The position numbers were made by a program, and so were the translations under genes. Under the pieces are notes generated by a model, which saw nothing but the letters and a program-made list of their open reading frames with translations, had not been told where the DNA came from and did no database searches. A DNA stretch of 37,356 bases from a virus. The DNA lies in IMG/VR virus record IMGVR_UViG_3300025661_000011, positions 1 to 37,356 of that record. The stretch is one strand, 5' to 3'. Below, in pieces: positions 1 through 37,356 of this stretch (positions are counted from its first letter, which is position 1; every line of letters starts with the position of its first letter).

Positions 1-2
1 CT

Positions 3-1826
3 TGGGACTCTCCAGACCTCTGGCTTGATTATGCATTCACTGGGAAGAGAAAGGTTGTGTTAGAGAAACCAGTGGCGTTTCAGCACTCTGGATTTAGCCT
101 CATAGACAAAGAAGAGAAGAGTGGGGAGTATAGAATAGCTGTAGAAGAGATAGAAAAAGAAAAAGAAATAGAGGGGTCTTTTAACTTTGAGGATATTTAC
201 AGTTATATTGTGAACACTCTTGATTATGGACACATAGTAGAAATAGGCGCATGGTTTGGAAAGTCCACTGCATTCCTGGCTAAGTTGGTTAAAAATAGCG
301 GTAAGGATATAAGACTTGATGTTGTGGACACCTGGAAAGGCTCTGATGAGGTATGCCAAAACAAAACATTAAAGGAGTGTAATGTCTTTGAAGAGTTTAA
401 AAAGAATATGCATGATAGGAAAGTCTGGGATACTATTAACGCCATGCGAATGACTTCTCTTGAAGCATGTGAAATCTATGAAGATAACTCTTTAGACTTC
501 GTATTCATAGACGCAAACCATTCTTTTGAATCTGTGTCAGAAGATATAAGCAACTGGATTGATAAAGTGAAACCCGGAGGTATGATTGCCGGGCATGATT
601 ATATAGATGGATTTCCTGGGGTTAAGGAAGCTGTGAAGAGTATATTTGCGGATTCCTTTAATGTTACTGGATGGTCTTGGTATCATGTAAAAGATGGAGA
701 TAATTCAGAGAGTATTGATTTTACTCCTAAAGAGCTAATTAAAGAGAAAGTAATCTGTAACTATTCTTTCATAGATGGTCCGAAGGTGGATATAAGAACT
801 GACTCAGACAAAGAATTTGATGTTGAATTTATTGATGAGGATAGTAATAAAGTTATTTATAAAGACAGACTAAAGGCAAATCACTGGGCTAGTGTTAACA
901 GAAAATATTTCGTAAATTGGGCTATCAATGTTAGCTATAATGGGACTATAGTTAACTCTTTCACCCTTGATCTTAAAGGTAAGAAAGTTTTAATAAGTTT
1001 TGGCAGTAAAGCATTAGGAGATACTGTATCTTGGTTTCCTTATGTGGAGGAATTTGCACAAAAGCATTCATGCAAGGTAGTCGTGAGCACGTTTTGGAAT
1101 AATTTATTCGAGAAGGAGTATCCCGGTATAGAGTTTATATCCCCTGGTGATAGTGTTACTGAGGTATATGCTGTATATAATTTAGGTTGTTATGATGAGG
1201 ATATGTTGGCTAAGAATAAAAGAGACTGGCGTGAGATACCTATGCAACAGATTGCCACGGATATACTAGGTCTTGAGTATGTGGAAAAGCGGCCTAGGAT
1301 TAGTATACCGGATTTACCTCGTACTCAAAAGAGAGATTATGTAAGTGTAAGTGAGTATAGCACCATGTTATGTAAATATTGGAATCTTGCTGGAGGATGG
1401 AAGTCCTTAGTGGACAAGATAAAAGAGAGTGGATTGCAGGTAATGAGTGTTAGCAAAGAAAAGACAACTTTAAAAAAAGCAAGGAGGTGCAATGGAAAGA
1501 GTATTGATGAGACTATCAGGAATATTTACTATTCAAAAGCGTTTATTGGGGTGTCAAGTGGTTTGGTCTGGTTAGCTTGGGCTATGAATGTGCCTGTTGT
1601 ACTGGTAAGTGGGTTTACTAAAGAGTTTTGTGAGTTTGGAGAGTCTGAAAAAGTAAGCCGGGTCATTAATGAGAATGTATGCAATGGGTGTTTTAATGAT
1701 GTGGAGTATTATTTCGATAGGGGTGACTGGAAATGGTGTCCTAGGGAAGAGGACTTTATTTGCACAAAGGAGATAAGTGTGGAGGACATATTTGATGGGT
1801 TACAGAAAGTATTGGGAACTGGTTAA
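3..1826 (+). CDS. SAM methyltransferase fused to TibC-like O-heptosyltransferase (5' partial)
   Basis: The frame is open to the left edge: codons before the GTG at 57 read on without a stop, so the gene probably starts outside the window. Residues below are numbered from that GTG. Residues 55-200 are a class I methyltransferase: glycine-rich motif I EIGAWFGKS (62-70), then VFIDANH and KPGGMIAGHDY, as in the Methyltransf_24 group that often acts on sugars. Residues about 320-589 resemble the TibC/BAH autotransporter heptosyltransferases (GT9-like fold): KKVLISFGSKALGD near the domain start and GVSSGLVWLAWA near the sugar-nucleotide site. Four late cysteines, C542-x2-C545, C561 and C569, match that family's iron-binding finger. 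TibC enzymes put heptose on Ser/Thr of surface proteins in the cytoplasm. The next gene, 16 bases on, is a Thr/Ser-rich fibre and a natural candidate substrate. That link and the actual sugar are inference; an ordinary glycan-biosynthesis enzyme is the alternative. Confidence 0.75.
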   Translation, partial: WDSPDLWLDYAFTGKRKVVLEKPVAFQHSGFSLIDKEEKSGEYRIAVEEIEKEKEIEGSFNFEDIYSYIVNTLDYGHIVEIGAWFGKSTAFLAKLVKNSGKDIRLDVVDTWKGSDEVCQNKTLKECNVFEEFKKNMHDRKVWDTINAMRMTSLEACEIYEDNSLDFVFIDANHSFESVSEDISNWIDKVKPGGMIAGHDYIDGFPGVKEAVKSIFADSFNVTGWSWYHVKDGDNSESIDFTPKELIKEKVICNYSFIDGPKVDIRTDSDKEFDVEFIDEDSNKVIYKDRLKANHWASVNRKYFVNWAINVSYNGTIVNSFTLDLKGKKVLISFGSKALGDTVSWFPYVEEFAQKHSCKVVVSTFWNNLFEKEYPGIEFISPGDSVTEVYAVYNLGCYDEDMLAKNKRDWREIPMQQIATDILGLEYVEKRPRISIPDLPRTQKRDYVSVSEYSTMLCKYWNLAGGWKSLVDKIKESGLQVMSVSKEKTTLKKARRCNGKSIDETIRNIYYSKAFIGVSSGLVWLAWAMNVPVVLVSGFTKEFCEFGESEKVSRVINENVCNGCFNDVEYYFDRGDWKWCPREEDFICTKEISVEDIFDGLQKVLGTG

Positions 1827-1841
1827 GAGGGGTATTATATC

Positions 1842-4622
1842 ATGCCGACACATTTAACAACGACTGTTGATGCGATTATCACGGCCAAGCATACTTATGT
1901 TGGTACTGATGGTGTGCATCTAGGAACAAGTGGTAGGATAGTGGATGATAATTCTACTATTGAGATTACGGAATTTAGCTCTGATACTAGTCTAGGAACC
2001 AGTGATAATATTCTAGTGACACAGAATGCGATTAGGGCTTACGCAAATAGTGTAATTAGTACTTCTGGAATATCTGGAACTAATGGTACTAGTGGTACTA
2101 GTGGTACAACGGGAACGAGTGGTACAACGGGAACTTCAGGTACCTCGGGAGTGAGTGGGTCAAGCGGTACCTCAGGAGTTTCAGGAAGTAGCGGTACCGC
2201 CGGGACTTCTGGTACCACAGGTACAAGCGGAACTTCGGGTGTGTCTGGTACAAGCGGGACCTCTGGGACTTCTGGGACTTCTGGAGTAAGCGGAACTAGC
2301 GGAACATCAGGAAGCAGTGGAACGAGTGGACTCAGCGGTAGTAGCGGGACGAGTGGAACCTCGGGCTTGACAGGTACAAGTGGGACCTCCGGGGTGAGTG
2401 GAACAAGTGGAACAAGTGGAACTACGGGCACTAGTGGAACGAGTGGGGTGGAAGGCACCTCTGGTACTTCTGGAAGCAGTGGAGTGTCGATAGTAGCAGG
2501 TGGGTTTGCTTTCACTTCAGGTACTGCATCAACATCATGGGCCGTGACTCACGGGCTTGGGAAGAAGTATGTTACTGTTAATGTATATGATAGTACTGAT
2601 GTGGCTATAACCCCAGGTAGTATTACTGTTGTGGATGATAATAATTTAACCATTGCTTTTAGTAGTGCGGTGAATGGTTATGCGTCAATAGCTGCGGGTG
2701 GAGGAGATGCGGGTGTTGATGGAACTTCAGGGACTAGCGGAACAGCAGGAACCTCAGGGACTAGTGGAATAGATGGAACTCTTTTTGGTTCTTCAGGTAC
2801 ATCGGGTACTACTGGGACTAGTGGAACTTCAGGTACTTCAATATTGACAGGCGCTTATGTATTTACACAGTTAGGAACGTCTGATACTTGGGAAGTTTAT
2901 CACAATCTTGGATACAAATACGTAAATGTGGAGGTTTTTAACACTTCCCATGAGGCCATATTTCCTGAAGCTATTACGATGGTGGATACTACTCATTTAA
3001 CTATTACTTTTAGTACTGCAATAGCTGGGTACGCAAGTGTAGTGAGCGGCGGCGGGACTTCTGGGCTAGGTTATTCTGGGGTATGGGGAAGCTCTACTGT
3101 TTATATTACTGGCGATGTTGTTTCTACTGTGGCTGGAACAGCTTGGGCATGTTCTACTACACATACTAGTGGAGCAGGTACAGAACCGACAAGCGGAACT
3201 GATTATACGACGTATTGGGATTTATTTGGTGCAAGTGGTACTTCAGGTACGTCAGGAACCTCAGCAACGTCCGGGACTAGTGGAACAAGCGGTGTGTCTG
3301 GAAGTAGTGGCACAAGCGGTACTACCGGGACTAGTGGAACCTCTGCAACGAGCGGAACTAGTGGTACCTCGGCTAGTGATGGCACATCAGGTAGTTCAGG
3401 CACCAGTGGGAGTTCCGGTACTAGTGGAACTAGTGGAACTAGTGGAACATCGGGAGCGTCCATATTAGCCGGTGCTTATGTTTATACCCAGATAGGTACG
3501 GCGACTACGTGGACTATTTATCATAATCTTGGGTATAAGTATGTAAATGTAGAAGTGTTTGATACCTCTGGTGTAGTTATCATACCTGATACTATTACCA
3601 TGGTGGATACTACTCACTTGACTATTACCTTTGGCGGCGTTGCAGTGGGTGGCTGGGCTAGTGTAGTGAGCGGCGGTGGTGAGGCCGGTTTGGGATATGA
3701 AGGAGTATGGGCTGATGCAACTGTGTACTCCGCCGGTGATGTGGTTAGTACTATACTAGGCACTGCATATATATGCTCGACTTCGCATACTTCTGGGACA
3801 GCTTACGAACCTCCAAGTGGGACCTCTTATGAGACCTACTGGGATTTATTTGGCGCGAGTGGAACGAGTGGGACTAGCGGGACGAGCGGAACCACGGGTA
3901 CTAGTGGTACGTCAGGTACATCAGGAGTGAAAGGAGATACTGGTACAAATGGAACATCTGGCACTAGTGGGATAGCAGGAACGTCAGGAACTTCAGGGAC
4001 TGATAGCACTAGCGGAACAAGCGGTACTAGCGGGATTAGTGGTACTAGCGGGATTAGTGGTACTAGCGGTACTTCTGGTACTAGCGGTACATCAGGTACT
4101 AGCGGAGTGGATGGAGACGTAGGCGCGGCCGGGTCTTCTGGTACATCCGGTGAAGATGGTGATACTGGAGCTGCTGGAATAAATGGTACATCCGGTACTA
4201 GCGGAACGGCGGGTACTAGTGGAGTAACAGGAGATGGTGGTACTAATGGAACGAGTGGGACGAGTGGAGTTTCTGGTTCGGCTGAGTATATATCATATGG
4301 AACCTCTGCTGAGGTGGCTATCACTGGTGGGATTATCAACCTACCTGATTATACTACACAATGGATAAAGATATATGAAGGGGATAGTTCTATATTTACT
4401 AATATCTATCCTCATGTACTTACTACCCCCTGTGAAGAAGGGTTTAAAGTGTTTCTAACTTGGGCTGTTACTGATCCTGGAGGGGATACTCCTATTATGA
4501 ATACCGGAGGTAATCTTAGAATACCGGGTTCGTTCACCTTTGATGGGCATTATGACTGTGTAACAATGGTGGTTGGCTCTGACGAAAATTGGATTGAAGA
4601 GAGTAGGAGTAATAATTCTTAA
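1842..4622 (+). CDS. Collagen-like Gly-Thr-Ser fibre with beta and chitin-binding-like modules
   Basis: A 926-residue fibre-like protein. The N-terminus ends in a phrase common in tail fibres ([16 protein letters not shown]). Long Gly-Thr-Ser triplet blocks follow, from about residue 75 to 810. They are interrupted by three copies of a 70-residue beta domain (about 217-288, 336-403, 543-613; core [10 protein letters not shown] / YHNLGYKYV with [12 protein letters not shown]). After copies two and three there is a CBM5/12-like module (about 407-463 and 615-671) with the pattern W-x-Y-x-GDVVS, SHTSG, EP and YWDLFG. The C-terminal 113 residues are a unique globular tip. Collagen-like triplets normally form trimeric rods, and the modules suggest glycan binding, so a receptor-binding or side fibre is likely. 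About two thirds of repeat residues are hydroxylated, which would suit O-glycosylation by the enzyme upstream (inference). Confidence 0.8.
2064..4275 (+). repeat. Gly-Thr-Ser triplet-coding repeat blocks
   Basis: Degenerate 9-base units encoding Gly-Thr-Ser or Gly-Xaa-Ser, in several blocks separated by globular modules. Synonymous codons vary freely (ggaactagt, ggtacaagc, gggacctct), so the array is old and held by protein-level selection. One stretch (4023-4058) is an exact tandem copy of an 18-base unit and looks like recent slippage. The segments about 2848-3240 and 3466-3858 are diverged copies of one larger module pair. Confidence 0.85.
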
Positions 4623-4634
4623 GGAGGTTTTATT

Positions 4635-6392
4635 ATGTGGAAGATTTTTTTAATACTATGCTTACTCCTGCCTACATTCTCACTGGCTAATGAGGGTGAT
4701 CCTGTGCTGGAGAATATTGTTACAGAAGGTGATATATTAGTGGGAGGGAGTGTGGGAGTAGGGACCCCAGCTCCTAATTATCCTATTGAAATTATTCATA
4801 CTACGGATAAGTCTTTGCTTTATATTACTCAGTCGAAGAATAGTGGAGGGTCTAGTAATATTATTGATATAGTAGATGATAGGGGGTATGGTGGTGTTAA
4901 TTCGGGTAGTTTGATATACGGATACGCTTGGTGGAGTGGTACAGAAACAGGTTCCTTTTTAGATTTTGAAACCTTTGATGGAGGTGGGTATACTAGTAGA
5001 TTCTGGGTTGGGCTGGATGGCAATGTTGGCATCGGGACTGCTGGTCCTACTCAAAAACTAGAAGTAGCGGGGACTATTTACTCCACCTCTGGTGGGTTTA
5101 AATTTCCTGACGGGAGTACACAGACCAGCGCAGTAAGTGGATCTACTAGTGCTAAGTGGCAGGTTGTTTCTCCGTCCGATAGTGTCACAACTATTAATAC
5201 TGCATTAAGCACAGGAAACCCGGTATATTTTTCTCCTGGGACTTATACCCCAACATCAGATTATATATGTCCTAATGTGGGACAGTTAATCACTGGAGCT
5301 GGTGTTACCAGAACTATTATAAGTGTAACGCATGCAAATATAGCCGGATTTACCAAGGGTGTGTTTTATTTTTCTTCTGGCGAGAATGGTCCGGCTTTAA
5401 GAGATATGAGTATTATTTTTGAGCAGCCCCAAGATCCCGCTACTGTTGATAACTTATATCAGTATAAACCAGCTGTGTATGCCCAAGCTTGTGCTAGATT
5501 TAAGATACAGGATTTACGTATAGAAAGAGCTTGGGATGGTATTGACATGAAGGCTGTTGGTACTACTAACTCAGGTGGAGCCTTTATTAATAATTTAGAA
5601 ATGAGCATGTTCAGAGTAGGTATCGACATAGCTGGTGCGCTTGATACTATTAGGATTAGTAATTTACATATATGGCCCTTTGGTAATGTTAAGGCATTAG
5701 GCCTTAGGCCGTATATGGATGATTCGGATACTATTGGTATTAAGTTTGGAAGAGGTGACCAGAGTTTTATAACTAATTATTTTAGTAATTGTTATTGTGC
5801 TATTTATTTGTATAACGAACCCGCGATTGCTATGCCTGGTACTGGACGGATTACTGTGTCTAGTGGTAGTTTTGAACGTGGGTATGCTTTGCTTAGTACT
5901 TCTTCCTCCGCTATTGCCTTATTTGATTCATGTTCCTTTAGTTATTCTTTGGTAGGTACAAATAGTATAGCAGCCAATGGAGGGAATGTGAATATAACAA
6001 ATTCTAGATTTGCTCACAATAACGCAGGAGCCTCCGAACCTATGATTACTATGAGTGGTAATGGAAATATGAATATAAGTAATTGTCATATGTATAATAC
6101 GTCACATGAGAAATGGTTATATGCTACTGGTGGTGATGTTATGTTGAGTAATAACTACTTTATAGCCTATTCCTCAGTGTATAGCTCTTACTTTATTGAC
6201 ATTTCGACCAGTGCATTGATTACTATGACTGGAAATAGAGTAAGAACTTTAAATGGATCTGGTAATAATAAAATACTGGATGTAAATGTAGTGTCTAATA
6301 ATCATAACATTACTGGAAATACTTTTAGGGGCTGGACAGTCGATTCTCCTTCTGGTGGTTGGGGTACTAGTGTGTATGATAATAATAATTAG
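4635..6392 (+). CDS. Exported tail-fibre-like protein with parallel beta-helix
   Basis: 585 residues. The N-terminus is a clear Sec signal peptide (charged start, Leu-rich core, likely cut after SLA at residue 18), which is unusual for a virion fibre. The mature end begins NEGDPVLENIV, echoed in the next gene. Residues about 129-166 carry a fibre cassette, VGIGTAGPTQKLEVAGTI followed by FPDGSTQTSA. From about 175 the protein has the repetitive short-strand, Asn/Gly/Ser-turn pattern of a right-handed beta-helix (pectate-lyase or tailspike type: VYFSPGTYTP, then many ISN or TN turns). A depolymerase-like or receptor-binding role is plausible; no catalytic residues could be assigned. AAGGAGG sits seven bases before the ATG. 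Confidence 0.65.
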   Translation: MWKIFLILCLLLPTFSLANEGDPVLENIVTEGDILVGGSVGVGTPAPNYPIEIIHTTDKSLLYITQSKNSGGSSNIIDIVDDRGYGGVNSGSLIYGYAWWSGTETGSFLDFETFDGGGYTSRFWVGLDGNVGIGTAGPTQKLEVAGTIYSTSGGFKFPDGSTQTSAVSGSTSAKWQVVSPSDSVTTINTALSTGNPVYFSPGTYTPTSDYICPNVGQLITGAGVTRTIISVTHANIAGFTKGVFYFSSGENGPALRDMSIIFEQPQDPATVDNLYQYKPAVYAQACARFKIQDLRIERAWDGIDMKAVGTTNSGGAFINNLEMSMFRVGIDIAGALDTIRISNLHIWPFGNVKALGLRPYMDDSDTIGIKFGRGDQSFITNYFSNCYCAIYLYNEPAIAMPGTGRITVSSGSFERGYALLSTSSSAIALFDSCSFSYSLVGTNSIAANGGNVNITNSRFAHNNAGASEPMITMSGNGNMNISNCHMYNTSHEKWLYATGGDVMLSNNYFIAYSSVYSSYFIDISTSALITMTGNRVRTLNGSGNNKILDVNVVSNNHNITGNTFRGWTVDSPSGGWGTSVYDNNN

Positions 6393-6406
6393 TAAGGAGA
6401 TTAATT

Positions 6407-7825
6407 ATGAGGATTTTTCTTTTAGCTTTGATCGTGTTCTGTTTCGCAACTCCTGTCTGTGCCGCTGAGGGTGATCCACTCCTGGCGGGTATTGTCGGAG
6501 ATGGAAGCGCTCTGTTTGATGTACCCACTGCTACAGTATCTCAATATGCGGAGAAGGTTTATACCACGGGTACATACACCTCTGCGTCGACATATTATCC
6601 TATGTTTACTTCGGTGTCTCCTGATGGAACTTATGTGGTTCAGTCACCTAGAACTGATATAGGACTTTCCTATGTGCCTTTTACTGGGTTGCTGTCTGTG
6701 GGAAAGATCTCCTCAACCTCAGGAGGAGTGGTTTTTCCTGACGGGACTACACAAACCACGGCAGCAACTGGGAGTGGGGTTAGCGAGTGGACCCTGAGTG
6801 GAGATGATTTGAGTACAGATAATGTTATCGTGGGGAGAACATTGGTGGAGTTTGCTTCCAGGATTGATGGAACTACTGCACAGAGTGTCGATCCAGTTTA
6901 TAATATTACCACTGGAGGGAATAATTTTGAGTCTATGATGGGGACTAGGAGTGCTTATACTTCTGACAGAACGCCTATGTTGCAGATGACTAAATATATG
7001 GGGAGTGCTGTTGGTGGAGGTATCTGGGACGGAGGTGTGTTGCAGCTTGTTGGATATATGAACGATGCTTCTAAGGAATTTATGAGTATTTCTACTACTA
7101 CCTTGGTTAATAATGCTGATCAGGGGACTAGCGGTGTTTGGGTAGGAGGCCGATGGCAGGAGGGCGTGGCTACACATAGTAGAGTATATGCAGGACCCGG
7201 GACTAACTCTTTTGTTACTTGGAATATATCAGTAGATACTACCGCAGGATCGCCGCCTAATCAGGTTATAGGTGTTGAATATGATATGAAATCTTTAACT
7301 GATAATACTAAGATGACGGTTTTGGGAGGTGACTACTATCCCAATAGGGGCAATTATGTAGGTATTTGGATAGTCAGTGGTGATACTGCCGCGCCCGAGG
7401 GATATCAGACAGACTGGGCTATTGGTATTGGTAGTGGAGTGGCAAAAACTGGTGGATTAAATCCTTCTGCACATCCAGATAAATCGGGATGGTATTCAGG
7501 TCTGGTGGTCACTGCTAATACCCTAGTGCCGGGTGCGGGTAATGAGGCGATCTGGTTACAGGGTGCGAGTAGTACTACTTACGATGCAGACGGGATTAGG
7601 TTGACAGGGTATCATATAACAGGTATGAGTTTTTATGGTGCTACTGCTGTGGCCGGAATTACTTTTGATGGGAGTACTTGTACTACTGGGCTGAATTTTG
7701 ATGGAGGTACGTTTACAAACGGGACCGCGATTCAGATGGGTAGTGCTAATTATATCTGGTTTGGTGATGAGAAACTGTGGCGAAATGGGAATGATCTTTA
7801 TTGGGGATTGACTAAGTTGAATTAG
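6407..7825 (+). CDS. Exported fibre-like protein, relative of the upstream gene
   Basis: 472 residues with a Sec signal peptide cut after about residue 19 (PVCA). The mature start AEGDPLLAGIVGDG matches the start of the upstream protein, and the cassette SSTSGGVVFPDGTTQTTA (about 98-120) matches its FPDGSTQT cassette, so the two share an N-terminal architecture. The body is rich in Gly, Thr, Ser and aromatic residues, as in beta-rich fibre domains. It ends with short NYIWFGDEKLWRNGNDLYWG strands typical of fibre C-termini. No enzymatic motif was recognised. It may be a virion fibre that keeps its signal, or a genuinely secreted viral protein. Confidence 0.6.
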   Translation: MRIFLLALIVFCFATPVCAAEGDPLLAGIVGDGSALFDVPTATVSQYAEKVYTTGTYTSASTYYPMFTSVSPDGTYVVQSPRTDIGLSYVPFTGLLSVGKISSTSGGVVFPDGTTQTTAATGSGVSEWTLSGDDLSTDNVIVGRTLVEFASRIDGTTAQSVDPVYNITTGGNNFESMMGTRSAYTSDRTPMLQMTKYMGSAVGGGIWDGGVLQLVGYMNDASKEFMSISTTTLVNNADQGTSGVWVGGRWQEGVATHSRVYAGPGTNSFVTWNISVDTTAGSPPNQVIGVEYDMKSLTDNTKMTVLGGDYYPNRGNYVGIWIVSGDTAAPEGYQTDWAIGIGSGVAKTGGLNPSAHPDKSGWYSGLVVTANTLVPGAGNEAIWLQGASSTTYDADGIRLTGYHITGMSFYGATAVAGITFDGSTCTTGLNFDGGTFTNGTAIQMGSANYIWFGDEKLWRNGNDLYWGLTKLN

Positions 7826-7846
7826 TCTAAGAAGGAGGGAATGATT

Positions 7847-8086
7847 ATGTGGAAAGTGTTTGGTATTATTATGGTGTGTGGTATGTTCTTGTGTCCGGCG
7901 GTGTGTGCAGAAGAGTCCAGTACAGTTAATCAAGTAGTGCAGGAGGTGGTTAAGAAATTCTACCAGGAGGAGCAGGGTAATAAGGTTACTACATTTAATT
8001 GTATAGGATTGGGGAGTGCATTAGACCAAAGTATAAGGGCTTTTCAGAAAGCTCAGTTGGATGAGAGTCAGCCAGAGGTGAAATAG
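7847..8086 (+). CDS. Small exported protein of unknown function
   Basis: 79 residues. An in-frame ATG lies at 7841 but only two bases after the AAGGAGG site. The ATG at 7847 has eight-base spacing, and its MWKVF start matches the MWKIF start of the gene at 4635, so 7847 was chosen. Residues 1-20 form a signal peptide (core IIMVCGMFLCPAVCA), and the mature part begins EESST. The remainder is polar and probably helical (VVQEVVKKFYQEEQ), with one free cysteine. It is the third signal-peptide gene in a row. No family was recognised; a periplasmic accessory to the fibre-like proteins is only a guess. Confidence 0.6.
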   Translation: MWKVFGIIMVCGMFLCPAVCAEESSTVNQVVQEVVKKFYQEEQGNKVTTFNCIGLGSALDQSIRAFQKAQLDESQPEVK

Positions 8087-8096
8087 GAGAAATAAT

Positions 8097-8999
8097 ATGA
8101 ACTTCAAGTTAATAGCGTTGAATATCAAGCAGTTCTGTCCTGGGTTGAGTATTCCGGTAATAAAGCAGCGGATTAATGTACGGTATAAAGAATTGGTGGA
8201 GAAGGAAGATTGGGTATTTTTGAATAACTCTGAGGTGGTGACACTACCTGAGAGAGTATCTAATGGGAGTACTGAGTCTTGTACTGTCACATACGGGAGT
8301 GATGGGATTACAGGAGTGGGCACGACCTGGGGCGCGGGTTTGGTGGGTAAGATGTTCCGGTTTGGTGATGATCCGCAATTTTATAGAATCGGAACCAGGA
8401 ATAGTAATACTTCTTTATTACTTGAGAATATCTATGGAGGTGCGGGCGCTGGAAGTGGGCTGGACTTTGAGTACTGGGATGAGACCTACGCTCCGGTCAG
8501 TAACGAAATAGGCAAGATCACTGGGATTGTGTACCAGAATAGGTTGCAAGAGAAGAGTCGGGAGTTTATACAGCGCCTTGATCCTGAGAGGTCGAGCACA
8601 GGGAGTCCGGTTTATTATAGTGTGGTGGATAGAGCTAGCCAGGGCGGGGCTACGGAATTTGACGTCTGGCCGGTGCCTGATGATAATTACGGAGTACGAG
8701 TGTATTATAAGAAAACAGTGGATGAGTTAAGTGCGAATGCTGATGAGCCTGTTTTTGACAGTGGGCTTATAGAAGCGGGTGCGTTGTGGGACTGCTACAG
8801 GCTAACGTTCGGGCTGACTCAGAATCCCGCGTTTATGGGACTTGCCCGGGATGCGGCAGTTGAGTATCGTTCCATGCTAAGGGATACTATCATAGAGGAT
8901 ATGGAAAGTAGCTCTATGCCTGGGAGAGTGCGTGATGTTATGCATGAGGGTACAGGTATATATAATGATGAGTTCATGCTGAATAGAGGTATGGGCTAG
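8097..8999 (+). CDS. Head-tail adaptor-like virion protein
   Basis: 300 residues. A helical N-terminus (residues 1-45, ending KEDWVFL) leads into a beta insertion of the kind VTYGSDGITGVGTTW, then GLVGKMFRF and LLLENIYGG. This insertion recurs in phage neck proteins. The C-terminus is helical (IEAGALWDCYRL, AAVEYRSMLRD), as in adaptor or head-completion proteins. SD AGGAG is followed by ATG. It lies between the fibre genes and two other proteins of the same outline. The adaptor role rests on architecture and gene order, not on a diagnostic motif. Confidence 0.5.
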   Translation: MNFKLIALNIKQFCPGLSIPVIKQRINVRYKELVEKEDWVFLNNSEVVTLPERVSNGSTESCTVTYGSDGITGVGTTWGAGLVGKMFRFGDDPQFYRIGTRNSNTSLLLENIYGGAGAGSGLDFEYWDETYAPVSNEIGKITGIVYQNRLQEKSREFIQRLDPERSSTGSPVYYSVVDRASQGGATEFDVWPVPDDNYGVRVYYKKTVDELSANADEPVFDSGLIEAGALWDCYRLTFGLTQNPAFMGLARDAAVEYRSMLRDTIIEDMESSSMPGRVRDVMHEGTGIYNDEFMLNRGMG

Positions 9000-9013
9000 A
9001 GGGGAGGTTTGTT

Positions 9014-9748
9014 ATGTTGGTTAGTATTATACTGAATAATATACAAAAGACATTACAGACTACTGGAGTGTATAGATCTAGTACCTTTGTCATGAAAGGG
9101 ATTAATGAAGGGATGAAGTTGACTAGTTATTTGACCTTCTATGATGAGAGGAAGAAGAGTCTGTCGCGAGTGGGCACGAGGAATATTGTGGATTTGCCCA
9201 GTGATGGGGATGCTCAAATGATTAGTCCTATATATGTGAGTAATGGAGTCTCAGGAAATAGAGTTAACCCTGTGAGGATACTTGACTTTGAGTTATCTGA
9301 CGAGCAGTGGGAGGGCGTGGTGGATGGCGCGGACTCTCTTTATTATATCTTGCTGAATCCGGTGCACTGTCTAGAGATGGAGTTATTGTGTAGTCCGATA
9401 CAGAATACAGGAACTGTTGCATTGGATATGGTGGGTGCGTATGTGCCTGGAGATGTCGCAAGTGGTGACACTATGGACTTTCCTGAACAGTATGCAGAGG
9501 TGCTGTACTTTTATGGAATGTTCTACTGTTATGTGAGTATGCCCGGGATGGTGGAAGAGTGTCTTGAGGCTTATAAGAGTTATATAAGAATTGTGAATCT
9601 CATGGTTGAGGATCTTGCGAGTCGGTTTCCCTCGGATCAGGGGGTGAAGCCGGTGCCTGTTGAGTTTAATTATGATACAGTGACTAGATTTAATATGGAC
9701 GGTAGGGACAGGCAAAAGGATGAGGCTAGTGTAACTCAAGGAGCTTAG
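9014..9748 (+). CDS. Virion protein, probable neck or adaptor component
   Basis: 244 residues, with GGGGAGG before the ATG. It starts with two helices (SIILNNIQKTL, VMKGINEGMKL), has a beta-rich middle (residues 60-150), then a long helical end (QYAEVLYFYGMFYCYV, ECLEAYKSYIRIVNLMVEDL). The outline matches its two neighbours, and the three genes may be diverged copies of a ring-forming connector fold. The ATG of the next gene lies two bases after its stop. No specific family is claimed. Confidence 0.45.
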   Translation: MLVSIILNNIQKTLQTTGVYRSSTFVMKGINEGMKLTSYLTFYDERKKSLSRVGTRNIVDLPSDGDAQMISPIYVSNGVSGNRVNPVRILDFELSDEQWEGVVDGADSLYYILLNPVHCLEMELLCSPIQNTGTVALDMVGAYVPGDVASGDTMDFPEQYAEVLYFYGMFYCYVSMPGMVEECLEAYKSYIRIVNLMVEDLASRFPSDQGVKPVPVEFNYDTVTRFNMDGRDRQKDEASVTQGA

Positions 9749-9749
9749 T

Positions 9750-10853
9750 ATGAAAGCGATTGATTTTGTAGAAGAGGTAGCTGAACTGCTGAGTGAGGAT
9801 TTTACTTACAGCCCACAGTGGACTAAGGCTGAGTTGTTTAAAGATTTGCAAGTGGTGCTGTGGCTGTTTGGAGAGTTGACTCAGTTAGTGGATAGATGCG
9901 GAGTGGAGCTGGTTGATTATCTGACTGGCGAGGTTGATTTACCTGATGGGTTTGGTCAGACTTACTTAGGACAGTACTCACAAGAGATGCTGGATATTGT
10001 TCCACTAGGAGAGAGTGAGTTCCTGGATGAGGACTGGATGGCGGATGGGGCGGGTGATCCTAAGGGTATGTTGGTGTGGGGCTCGGGAGATAGGAGCAAG
10101 GCGCGGTTTGTGCCCAGGCCGAGTACGGTGGAAGTGCCTGCGGGTGGTGGGACTGGCATTGCGTCTTTGCTTATTGCGGATTCCGGTGCTAATGTGTGGG
10201 CTTTGCTTAGTGTAAGTGGGGTGTTGACTACTGTCTCTTCGGCAGGTGTTGCGGATTCTATACAGGTGATAGAAGGATATGGGGCTTATTGGGACCTTGG
10301 TATTACAACGAGTGGGGAGTTGACATTGACTGCCAGTACTTCTACTACTTCTAGTAATCTTGTGTTGAATAATTCAGTGGTAGATGGACGTGCTTGGTCG
10401 GTAGTAGCGGGCCTTGAGGGAGTGCTTGTTACTAACCTGTCCCAATGGGGATTTGGTCTGTGCACCGGGGTTATTGTTACGAAGGCTGGAGTTGATGTTT
10501 ATCAGACAGGTAATAGTGATTACGGCATTTTGGTGGATGCTTATGCTACTGGGAGCGCTACCACGCCTGATCATGTTGTGAAGATGGACCGGGATTATGG
10601 ATTTGTGCAGTATTGTGGACAATACCTGGGGCAGGGTACTTTCTGGTATAAGGGGCTACCGCAAGAGGTTTATTCTACCTATAATGAGATGGTTATTAGT
10701 GCTGGGTTACTCCCAGTGATTAAGCATGGAGTACTAGCGCGGGCCTTTAGTAAGGACTGTGATGGTCAGGATAAACAGAAGAGTAAGCTACTGGGGAATT
10801 TGTTTATCAGTGAGTGCTATGCGATTAAAGATACCTTTGGTAAGAGGTGGTAA
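9750..10853 (+). CDS. Virion protein with inserted beta domain, probable neck component
   Basis: 367 residues. The helical N-terminus (FVEEVAELL, WTKAELFKDLQVVLWLFGEL) and C-terminus (YNEMVISAGLLPVIKHG, LLGNLFISECYAIKDTF) look like an adaptor split by a Gly/Ser/Thr-rich beta domain at about residues 125-270. The inserted domain resembles an Ig-like or propeller-like decoration. AAGGAG overlaps the end of the preceding gene, so translation is probably coupled. Head completion or neck assembly is inferred from position, just before the tail hub gene. Confidence 0.45.
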   Translation: MKAIDFVEEVAELLSEDFTYSPQWTKAELFKDLQVVLWLFGELTQLVDRCGVELVDYLTGEVDLPDGFGQTYLGQYSQEMLDIVPLGESEFLDEDWMADGAGDPKGMLVWGSGDRSKARFVPRPSTVEVPAGGGTGIASLLIADSGANVWALLSVSGVLTTVSSAGVADSIQVIEGYGAYWDLGITTSGELTLTASTSTTSSNLVLNNSVVDGRAWSVVAGLEGVLVTNLSQWGFGLCTGVIVTKAGVDVYQTGNSDYGILVDAYATGSATTPDHVVKMDRDYGFVQYCGQYLGQGTFWYKGLPQEVYSTYNEMVISAGLLPVIKHGVLARAFSKDCDGQDKQKSKLLGNLFISECYAIKDTFGKRW

Positions 10854-10855
10854 GG

Positions 10856-12622
10856 ATGATATTCGAGAATTTTAGTCTAGGCTGGCAGAACCGCGCCCGG
10901 CAGGAGTTGATGAAGGATGAGGCGTTGTTCAGGTGCGTGGATTTGTCTCTACTTGAGCTGGGTAATTTGAGGTGTATTAGGAATAATAAAGAGGAGTCTT
11001 TTTTCAAGGGGCAGGGGTATACTAGTGAGGTGTATAATATATACCAACTCGATGTGGAAGGGAGTAGTACTAAGTTGATTTATTATACTGTTGACGGGAG
11101 TCTGTATAGGTATAATAGTATTACCAATACCGCGACTGAGTTGAGTTCTGGTATAAATGAGAAGAATGTGAGCTATGCCTCGTTTAAGCCTTTGCTTAGT
11201 ATTATTACCTATGTGTATATCACAGATGGCACGACTATGCTGTGTGACACGGGTGTGCATTCCTACACCTGGGGCATTGATCCGCCGCAGAATCCACTCA
11301 AGGGGTATATGTACGGAGATGGTGGATCGTTGATTGCTGGTGATTATACCTGGCAGTATACATTCTATGATGAGGATACCGGCGCGGAGAGTGATCCCTG
11401 TCCGTTGATGGGACCGGTTACTGCGGTGGATGATGACAGTGCTGATGTTAAAGGTATTGAGATTTCTGCCAATGCGCGGGTGACTAGTAGGAGACTGTAT
11501 AGGAGTTTGGTGGATGGAGGGAGTCATTACCTTGTGCGAGATATTGGAGATAACGTTACTACTTCTTTTATTGACGTGGATGCAGATACTTCTTTGACTA
11601 CCTTGATGGAGACAGATCAAGGAGTGCCGGCTACTTTTGGTAAGGTGAAGAATTTCCAGAATCGGCTTTTTGGTACTGTTAATGATTCATATCCTAATAG
11701 AGTGTGGTATAGTAGAGGGAGTAGGCCGGATAACTGGCCGAAGGAGTATTATCTAGAGATTGGCACTGCTGATGATAGAGTGTTGGATATGTTGGAGTTC
11801 GAGGGGACTCTGTTCTTCTTGCAGACTGGTGCTATCTCAGGTATGTATGGGACTACTCCTGATACCTTTGCCTGGTATAAGACTAGGAGTCATATGGGAG
11901 TGGCAGGTAAGTACAGCGCAAGTGCCGGACCTGATGGGGTTTATTTTCTCGGATATGATGGCGTGTATCGGTTTGATGGAGTTAAGAGTATGCGGGTGAG
12001 TGAGCAAATCGGGCAGAGTTTTGGTAAGCTCGCTAAGACTTGGGTGCCTGTGGTGGATTGGGATTCTGTTGTGGAGTACTGCCGGAGTTGTTTCCTGAAT
12101 GGTGTGTTCTATATCATCTTGCCGATGGTGGATAGTGATGGGATTAAGAGTAATACAGTGTTTAGCTATGACGTGTTTCAACAGCTGTGGACTGAGCTTG
12201 GTATGGATCTGGATTTTATATACTCAGATGTAGGCAGAGGCAAAGTGTATGGTAGTATGTACGAAGGGACTGGGTATAGTGTCTATGAATTGCTGGAGGA
12301 GAATAGTTTACTTAATTATTACAATGACCCAAGTCCGGAATTTGTGACAAAGTGTGTGGAGTTTGGCCGCGCTAAGGATGGGAGTCGCGTTAAATGGTTG
12401 AGGAAGTTTCGCGTTGAGGCTGTCGGGGATTGGACTCTTTATTTTTATGTAGATGATGTGTTGAGGTATACTAAAGCATTAACAGGGTTGACTAATGCAG
12501 ATAAGTATATATGGTATGACTTGGATGATAATATAAAGGGGTTACAACTTTATGTGAGGGGAGTGGCAGGAAGTGGTAGCACTCCTGTTAATAGATCGTT
12601 TTCTAGTCTTGAGGTGGAGTAA
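10856..12622 (+). CDS. P22 gp10-like packaged-DNA stabilisation / tail hub protein
   Basis: 588 residues. The ATG at 10856, after an AGAGGTGG site, is preferred to a GTG nine bases earlier. The sequence is made of repeated short beta-strands with Tyr/Trp/Asp turns (DGSLYRYNS, YVYITDGTTMLC, GVYFLGYDGVYRFDG, QLWTELG), typical of a propeller. The phrases QNRLFGTVN and RVWYSRGSRPDNWP are characteristic of the tail hub or stabilisation proteins of short-tailed phages. In P22 the relative plugs the portal after packaging and links it to the tail. Neighbours are adaptor-like proteins before it and ejection-like proteins after it, which fits this order. The last bases carry a 13-base duplication that supplies the next gene's start region. 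Confidence 0.65.
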   Translation: MIFENFSLGWQNRARQELMKDEALFRCVDLSLLELGNLRCIRNNKEESFFKGQGYTSEVYNIYQLDVEGSSTKLIYYTVDGSLYRYNSITNTATELSSGINEKNVSYASFKPLLSIITYVYITDGTTMLCDTGVHSYTWGIDPPQNPLKGYMYGDGGSLIAGDYTWQYTFYDEDTGAESDPCPLMGPVTAVDDDSADVKGIEISANARVTSRRLYRSLVDGGSHYLVRDIGDNVTTSFIDVDADTSLTTLMETDQGVPATFGKVKNFQNRLFGTVNDSYPNRVWYSRGSRPDNWPKEYYLEIGTADDRVLDMLEFEGTLFFLQTGAISGMYGTTPDTFAWYKTRSHMGVAGKYSASAGPDGVYFLGYDGVYRFDGVKSMRVSEQIGQSFGKLAKTWVPVVDWDSVVEYCRSCFLNGVFYIILPMVDSDGIKSNTVFSYDVFQQLWTELGMDLDFIYSDVGRGKVYGSMYEGTGYSVYELLEENSLLNYYNDPSPEFVTKCVEFGRAKDGSRVKWLRKFRVEAVGDWTLYFYVDDVLRYTKALTGLTNADKYIWYDLDDNIKGLQLYVRGVAGSGSTPVNRSFSSLEVE

Positions 12623-12636
12623 TGAGGTGGAGTAAT
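12611..12636 (+). repeat. 13-base tandem duplication at a gene junction
   Basis: The sequence gaggtggagtaat occurs twice in a row (12611-12623 and 12624-12636). The first copy holds the stop codon of the tail hub gene; the second supplies the AGGTGGAG ribosome site and the ATG at 12635. Confidence 0.85.
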
Positions 12637-12916
12637 GAGTGGACTTTATAAAGTAGTAGGGAGTGACCCAGCAGACTTGCAGGCAGAGGTGAATAGGATT
12701 TTTGAGATTGTGTCTAATAGGCTGGATAAGATTGAAGGGTTTAGAGGAGAGCCTGAGGTGTGGGCGCGGCAGGTTAATAAAGGGGATATTGTGGTGGACT
12801 CATATAGGGAGGGAATTGTGTTAAGAGATGAGTTAGATCCTCCAGGGTATTGGAGAATTACAGTGGACAGCACGGGTACTTTAACACAGACTAGTCTAGG
12901 AAGGGAGTATAAATAA
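12635..12916 (+). CDS. Small virion-cluster protein of unknown function
   Basis: 93 residues. The first half is an amphipathic helix (DLQAEVNRIFEIVSNRLDKI). The second half is beta-rich (GDIVVDSYREGIVLRD, GYWRITVDSTGTL) and resembles the tip of a phage structural protein. Small proteins with this helix-then-strand layout often follow stabilisation-protein genes in podovirus-like genomes. Its stop overlaps the next start (TAATG). Confidence 0.5.
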   Translation: MSGLYKVVGSDPADLQAEVNRIFEIVSNRLDKIEGFRGEPEVWARQVNKGDIVVDSYREGIVLRDELDPPGYWRITVDSTGTLTQTSLGREYK

Positions 12917-13605
12917 TGGGCGAGGCAATGTGGGGCGCGGCAGCAGAAGCGGCAGTTGGTGTTGGATCAGCGATGTATGCCAGTAGCCAGGCCGGTGATC
13001 AAGAGGAGTATATGCAGGGCTTGGTGAATCAGGGTCAGGGTAATAGAGACTTGATAGAGGGGATTGATAGGTATTTCCTGGGTGGTGGTAGAGCTAAGGA
13101 TTATGATGTTCCTGGGTTTAGTAATCAGTTTGGACAGCTGGATTTTATGAGGCAGGAACAGGAAGGGCTGGTCGGACAGGAGATACGAAAGGCGCAGCAA
13201 CAGATCGAGGACACTATGCCACAGGGAGGCGCTAAATTGCGGGCGCTGGCTGAGTTGAGTATCAAGAGTCAGGATGCTAAGAATAAGATAAGCAGGGAGT
13301 GGGAAGGTAAGAAGAATGATCTTGATGTGCAGTTGACTAATCAGTATATGCAGGGTGCGATGGGGCGGCAGAGTGGAGTTAGTCTTAACACACAGTATGC
13401 AATGGGTAACCAGAATTTGCAGAACAGCCAGAAGATGATGTCCGAGATTGGTCAGGGTCTTGGGAGTTTGGCGGGGAGTCTGGGTAAGCGCAAAAAACCT
13501 AAGTATGAGTATACTCCACCTAAGCCTCCAGGTAGTGCTAGTAGTACATTAGACTGGGATGAGGCTAATAACGAGGATTACTGGGATTTCTCTGACGGTA
13601 GGTAA
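12916..13605 (+). CDS. Probable internal virion / DNA ejection protein
   Basis: 229 residues. The N-terminus is Ala/Gly-rich and hydrophobic (AMWGAAAEAAVGVGSAMYAS), followed by long Gln-rich helices (QEEYMQGLVNQGQGN, EIRKAQQQIEDTM, LRALAELSIKSQDAKNKI). The end is low-complexity and Pro/Asp-rich. A short membrane-active start plus Gln-rich helices is the usual look of small ejection proteins such as T7 gp14 or P22 gp7. It precedes two further proteins of the same class. Assigned by composition and position. Confidence 0.45.
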   Translation: MGEAMWGAAAEAAVGVGSAMYASSQAGDQEEYMQGLVNQGQGNRDLIEGIDRYFLGGGRAKDYDVPGFSNQFGQLDFMRQEQEGLVGQEIRKAQQQIEDTMPQGGAKLRALAELSIKSQDAKNKISREWEGKKNDLDVQLTNQYMQGAMGRQSGVSLNTQYAMGNQNLQNSQKMMSEIGQGLGSLAGSLGKRKKPKYEYTPPKPPGSASSTLDWDEANNEDYWDFSDGR

Positions 13606-13624
13606 GATAAGAAAGGAGCAAGAG

Positions 13625-14620
13625 ATGAAATTTGCAGGACCGAGTATGGGTGCCGCGATAGGCTCCGGGTTTGCACGTGGAATGGGAAGCGTGAGGGAAG
13701 AGACGGCCAAGGATGAGAGAGCTAGGGATACCTCAGCTATGGCTACGTATACTAAATTGGTACAGAGTGGTGAGTGGGAACCAGTTGAGGCTAAGAGTGG
13801 AGTGCCTGATGGTGGGGTGTTGAGAGTAGGGAATGTAGGGTTTTTGAAAAAAGTGCAGAGAGCACAGGGTGTTAGTATTAAGCAAGCACGGTTGGACTTT
13901 GACAAAAAGAAGTTTGGGTATACTCAAGGGAAGGATGCTTATGATAGACTACATCCAAAGACAGGTGCTGGAAAGGTATATGAGAATATTAAAACTGGTG
14001 ATAGGAAGATAGTTGGGCCGGGTGAGTTGCCGCCGCCCGGGTATTATAAAGAGACTACCTTTAGTGTGCCGCGCCGGGTCGACTCTGCGGCTCAGGCTAG
14101 TACGAAGAGTGCTATCAGTGGGATTGATAAGAAGCTCGCGGATGTACGGAGTCAGCTACGGTCTAAGAATATGACCTTTATAAAGGGTATGCCGCAGGAG
14201 AGGATAGAGGGAAATGAGACCTTTGAGGGATTACAGAAGGAGAGTCAGCGGTTAGGGGATGAGGAGAAGAGGTTAACTATTCAAAGAGCACGATTGAGTG
14301 GAGAGTTAAAAGACCCATCGGCAGTGGGAGGGAGTGTAGGGAGTAAGGTATTAGAGGGGAGTCCAGTTGAGGATACTGGAGAAGGTATGATAATCCCTGA
14401 GGAGACTTGGAGGCAGGTGGGTAGAGACACTAGCCTGAATCCTGCGATACGGAAGAGAGCTGAGGAAGAGGTTGCCGCGTTCGAGAGGCGCAAGCCGGGC
14501 ATGTTGCAGGGTTTGGTGGATATGGGTAAGATAACCTGGGAGTTGATACTGACAGATATTATTAATAAGTATGAGGCAAGACCACAGAAGATTACCAAGC
14601 CGGGGTTTATTAAGAAGTAG
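13625..14620 (+). CDS. Probable internal virion protein, mid-size
   Basis: 331 residues. The ATG at 13625, after AAAGGAG, was chosen; an upstream in-frame start would overlap the previous gene by 47 bases and lacks a ribosome site. The N-terminus is Gly/Ala-rich (GAAIGSGFARGMGS) and runs into charged helices. A middle segment (about 75-150, FLKKVQRAQGV to YYKETTFSV) is mixed, and two coiled-coil stretches lie near 170-235. It sits between a small and a very large putative ejection protein. No enzymatic motif was seen. Confidence 0.45.
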   Translation: MKFAGPSMGAAIGSGFARGMGSVREETAKDERARDTSAMATYTKLVQSGEWEPVEAKSGVPDGGVLRVGNVGFLKKVQRAQGVSIKQARLDFDKKKFGYTQGKDAYDRLHPKTGAGKVYENIKTGDRKIVGPGELPPPGYYKETTFSVPRRVDSAAQASTKSAISGIDKKLADVRSQLRSKNMTFIKGMPQERIEGNETFEGLQKESQRLGDEEKRLTIQRARLSGELKDPSAVGGSVGSKVLEGSPVEDTGEGMIIPEETWRQVGRDTSLNPAIRKRAEEEVAAFERRKPGMLQGLVDMGKITWELILTDIINKYEARPQKITKPGFIKK

Positions 14621-14632
14621 GAGGGTAGTGGT

Positions 14633-17272
14633 ATGGGTAGATTGAGAGAAATGGGTAGGAATTATACTTCGTGGGATTTGCTCCTACTGGCGGCGCGGAG
14701 TATCGGCGAGAATCTAGTCAAGAAGGTGGACACAAAGGGGAATAAAAAGAAGTGGGAGGGTATGTCTGATGAGAAGAAGAGAAGTATACTAGATGAAGGT
14801 ATGTGGGATTCCTTCGCTGGTGTGGGTGGCGGGATCGCCCAGAAATTATCTGGCCCTATGAGGAAGAGTGCTACTGTACTAAAGCACGCTATGGAAGATA
14901 AGACTTTAAGAGCGGCGGGCAAGGAGTTGGGCATTGGCACTGAGGGAGTGCAGGATGTTAGTGGTAAGATAGTACGAGAGATGGGTGAGCAGGTCGGGAG
15001 TCAGGCTGGGTGGATGCGCAAGATTAAGAAAATGTTCTTGAGTGCCGCGCCATTGAGTCCTGAGACTGTGTACGCACTGGAGAAGACCGGCGCTGGCCGG
15101 AAGATATACAGGATTATGGATCTCGCGGACCAGAGTATGAATAGGTTTATGGTTGGTGAGGTTGATAAGTTTATGCAGTCTTTGGGGAAGATCAAGGCTG
15201 GGAGTGTGTCGAGTAGGCGAGTTGGGAGAGTGCTAGATGGGAAGCTCGATGTTGGTCAGTTGTCTAAGGAAGAGACTAAGTTGTATAAATTCCTCTCTAA
15301 AAAGTTCGACTTCCTGATTAATAAATATGCACGCAGTTCACTTGGCACAGATGCTCGGTATAAGAAGATAGCCAGTGCAGCTAGTGCTGATAAGAGTCCT
15401 ATGGTGGGTGTTAAGGACTTGGGGAAGGGTCTTAAGAGTAGGTATGACAAGCAGGTCGGGCAACTTGCGAGGTGGCTTGGCGGCAGGTCTTTAGATAAGC
15501 TCACTGTTAAGGATAAGACTATCTTGAAGAAGATGCGGGGTGAGTTGGATTCTATTAAGCACAAGGGATGGCTGGAGGGGTTGGATCAGACTGAGAGGGA
15601 AGTCTACTCTCTTATGAAGAGGAAGGTTAAGAACTATCTGCCTCATATATTTGACAGGGAGGAGTTGCTGAAGGGACTGGAGTCTGAGAAGGTCGTGTTG
15701 AATACGGCACTTGGGAAGGCCGTTGATGGTAAAGAGATTAATAGGATCAAAAGGAGACTCATTAGTGTAGAGGGCAGTGTTAATAAGTTAAAAGGCGGCG
15801 GTATGGTTACATACGAGCACTTGCCGCAAAATCTCCGGTTTAAGTTCTTCGACACACGGCAGGGTGCTCAGGGGTATTCTTTTGACTCGGTGAAGGCATA
15901 CGAGAGTTATCTTAAAGGGATTAGTAAGAAGATATACCAAGAGCCTGCGGTTCAGCAAGTTAAGACACACTTTAATGAGCTGAGTCCTGAGTATCGGCAA
16001 TATGTAACGAAGCATGTCAAGACCTGGCTGGGTATGGGCAGGACCGGCGCTATGGATGCGGCGGATGCTATTGCGTCTGTGCAATGGATGCTTAAACTGG
16101 GGCTGAATCCCCGGAGTGCTATTACTAATTTCGCCCAGCGCGTTAATACCATAGCAGATGTCGGAGAGGGGAATGCCATAAAGGGGTACTTTAAAGGGTG
16201 GACTAAAGAAGGAGATGAGTTATTTAAGAAGACTGGTCTTGCTCAAGAAGTGCCGACCGTCTTGATGGAGGGTAAGGTCCCAGAGGGTATGGAGAAGTTT
16301 AGGACTGCTGTGGGGTTTATGTTCTCCAAGATTGAGATAGGAAATAGGAAGGGTGCTTTCCTGGCCGGGGTCGAGCAGGCACAGGGTCTTGGGTTGACGG
16401 GACAAGAGGCTATCCAGCATGGAATTGATGTAGTGCATAAGACTCAATTCAGGTATGGTTCTATTGGACTGCCGATGCCATTGCAGTCTGCACCGGGGAA
16501 ACTGGCTATGCAGTTCTGGTCTTATCCTATTAAGCAGACTGAGTTCTTGGTCAAGCTGTTGAAGAATGACCCAGGGAAGTTGGTCAAATGGGCCATATAT
16601 GCTGAGGGTGGTAGGGAGTTGCTGGAGGAGACCGCTGGTATTGATATGGGCAATGCTATGGGGTTGGGATTTAATTGGGGAGAATTGGTGAGTGCGGCTA
16701 AGCAGGTGCCGGAGGGAGACTGGGATAATTTCTTCAAACATATTAGACTGGCGAATTCCGGTGGAGGCTTGGTGCCTGGGTATTCTCCAACTGTGGGCGC
16801 GGTGGTGGACATTGCGGAGGGTATTGGCAAGGGGAGAGGACTGGAGGCACTTGGTAAGGAACTAGTGCCGGTGCAAGCCAAGAAAATGAAGAAGTTGTAT
16901 GAAGGGGTCAGGGGAGCGCATCGAGATGGAGAGGGAGGGTACAAGCTCCCTTGGTATGATAGCGCAGGGCGGCTTGATGCTGAGTTGTCGCCGATGGAAG
17001 CCGGGGTTGAGACCTTCGGGCCGCGTCTGGAGAGATTGAGTGAGGTTAATCTAGGCAAGAGTCGAGAGTATGAGACGCAACAACACGAGGGGAATCTCAG
17101 GAGAGATCTGAGTACTGCAATACGAAAAGGCGATTGGGATACTGTGGAGGAAGTGGGTATGAAGCTGATGGACTTTGGCGACATAGGCGCGAGGATGCAG
17201 GAGAGGAATGTGCCGTGGAAAGATAGACATGAGATGGATCTGGATATTGTGAGGGAGGAGTTGCTTAAGTAG
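14633..17272 (+). CDS. Large internal virion / ejection protein
   Basis: 879 residues, mostly helical, Lys/Glu-rich and low in Cys. Residues about 480-650 contain a signature seen in very large phage ejection or polyvalent proteins: LGLNPRSAITNFAQRVNT, then FMFSKIEIGNRKGAFLAGVEQA, VVHKTQFRYG, and KLAMQFWSYPIKQTEFLVKLL. No polymerase, lysozyme or protease motif was found. It is the last gene of the + block, 28 bases before the terminator. In short-tailed phages such proteins travel in the capsid and enter the host to help DNA entry. The exact subfamily is uncertain. Confidence 0.55.
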   Translation: MGRLREMGRNYTSWDLLLLAARSIGENLVKKVDTKGNKKKWEGMSDEKKRSILDEGMWDSFAGVGGGIAQKLSGPMRKSATVLKHAMEDKTLRAAGKELGIGTEGVQDVSGKIVREMGEQVGSQAGWMRKIKKMFLSAAPLSPETVYALEKTGAGRKIYRIMDLADQSMNRFMVGEVDKFMQSLGKIKAGSVSSRRVGRVLDGKLDVGQLSKEETKLYKFLSKKFDFLINKYARSSLGTDARYKKIASAASADKSPMVGVKDLGKGLKSRYDKQVGQLARWLGGRSLDKLTVKDKTILKKMRGELDSIKHKGWLEGLDQTEREVYSLMKRKVKNYLPHIFDREELLKGLESEKVVLNTALGKAVDGKEINRIKRRLISVEGSVNKLKGGGMVTYEHLPQNLRFKFFDTRQGAQGYSFDSVKAYESYLKGISKKIYQEPAVQQVKTHFNELSPEYRQYVTKHVKTWLGMGRTGAMDAADAIASVQWMLKLGLNPRSAITNFAQRVNTIADVGEGNAIKGYFKGWTKEGDELFKKTGLAQEVPTVLMEGKVPEGMEKFRTAVGFMFSKIEIGNRKGAFLAGVEQAQGLGLTGQEAIQHGIDVVHKTQFRYGSIGLPMPLQSAPGKLAMQFWSYPIKQTEFLVKLLKNDPGKLVKWAIYAEGGRELLEETAGIDMGNAMGLGFNWGELVSAAKQVPEGDWDNFFKHIRLANSGGGLVPGYSPTVGAVVDIAEGIGKGRGLEALGKELVPVQAKKMKKLYEGVRGAHRDGEGGYKLPWYDSAGRLDAELSPMEAGVETFGPRLERLSEVNLGKSREYETQQHEGNLRRDLSTAIRKGDWDTVEEVGMKLMDFGDIGARMQERNVPWKDRHEMDLDIVREELLK

Positions 17273-17300
17273 TAGGGTTGGTGAGACCCTTGACGGGAGA

Positions 17301-17335
17301 GGGAGTTACTCTGATGAGAGTAGCTCCCTTTTTTT
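17301..17335 (+). terminator. Rho-independent terminator of the virion operon
   Basis: A 12-base-pair stem (gggagttactct / agagtagctccc, one G-U pair) closes a GATG loop, followed by seven T on the + strand. The leftward genes converge here, and the stop codon of the last one (17334-17336) lies inside the T run. There is no T run in the leftward direction. Confidence 0.9.
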
Positions 17336-17690
17336 AGTCTTTATATATAAGCTCCTGCGCTTTGGCGATTTTTTTGATTGCGCCAAATAGTAGTTCATCC
17401 TTTGTTATTAAGTCACCTCCGATATTGTATATTATTTCTAAGGTTGTGATTGCTTGTTCGAGTAGTCCGTGGGCTTGTTCGAGTTTTTTCATTTCTCCTC
17501 CTTTGTTATTTCTCATGGAGTGACAGTTCATGGCCGCGGCTTCCGAGGCTTTTTCAAGACACACGAACAGGCCATCTGAGCGTATGTGCCTGAATGTTGC
17601 TATGATGTCGTTGTTTATTTTGATTTCGTAATCCCTCCAGCCTTCCGGGTCTGGATCGTTGAATGGGCCTTTGTTAGTTATTGATATCAT
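17334..17690 (-). CDS. Unknown protein, possibly two fused small genes
   Basis: 118 residues, the last gene of the leftward operon. The N-terminal half (YEIKINNDIIATFRHIRSDG then LEKASEAAA) resembles small phage proteins seen elsewhere as stand-alone units. The C-terminal 52 residues are a helical module beginning MKKLEQAHGLLEQAI. A perfect AAGGAGG lies four bases before that internal ATG, inside the frame. It may therefore be one gene with an internal start or two genes merged by loss of a stop. No function is recognised. Confidence 0.6.
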   Translation of the reverse strand: MISITNKGPFNDPDPEGWRDYEIKINNDIIATFRHIRSDGLFVCLEKASEAAAMNCHSMRNNKGGEMKKLEQAHGLLEQAITTLEIIYNIGGDLITKDELLFGAIKKIAKAQELIYKD

Positions 17691-17699
17691 TTATCCTCC

Positions 17700-18890
17700 T
17701 TAACAGTAATTACTATCTATTAGTTTATACATAATGGATACAGTCTTGCCGTTCTTCTTACTATACTGATCCAGCATCCCGGCCTCTTCTAGGTTTATTA
17801 TAATCCTGTCTAGTACAAGCCCGTCGAATTTATTCCAGTTCTTCTTCAAGAGCGCGGCCTTGGACATCTCTTGGCCCGGCGACTTGGCGAGTTGGCTCAC
17901 TATCATGTCTTTGTATTTCATACTCGGGTCGTCTACGATACCTGAGAATGCCGCTTTCATCTTGTCCTCGACTTGGGTGAGTATAGTCCAGGTGGCGTGC
18001 AGTATATCCTCGTCTATGATAAGTGAGTCGTCTTGGGATATACTCAAGAGCATTGCGACCTTGAAGATGAGGTCACGCTTCCTGGCATAGTATCCGACTA
18101 GTCTCTCATCCTGGCATTCGTCTCCTCTCGTGGTGTACCACACCATGTACTCCGCTTTGGCCTGGTCTGTTATTATGAAGTCACCGTTGAGGGTGTTTAT
18201 GTGGTTAAGGTCCGCGATGAGTGGCTTGCGGAGTGCGATCACCTCTGGGGTCATGAAGTCTTCAGGAAATGCATACGAGCGCTCAGGGACATCCTCGAAG
18301 ATGTACACGAAGCGTCCTGTGAAACCGCCCGCGATCTCGTCTGTGGTCGTGCCAAGGGTCAGCCACTCGGGAGTCGAACAGGCGAGTAAGTTGAGGCAGA
18401 TATTCTTGAAGTCTACTTGTGTGGACTTATTTCCCTTGGTGCGAAAGGAGGAAGAATTCGGGCAGCCGAAGAAGGAGGTCAACATGGCTACTAGTTCGGC
18501 TTTATTGAGATCTCCTAAGAAGGTCTTCATCTCCGGTGCGTATAGAGTCACACAACACTGTCCTTTGCTTGTGGTAAGATCGCTGAAGTAGTCGAGTATA
18601 TACCAGGAGGTTACCTTTTCCTCTATTATCTCTATGTCTTTTACTTCCTTTAGGAATTTGATAGAGATGTCTGCCGCACTTGTTTTAGTGAATCCACTTG
18701 GGGCCACGAGAGCCACGTATAAATTAGGAAAGATGTTGAAGTATCCACGAGGGAGTTTCACCTTTCTCTGTAGAACGGAAGCCAGTGTAGAAAGTCCAGT
18801 CCACATGTGAAATTTCAAAGGTGCTTCTTGGAAGGCTGTGTATTCTAAATAAGTATCTAGCCAGTTGTTCTTGCACTGTCGACTGGACAT
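17700..18890 (-). CDS. DUF3987-like P-loop ATPase, candidate replicative helicase
   Basis: 396 residues. It resembles the DUF3987/YfjI group often found next to phage polymerases: WTGLSTLASVLQRKVKLP, FNIFPNLYVALVAPSG, then a divergent Walker A (APSGFTKTSA, residues 63-72) that keeps the Lys-Thr pair. Later conserved pieces include LYAPEMKTFLG, LLACSTPEWL and GFTGRFVYIFE, the last close to the arginine-finger region. The C-terminal 70 residues look like a winged helix (AALLKKNWNKFDGLVLDRII). No other helicase is visible, so it may unwind DNA for the polymerase encoded upstream. SD TAGGAG before the ATG. Helicase activity is inference. Confidence 0.55.
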   Translation of the reverse strand: MSSRQCKNNWLDTYLEYTAFQEAPLKFHMWTGLSTLASVLQRKVKLPRGYFNIFPNLYVALVAPSGFTKTSAADISIKFLKEVKDIEIIEEKVTSWYILDYFSDLTTSKGQCCVTLYAPEMKTFLGDLNKAELVAMLTSFFGCPNSSSFRTKGNKSTQVDFKNICLNLLACSTPEWLTLGTTTDEIAGGFTGRFVYIFEDVPERSYAFPEDFMTPEVIALRKPLIADLNHINTLNGDFIITDQAKAEYMVWYTTRGDECQDERLVGYYARKRDLIFKVAMLLSISQDDSLIIDEDILHATWTILTQVEDKMKAAFSGIVDDPSMKYKDMIVSQLAKSPGQEMSKAALLKKNWNKFDGLVLDRIIINLEEAGMLDQYSKKNGKTVSIMYKLIDSNYC

Positions 18891-18902
18891 CTTTAAGAAC
18901 TC

Positions 18903-19115
18903 CTATTTCTGTGACATATATACAGCATTGATCTTGTTCATCTCTATGTAGAGATCATTGATAGAGGTCCAGTTTTGCACCCAGCCTGTGCCGTCACAAG
19001 TGGAGCAGTATTTATAGTCGAAATACTTATTCTCTTCGTTGTGCGGGACTTTGCCTAGATGGCAGTCTGGACAGTGGGACTTGAGCATGATCATTGATCC
19101 GGCGGGTATGGGCAT
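18903..19115 (-). CDS. Zinc-ribbon microprotein
   Basis: 70 residues with one Cys4 site, CPDC (15-18) and CSTC (37-40), on two knuckles that probably bind zinc. The rest is helical. The SD (GAGGAGG) lies in the end of the upstream gene, so the two are translationally coupled. Function unknown. Confidence 0.6.
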   Translation of the reverse strand: MPIPAGSMIMLKSHCPDCHLGKVPHNEENKYFDYKYCSTCDGTGWVQNWTSINDLYIEMNKINAVYMSQK

Positions 19116-19118
19116 TTT

Positions 19119-19334
19119 CTACTCCTCCTCTTCTTGCATGTGTTTGGCTACGATCTTGCATGAGTCTAGATAATCTTGTGGGTGTTTCTCTATCGCGTAG
19201 TCAAAACCGTGCTTGAATCCGTGCTCGTGGCCTAGCCGGTATATGTACTTAGCGTACTCTCCTATGAATTCTGCGTGGTCTTGGGCCTGATTCTTGGCGT
19301 ATTGAATTGAGTCGGTGCTTTGCATAGTTTGCAT
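19119..19334 (-). CDS. Small helical protein of unknown function
   Basis: 71 residues, with AAGGAGA seven bases before the ATG. It is rich in His, Tyr and Glu (YRLGHEHGFKHGFDYAIEKH) and ends in an acidic run. Its first 73 bases overlap the end of the upstream zinc-ribbon gene in another frame. No family recognised. Confidence 0.5.
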   Translation of the reverse strand: MQTMQSTDSIQYAKNQAQDHAEFIGEYAKYIYRLGHEHGFKHGFDYAIEKHPQDYLDSCKIVAKHMQEEEE

Positions 19335-19444
19335 AGTGTGATCTCCTTACAGTAATGGCAGAGTTCTTCGTAGTGTGTGCTGTGTTCGTTGTCTCCTATG
19401 GAGTATTCTATGGTGCATCCACAACGTGGGCAGATTTTAGTCAT
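19262..19444 (-). CDS. Zinc-ribbon microprotein overlapping its neighbours
   Basis: 60 residues with three CxxC pairs: CPRC (5-8), CHYC (29-32) and CKLC (38-41). The start overlaps the end of the upstream gene by eight bases with no strong ribosome site, which suggests coupled translation. The C-terminal third, after the cysteines, shares DNA with the next gene, so the functional part may end near residue 45. Confidence 0.5.
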   Translation of the reverse strand: MTKICPRCGCTIEYSIGDNEHSTHYEELCHYCKEITLCKLCKAPTQFNTPRIRPKTTQNS

Positions 19445-19601
19445 CTTGCTTAGGTTCCTTTTTTATGGGTTTTAGTATATAGGCACAATCAAAGCGCGGA
19501 CATCTTAGTCTTGTCCTGTCATCAATCTCATGCTCTCCGTGTAGGGTGAAGATTAAACCACACTCCCCACATTCTATGGTTGGGTTCTGTTCTTTTGACA
19601 T
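19437..19601 (-). CDS. Zinc-ribbon microprotein
   Basis: 54 residues from the ATG at 19601, which follows GAGGAG by five bases; an ATG eight codons earlier has no site. It carries CGEC (residues 11-14) and CPRFDC (34-39), a Cys4 ribbon, then a Lys-rich tail. Function unknown. Confidence 0.55.
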   Translation of the reverse strand: MSKEQNPTIECGECGLIFTLHGEHEIDDRTRLRCPRFDCAYILKPIKKEPKQDD

Positions 19602-19621
19602 ATTGTCTCCTCGGTAATGAT

Positions 19622-19909
19622 TCATTTAATGAATTGTTTTAATGTCGCAGAGTCAACTCCTGCGATCTTGAGCGCGGCGATTATGGACTGTGTGCTAGGC
19701 TTCACAACTATCTTCGGCGCGGGCTGTGGGTATGGTTCTCTCATCAAGGTTGGATCATCTGCTATGTCTAGTTCTCTCCTGCGTGTGTATATGTATCTCT
19801 CGACATTGGCTAGTGTGCACAGTTCGTCATTTACTTCTTGGAGTAATTCAGAGAGAGTGTCCCGGTCTAGTGTGTTAACTTGGTCCTTGGTGAGATGAAG
19901 TCTGCTCAT
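19622..19909 (-). CDS. Small coiled-coil protein of unknown function
   Basis: 95 residues, with GGGAGGAG before the ATG. Residues 5-50 are strongly helical (DTLSELLQEVNDELCTLANVE) and then basic (YTRRREL). The Pro-rich linker PYPQPAPKIVVKP leads to a short C-terminal helix pair (IIAALKIAGVDSATLKQFI) like tails on three other small proteins here. Function unknown. Confidence 0.5.
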   Translation of the reverse strand: MSRLHLTKDQVNTLDRDTLSELLQEVNDELCTLANVERYIYTRRRELDIADDPTLMREPYPQPAPKIVVKPSTQSIIAALKIAGVDSATLKQFIK

Positions 19910-19911
19910 CT

Positions 19912-20124
19912 TTAAAGTCTCCTCCCACCGTACTCATTAGCCATACTCCCGGTTGCGGAGAATTCATACTTTGATACTTCTTCATGGCATAGTGGACAGT
20001 AGTAGTAATTAGGATATGGGTCTCCTCCGCAGGCTTGGCACTTTCTCTTCTTACCTAGTGCGTGCTTTATCCTCCTAGCTATTCTGTTACGGTGCGGGCG
20101 ACGGTCATAGGTTTTGTCCTGCAT
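19912..20124 (-). CDS. Basic zinc-ribbon protein, copy A of a tandem pair
   Basis: 70 residues. The Arg/Lys-rich start (RRPHRNRIARRIKHALGKKRK) is followed by a Cys4 ribbon, CQAC and CPLC, around the core PYPNYYYCP. The upstream gene has the same layout and core (WPNYFYCPSCH), so the two are tandem paralogues. The basic arm suggests nucleic-acid binding (inference). Confidence 0.6.
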   Translation of the reverse strand: MQDKTYDRRPHRNRIARRIKHALGKKRKCQACGGDPYPNYYYCPLCHEEVSKYEFSATGSMANEYGGRRL

Positions 20125-20125
20125 A

Positions 20126-20335
20126 TTAATAACCTCCTAGTCTTTGTGGTGTTCTACTCGTTGCTGCTTCTACACTGTCTACTATGCCAGATGTGCGCGA
20201 GTGGCAGCTTGGACAGTAGAAGTAATTAGGCCATGCGTATCTACCACATGATCTGCATTTGCGATCATGAGTTCGTTGTTTGCTGCGGGCTGACTTTGTG
20301 AATCCTTTATCGTATCTCTTTGCTATGGGAGTCAC
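20126..20335 (-). CDS. Basic zinc-ribbon protein, copy B of a tandem pair
   Basis: 69 residues if started at the GTG at 20335. That GTG overlaps the AAGGAGGTGA ribosome site, which is too close for normal initiation. An AUA codon at 20326 has about eight-base spacing, and there is no in-frame ATG before the cysteines. The protein has a basic arm, then CRSC and CPSC around WPNYFYCP. It pairs with the downstream gene as a duplicate. Start uncertain; probably nucleic-acid binding. Confidence 0.55.
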   Translation of the reverse strand: MTPIAKRYDKGFTKSARSKQRTHDRKCRSCGRYAWPNYFYCPSCHSRTSGIVDSVEAATSRTPQRLGGY

Positions 20336-20357
20336 CTCCTTTGTTGGTGTTGATGGA

Positions 20358-20546
20358 TTATTTGATACTTTTGTAGAATTTGGTTTCCATTCTGATATAT
20401 TCCGGTGCGTCTTCAGACATCAACTGTCCTTGAGTAAATCCCCACTTGAACGCTTCAAAAGGCAGGACGTTCTTTCCGCTAGGGTCATTCTGTAATTCGC
20501 ACCATGCGATAAACAGTGACTCCAATTCTATGTCAGTTGTTTTCAT
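20358..20546 (-). CDS. Small protein of unknown function
   Basis: 62 residues, starting on the TAATG overlap with the gene above, with GGAG before it. It looks mostly helical with aromatics (FIAWCELQNDPSGKNVLPFE). The end RMETKFYK is close to RMKTEFYK at the end of the gene at 32254. No family recognised. Confidence 0.45.
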   Translation of the reverse strand: MKTTDIELESLFIAWCELQNDPSGKNVLPFEAFKWGFTQGQLMSEDAPEYIRMETKFYKSIK

Positions 20547-20737
20547 TATTTATTCTCCGGCGGTGCGGATAGCGATTCTCCAGTTTCAATCACAAATCCA
20601 CATTCACTGCATTCGCATTCTAAATCTTTTAATAGAACTGTCACTGGCCTTACTGCAATCCAACGTGTTAAGCATTTTAAACAAATAACCTCTGAAACTT
20701 TATGGGGTTTATTCTTTTCTATATATTCCATATTCAT
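20546..20737 (-). CDS. Phage zinc-ribbon protein
   Basis: 63 residues with CLKC (19-22) and CECSEC (41-46) ribbons framing RWIAVRPVTVLLKDLECEC, a phrase I recognise from small zinc proteins in many phages. The start lies inside the end of the upstream gene (29-base overlap). No experimentally known role. Confidence 0.6.
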   Translation of the reverse strand: MNMEYIEKNKPHKVSEVICLKCLTRWIAVRPVTVLLKDLECECSECGFVIETGESLSAPPENK

Positions 20738-20948
20738 CCAGTATCATATCTTTCACATCAGACCAAATCACATTTTCTATGCAATGTACTAAACTCAAAT
20801 CATTAAAGGGCACTTTTGCCGATCGCCCAAAATTAGTGTACCCATCATGACTTTTGTACTTTCTGACCATTTTACCTGCATTTGATACAGTCAAGCATAA
20901 GTCATTATATTGCCGCATTCTCATTATTTTTAGACCAAATATTTTCAT
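20709..20948 (-). CDS. Small protein of unknown function
   Basis: 79 residues, with AAGGAGG seven bases before the ATG. It is mixed alpha/beta with a basic N-terminal half (KMVRKYKSHDGYTNFGRS) and an acidic end. It follows the polymerase gene by 12 bases in the same operon. No motif seen. Confidence 0.5.
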   Translation of the reverse strand: MKIFGLKIMRMRQYNDLCLTVSNAGKMVRKYKSHDGYTNFGRSAKVPFNDLSLVHCIENVIWSDVKDMILDEYGIYRKE

Positions 20949-20960
20949 AACTTATCCTCC

Positions 20961-23318
20961 TTATTTACCCAGCCAGTTCGTCTTAGGCTCTTCTATCTCT
21001 ATGGGTATCTTTAAAATATCTCCGTTTATCTCAATCTGGCGCAGGATCTCAAGATGTGTCTTTATATAGGTACTCCACCAGTCGTATCTCTCAGGTGGCA
21101 GTGAGCATAGCACGGAATCATGTGTCTGTGTAAGGAGGTGTATGTCCTGTGGCTTGATGAGATATAGTGACAAGATACCCAGGTTCATCATGTCTACTAT
21201 TGTACTTTGGGGTTTTTGAGCATAGCCGCTGCCGATAGTGGTTTGATCGATCCGTCCGGTGAAAATACGAGTGCGTCCAAATGGGTTAGTGAGACGCCTG
21301 TTAGTCTCGATCTCAGATTGGATGTCACGATGGTATTTAGGTAGTTCTGGCACCACTGTGAAGTACTTCTGCTGGATTGCTTGGGCTTCGTGGACAGGCT
21401 TTCCGATAATTCTGGAAAAGAGTTGCACCCCCATCTTGTAATTCGATCCATGTACTGTCTTCTTCGCAATGAGGTACTCATCTGCATTTAACTCCTGCCA
21501 GGGTTTGTCGAATATCCACTCGCCTACTTTGTAGTGTATTTTAAGTGGGCCGTTTAGTACATCCTTCATTATCTGTGAGTCCATGAAGTAGGCCATAGCT
21601 CTTGCTTCGGCCGCGCTCAGGTCTGCGTCGAGGAACACGTGGTCTTTCTCGGGGATGAATATCTGCTTGAGGTGCTTTGGTATATTCTGGAGATTGGTCC
21701 CATTGTTGAACTGGTCCGTTGAGGAGGTCAGTCTGCCAGTTACGGTATACCCATAGGAGCACTTCATGTGTTCATCTGGGCTTATTATTGCGCTTAAATA
21801 AGTGCCAAGGTCCTTTGCTTTTAAGACACGAGCACATAGTATCTGCTTTAGTATGAACCTGTGCTCGGGGTGCTTGGCTACCATATTTTCCAGGGTCTCT
21901 TTTTTTACTGTATAGTTTCCTTTCGGAGTGCGTGGGACTATAATGCCTAGGGTTGTGAGGTACTCGCCGATTTGCTTTGAGGAATTTGGGTTTATGTCTT
22001 GCTTGGCATACTTGTTTATGATATCCAGGGCGATTGGTAGTTCCTCTTCTTGGATATAGTCTTTCCACTCTTTATGCAAAGGCATGTCGACACGAATGCC
22101 ACGGTGTTCCATCTCGAAGATGACACGCCGGAATGGGTTTATATAGCCAGTGTAGAAGTTGTAGAGGTTGTTCTCTTTTAAGTCCTTTATAAGACCTAGC
22201 GCGGCTCTGTGTGTGCCAATAACATCCTTGCAGTTGTATGACCATAGTGCCTGGTCTTTAGGGAGGTCTTTTGATTTCCAATCCTTAACTGCATCTTTGT
22301 GGTAGTTCATCTTTGTGTATGCAGAGATGATGAACCCTAGGTTGTGAGGCATGTCACTGTGTATAAGCTGATGAGCGTATCGTGTGTCAAATATAGGCTC
22401 ACGTGGGAAGCCTAGAAGTGGAAGCAAATAATGAAGATCGTAGTGTATATTTTGGCCAATCTTTAATAAACCTCCTTTTGCAAAGATACGCTGCATATGG
22501 TTGAGTATCATTATCTGTTCAGGCTCGGACCACCGCAATTTTAATCCCTTGTGCCTGAATGGGATACACATGGCTGAGTCTGGCGAGAGAGTGAATCCTA
22601 CACATGTGATACGCTGAGCGGCGACTGTTTCTATGTCGAGGCAGGTTTGCGTGGACTCCTCGTATATTTGGTCTAGGTAATTCAGGACTTGGGTCAGGGT
22701 AGGATCTATGTGCTCTTCCCAGGGTGTGTCTGCTTTGTAGAGTCCGAAGCCTATCTCTGCGAAGATTTTGGTATCATTTCGTACATAGGGATATAGGTCC
22801 ATTTGTCCACGTTGGAGGTGTGAAGGATGTAAGGTGGGGACAACACGGATGCCGGGGACGAGAGAGCAGTCGAGGACAGATCCACGTTGCTTGAGGATGC
22901 CGGACTCTTCGCAGAGTGCACTGAGTGCGGTGGCTCCGAGCGCGAGGATGACCGTAGGGTTGACATTCTGTATCTCCTCCTTTAGAAAAGGGATGAAGTC
23001 TTCTATACTCAGATTATATTCCTGCAGCCGGTCTAGTTTATTATTAGGCGGGCGCACCTTTACTACATTGGTGACGTGGAGAGAAGTGCGCATCAAGCCG
23101 ACATCTTTGAGGAGTTTGTCCAGCAAGAAGCCCGCCTTTCCGCAGAAATACTGTGAGTTCAGTTCCTCATCCGCGCCCAGTGCCTCTCCCACTATCATCA
23201 TCTTTTTAGGGGTGAAGGCGAGTGGGTATACTAGGTTCTGGCCTCTTGTTTTGGTCTCCAATAACGCGGCAGATTCAAGGGGACATTTCGGCCCAGTGTT
23301 CAACTCAATAATAGGCAT
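20961..23318 (-). CDS. Uracil-DNA glycosylase / family A DNA polymerase fusion
   Basis: 785 residues, three domains. Residues 1-200 are a family 4-like uracil-DNA glycosylase: GEALGADEE (44-52), TNVVKVRPP, and the active-site HPS (164-166). The N-terminal iron-sulfur cysteines of true family 4 are missing. Residues 215-400 are a DEDDy proofreading exonuclease with D228/E230, N290/D294 and Y361/D365 intact. Residues 430-785 are the polymerase: motif A D566-x-S568 with E571 and R573, motif B from K619, motif C HDS (733-735). Motif B has His623 where Pol I has Phe762. A UDG-polymerase fusion is known in SPO1-type phages. It should be the replicative polymerase, perhaps with uracil surveillance. 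It overlaps the deoxyribosyltransferase-like gene's stop region. Confidence 0.9.
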   Translation of the reverse strand: MPIIELNTGPKCPLESAALLETKTRGQNLVYPLAFTPKKMMIVGEALGADEELNSQYFCGKAGFLLDKLLKDVGLMRTSLHVTNVVKVRPPNNKLDRLQEYNLSIEDFIPFLKEEIQNVNPTVILALGATALSALCEESGILKQRGSVLDCSLVPGIRVVPTLHPSHLQRGQMDLYPYVRNDTKIFAEIGFGLYKADTPWEEHIDPTLTQVLNYLDQIYEESTQTCLDIETVAAQRITCVGFTLSPDSAMCIPFRHKGLKLRWSEPEQIMILNHMQRIFAKGGLLKIGQNIHYDLHYLLPLLGFPREPIFDTRYAHQLIHSDMPHNLGFIISAYTKMNYHKDAVKDWKSKDLPKDQALWSYNCKDVIGTHRAALGLIKDLKENNLYNFYTGYINPFRRVIFEMEHRGIRVDMPLHKEWKDYIQEEELPIALDIINKYAKQDINPNSSKQIGEYLTTLGIIVPRTPKGNYTVKKETLENMVAKHPEHRFILKQILCARVLKAKDLGTYLSAIISPDEHMKCSYGYTVTGRLTSSTDQFNNGTNLQNIPKHLKQIFIPEKDHVFLDADLSAAEARAMAYFMDSQIMKDVLNGPLKIHYKVGEWIFDKPWQELNADEYLIAKKTVHGSNYKMGVQLFSRIIGKPVHEAQAIQQKYFTVVPELPKYHRDIQSEIETNRRLTNPFGRTRIFTGRIDQTTIGSGYAQKPQSTIVDMMNLGILSLYLIKPQDIHLLTQTHDSVLCSLPPERYDWWSTYIKTHLEILRQIEINGDILKIPIEIEEPKTNWLGK

Positions 23319-23675
23319 TTAGTCTTCCTTTATATCAAGAGCTACGAAGCATTCCGTTATGGTGTTATTCGTGAACACATAAATAGGTATTTGTAGAGTC
23401 TGAGCGAGTTTAATCTCCTCTAATGTACCCTTGCTGTCTCTCCAGTTTGGCAGGAGGATTAGTTTGTCACATCTCTTGAGGATTTCCAGGTAGCCCAGTA
23501 GGAATTGACTATCCTCGCACATACCGTCATAGTGTGCTGTGTTCTTATGAGGACATATTACTGCATATCCACTCTTCCACATTTTCACAGCCACTTTAGA
23601 GGCTCGGTCTATATTGAGCTGAGTCATGTATGTGGAAGAGGCGCGGTAGGGTCCGGCTATGTAGACTAGTCTCAT
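23319..23675 (-). CDS. Nucleoside 2-deoxyribosyltransferase-like protein (DUF4406)
   Basis: 118 residues. It begins LVYIAGPYRA and continues with GYAVICPHKNTAHYD, RCDKLILLPNWRDSKGTLEE and IKLAQ, the signature of DUF4406 in the nucleoside deoxyribosyltransferase superfamily; these proteins exchange or cleave deoxynucleoside bonds. It lies directly before the polymerase gene (the TAA is followed at once by ATG), so a role in phage nucleotide supply or turnover is likely. Substrate unknown. Confidence 0.7.
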   Translation of the reverse strand: MRLVYIAGPYRASSTYMTQLNIDRASKVAVKMWKSGYAVICPHKNTAHYDGMCEDSQFLLGYLEILKRCDKLILLPNWRDSKGTLEEIKLAQTLQIPIYVFTNNTITECFVALDIKED

Positions 23676-23678
23676 CCT

Positions 23679-24956
23679 TTACTCCTTCATATTCAATGTA
23701 ATGTTAGAGTCCGCGATGGTGTGATTACGCTCATCTGACTCCATACCTATTGCTCGTCTCTTGGTATTGTGTGCCGCGAGAAGGAGATTACCACTTCCTA
23801 CAAAAGGGTCCAACACAAGCTCACCTTCCACAGTTGCCAAGGAGATCAGGCGCTCCAAGAGTGCGACGGGCTTCTGCGCCGGGTGCAGCTTATGCCCGGT
23901 GTTTTTGTACTCCAAGACTGCATAAGATGGAGTGGACATCTTGCGGGGGTCTCCATTAGAGAAGAACACTACAGGCTCATAGTCATTAGAAGGCTTGAGA
24001 TAAGGGTGGGAGGAGTGTGCTACGGTGGGTTTATACCAGATAAAGATAGTGTCGAATATTTGGTATCCACACTCCTGCACTAGCTTATATATCCTGCCTG
24101 TAAGGAGGTGGCGCGTGGCACAGAATAGATAGCAGAGTGCGCCTGGTTGGAGTTTTGGTTTCACTGCTAGGAGCATTTTCTGCGTTATACCCAGACCTGT
24201 CTCGGGGTCACTGCCATACTTCGTGTCATATTCAACTTGCCACGGCGGGTCGGTGCATAGGCAGCTCACACTACTATCATCCAGGAAAGGTATTAATTCC
24301 AAACAGTCACCCTTCTGCAACTGGATCGCGGTGTTGGAAGTACGCTTCTCAAAAGGAATAGCCTCTCGGGCTTTTGCTTTTGATTGCTTGGTGATAGCTG
24401 CAAGTAATGTCCTCCCCTTAAGCTCTAAGGATCGCTTAAAGGCGTTCTTAGCAGACGTCTTGCTTTTTAGAAGGCCTAGGCTTGGGTCGGCTTCTAAGGC
24501 ATCGGCCAGCTGGAGGTCTTCACAGATAGCGCCGGCACTTATGCCGAGCCTCTCTGCGGTGTCTTTTACTTTCCATCCAGTGCCGTCGCCAGCGCGGCCA
24601 CTCTTCGGCTCGCCATATTTTTCTACATACTTAGAGTGGAGACGTTTCTTGGCGGCGAGTTCTTCAGGATAGGAGAGAGCGTCTCTGTGGAGGTTCTCAT
24701 CCAGTTCTGCTACCTCCTGCATCCAGGGGTCTAGTGATTCGTAGTAGTCTATCCTTATTTCTGTCCAGCCCAGGAGTTGGCAGGCACGTATGCGGCGCTC
24801 TCCAGCTACTAAAAAGTTCTCTCTATTGATAATAACTGGTTCTATCAGGCCAGTGGTGCGTATAGACTCACTCAGTTCCTCTAGTGACTTCTGGTCGAAG
24901 TGCTTGCGTATACGTTCCGGCTTTATACGTATTTGGGCTATTGGTATAATCGGCAT
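23679..24956 (-). CDS. ParB-like domain fused to beta-class DNA methyltransferase
   Basis: 425 residues. Residues 1-110 are a ParB-N domain with [13 protein letters not shown] (52-64). A helix-turn-helix lies near 128-152 ([17 protein letters not shown]). Residues 215-425 are an N4-cytosine/N6-adenine methyltransferase: catalytic motif TDPPW, then [14 protein letters not shown] and the SAM site [14 protein letters not shown], in the order typical of beta-class enzymes. ParB-methyltransferase fusions are frequent in phages. They protect DNA from restriction or mark it for control. No restriction enzyme is nearby, so it is an orphan. Target sequence unknown. Confidence 0.85.
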
Positions 24957-25143
24957 CAGTGAAATATCCTTTCTTGTTGGGTTTTTCCGTGGGAGGGGAG
25001 GGGATTACATTCCAGTACGCCGCGCCTTTGTAGGGGCAGTGTGTGGGAATAAAGTCTGGGTCGTTGTATTCACTATCGCCTATGTCTAAGGCGCCTATGT
25101 CTAAGGTGCAGGCAGTCTTGCAAAAATCACACCGGTATCGCAT
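24868..25143 (-). CDS. Cys-pair protein of unknown function
   Basis: 91 residues from the ATG at 25143, chosen for its GGAGG site eight bases upstream. CDFC and later cysteines (CTL, HCPYKG) suggest a zinc ribbon. A 15-base direct repeat encodes LDIGALDIG. The C-terminal 30 codons overlap the methyltransferase start in another frame and may not be functional. Confidence 0.5.
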
Positions 25144-25145
25144 AA

Positions 25146-25232
25146 TCAAGGCCTCCAAGTGGGTGGTTTTTTGCCCATCACGATCCACAAGAGTGCCAGA
25201 AATGCGGCAATAGCTAGGTATATCCAAGTCAT
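25146..25232 (-). CDS. 28-residue membrane microprotein
   Basis: Encodes 28 residues: a hydrophobic helix (WIYLAIAAFLALLWIVMG) and a basic tail (KKPPTWRP), the outline of a single-pass inner-membrane protein. GAAGG lies eight bases before the ATG, and the ATG follows the previous stop by one base. A holin-like or superinfection role is conceivable but unproven. Confidence 0.45.
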   Translation of the reverse strand: MTWIYLAIAAFLALLWIVMGKKPPTWRP

Positions 25233-25233
25233 T

Positions 25234-25305
25234 TTACACACCTTCTGTGGGTAGTCCTGCAAGTATGCCTGTGAGCACGTCCCATATTATAAAGAGTAAG
25301 TCCAT
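25234..25305 (-). CDS. 23-residue membrane microprotein
   Basis: Encodes 23 residues, mostly hydrophobic (LLFIIWDVLTGILAGL). AGAGGAG lies about ten bases before the ATG, and the gene above ends one base before it. Its size and good ribosome site support a real microgene; function unknown. Confidence 0.4.
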   Translation of the reverse strand: MDLLFIIWDVLTGILAGLPTEGV

Positions 25306-25306
25306 G

Positions 25307-25588
25307 TTATAAATACTCCTCTATTTGCTTTATGATTCTGTCGTGGAGGTCGGTGCGCATTGTGCGGATTATTTTCACACACCGGTAGGCCGCCGAGTGG
25401 ACCAGGAATGCATCTGTGCGTCCGCCGCGTTTGCGGAGTGGGACTCCTGCGTGGTGCAGGATGAGGCGGATGGTCTCGTGGCTTGTGTGGAACTCCTTAG
25501 CGACCTCCGCCGTGGTCATATCCTGGTACATTTGGGCCATCTTTTTGACTGCTTCTTTTGTGTAAAGGTATTCCTTCTTTGCTACCAT
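25307..25588 (-). CDS. Helix-turn-helix DNA-binding protein
   Basis: 93 residues. Residues 16-50 form a resolvase/MerR-like helix-turn-helix: MAQMYQDMTTAEVAKEF, turn HTSHETIRLILHHAG, then the basic wing VPLRKRGGR. The rest is helical and could dimerise. AAGGAG before the ATG. It sits between groups of tiny membrane genes and is a candidate regulator of part of the leftward operon. Confidence 0.6.
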   Translation of the reverse strand: MVAKKEYLYTKEAVKKMAQMYQDMTTAEVAKEFHTSHETIRLILHHAGVPLRKRGGRTDAFLVHSAAYRCVKIIRTMRTDLHDRIIKQIEEYL

Positions 25589-25716
25589 TGTTTATCTCCT
25601 TCTGTGTGTGTAGTGTGGAATCCTGGGCGGCCTGGGATATAGAGTCCCGCCGCGTGGGCCGCTGGTGTATAGACTAACGTTGCCGCGATCATCAGTTTCA
25701 ACAGTATAGTCTTCAC
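25582..25716 (-). CDS. 44-residue exported microprotein
   Basis: Starts at a GTG, ten bases after a strong GGAGGTGAT site. It begins with a signal peptide (KTILLKLMIAATLVYTPAAHA, cut after AHA at about 22), leaving a mature peptide of about 22 residues, AGLYIPGRPGFHTTHTEG and so on. It could be a small lipoprotein-like or spanin-like factor, but no lipobox is present. The last codons overlap the next gene's start. Confidence 0.4.
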   Translation of the reverse strand: MKTILLKLMIAATLVYTPAAHAAGLYIPGRPGFHTTHTEGDKQW

Positions 25717-25723
25717 GATGGCA

Positions 25724-25798
25724 TCACCTCCCTACGATTATTCCAAAGATTAATAATACGAGTAAAAACCCGGATATAATTATTACTGTAATTATCAT
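25724..25798 (-). CDS. 24-residue membrane microprotein
   Basis: Encodes 24 residues, nearly all hydrophobic (IITVIIISGFLLVLLIFGII), ending VGR. GGAGGG lies seven bases before the ATG. Its stop is eight bases before the next gene's GTG. A single membrane helix with almost no soluble part; function unknown. Confidence 0.45.
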   Translation of the reverse strand: MIITVIIISGFLLVLLIFGIIVGR

Positions 25799-25801
25799 AA
25801 T

Positions 25802-25951
25802 TTAACCCTCCCGGGATTTTGTGCTTTTTTTCAACAATGCTAGTTCGCGCTTCAACTCAATGTCATCATATCCTCGTAGCCGGGCGCACTCTGGACACTC
25901 AGCGTTTCCGTCCACATAGGCCTCTTTTCCACACACGCTACATCGGATCAT
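25802..25951 (-). CDS. Zinc-ribbon microprotein
   Basis: 49 residues with CSVC (4-7) and CPEC (19-22), then a charged helix (LRGYDDIELKRELALLKK). AGGAGGTG lies seven bases before the ATG. It belongs to the string of small zinc-binding proteins; function unknown. Confidence 0.5.
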   Translation of the reverse strand: MIRCSVCGKEAYVDGNAECPECARLRGYDDIELKRELALLKKSTKSREG

Positions 25952-25980
25952 TCCTTTCACCTCCTGGCGGTTGGGGTTAT

Positions 25981-26163
25981 TTACACCCTCCCGATTAGTA
26001 AATGGATTGGGCCAAAATCAAACATGAAAGCATGGAGTGGCCCCCTGATCACTTTGCCAATGTAAAGCCACATTACATATCTTTCATCTTTACTGGAAGT
26101 AACCGACCAACCAGATGTCGATAACTTTAAAGACACCGTAAAACGCCCATAACTATAAATCAT
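25981..26163 (-). CDS. Small protein of unknown function
   Basis: 60 residues, beta-rich and aromatic (YSYGRFTVSLKLSTSGWSV, YVMWLYIGKVI). Strong GGAGGTGAGG before the ATG, which overlaps the upstream stop by four bases. No family recognised. Confidence 0.5.
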   Translation of the reverse strand: MIYSYGRFTVSLKLSTSGWSVTSSKDERYVMWLYIGKVIRGPLHAFMFDFGPIHLLIGRV

Positions 26164-26390
26164 ACCTCACCTCCCTTGAGTGCACCTGAATACTCCCCGC
26201 CACAATCTCGGCACTTTAAATATACCGGGCCGCATACCCTTGGGATTTTCTTACTCCCACAACTGCATATTTTCGGTGGTTCCAGCGCATCCTCCAGTGA
26301 TTTCTCCCAATCTTTCAAGACCGAATAGATCATTGAATCATCACCTGGCCCATGTTCATTTAGAAACTTTCTCCACTGTTTACTGTTCAT
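26160..26390 (-). CDS. Zinc-ribbon protein of unknown function
   Basis: 76 residues. Helical start (WRKFLNEHGPGDDSMIYSVL), then cysteines CSC (42-44), C53 and CRDC (60-63) in a ribbon-like spacing. AGGAGG before the ATG. The ending GGEV overlaps the next gene's start. Confidence 0.5.
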   Translation of the reverse strand: MNSKQWRKFLNEHGPGDDSMIYSVLKDWEKSLEDALEPPKICSCGSKKIPRVCGPVYLKCRDCGGEYSGALKGGEV

Positions 26391-26416
26391 CCCTCATCCT
26401 CCTGGTTCTTTCATTG

Positions 26417-26617
26417 TCATCTTGTGTAAAACGACAGTTCATGGCCGAATAACTTCTCCACACCTTTCTCGAAATGATACTCCATAATTGTCCGATGTTG
26501 CCGCATATACCGATGATGATACACTGACGCTTCCACGGCCATGTAGTGGATACGCACATGGAACCAGTCCACGAAATCCCCTGTTACCTCATCCAGTTCT
26601 AGGTGTTCATCGTTCAT
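26417..26617 (-). CDS. Small His-rich protein of unknown function
   Basis: 66 residues, with AGGAGG before the ATG. An acidic start (DEHLELDEVTGDF) leads to a His/Tyr-rich helix (VYHHRYMRQHRTIMEYHF). It overlaps the upstream gene by 11 bases. No motif beyond possible metal-binding histidines. Confidence 0.45.
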   Translation of the reverse strand: MNDEHLELDEVTGDFVDWFHVRIHYMAVEASVYHHRYMRQHRTIMEYHFEKGVEKLFGHELSFYTR

Positions 26618-27032
26618 GGCGCACCTCCTGCGGAACTTTGCAATGATCTCCAGTGCAATTTAAGATCCCAGATGCTTCCATAAACTCTAATGTTTCATCT
26701 TGTGCTATCACTTCAGGATAATCTTCAGCTTTTAATAATATAAACCAGCGGCCTCTCGTTATAACACCCATGAGTCCTTCAAAACGTTTCCTTCCTATGG
26801 TTATCTGTTTGATTACTCCGTTTTCTAATGTAACGCCTTCTGGTATTTTTGTAAGCATGACAACCTTTGTGTTTTCCCACCACTCACCGCAGCTTTTTAT
26901 TTGATAATCTTCAAGAACAAACACATGATCTATTATTTCTTTGTACCCGCTAAAAACTCTAACGACTCTCTGCGTTGGGATATTCTTACTTACCCGGCGC
27001 GGTTCTCCATCTTTAAGAAATACTTTTATCAT
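26607..27032 (-). CDS. Protein of unknown function
   Basis: 141 residues, alpha/beta. AAAGGTG lies about five bases before the ATG. Central strands (VVMLTKIPEGV, KQITIGRKRFEG, GRWFILLKAED) suggest a small beta-barrel. A Cys/His pair lies near the end (CTGDHCKVP). It overlaps both neighbours slightly, as in a tightly packed early operon. No family recognised. Confidence 0.5.
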   Translation of the reverse strand: MIKVFLKDGEPRRVSKNIPTQRVVRVFSGYKEIIDHVFVLEDYQIKSCGEWWENTKVVMLTKIPEGVTLENGVIKQITIGRKRFEGLMGVITRGRWFILLKAEDYPEVIAQDETLEFMEASGILNCTGDHCKVPQEVRHER

Positions 27033-27421
27033 CTTGCACCTTTTTGTTGTGCGCGGGGGCGTAGTCTACGGTAGGGTAAGTCCAGCCTAGAGAGGAATTT
27101 ATACACCTCGGAAGAGTGGCCATGTGTGTATGCAGTTAGATTGTGTATAGACATGTGCTGGGTTTTCTCCGGGCCAAGCGCCAGGAGCTGAGTCTTTACT
27201 TTGGAGACTAGTAATCTTCTCTTACGGTACATACCCAGAGAGTCCATCTTCCGGCCTAGGGTCATTTCAGATGGGCCGAGAATAGACTCCATCTTGGCCA
27301 GGCTATGGTGTGTTTTATACAAGGCACTTAGGAGTGAGCGGATGTCTTTATAGTTGGCAAGTTCGAATTTATTATAGGCTGAGAGAAGTGAGTTCCAGTC
27401 TGTGGAGTGATTGGCGGGCAT
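27029..27421 (-). CDS. Basic helical protein, possible DNA-binding
   Basis: 130 residues from the ATG at 27421, which has AAAGGAGA nine bases upstream. An earlier ATG at 27448 overlaps the previous stop (ATGA) and is an alternative by coupling. The protein is rich in Arg, Lys and His, with helix-turn-helix-like stretches (SILGPSEMTLGRKMDSLGMYRK and HGHSSEVYKFLSRLDLPYRR). Its Arg-rich tail suggests nucleic-acid binding; no exact family. Confidence 0.45.
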   Translation of the reverse strand: MPANHSTDWNSLLSAYNKFELANYKDIRSLLSALYKTHHSLAKMESILGPSEMTLGRKMDSLGMYRKRRLLVSKVKTQLLALGPEKTQHMSIHNLTAYTHGHSSEVYKFLSRLDLPYRRLRPRAQQKGAR

Positions 27422-27444
27422 TTTGTGTAGTCTCCTTTTTTTGC

Positions 27445-27636
27445 TCATATACCTAAGCGGCGGTCTTTTTCCTGCTCATATTTATAGTCGGCTTCTTCTT
27501 CTAGCTGGTCCTGCATCTCCTGCTTTGCGGCTTCATACTCCTGTTCGTCTTCATAAGAGTCAGGACATGGGCCGTGTTTATTCCCGCCACACTCACCTGA
27601 GTCTAGCTCATTTGGGCAGTTCATACCAAAGCACAT
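27445..27636 (-). CDS. Cys-rich acidic microprotein
   Basis: 63 residues from the ATG at 27636, chosen for the AAGGAGG seven bases upstream. Cysteines at CFGMNC, ECGG and CPDS could bind metal in the first 25 residues. The rest is a charged helix (EAAKQEMQDQLEEEADYKYE). Function unknown. Confidence 0.5.
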   Translation of the reverse strand: MCFGMNCPNELDSGECGGNKHGPCPDSYEDEQEYEAAKQEMQDQLEEEADYKYEQEKDRRLGI

Positions 27637-27638
27637 AT

Positions 27639-27794
27639 TTAATCCTCCTTCAGAAATTCCTTTTCTATAGCCCAAAAAAGTGGCGCACATGTATCATACA
27701 GGCACTCACCTCCAACAGCGCGGCATGTGTAGCAGCTAAAATCACTATCATAATCTCTCCAAGGACATCTGTTAGCTATTTCGTCGAAGGTCAT
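27639..27794 (-). CDS. Cys-rich microprotein
   Basis: 51 residues from the ATG at 27794, after AAAGGAG. Five cysteines (CPW, CYTC, CLYDTC) resemble a compact metal site or Fe-S cluster. Followed at once by the gene at 27445. It may be the first gene after an internal terminator. Confidence 0.45.
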   Translation of the reverse strand: MTFDEIANRCPWRDYDSDFSCYTCRAVGGECLYDTCAPLFWAIEKEFLKED

Positions 27795-27813
27795 TTTTAA
27801 TAATCTCCTTTGA

Positions 27814-27844
27814 GTAGAAAGACACACCTCTGTAAAGAGGTGTG
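27814..27844 (-). terminator. Hairpin terminator-like site within the leftward operon
   Basis: A perfect nine-base-pair stem (cacacctct / agaggtgtg, loop of four) is followed in the leftward direction by TCTTTCTAC. The T run is weak, so it may only slow transcription or process mRNA between the genes at 27863 and 27794. Confidence 0.5.
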
Positions 27845-27862
27845 CCTCCTGTTGGTCAGATG

Positions 27863-28138
27863 CTACAGCTCGACGCCAAGTGCGGCCGCGATCTGTGCAA
27901 CGGTATCCGCATCTGCACTCTTCAGCGCAGCGGTAATCGCCTTAGGCAGTCCGCCACCAGTGAGCTTAGTGCGCTCACCATCGCGTGCTTTGATCTTCCT
28001 CTGTGCGACATAGAGCTTAAACACCTTCTCATCACCGTCCATCTCGATTGCTTCCTCAAGGGTCTCCGGCGCGGTGTATTTGAATGAGCCTACCAAGGTG
28101 CCTTTGGACATAATTTCAATCGTTTCAGTTGTTGCCAT
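27863..28138 (-). CDS. Small protein with shared phage N- and C-modules
   Basis: 91 residues. ETLEEAIEMDGDEKVFKLYVAQRK resembles the start of the protein at 29752 (EEAIARVGIEQIFENWYAQKK). Its end, GLPKAITAALKSADADTVAQ then LGVEL, is laid out like the tail of the gene at 35278. Proteins of this type are common in phages near DUF669 genes. Function unknown. Confidence 0.55.
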   Translation of the reverse strand: MATTETIEIMSKGTLVGSFKYTAPETLEEAIEMDGDEKVFKLYVAQRKIKARDGERTKLTGGGLPKAITAALKSADADTVAQIAAALGVEL

Positions 28139-28216
28139 AGTGTTAATCTCCTGTTTTTTCCGGTATGTTGTGTTATTTATTAACCTCTGCCACGCACCTG
28201 TGTGTATTGTTAAAAG

Positions 28217-28657
28217 TTAGTAGATGAACTTCTTAATATCATTCACCTTAACGTCAGAGTCCGGATCGTCTATATACTTCCCGTCCGGTCCAGGCACTTG
28301 TTTATTCTTCTGCACAACTTCCATCGTGCCTTCCGCGCCCAGGTAGTCTTCGGTGACTAGTTGCTGGCCGGTCCAGGGCAGGCCCACGGCTTTTGTTGCG
28401 GAAACGAGCATCCCTACTCCACCAGTGTCCACCTTTCCGTCTACCATCCAGGGTAGGACAGTGAAGTAGGAGAGTTTGTATTCTTTGGCTTCGTGTACGA
28501 TGGCATAGGTCCACCGAAGCATCGGGCGGCCTTTCTTAGAGGTCATGGCCTCTACGGACTGTACTCGGAAAGAGTAAGTGCCTGCTGGCAGTGGGGTGAA
28601 AACATCCTCATCTTGTACGTCTGAGTAGTCTACGTTCAGGTCGATAACTGGACTCAT
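28217..28657 (-). CDS. DUF669-like protein, candidate ssDNA-binding protein
   Basis: 146 residues. It opens MSPVIDLNVDYSDVQDED and has the DUF669 phrase LPAGTYSFRVQSVEAMTSKK then GRPMLRWTYAIV, followed by the acidic tail region (PDGKYIDDPDSD). DUF669 members usually sit with Sak4-type recombinases and are thought to bind single-stranded DNA. The Sak4-like gene is two genes upstream in the same operon. Confidence 0.65.
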   Translation of the reverse strand: MSPVIDLNVDYSDVQDEDVFTPLPAGTYSFRVQSVEAMTSKKGRPMLRWTYAIVHEAKEYKLSYFTVLPWMVDGKVDTGGVGMLVSATKAVGLPWTGQQLVTEDYLGAEGTMEVVQKNKQVPGPDGKYIDDPDSDVKVNDIKKFIY

Positions 28658-28718
28658 AATAAAATCTCCTATTAGGTTTGCGTTTAGTGTTTATTGCGTA
28701 GTGCTTAATGTGTAGGGT

Positions 28719-28733
28719 TTATTTCTGACTCAT
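28719..28733 (-). other. Possible four-codon minigene MSQK
   Basis: An AGGAGG site five to six bases before an ATG is followed by only four codons and TAA. It lies in the 109-base gap between the genes at 28767 and 28657, which otherwise shows no gene. It may be a leader, a lambda bar-like minigene or the remnant of a gene. Confidence 0.25.
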
Positions 28734-28766
28734 CTTTTTAACCTCCTGTTTTGGGGTATTATACTT

Positions 28767-28976
28767 CTATACGATCTTCAGCAGTGTGTATATAATGGTA
28801 AAAGTGCTGGGAATTGCGGCAACCTTTTGGACTATATAAAACTGTCCTTCTATGTCTAGGTAGTCCCCTGCCGTGTAAGAAAAGGGGTTGTCTTTTATAA
28901 CCAAAAGAGCGTGCTCTTTATGGTTGAATATATCTGTGGTGTAGTATTCATCAGTGTAGTCTATTGTCTGGGTCAT
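28767..28976 (-). CDS. Small protein of unknown function
   Basis: 69 residues from the ATG at 28976, chosen for AAAGGAG upstream. Mostly beta (HALLVIKDNPFSYTAG, FYIVQKVAAIPSTFTIIYTLL), with an acidic Tyr-rich start (DYTDEYYTTD). It directly follows the Sak4-like gene with ATG/stop proximity. No family recognised. Confidence 0.5.
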   Translation of the reverse strand: MTQTIDYTDEYYTTDIFNHKEHALLVIKDNPFSYTAGDYLDIEGQFYIVQKVAAIPSTFTIIYTLLKIV

Positions 28977-28977
28977 A

Positions 28978-29748
28978 TTATGCGTCTCCTTTCTGGAGTA
29001 AATCCCACGCTGGCTTGATGGTGGCATAGTTGGAGTCTATAGGGGATGGTAAGTCAAGACGACTCTTCGCTGTAACGAGTCCACTCGCCTTGATGGTGAG
29101 CATGTATTTCGTGGAGACACCCTGCTGCTTAGGCTCCATGTGGTATACCTCATCAAAATACCCGGCGAGCTCATACGCGAGCTTTCCGTTGACCATTGGT
29201 AAGCACCATGTTCTCCCACTCAACTCATCTTTTATATACTGCTCATGCGCGAGGCAGATGAAGTTAATGTTCATAGCGACACCAGTCTCTATAATCTCGA
29301 TGAGTGCTCGGCGGAAGGTGCCCCAGTCCGGCTGAGTAGGCTGTTGGCCTGTGTGGCCTGCGCTGAATAAAACGTGCTTCATGCAGAACATACTAGCTGA
29401 GGAGAGAGTATCCAACACAACTGTCTTAGGGGTGAAGTCTCCATACTTTCCGTGCTCCTTGAGCTGGTCAAACACCGCTTTTATAGTGATAAAGCCCATA
29501 GGTCGGGAGTCTTTCTGCTCCGGGAGTTTGTCCTGCACCGGTACGAAATAGATCTGATCTTTGTTCTGTATCCTGGGAGATGACTTAACGGTGAGCATAC
29601 CCTTATCAGAGTCTATGAATAAGCAGGGAGTGGGGAATGTGGCCGCGAGTTCTGTCTTGCCTGTTCCTGACCTCCCGTATGCGAGTACATTCATACTCGT
29701 GGGCTTGTATGCAGAGATGGGCGTGGCATCGGGGAGTGATACTTGCAT
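28978..29748 (-). CDS. Sak4-like RecA/AAA ATPase (recombinase)
   Basis: 256 residues. Walker A GRSGTGKT (25-32), then CLFIDSDKGMLTV, and Walker B TVVLDTLSSAS near 110-120. The C-terminal third (EHGQYI-like HEQYIKDE, SGRTWCLPMVNGKL, AGYFDEVYHM) is the hallmark of the phage Sak4/AAA_24 group, single-domain RecA-like recombinases acting with ssDNA-binding proteins. Neighbours are the DUF669-like protein and, farther upstream, a Cas4-like nuclease, forming a likely recombination module. Confidence 0.8.
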   Translation of the reverse strand: MQVSLPDATPISAYKPTSMNVLAYGRSGTGKTELAATFPTPCLFIDSDKGMLTVKSSPRIQNKDQIYFVPVQDKLPEQKDSRPMGFITIKAVFDQLKEHGKYGDFTPKTVVLDTLSSASMFCMKHVLFSAGHTGQQPTQPDWGTFRRALIEIIETGVAMNINFICLAHEQYIKDELSGRTWCLPMVNGKLAYELAGYFDEVYHMEPKQQGVSTKYMLTIKASGLVTAKSRLDLPSPIDSNYATIKPAWDLLQKGDA

Positions 29749-29751
29749 TTT

Positions 29752-30084
29752 TTACTCCTCTATTTTGAGAGTGTTTGTTACATTAAATATCTTGTTACTT
29801 CTGTGTGTGATAACCAACTCAGCAATCGCAGAGTTTTCAAACACAGTCTGAAAATAATAAGTTTCAGTAACAAATTCTCCTGCAACGATAAAGCGTTTAT
29901 AGTATTGGGCATGTTCTATGTGTCGGCCTTTGACCAGGAGGTATTTATCAATAGTGGGCTTTTCCTCTACTTCCTGCTTATCCTGTCCTTTTTTCTGCGC
30001 ATACCAATTCTCAAATATCTGCTCTATGCCGACTCTTGCTATTGCCTCTTCTATATTATCGGGAATGTCTATATGTGTAATCAT
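29752..30084 (-). CDS. Protein of unknown function, relative of the 27863 gene
   Basis: 110 residues from the ATG at 30084, after AGGAGGG; an ATG ten codons earlier has a poorer site. The start DIPDNIEEAIARVGIEQIF resembles that of the gene at 27863, then QKKG and a Lys/Glu-rich linker. The C-terminal half is beta-rich (FVTETYYFQTVFENSAIAEL). Four bases upstream of the Sak4-like start. Confidence 0.45.
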   Translation of the reverse strand: MITHIDIPDNIEEAIARVGIEQIFENWYAQKKGQDKQEVEEKPTIDKYLLVKGRHIEHAQYYKRFIVAGEFVTETYYFQTVFENSAIAELVITHRSNKIFNVTNTLKIEE

Positions 30085-30086
30085 CC

Positions 30087-30302
30087 TTAAACCCTCCTGT
30101 CCAGCATCCGACACGCGGCCTGTACCGCCTCGTATGCATCTTGGAATACACTTTCCAATTCCCGGAACTCTTTAAAAGACTGGATAGTGTTCTGGCTCTT
30201 AAAAGTATCATCCAGGGCTTTGGCTCGTGCGGACATATTATGGGTATATCCGCCGAGTACGCTCACCAAGTCACATGTTTTTACACTTACTCTTTCAGGC
30301 AT
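30087..30302 (-). CDS. Small helical protein of unknown function
   Basis: 71 residues, with AAAGGAG before the ATG. Largely helical (ARAKALDDTFKSQNTI, FKEFRELESVFQDAYEAV), ending in CRMLDRRV. It overlaps the membrane gene upstream by 16 bases. No family recognised. Confidence 0.5.
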   Translation of the reverse strand: MPERVSVKTCDLVSVLGGYTHNMSARAKALDDTFKSQNTIQSFKEFRELESVFQDAYEAVQAACRMLDRRV

Positions 30303-30445
30303 TTTTTTATCTCCTTTATTTTATCTTCTAGTATCATAATCTCCATCTCTAGGCCAGACCTTCCAGAGGCTTGACATAAGCCCAGGATTAGTATAACACA
30401 TGGTATGCTTATTATAAACCCCGCCGCGAATCCAGACCAGAACAC
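30287..30445 (-). CDS. Single-pass membrane protein with helical tail
   Basis: 52 residues. GTG start with GGAGGTG seven bases upstream. Residues 1-25 are hydrophobic (FWSGFAAGFIISIPCVILI), then a polar linker and a charged helix (LEMEIMILEDKIKEIKKCL). This resembles an inner-membrane spanin or holin-like layout. It occupies an interval between the VWA gene and the helical protein at 30087. Lysis role is inference. Confidence 0.45.
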   Translation of the reverse strand: MFWSGFAAGFIISIPCVILILGLCQASGRSGLEMEIMILEDKIKEIKKCLKE

Positions 30446-30457
30446 TTTAACACCTCC

Positions 30458-31045
30458 TTATAAATTGATGCATCCACTTGTGCCAACTTCTGTTATACGG
30501 AGTAAATCTTCCATAACTTCGGTTAGCATTAATGGTTCATTAACTGAATTAAACTTCCCGCCGGTTATCTCACTTATCCTCTGTAAGAAGTCATTATTAC
30601 ACCCATGCCCTATGCCGATTGTGTCTATGGGTGTGTCTGTGTGTATACCCACCTCATTGAGGATGGTGGACTCAGACTGATCAGGCATCCCGTCCGTGAG
30701 CAAGACCATGTGCGAGGCGGCATCATCCCACCCGGCCAGGAGTGCGTCCAGCATATTGGTCGTTCCGGTCACCCTCAAGGAGTCTATATCTTCCTGTGTA
30801 AAGTCATACACCATAGAGCCGAATGCAATGCCATGGATGCCGGGCCGCCATATAGTGTGGAGCGCTTTTTTGAGCTCGTGTAGTCTATCCCCGCTCATAC
30901 TCCCACTTATATCCGCCAAGATGTAGGTCTTACCTGATGTGTGTTTCTGCGGTAGCGTACTCTTAAGAGTCAGCTTTTTGCCATTCCCGAGAGTCTGCTT
31001 CTTCACCAACTTACTGGTATCCTTCATAGCTAAGTCATAAGACAT
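30458..31045 (-). CDS. VWA-domain protein with intact MIDAS
   Basis: 195 residues. A von Willebrand A fold with metal-ion-dependent adhesion site: DISGS (45-49), the Thr of GTTN (95/96) and D118 in LTDG. These bind a divalent metal and usually grip a partner protein. No signal peptide, so it is cytoplasmic. VWA proteins often work with MoxR AAA ATPases, but none is nearby; the closest candidate partners are the J-domain and exported proteins just upstream. AAGGAGGG before the ATG. Function in the phage unknown. Confidence 0.75.
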   Translation of the reverse strand: MSYDLAMKDTSKLVKKQTLGNGKKLTLKSTLPQKHTSGKTYILADISGSMSGDRLHELKKALHTIWRPGIHGIAFGSMVYDFTQEDIDSLRVTGTTNMLDALLAGWDDAASHMVLLTDGMPDQSESTILNEVGIHTDTPIDTIGIGHGCNNDFLQRISEITGGKFNSVNEPLMLTEVMEDLLRITEVGTSGCINL

Positions 31046-31060
31046 CTTTAAACACCCTCC

Positions 31061-31558
31061 TTAGTTATTCTTTGTATACACATAATAAGCAATACCTTGG
31101 TAGACATATCCCCAGTCAGAGTGCACTCCCATAAGGTCTTCCTTAACTTGCTCATCTGATGTGTAGTAGTGATTTACATACTGTGAATTATAGAATACAT
31201 AACATGGCACCAGGGAGAACTCTTCACTTGGACTCTCTCCCACCACGGTGAATAAATCCTTCCCGTATAACACATTATCGTTGAAGTAGTACACTGTGCA
31301 AGAACCTGGAGTAACTCCGGTGATACTCACATCCGCCTGGTCTTCTTGAATGTCAAAAGCAACCTTGCAGATGGTACTGTCCGCAGAGGCAGCGTAGAAA
31401 GACGAGGTGGCGGTTAGTAAAACCTGCCGGGATTCACCTTGTACTATCTCCGGCGGTACGTCCGTCTGCGCCGGGTTGGGCTCTATGCTATGTGCCAAGG
31501 GAGTGAGAGTGAACATACTCAAGGTAGCTCCCAAAAGGGCTAGTTTTTTAATCTTCAT
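31061..31558 (-). CDS. Exported protein with Ig-like part and DUF5648-like C-terminus
   Basis: 165 residues. A Sec signal peptide (KKLALLGATLSMFTLTPLAHS) is cut near residue 24. Residues 38-110 look Ig-like (SRQVLLTATSSFYAASADST, VSITGVTPGSCTVYYF). The C-terminus matches the DUF5648 pattern: CYVFYNSQYVNHYYTSDEQ, then W-x-YVYQGIAYYVYT. That domain is found on secreted surface proteins. AGGAGA before the ATG; the start overlaps the J-domain gene by 11 bases. It may act on the host surface early in infection. Confidence 0.6.
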   Translation of the reverse strand: MKIKKLALLGATLSMFTLTPLAHSIEPNPAQTDVPPEIVQGESRQVLLTATSSFYAASADSTICKVAFDIQEDQADVSITGVTPGSCTVYYFNDNVLYGKDLFTVVGESPSEEFSLVPCYVFYNSQYVNHYYTSDEQVKEDLMGVHSDWGYVYQGIAYYVYTKNN

Positions 31559-32060
31559 CTTTCAAATCTCCTAATAGTTCACTATAAGCTGTGTTCAACT
31601 CCACCATCTTCTCGGCATCTCCACCTCTGTCTGGATGGTGCTTCTGCGCGAGTACTTTATACATACACCTCACGGCCTCCATCGGCGCGTTCTCTACTAA
31701 ATACAACTTAGACCATGCGTCCGTGGCTACCTCCTGCGCCGGGAAGTCTAGCAAGATAGTCTCTGTGTAGTGCTTATCCAGGAGATGAGCCAGCTTGTCA
31801 AACTGATCCTTGACAACATACCAACATTTGTCATTATTATCCCACATTCTTTTCTTACTGGGCAGACTTTTCTTCAACTCTTCCGTGAAAGGCTTGTTAT
31901 AAGGTGCTTCTAATTGGATGAACAACCCACTCGGAAGGTATCGTAGAGATGCGACTCCGGTGGGTCCTCTCCTGCGCTGGCTAGCTACCCTCTGTCTTGG
32001 CTTTTGTGCAGTGTAAGGAGTACTACCCTGCGAAGCTCCAAAGGATTGACGTGGTTGCAT
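31548..32060 (-). CDS. J-domain (DnaJ-like) protein
   Basis: 170 residues. The C-terminus is a J domain (about 115-162): AWSKLYLVENAPMEAV, then MYKVLAQKHHPDRGGD with the HPD triad at 142-144 that stimulates Hsp70, and LNTAYSELL. The N-terminus has a basic patch (QRVASQRRRG) and a W-rich stretch (KRMWDNNDKCWYVV) that recalls the HARP-like domain of annealing helicases. It could redirect host DnaK to a viral DNA task. The fusion as a whole is uncharacterised. Confidence 0.7.
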   Translation of the reverse strand: MQPRQSFGASQGSTPYTAQKPRQRVASQRRRGPTGVASLRYLPSGLFIQLEAPYNKPFTEELKKSLPSKKRMWDNNDKCWYVVKDQFDKLAHLLDKHYTETILLDFPAQEVATDAWSKLYLVENAPMEAVRCMYKVLAQKHHPDRGGDAEKMVELNTAYSELLGDLKDED

Positions 32061-32063
32061 AGT

Positions 32064-32243
32064 CTAGACCTCCCCTGTGTTGTATACCAGCTTATGCGAG
32101 TTCTTTTTCCTCACCCTTATTTCCTTCTTCCTGGGAGTGAAAGAGACCAGAATCCTGTACGATTTAATAGTCTCCTTAATGCACCTACACGGGAATGACT
32201 GCCCGTCGTTTGTGATGAATCTAATCGGCTTTTTTGACTTCAT
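32064..32243 (-). CDS. Basic small protein of unknown function
   Basis: 59 residues, with AGGAG seven bases before the ATG. Highly basic (KSKKPIRFIT, TPRKKEIRVRKKNSHK) with paired cysteines (CRC). It could bind nucleic acid. It lies between the J-domain gene and the gene at 32254. Confidence 0.5.
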   Translation of the reverse strand: MKSKKPIRFITNDGQSFPCRCIKETIKSYRILVSFTPRKKEIRVRKKNSHKLVYNTGEV

Positions 32244-32253
32244 CTTTTGTCTC

Positions 32254-32481
32254 CTATTTATAGAATTCCGTTTTCATCCGGTAGTACTGAATGGTTTCTC
32301 TTCTCTTGAGGGTTTTATTAAGAGTGAATAAAATCTGCCCTATGTTCAACTCCCCTGAATGTGTCTCACCGGAGTCTTTGTCATGAATAGTAACCATCAT
32401 CATGTTTTTGTGTGTGCGGGTCAGGATGCCTAGTCTGTCTTGTGTCTCTAATAATATAGAGTTCCTTCTACGTTGCGGCAT
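32254..32481 (-). CDS. Small basic protein of unknown function
   Basis: 75 residues, with GGAGG before the ATG. A beta-rich middle (RLGILTRTHKNMMMVTIHD) resembles an Sm-like or OB-like strand pattern. It ends RMKTEFYK, close to the end of the gene at 20358. It follows the nuclease gene by three bases. Confidence 0.45.
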   Translation of the reverse strand: MPQRRRNSILLETQDRLGILTRTHKNMMMVTIHDKDSGETHSGELNIGQILFTLNKTLKRRETIQYYRMKTEFYK

Positions 32482-32484
32482 TTT

Positions 32485-33375
32485 CTATACCTCCGATGAG
32501 AAAGGGTCCCAGAATTTCTGCACATATAAACGCTCCTGCAATTCCTGGGCTAGTTGCTTCGAGGATGCAGTACAAAGTGCGGTGTAATCACACTCACGGA
32601 AGAAAGGCTTGCAGTCCCAAGACTGCGGCCAGAATCCCTCCTCGCGGCACCTCTCAATGCTAAGTATATTCCCGACCGCACTCTCTTTCCACAACTGCAT
32701 TGAGTAGGAAGAGTAGTCTACAGGAATACGGGAGAGTAGCTCAGCTGGGTCTTTTGATTTGCTGACTCCTACTATATCAACCTCTCCTGTGACGTGCTCT
32801 CCGGTCATTTTCTCAATGAGGAATTTATATCCACACATCTGCGGGTTAGGATGCACGAGGAAGTTCATATACTTGGTGAATTTATAATCGCAGAAGGTTA
32901 TACCTCTTTTAGACTCGACCAGCTTGTCAATCTTACCGACGAGGTAAGTATCCTGCATGATTTCCTCGGCGTAGGCGTTTTCAAGAGAGACCACAGTGCG
33001 CTCGTCTTTTCTGTACCTGTCGAAATATGTCTGCAAGAGAGAGCATCCAAATATGCAGGAGTAAGTAGTGGAGAGTTCCTTGCCACTCTTACCTAGCCTC
33101 GGCACTTCTTCATAAGGAGTGAAGGAGTCTACGAATTTTCTCAGCGCATATGCATCATCTTTGTAATGGTCAACAGAGTACCAATGCTCAAGTGCGAGGT
33201 GCCCGGTAGTCCCAAACATCATTGCAGGGTTGGCTTGCTTGTTCTTAATGTCTAGACCTAGCTCATGCCGGTAGAAACACCCACGTGGACACCATAAATA
33301 TGATCTTATAGTAGAGTTGTCATAAATAGGAATCCCGGAATTGCGGAGATTTTGTATAGTAGTCTTATCCTTCAT
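32485..33375 (-). CDS. Cas4/RecB-like PD-(D/E)XK nuclease with Fe-S cysteines
   Basis: 296 residues. The nuclease core is H59 (GTTGHLALEH), D150 in LVGKIDKL, and the D163-x-K165 motif in FCDYKFTK. One Cys at C29 or C33 and three at C255, C262 and C268 give the 1+3 pattern of the Cas4/AddB iron-sulfur cluster. Such nucleases resect DNA ends and produce 3' tails for recombinases. It sits upstream of the Sak4-like and DUF669-like genes, consistent with one recombination pathway. AAAGGAGG before the ATG. Confidence 0.8.
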   Translation of the reverse strand: MKDKTTIQNLRNSGIPIYDNSTIRSYLWCPRGCFYRHELGLDIKNKQANPAMMFGTTGHLALEHWYSVDHYKDDAYALRKFVDSFTPYEEVPRLGKSGKELSTTYSCIFGCSLLQTYFDRYRKDERTVVSLENAYAEEIMQDTYLVGKIDKLVESKRGITFCDYKFTKYMNFLVHPNPQMCGYKFLIEKMTGEHVTGEVDIVGVSKSKDPAELLSRIPVDYSSYSMQLWKESAVGNILSIERCREEGFWPQSWDCKPFFRECDYTALCTASSKQLAQELQERLYVQKFWDPFSSEV

Positions 33376-33535
33376 CTTCCATAACCTCCTTTTTCCCTGT
33401 ATACTCTAAGACCTGTGTTACTACACTATGGCAGGAGTCACATTTATAAACACCAACACTCTTTCTAATGGGAGTCCATAACACAGGGTGGCAGTTGTTA
33501 CATTGTCTTATCTTTATATACTTTACCTCTTTCAT
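33365..33535 (-). CDS. Zinc-ribbon microprotein
   Basis: 56 residues with CNNC (12-15) and CDSC (32-35). GGAGG upstream of the ATG at 33535. Its last codons overlap the nuclease start and include that gene's ribosome site. Function unknown. Confidence 0.5.
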   Translation of the reverse strand: MKEVKYIKIRQCNNCHPVLWTPIRKSVGVYKCDSCHSVVTQVLEYTGKKEVMEDEG

Positions 33536-33554
33536 CTTTAATTAACTCCTCCCT

Positions 33555-33854
33555 TTATGTGTGTAAAGACCAGTGAGGATATGAAGCACCGTCTAGCTCA
33601 ACTGAAAATGTTTGCTCAAGACCATGTAAGATCATGCCTCCGTTTAGTTTTCTAACACCGTCTTTATGAAAGCAAAATCCCCAGGAGTACTTGACAAAAT
33701 CAGGAATGAGTTGAAGGTCATAATCATTACATCTACGTATTTCATTAAGTGATCTAAGACATTTGAATAAGGACTGCTTAGACTCATCACCTAATTCCTT
33801 AGCTGTCTGGACTGTAGCGCGGAACTTCTTGTGATCTGTAATCTCTATCTCCAT
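33555..33854 (-). CDS. Possible DUF4120-like protein
   Basis: 99 residues, with AAAGGAG before the ATG. The end (GVRKLNGGMILHGLEQTFSV then PHWSLHT) resembles DUF4120, a small family of phage and bacterial proteins that ends in a Trp-Ser-hydrophobic-His-Thr phrase. The first half is helical (FRATVQTAKELGDES). Function unknown; family assignment is tentative. Confidence 0.5.
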   Translation of the reverse strand: MEIEITDHKKFRATVQTAKELGDESKQSLFKCLRSLNEIRRCNDYDLQLIPDFVKYSWGFCFHKDGVRKLNGGMILHGLEQTFSVELDGASYPHWSLHT

Positions 33855-34336
33855 TATTTGTCTCCTTTCTTTTTACCTGTTACGAGCCTACCAATGGCTT
33901 CTTTCTGCGCGGGCGTCAGGAGTGCGAGAGCGGCGACTAACTCCGCGCCCTTAAGTGCTTTCTGTGCAGGAGCCTTCTTCTTAGTAGACGACCTCCGCGA
34001 CTTCGAGAGTGCCGGAGAGTCAAAATCCGGAAAGCTCCTCTCCTGCTCGACAGCGTGCGAGAACTCCTGTGGTGTGGGAGTATACTGTGAAACGATGTCC
34101 AATGGCGTTTTCCTCGTCGGCACACAGTCATACAAAGGCACCGAGAACTTCGCGGAGTCTGCATCATCCAGGAGAGACACAATAGCGATACTGTGCTCAG
34201 TGTCAACATCATACACAATAGCGCAGTATCCTGTGTGTGCTGAGAGGAGTATAGTCAACTCCCCTACTCGCGCGGGCCACTCATAAGGGCTTATCTCAAG
34301 TTCTGCAAGACCCATGTGTGAGATATGAGTAGACAT
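33854..34336 (-). CDS. Protein of unknown function with Lys-rich linker
   Basis: 160 residues from the ATG at 34336, which overlaps the stop of the small membrane gene as TGATG; a longer version would read through that gene. The N-terminal 90 residues are beta-rich (WPARVGELTILLSAH, IAIVSLLDDADSAKFSV) and look like a small barrel. A Lys/Ser linker (SKSRRSSTKKKAPAQK) leads to a C-terminal helical module, ALKGAELVAALALLTPAQKE. No family recognised. Confidence 0.5.
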   Translation of the reverse strand: MSTHISHMGLAELEISPYEWPARVGELTILLSAHTGYCAIVYDVDTEHSIAIVSLLDDADSAKFSVPLYDCVPTRKTPLDIVSQYTPTPQEFSHAVEQERSFPDFDSPALSKSRRSSTKKKAPAQKALKGAELVAALALLTPAQKEAIGRLVTGKKKGDK

Positions 34337-34440
34337 CAGGCAAAGACCAACACGAGCACAGTGCACACACATGCAAGCGCGGCTATACATACAAACTCAA
34401 ACACCTCTACCGTGGCTCTCTTCAATTCTTCTCTGTACAT
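34336..34440 (-). CDS. 34-residue membrane microprotein
   Basis: Encodes 34 residues, with AAGGAGA about seven bases before the ATG. A charged start (YREELKRATVEV) is followed by a hydrophobic helix rich in Cys and Val (FVCIAALACVCTVLVLVFA). It is coupled to the next gene by TGATG. It comes right after the structured intergenic region, whose end includes its ribosome site. Function unknown. Confidence 0.5.
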   Translation of the reverse strand: MYREELKRATVEVFEFVCIAALACVCTVLVLVFA

Positions 34441-34464
34441 AGTAAAGTCTCCTTTGTGCAAAGT

Positions 34465-34616
34465 GGCTTTTTGCCTCTGAATACATGTGAGTACACGAGG
34501 CTTATACTAATTAAAGCCCTTTGGATAGGTACCTTGTCAAAGACACAATGTCTATTCCAAGGCGGAGACCCTATCCGCAGAGCTTAGGTTGTCGACTCCT
34601 AGGAAGCCATTCCTAG
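34465..34616 (-). ncRNA. Candidate structured RNA / leader of three hairpins
   Basis: The 186-base gap between the genes at 34627 and 34440 has no coding sequence but three strong inverted repeats. One has a 7-base-pair stem (34599-34605 with 34610-34616). The second is a bulged hairpin with 7+5+5 pairs (34523-34529/34570-34576, 34532-34536/34558-34562, 34541-34545/34549-34553). The third is nested (34465-34470/34513-34518, 34473-34477/34497-34501). All pairs are Watson-Crick. It lies in the transcribed leader of the 34440 gene and might be a regulatory RNA, an RNA-processing site or part of a replication origin. No tRNA fold fits. Confidence 0.4.
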
Positions 34617-34626
34617 TCTTCGCTTA

Positions 34627-35250
34627 TCAACCTTTCTTTAATTCACTGGGTTTGGCTCGCTGCGCTCGCTGGGAGTTTTCATAGTTAATAGTGCGTGAGG
34701 TAAAGGAAATGCGGCCTTGTCGCCTTCCTATCTCCAGCGCCTCTCTCCGCGACCACCTGAATATATCGACTCCCCTGACTATCCTCTTATTCATCCTGTC
34801 TTGGAAAGAGAACTCTCCATAACCTTCTATGTGTATAATATCCCCGAACTTCAGTCCATATTCCCGCTCGATGTCCCTCGACAAGGCACATATATCCTCC
34901 GCGACGGTGACCCCGGATGCAGTTATGAGTGGCGTGGAGTCCGTCTGTGCTGGGTCTGCATTATACGAGGTTATTTCTACCTGGATACTCTCCAGCGAAG
35001 GAGATTCCTGTTCCTGAGTGGTCTCTTCCTCGGAGTAATTCTTCATAAGCGTACCCTTCTTAAACTCATCAAAGATATGCAGGACTCCCATAGGAGTAGG
35101 AGTGAAGAATGAGATCGTGAGACCTGCAATAGTAAGAGTGACCCAGTTTGACTTCCCCGAGCCGACATTGACATGACCTTCCAGCCTTATCTCTGGAGTA
35201 TCAGACTCCATGTGCACCATAACCTCGGCATTTCTATACTGTGCTTCCAT
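34627..35250 (-). CDS. 3D-domain protein (double-psi barrel), possible wall enzyme
   Basis: 207 residues, with AAGGAG before the ATG. The C-terminal half is a 3D (Asp-Asp-Asp) domain of the RlpA/MltA barrel type: VEITSYNADPAQTDSTPLIT, then LKFGDIIHIEG, SFQDRMNKR and GVDIF. Such domains are lytic transglycosylase-like and cleave peptidoglycan. The N-terminal 75 residues are a separate beta domain (GHVNVGSGKSNWVTLTIAGL). There is no signal peptide, so export would need a holin or another route. It is the only wall-active candidate in the window. Confidence 0.65.
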   Translation of the reverse strand: MEAQYRNAEVMVHMESDTPEIRLEGHVNVGSGKSNWVTLTIAGLTISFFTPTPMGVLHIFDEFKKGTLMKNYSEEETTQEQESPSLESIQVEITSYNADPAQTDSTPLITASGVTVAEDICALSRDIEREYGLKFGDIIHIEGYGEFSFQDRMNKRIVRGVDIFRWSRREALEIGRRQGRISFTSRTINYENSQRAQRAKPSELKKG

Positions 35251-35277
35251 AATGTGTCTCCTTTTATATATACTGTC

Positions 35278-35655
35278 TTATAACTCAATCCCGGCTTCTT
35301 TAAGTATCTCCGTGAGCTTATTCAACTTATCCAGACTCGCGCCCTTGAGTGCCTTACTCAACCCACTCGCCTTAGTGGACTTCTTCTTAGTCGCCTGTGC
35401 CGACTCGCCTGGGTTTAACTTCTTCCCGAATGTGGGCGCTTGTGTCGGCCTACACTGAACCGCCTGGACTGATAAAATACCAGTGCGCCATTCTTGATCC
35501 AGCAAAACCTTCTTTTGAGTCAACTGACCTATCTGCCTTTGTAACTGTTCTATCTGCGTGCCTATACGACATCGCTCAGTCTCGACCTCGGACAGATATT
35601 CTAATTCTTTTTGCCTGTCTAGATCCTTCCTTAATAGTTCTCTGTCCTGAGCCAT
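35278..35655 (-). CDS. Coiled-coil protein of unknown function
   Basis: 125 residues. Residues 1-55 form a strong coiled coil (DLDRQKELEYLSEVETERC, IEQLQRQIGQLTQK). A Lys-rich linker (ATKKKSTKASG) leads to the end module LSKALKGASLDKLNKLTEIL then KEAGIEL. AAGGAG lies within the preceding gene's end. Function unknown. Confidence 0.5.
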   Translation of the reverse strand: MAQDRELLRKDLDRQKELEYLSEVETERCRIGTQIEQLQRQIGQLTQKKVLLDQEWRTGILSVQAVQCRPTQAPTFGKKLNPGESAQATKKKSTKASGLSKALKGASLDKLNKLTEILKEAGIEL

Positions 35656-35657
35656 GA

Positions 35658-35861
35658 CTAAATCTCCTTCGGGGTGGGCTGAGACAAACCATACCCCATC
35701 AACTGTGCGATTTCTGCTTTCTGTGTGTGTGAGAGCTTGTGAGTCTTCCTAGAGTGGTATGAGGTGGAGGGGCGCGGCCATGCTCCGTGAGTGGAGTGTT
35801 TAGGTGTGCGTGCTCTTCTGATAACCGAGATGTGATATCCTAGTATTGTGATCTGTCCCAT
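35658..35861 (-). CDS. Small basic protein, first gene after the tandem promoters
   Basis: 67 residues, with AAAGGAG before the ATG. Rich in His, Arg and Ser (RRARTPKHSTHGAWPRPS, HSRKTHKLSHTQ), with a short helical end (KAEIAQLMGYGLSQ). It may bind nucleic acid. It is the first gene downstream of promoters at 35914-35975. Confidence 0.45.
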   Translation of the reverse strand: MGQITILGYHISVIRRARTPKHSTHGAWPRPSTSYHSRKTHKLSHTQKAEIAQLMGYGLSQPTPKEI

Positions 35862-35913
35862 AAGTCGTCTCCTTTCCTGTCTCTGTAAAAATTGGCTTTT
35901 TTTAAGTGCTCCT

Positions 35914-35942
35914 TATATAAAGGGCGTTCCCCTATTCATCAA
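35914..35942 (-). promoter_or_regulatory. Sigma70-like promoter P2 (downstream of a tandem pair)
   Basis: On the - strand TTGATG, 17 bases, then TATATA (extending TATATAAG). The spacer contains TAGGGGAACGC, identical to that of P1, 33 bases upstream. It points towards the gene at 35861. Confidence 0.6.
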
Positions 35943-35946
35943 GGCC

Positions 35947-35975
35947 ATTATAAAGGAGCGTTCCCCTAAATGCAA
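35947..35975 (-). promoter_or_regulatory. Sigma70-like promoter P1 (upstream of a tandem pair)
   Basis: On the - strand TTGCAT, 17 bases, then TATAAT, a near-consensus match. The spacer holds TAGGGGAACGC, as in P2, suggesting a bound protein or a duplication of the whole promoter. Confidence 0.65.
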
Positions 35976-36026
35976 GGAAATAATGCGCAAGGGCTCAAAA
36001 TAATTGCATAAAAAGCGCCATAATTC

Positions 36027-36041
36027 ATAAGCTGAGCTTAT
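36027..36041. promoter_or_regulatory. Perfect palindrome, candidate operator
   Basis: ATAAGCT-G-AGCTTAT, a seven-base inverted repeat around one base. It lies upstream of the promoter pair in the 238-base gap between the HNH-like gene and the 35861 gene. Typical of a dimeric repressor site; no ligand or repressor is identified. Confidence 0.4.
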
Positions 36042-36099
36042 AGGACACTAACAGACTTACAAAACAACGATTCATTAATTGAACCATTCTACTATAAGC

Positions 36100-36969
36100 C
36101 TAATATCTCACCTTATTCTTCTCCTTCATTTCCAGTCCAACATTCTGCTTAACTAGATTACAGTCAATAGACCCAAAGCTCCTAGTCTCCAATTCCCTAC
36201 GTAACATGGCAAGCGTGGTGCCTCCTTCCTCATTCAAAGGCTTACACCCCTTAACTCCTTTATTTCTCCTTTTTAGTACAAACAACTTCATGGCCTTGAA
36301 CAATCCCAATCTATCATGACCTACTGTCTGTCTATACTCATGACACATCCCACACTCCTTACAGGCCAAAAAACAGTTATTCTCCTCGACTCCGCCTCTC
36401 TTGTCCTCCTTAAGCATCTTCCATGTATTGCCACGAACTCGCTCTCCGCATATCCTACAACGGCCATCGTCTCTTATCAAGATAAGCGCCTTGACTACCC
36501 AAGTCTTCCCACGCCGGGCTCTGGAAAGGTTTTGTGCATATAAGGAATAATGAGGCAACCACTCATAATTCTTATCAAACCTACTCTTGAAGTCCTCCCG
36601 CACTCGCTGTGTGGGCTTGTGTACTCTCATATCTTTATTCTTCTTAGCCTGTGCAAACACTTGCTTACTAATCTCTGCGTCTGACATTCCTGCATACTTC
36701 TTTTCTGCTGAGTCTCCTACTAAATTCTCCATTGCAACTGGAATAGACTCCGCCTGACCAGTCACTCTCTTCATATACGCCGCTTGGTCAATCTTTGGTC
36801 TGAAATGCCCGTGAGAATCCCTTGCAGACAACCTACCCAAATCTATAACTCCTGGATTACCTGTGTCAATAAGTCTATCCCGATCTTCTTCTTCACCTTG
36901 AGCTGTCATCTTGTCCCAATCCATTGCTATCTTCTGTGTATCTACTCCCTGTGTATCTGTCTCAGTCAT
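36100..36969 (-). CDS. HNH-like zinc protein, first gene of the leftward operon
   Basis: 289 residues, with AGGAGGG before the ATG. Residues about 175-215 look like an HNH zinc-finger core: ALILIRDDGRCRICGERV, then EENNCFLACKECGMCH. The first histidine pair of the canonical HNH motif is not visible (KMLKEDK occupies its place), so nuclease activity is doubtful. The N-terminal half is polar and charged (SARDSHGHFRPKID). Being promoter-proximal, it should be made early. Confidence 0.5.
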   Translation of the reverse strand: MTETDTQGVDTQKIAMDWDKMTAQGEEEDRDRLIDTGNPGVIDLGRLSARDSHGHFRPKIDQAAYMKRVTGQAESIPVAMENLVGDSAEKKYAGMSDAEISKQVFAQAKKNKDMRVHKPTQRVREDFKSRFDKNYEWLPHYSLYAQNLSRARRGKTWVVKALILIRDDGRCRICGERVRGNTWKMLKEDKRGGVEENNCFLACKECGMCHEYRQTVGHDRLGLFKAMKLFVLKRRNKGVKGCKPLNEEGGTTLAMLRRELETRSFGSIDCNLVKQNVGLEMKEKNKVRY

Positions 36970-37356
36970 AATACCCTCCTGTTAGGTGTTTACTGGTAGA
37001 CTATATTCCTGCTCCTTATTGCTTTAAAAGGATTATATAACATATATAGGCTTAAAGCAAGCTATTTTTGGATATTATATAAAGGGCTGATATTATTAGA
37101 TAATATTAAAATATATAGGCTAAAATTGATAAATTGATTAAATAGCTGAAATCATTATATATAAAATAATGCTATATATTTCACTTATGGCTAAATACCC
37201 GCGCTGTGACCGGCTCCTAGCTACTTGCCCATGATATTATATAAATAGAGCGGAGGTAATATCTAATAATTCCGCTATGTTATATCATAATGTGTATATA
37301 AACACAGATATGGGCTCCCGGTAGGGTTGTCGCGCTGTTGTAGTGTTGTGTTAAAA
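36970..37356. other. AT-rich intergenic region, promoter and possible origin
   Basis: 387 bases to the right edge with no gene. It is very AT-rich from 37030 to 37195. It holds repeats atatataggct (37042-37052, 37111-37121), gatattatataaa (37071-37083, 37233-37245) and the palindrome ATATTAT-TAG-ATAATAT starting near 37090. The 13-base ttatataaagggc at 37075-37087 also occurs at 35913-35925 inside promoter P2. An early promoter is likely; an origin of replication is a possibility only. Confidence 0.45.
37032..37060 (-). promoter_or_regulatory. Sigma70-like promoter of the leftward operon
   Basis: On the - strand TTGCTT, 17 bases, then TATAAT. Transcription would start near 37025, about 55 bases before the ATG of the HNH-like gene at 36969. 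It is the best promoter match in the AT-rich end region. Confidence 0.6.

Follow-up and report, generated by a model that had tools for sequence, protein, structure and literature searches.

O-glycosylated collagen-like proteins are known from the Bacillus anthracis exosporium, where BclA forms a collagen-like surface filament and some of its sugars are O-methylated. In these respects it resembles the phage fibre that we propose here, but it has proline-containing GPT triplets, is modified by other glycosyltransferases and sits on a spore surface. The O-glycans on its collagen-like region are cited in PMC9614988, which also describes a virus that glycosylates its own collagen-like protein: Mimivirus L230 is a collagen lysyl hydroxylase/glucosyltransferase, although its target is hydroxylysine, the enzyme is unrelated to ours and the virus is eukaryotic. 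Phage-encoded glycosyltransferases also act on virion proteins, as in the capsid and tail tube of mycobacteriophages (Freeman 2023, cited in PMC12619734), but with other enzymes, on other virion proteins and without a collagen-like fibre. The bacterial heptosyltransferases TibC and AAH (BAHT, TIGR04414) belong to a family that attaches sugars to Ser and Thr of bacterial surface proteins. They are encoded beside genes for Ser/Thr-rich surface proteins, and the TibC acceptors known so far are serines on β-helix autotransporters, not collagen (PMC4358343).

We analyzed a viral DNA of 37,356 nucleotides (the window; IMG/VR record IMGVR_UViG_3300025661_000011, positions 1 to 37,356) in which a TibC-like gene adjoins a gene for a collagen-like fibre. 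All features below lie on the + strand.

3..1826, +, methyltransferase/TibC-like O-glycosyltransferase fusion (domain profiles, PDB relatives, predicted structure)
237..602, +, Methyltransf_24 domain, aa 79-200 (PF13578, E 1.1e-20; Foldseek neighbours)
759..1808, +, TibC-like domain, aa 253-602 (TIGR04414 hepto_Aah_TibC, 269.3 bits, curated cut-off 200)
1827..1841, +, intergenic gap of 15 bases (Shine-Dalgarno AGAGGGG abutting the enzyme's stop codon)
1842..4622, +, collagen-like fibre, 926 aa (PF01391, E 6.7e-48; triplet counts)
2067..2489, +, longest uninterrupted Gly-X-Y run, 47 triplets (triplet count)
2490..2711, +, ~70-aa domain, copy 1 (phrog_16122, a phage virion structural protein family)
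2838-3065 and 3459-3680, +, ~70-aa domain, copies 2 and 3 (phrog_16122)
3084..3200, +, CBM_5_12-like carbohydrate-binding module 1 (under the cut-off in a stand-alone search)
3708..3818, +, CBM_5_12 carbohydrate-binding module 2 (29.8 bits, cut-off 26.2)
3852..4283, +, second Gly-X-Y region, 17 + 24 + 5 triplets (triplet count)
4635..6392, +, next gene, encoding a fibre-like protein of 585 aa whose N terminus resembles a signal peptide; a rival substrate (ORF call)
6407..7825, +, following gene, 472 aa, also with a signal-peptide-like N terminus (ORF call)

The enzyme frame already runs open where the contig begins, and the N terminus of the protein is therefore incomplete. A sequence-only reading of this DNA had called the C-terminal domain TibC-like, and both profile and structure bear this out. 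Besides the profile score, TibC (4rap/4rb4) was the only strong relative of the ORF in the PDB (E 5.5e-49), and the AlphaFold model of the enzyme, which contains the N-terminal barrel and GT-B core of the TibC fold, superposed on 4rap with a TM of 0.85 (Foldseek; rmsd 2.2, 370 columns). Residue mapping revealed that catalytic Asp110 of TibC is kept as D340, the donor-site residues Thr226, Lys230 and Trp305 are kept as T454, K458 and W523, and the four cysteines of the iron finger are present (C560, C563, C579 and C587). Two features differ from TibC and AAH. Arg286, which contacts the adenine of ADP-heptose, is replaced by T504, and the β-hairpin thumb of the dodecamer has 22 residues rather than 32 and is thus 10 shorter. 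The partner differs as well, a collagen-like fibre among phage genes in place of a β-helix autotransporter.

These departures extend to the enzyme's relatives. Phage TibC-like enzymes form one clade, and the product of ORF 3-1826 falls inside it. Across 43 phage clusters D110, K230, W305 and the four iron-finger cysteines (TibC numbering) are invariant, the last also in 86 phage domains. In contrast, Arg286 is replaced in 35 of the 43 clusters, whereas 41 of 47 genome sequences retain it, and the thumb reaches 32 residues in only 4 of 43 clusters versus 39 of 47 genome sequences. Since Arg286 and the full thumb are lost, autotransporters are unlikely substrates; and since the residue that reads adenine is Thr here and replaced in most of the clade, the sugar need not be heptose. 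Among 50 TibC-bearing records, no HldE adenylyltransferase domain passed the cut-off, although two matched weakly, so the sugar donor probably comes from the host. Fusion is common among relatives: the TibC-like domain is joined to GT4 in 29 of 42, and also to several methyltransferase families and one sulfotransferase.

In our enzyme the fused domain has a SAM-dependent methyltransferase fold whose nearest neighbours are sugar O-methyltransferases (TylF/MeT1-like). MeT1, SpnH, NovP and MycF were among its top Foldseek matches outside TibC and family 9, with a few other O-methyltransferases interspersed. From the model, it is probably a sugar methyltransferase. The sequence-only reading had raised O-methylation of the fibre; the sugar is a likelier target of methylation than the protein.

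The second gene encodes a Ser/Thr-rich collagen-like protein, and its placement directly after the enzyme gene, as described in the sequence-only reading, was correct. Counting runs of at least four triplets, we found 129 Gly-X-Y triplets, of which 72 are GTS; Ser or Thr fills 80% of the X and Y positions, and Pro fills none. To describe the fibre as largely GTS is a slight overstatement, as these runs make up 42% of the protein. The rest consists of the three ~70-aa copies, the two CBM_5_12 domains and unique ends. Gly-X-Y repeats together with phage structural domains are what define a phage collagen-like tail fibre, and this protein has both. Every synonymous codon for Gly, Thr and Ser is in use, and therefore the repeat is maintained at the protein level. 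Within the region, predicted promoters showed no excess over shuffled sequence (14 versus 14.2) and terminators a slight one (5 versus 3.6).

We asked how often such enzymes and fibres occur together. Collagen-like repeats were found in 41 of 50 TibC-bearing viral records compared to 5 of 44 random records, and after clustering at 70% identity in 25 of 30 TibC clusters (versus the same 5/44, p = 6e-10). Conversely, TibC-like genes were present in 27 of 100 contigs with GTS fibres but only 2 of 93 proline-collagen controls (p = 4e-7); the 73 GTS contigs in which none was found are mostly fragments. The co-occurrence that the sequence-only reading proposed to look for is thus above chance in both directions. 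It persists when only contigs of 80 kb or more are compared (14/21 versus 1/16, p = 2e-4). GT2 enzymes gave 9/50 versus 3/44 (p = 0.13, not significant), and we rejected a general enrichment of glycosyltransferases as the cause of the pairing. The two genes are direct neighbours in 8 of 43 clusters where 3.6 would be expected (p = 0.02), only a modest excess, and in many phages they lie 2-45 kb apart. An isolated phage also has the pair: in Microcystis phage Mel-JY01 the TibC-like gene is located at 4.7-8.4 kb and, by our ORF call, a collagen-like ORF of 185 triplets is found 1.7 kb upstream.

The partners share composition. At X/Y, the collagens of TibC loci contain 0.3% Pro and 85% Ser+Thr, and Ser/Thr-dense ORFs occur in 27 of 42 TibC loci versus 2 of 120 random ones. 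In the largest TibC cluster, the enzyme is flanked by mucin-like TPT proteins, so the common trait is dense Ser/Thr rather than one fold. The expectation that these enzymes travel with a GTS fibre held only in part: 9 of the 50 TibC-bearing records gave no collagen match. All nine are or may be fragments, and they include L059 and L031, two of the nearest relatives in architecture; a third relative, L065, has only weak matches. Mucin-like TPT proteins are often near the enzyme in collagen-free records, and mucin-like, Thr-rich proteins are encoded in several of the nine. Together, these data support a functional link across phages, statistical in kind, of TibC-like enzymes with collagen-like proteins rich in Ser and Thr. 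Part of the association could stem from a common lineage or habitat of the phages.

One could go further and suppose that the pairing has no functional basis, with large aquatic phages tending to have long fibres of low complexity as well as glycosyltransferases because of shared ancestry or habitat. Gene pools are common to aquatic phages, and many TibC matches sit in long contigs. However, the association survives both clustering (25/30 versus 5/44) and restriction to long contigs (80 kb or more; 14/21 versus 1/16), adjacency exceeds chance, and in related phages mucin-like proteins flank the enzyme, leaving this explanation improbable. Slightly less so, but still unlikely, is modification of the host surface (LPS or a surface protein) against superinfection, with the fibre nearby because both belong to a host-recognition region. 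Glycosyltransferases in the host-recognition regions of pelagimyophages have been read in this way (PMC7029224). Yet the one TibC fold characterized so far, with its N-terminal barrel and iron finger, modifies protein (PMC4358343). The same GTS contigs show no significant enrichment of GT2 enzymes, and the association is with Ser/Thr-rich, not proline-rich, collagens.

Another reading makes the collagen-like fibre a bystander and gives the enzyme a β-helix-like fibre as target, as for TibC. Known BAHT acceptors are β-helices (PMC4358343), and the 585-aa neighbour encoded 12 bases past the fibre gene is a candidate: folded alone, it gave a weak model (pLDDT 36.9) with many short strands. Profile searches found no family match for it. 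But no homologue of its gene lies near other phage TibC genes, the only matches being to its knob-like repeats, in L134 and L199; our enzyme lacks the thumb that would form the ring holding a β-helix, and most phage clusters have a shorter one; and the recurring partners are collagen or mucin-like repeats. We consider this target improbable. None of the window's other + strand genes had homologues in the fetched TibC loci beyond knob-like repeats, and a bait search with the window's DNA polymerase found no relatives.

The explanation that we favor, with a probability of roughly 0.68, is that a multi-domain enzyme decorates the phage's own fibre, rich in Ser and Thr, with methylated O-glycans. 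Family, fold, catalytic residues, gene order and recurrence across phages are observed; which protein is modified, with which sugar, in what sequence of steps and to what advantage, we infer. The phage would carry, side by side, genes for a glycan-writing enzyme and for the protein that this enzyme modifies. In the cytoplasm of the infected cell, the TibC-like domain would take a nucleotide-activated sugar from the host and glycosylate Ser and Thr at X and Y of the collagen-like GTS stalk, and the fused methyltransferase would O-methylate the sugar. Judging from relatives, the missing N terminus probably bore further glycosyltransferase domains. The coat may stiffen and protect a proline-free stalk and may shift the set of surfaces and defences that the fibre encounters. 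Counting against this explanation, the nearest relatives in fusion architecture (L059, L031 and L065) lack a strong GTS fibre, and Arg286 and the thumb, both required by TibC, are missing.

The recurrence of the pairing in many unrelated phages suggests that phages put a sugar coat on their own fibres. More tentatively, the viral clade may have been re-tooled, through loss of the thumb and adenine contact and fusion to GT4 and sugar methyltransferases, to coat proline-free Ser/Thr collagen- or mucin-like fibres with methylated O-glycans that would replace the stabilizing role of proline. In the open library searched, for glycosylated tails of phages and for collagen with GTS triplets, no paper connected a TibC-like enzyme with a GTS fibre. 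Automatic annotation already assigns 'Glycosyltransferase Aah/TibC' to a phage.

If correct, our explanation would give a function to GTS repeats, which are very common in environmental phages, and would explain how collagen-like stalks could be stable without proline. An enzyme that O-glycosylates bacterial adhesins would then be a widespread viral tool acting on the organ of host contact. The enzyme and its acceptor form a testable pair, and the TibC-like gene would serve as a genomic marker for phages with glycosylated fibres.

The enzyme and fibre genes are the first two of a 37,356-base virus record, which IMG/VR lists as a linear, probably fragmentary sequence. The + strand carries tightly packed genes between base 3 and about 17,272, most with Shine-Dalgarno sequences, among them virion genes for a phrog_511 internal virion protein and an SU10 adaptor-like protein. 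Replication genes (primase, polymerase A, a Sak4-like annealing protein and exonuclease) occupy the - strand in the right part of the window. Genes were called mechanically, and the features are:

3-1826, +, methyltransferase/TibC-like fusion (the enzyme), lacking its N terminus because it is open at the contig end
1842-4622, +, 926-aa collagen-like protein (the fibre)
4635-6392, +, fibre-like gene
6407-7825, +, fibre-like gene adjoining the preceding one
20961-23318, -, single ORF combining uracil-DNA glycosylase superfamily, 3'-5' exonuclease and DNA polymerase A domains
23679-24956, -, DNA methyltransferase fused to a ParB-like domain
25077-25106, two perfect copies of the 15-base repeat CGCCTATGTCTAAGG

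Both fibre-like genes start with a signal-peptide-like stretch, which is unusual for phage fibres assembled in the cytoplasm, followed by a common EGDPxLxxIVxxG motif.

By both cut-off and fold, the enzyme is a member of the TibC family. It contains two clear domains, Methyltransf_24 and hepto_Aah_TibC (TIGR04414), the latter above the NCBI curated cut-off, and TibC is its sole strong sequence relative in the PDB. When an AlphaFold model built from 37 window and viral sequences (mean pLDDT 83.9) was used in a fold search, TibC chains matched with TM 0.85 and rmsd 2.2, followed by LPS heptosyltransferases, while the N-terminal domain matched the sugar O-methyltransferases MeT1, SpnH, NovP and MycF. 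Mapping onto published TibC positions (PMC4358343) revealed that the catalytic and donor residues (catalytic Asp110, with Thr226, Lys230 and Trp305) and all four iron-finger cysteines (339, 342, 358 and 370) are kept.

In contrast, Arg286, which touches the adenine of ADP-heptose and is required for TibC activity (PMC4358343), is Thr in the window enzyme; it is substituted in 35/43 phage clusters but retained in 41/47 homologues encoded on contigs of bacterial or archaeal genomes. The β-hairpin thumb, which TibC needs to form its dodecamer and to modify TibA, is 10 residues shorter in the window enzyme, and thumb segments of at least 32 residues occur in 4/43 phage clusters versus 39/47 genome sequences. 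In a quick tree search with SH-aLRT branch support and no bootstrap, one clade (98) took in all 43 phage clusters and 11 metagenome-assembled contigs, separate from TibC and cellular bacterial autotransporter heptosyltransferases. Several of these 11 carry phage-like fusions or collagen neighbours and may be viral. Two (L448 and L449, from different Bacteroidota bins) have identical TibC-like domains, possibly reflecting a phage contig binned with bacteria. Cellular homologues from Selenomonadales and Acidaminococcaceae (L456-L476) are often tandem gene pairs. Since two features that TibC uses for its own substrate and donor are missing, we regard the enzyme as a viral variant, for which neither an autotransporter acceptor nor heptose should be assumed.

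The fibre contains 129 Gly-X-Y triplets, counting runs of four or more, with Ser or Thr at 80% of X/Y positions and no Pro. Outside the repeats, it matches a phage virion structural family and CBM_5_12. The pairing described in the sequence-only reading is confirmed, and it recurs. Collagen matches were present in 41/50 TibC-bearing viral records, and in 25/30 TibC clusters (70% identity) compared to 5/44 non-redundant random records (p = 6e-10), a control chosen by one 14-mer in which a lineage picked up three times was collapsed. Conversely, TIGR04414 exceeded cut-off in 13/50 and 14/50 contigs of two sets with Gly-Thr-Ser (GTS) patterns, versus 1/50 and 1/43 in proline-collagen controls skewed to GC-rich DNA (p = 4e-7), and in 1/44 random records with copies removed. 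For contigs of at least 80 kb, the association was 14/21 versus 1/16 (p = 2e-4); GT2 enzymes showed no significant excess. Ser/Thr-rich collagen lay within about 10 kb of the TibC-like gene in 27/43 clusters and was its immediate neighbour in 8 (3.6 expected, p = 0.02). Pro made up 0.3% of X/Y positions in TibC-locus collagens, compared to 31.5% in controls chosen by proline pattern. These collections consist of fragments, and lineage confounding was lowered rather than eliminated. The nearest relatives in architecture lack a strong GTS fibre in their available contigs.

Ser/Thr-dense ORFs occurred at 27/42 TibC loci but at only 2/120 random and 4/120 control loci, despite less DNA in the TibC loci (746 kb versus about 1,100 kb per control set). 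Mucin-like TPT-repeat proteins adjoin the enzyme in the largest TibC cluster, sometimes with a giant collagen-like protein; mucin-like TPTPTxT proteins lie near TibC-like genes in two related clusters (L024, L026, L029, L047, L049, L053, L055, L060, L062, L063 and L074). That one enzyme accompanies two unlike Ser/Thr-dense architectures suggests that a high density of acceptors is what they share. Giant collagen-like ORFs (L036:11804-21064, L039 and L053; about 3,100 aa, 850-950 triplets) lie on the strand opposite the TibC-like gene.

Of 42 phage TibC ORFs, 29 have a glycosyltransferase group 1 match; among the others are fusions to methyltransferase domains (FkbM and further families) or to GT2 domains, and one has a sulfotransferase. 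Another has intein splicing and LAGLIDADG matches within the fusion. The Methyltransf_24-TibC order is common to the window, L059, L070, L031 and L065. Together, the fusions look like shuffling of glycan-building steps about one protein-directed transferase.

In the most likely model, enzyme and fibre would be translated side by side, the TibC-like domain would add a sugar to stalk Ser/Thr in the cytoplasm, and the methyltransferase domain would then cap it, with possible effects on adsorption or evasion. Since no HldE adenylyltransferase domain scored over cut-off in the 50 TibC-bearing records, the donor is probably supplied by the host. In worm cuticle, proline-poor collagen is stabilised by glycans on Thr; similar stabilisation would account for the absence of proline in the stalk. 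The proposal that the phage sugar-coats its own fibre is partly supported: family membership and recurrent pairing favour it, and with Thr at the Arg286 position the sugar need not be heptose. Judged from sequence, fibre glycosylation is the most likely, though putative, chemistry, and the earlier reading widens to a recurrent phage enzyme-fibre pairing in which the enzyme is a viral TibC-family variant.
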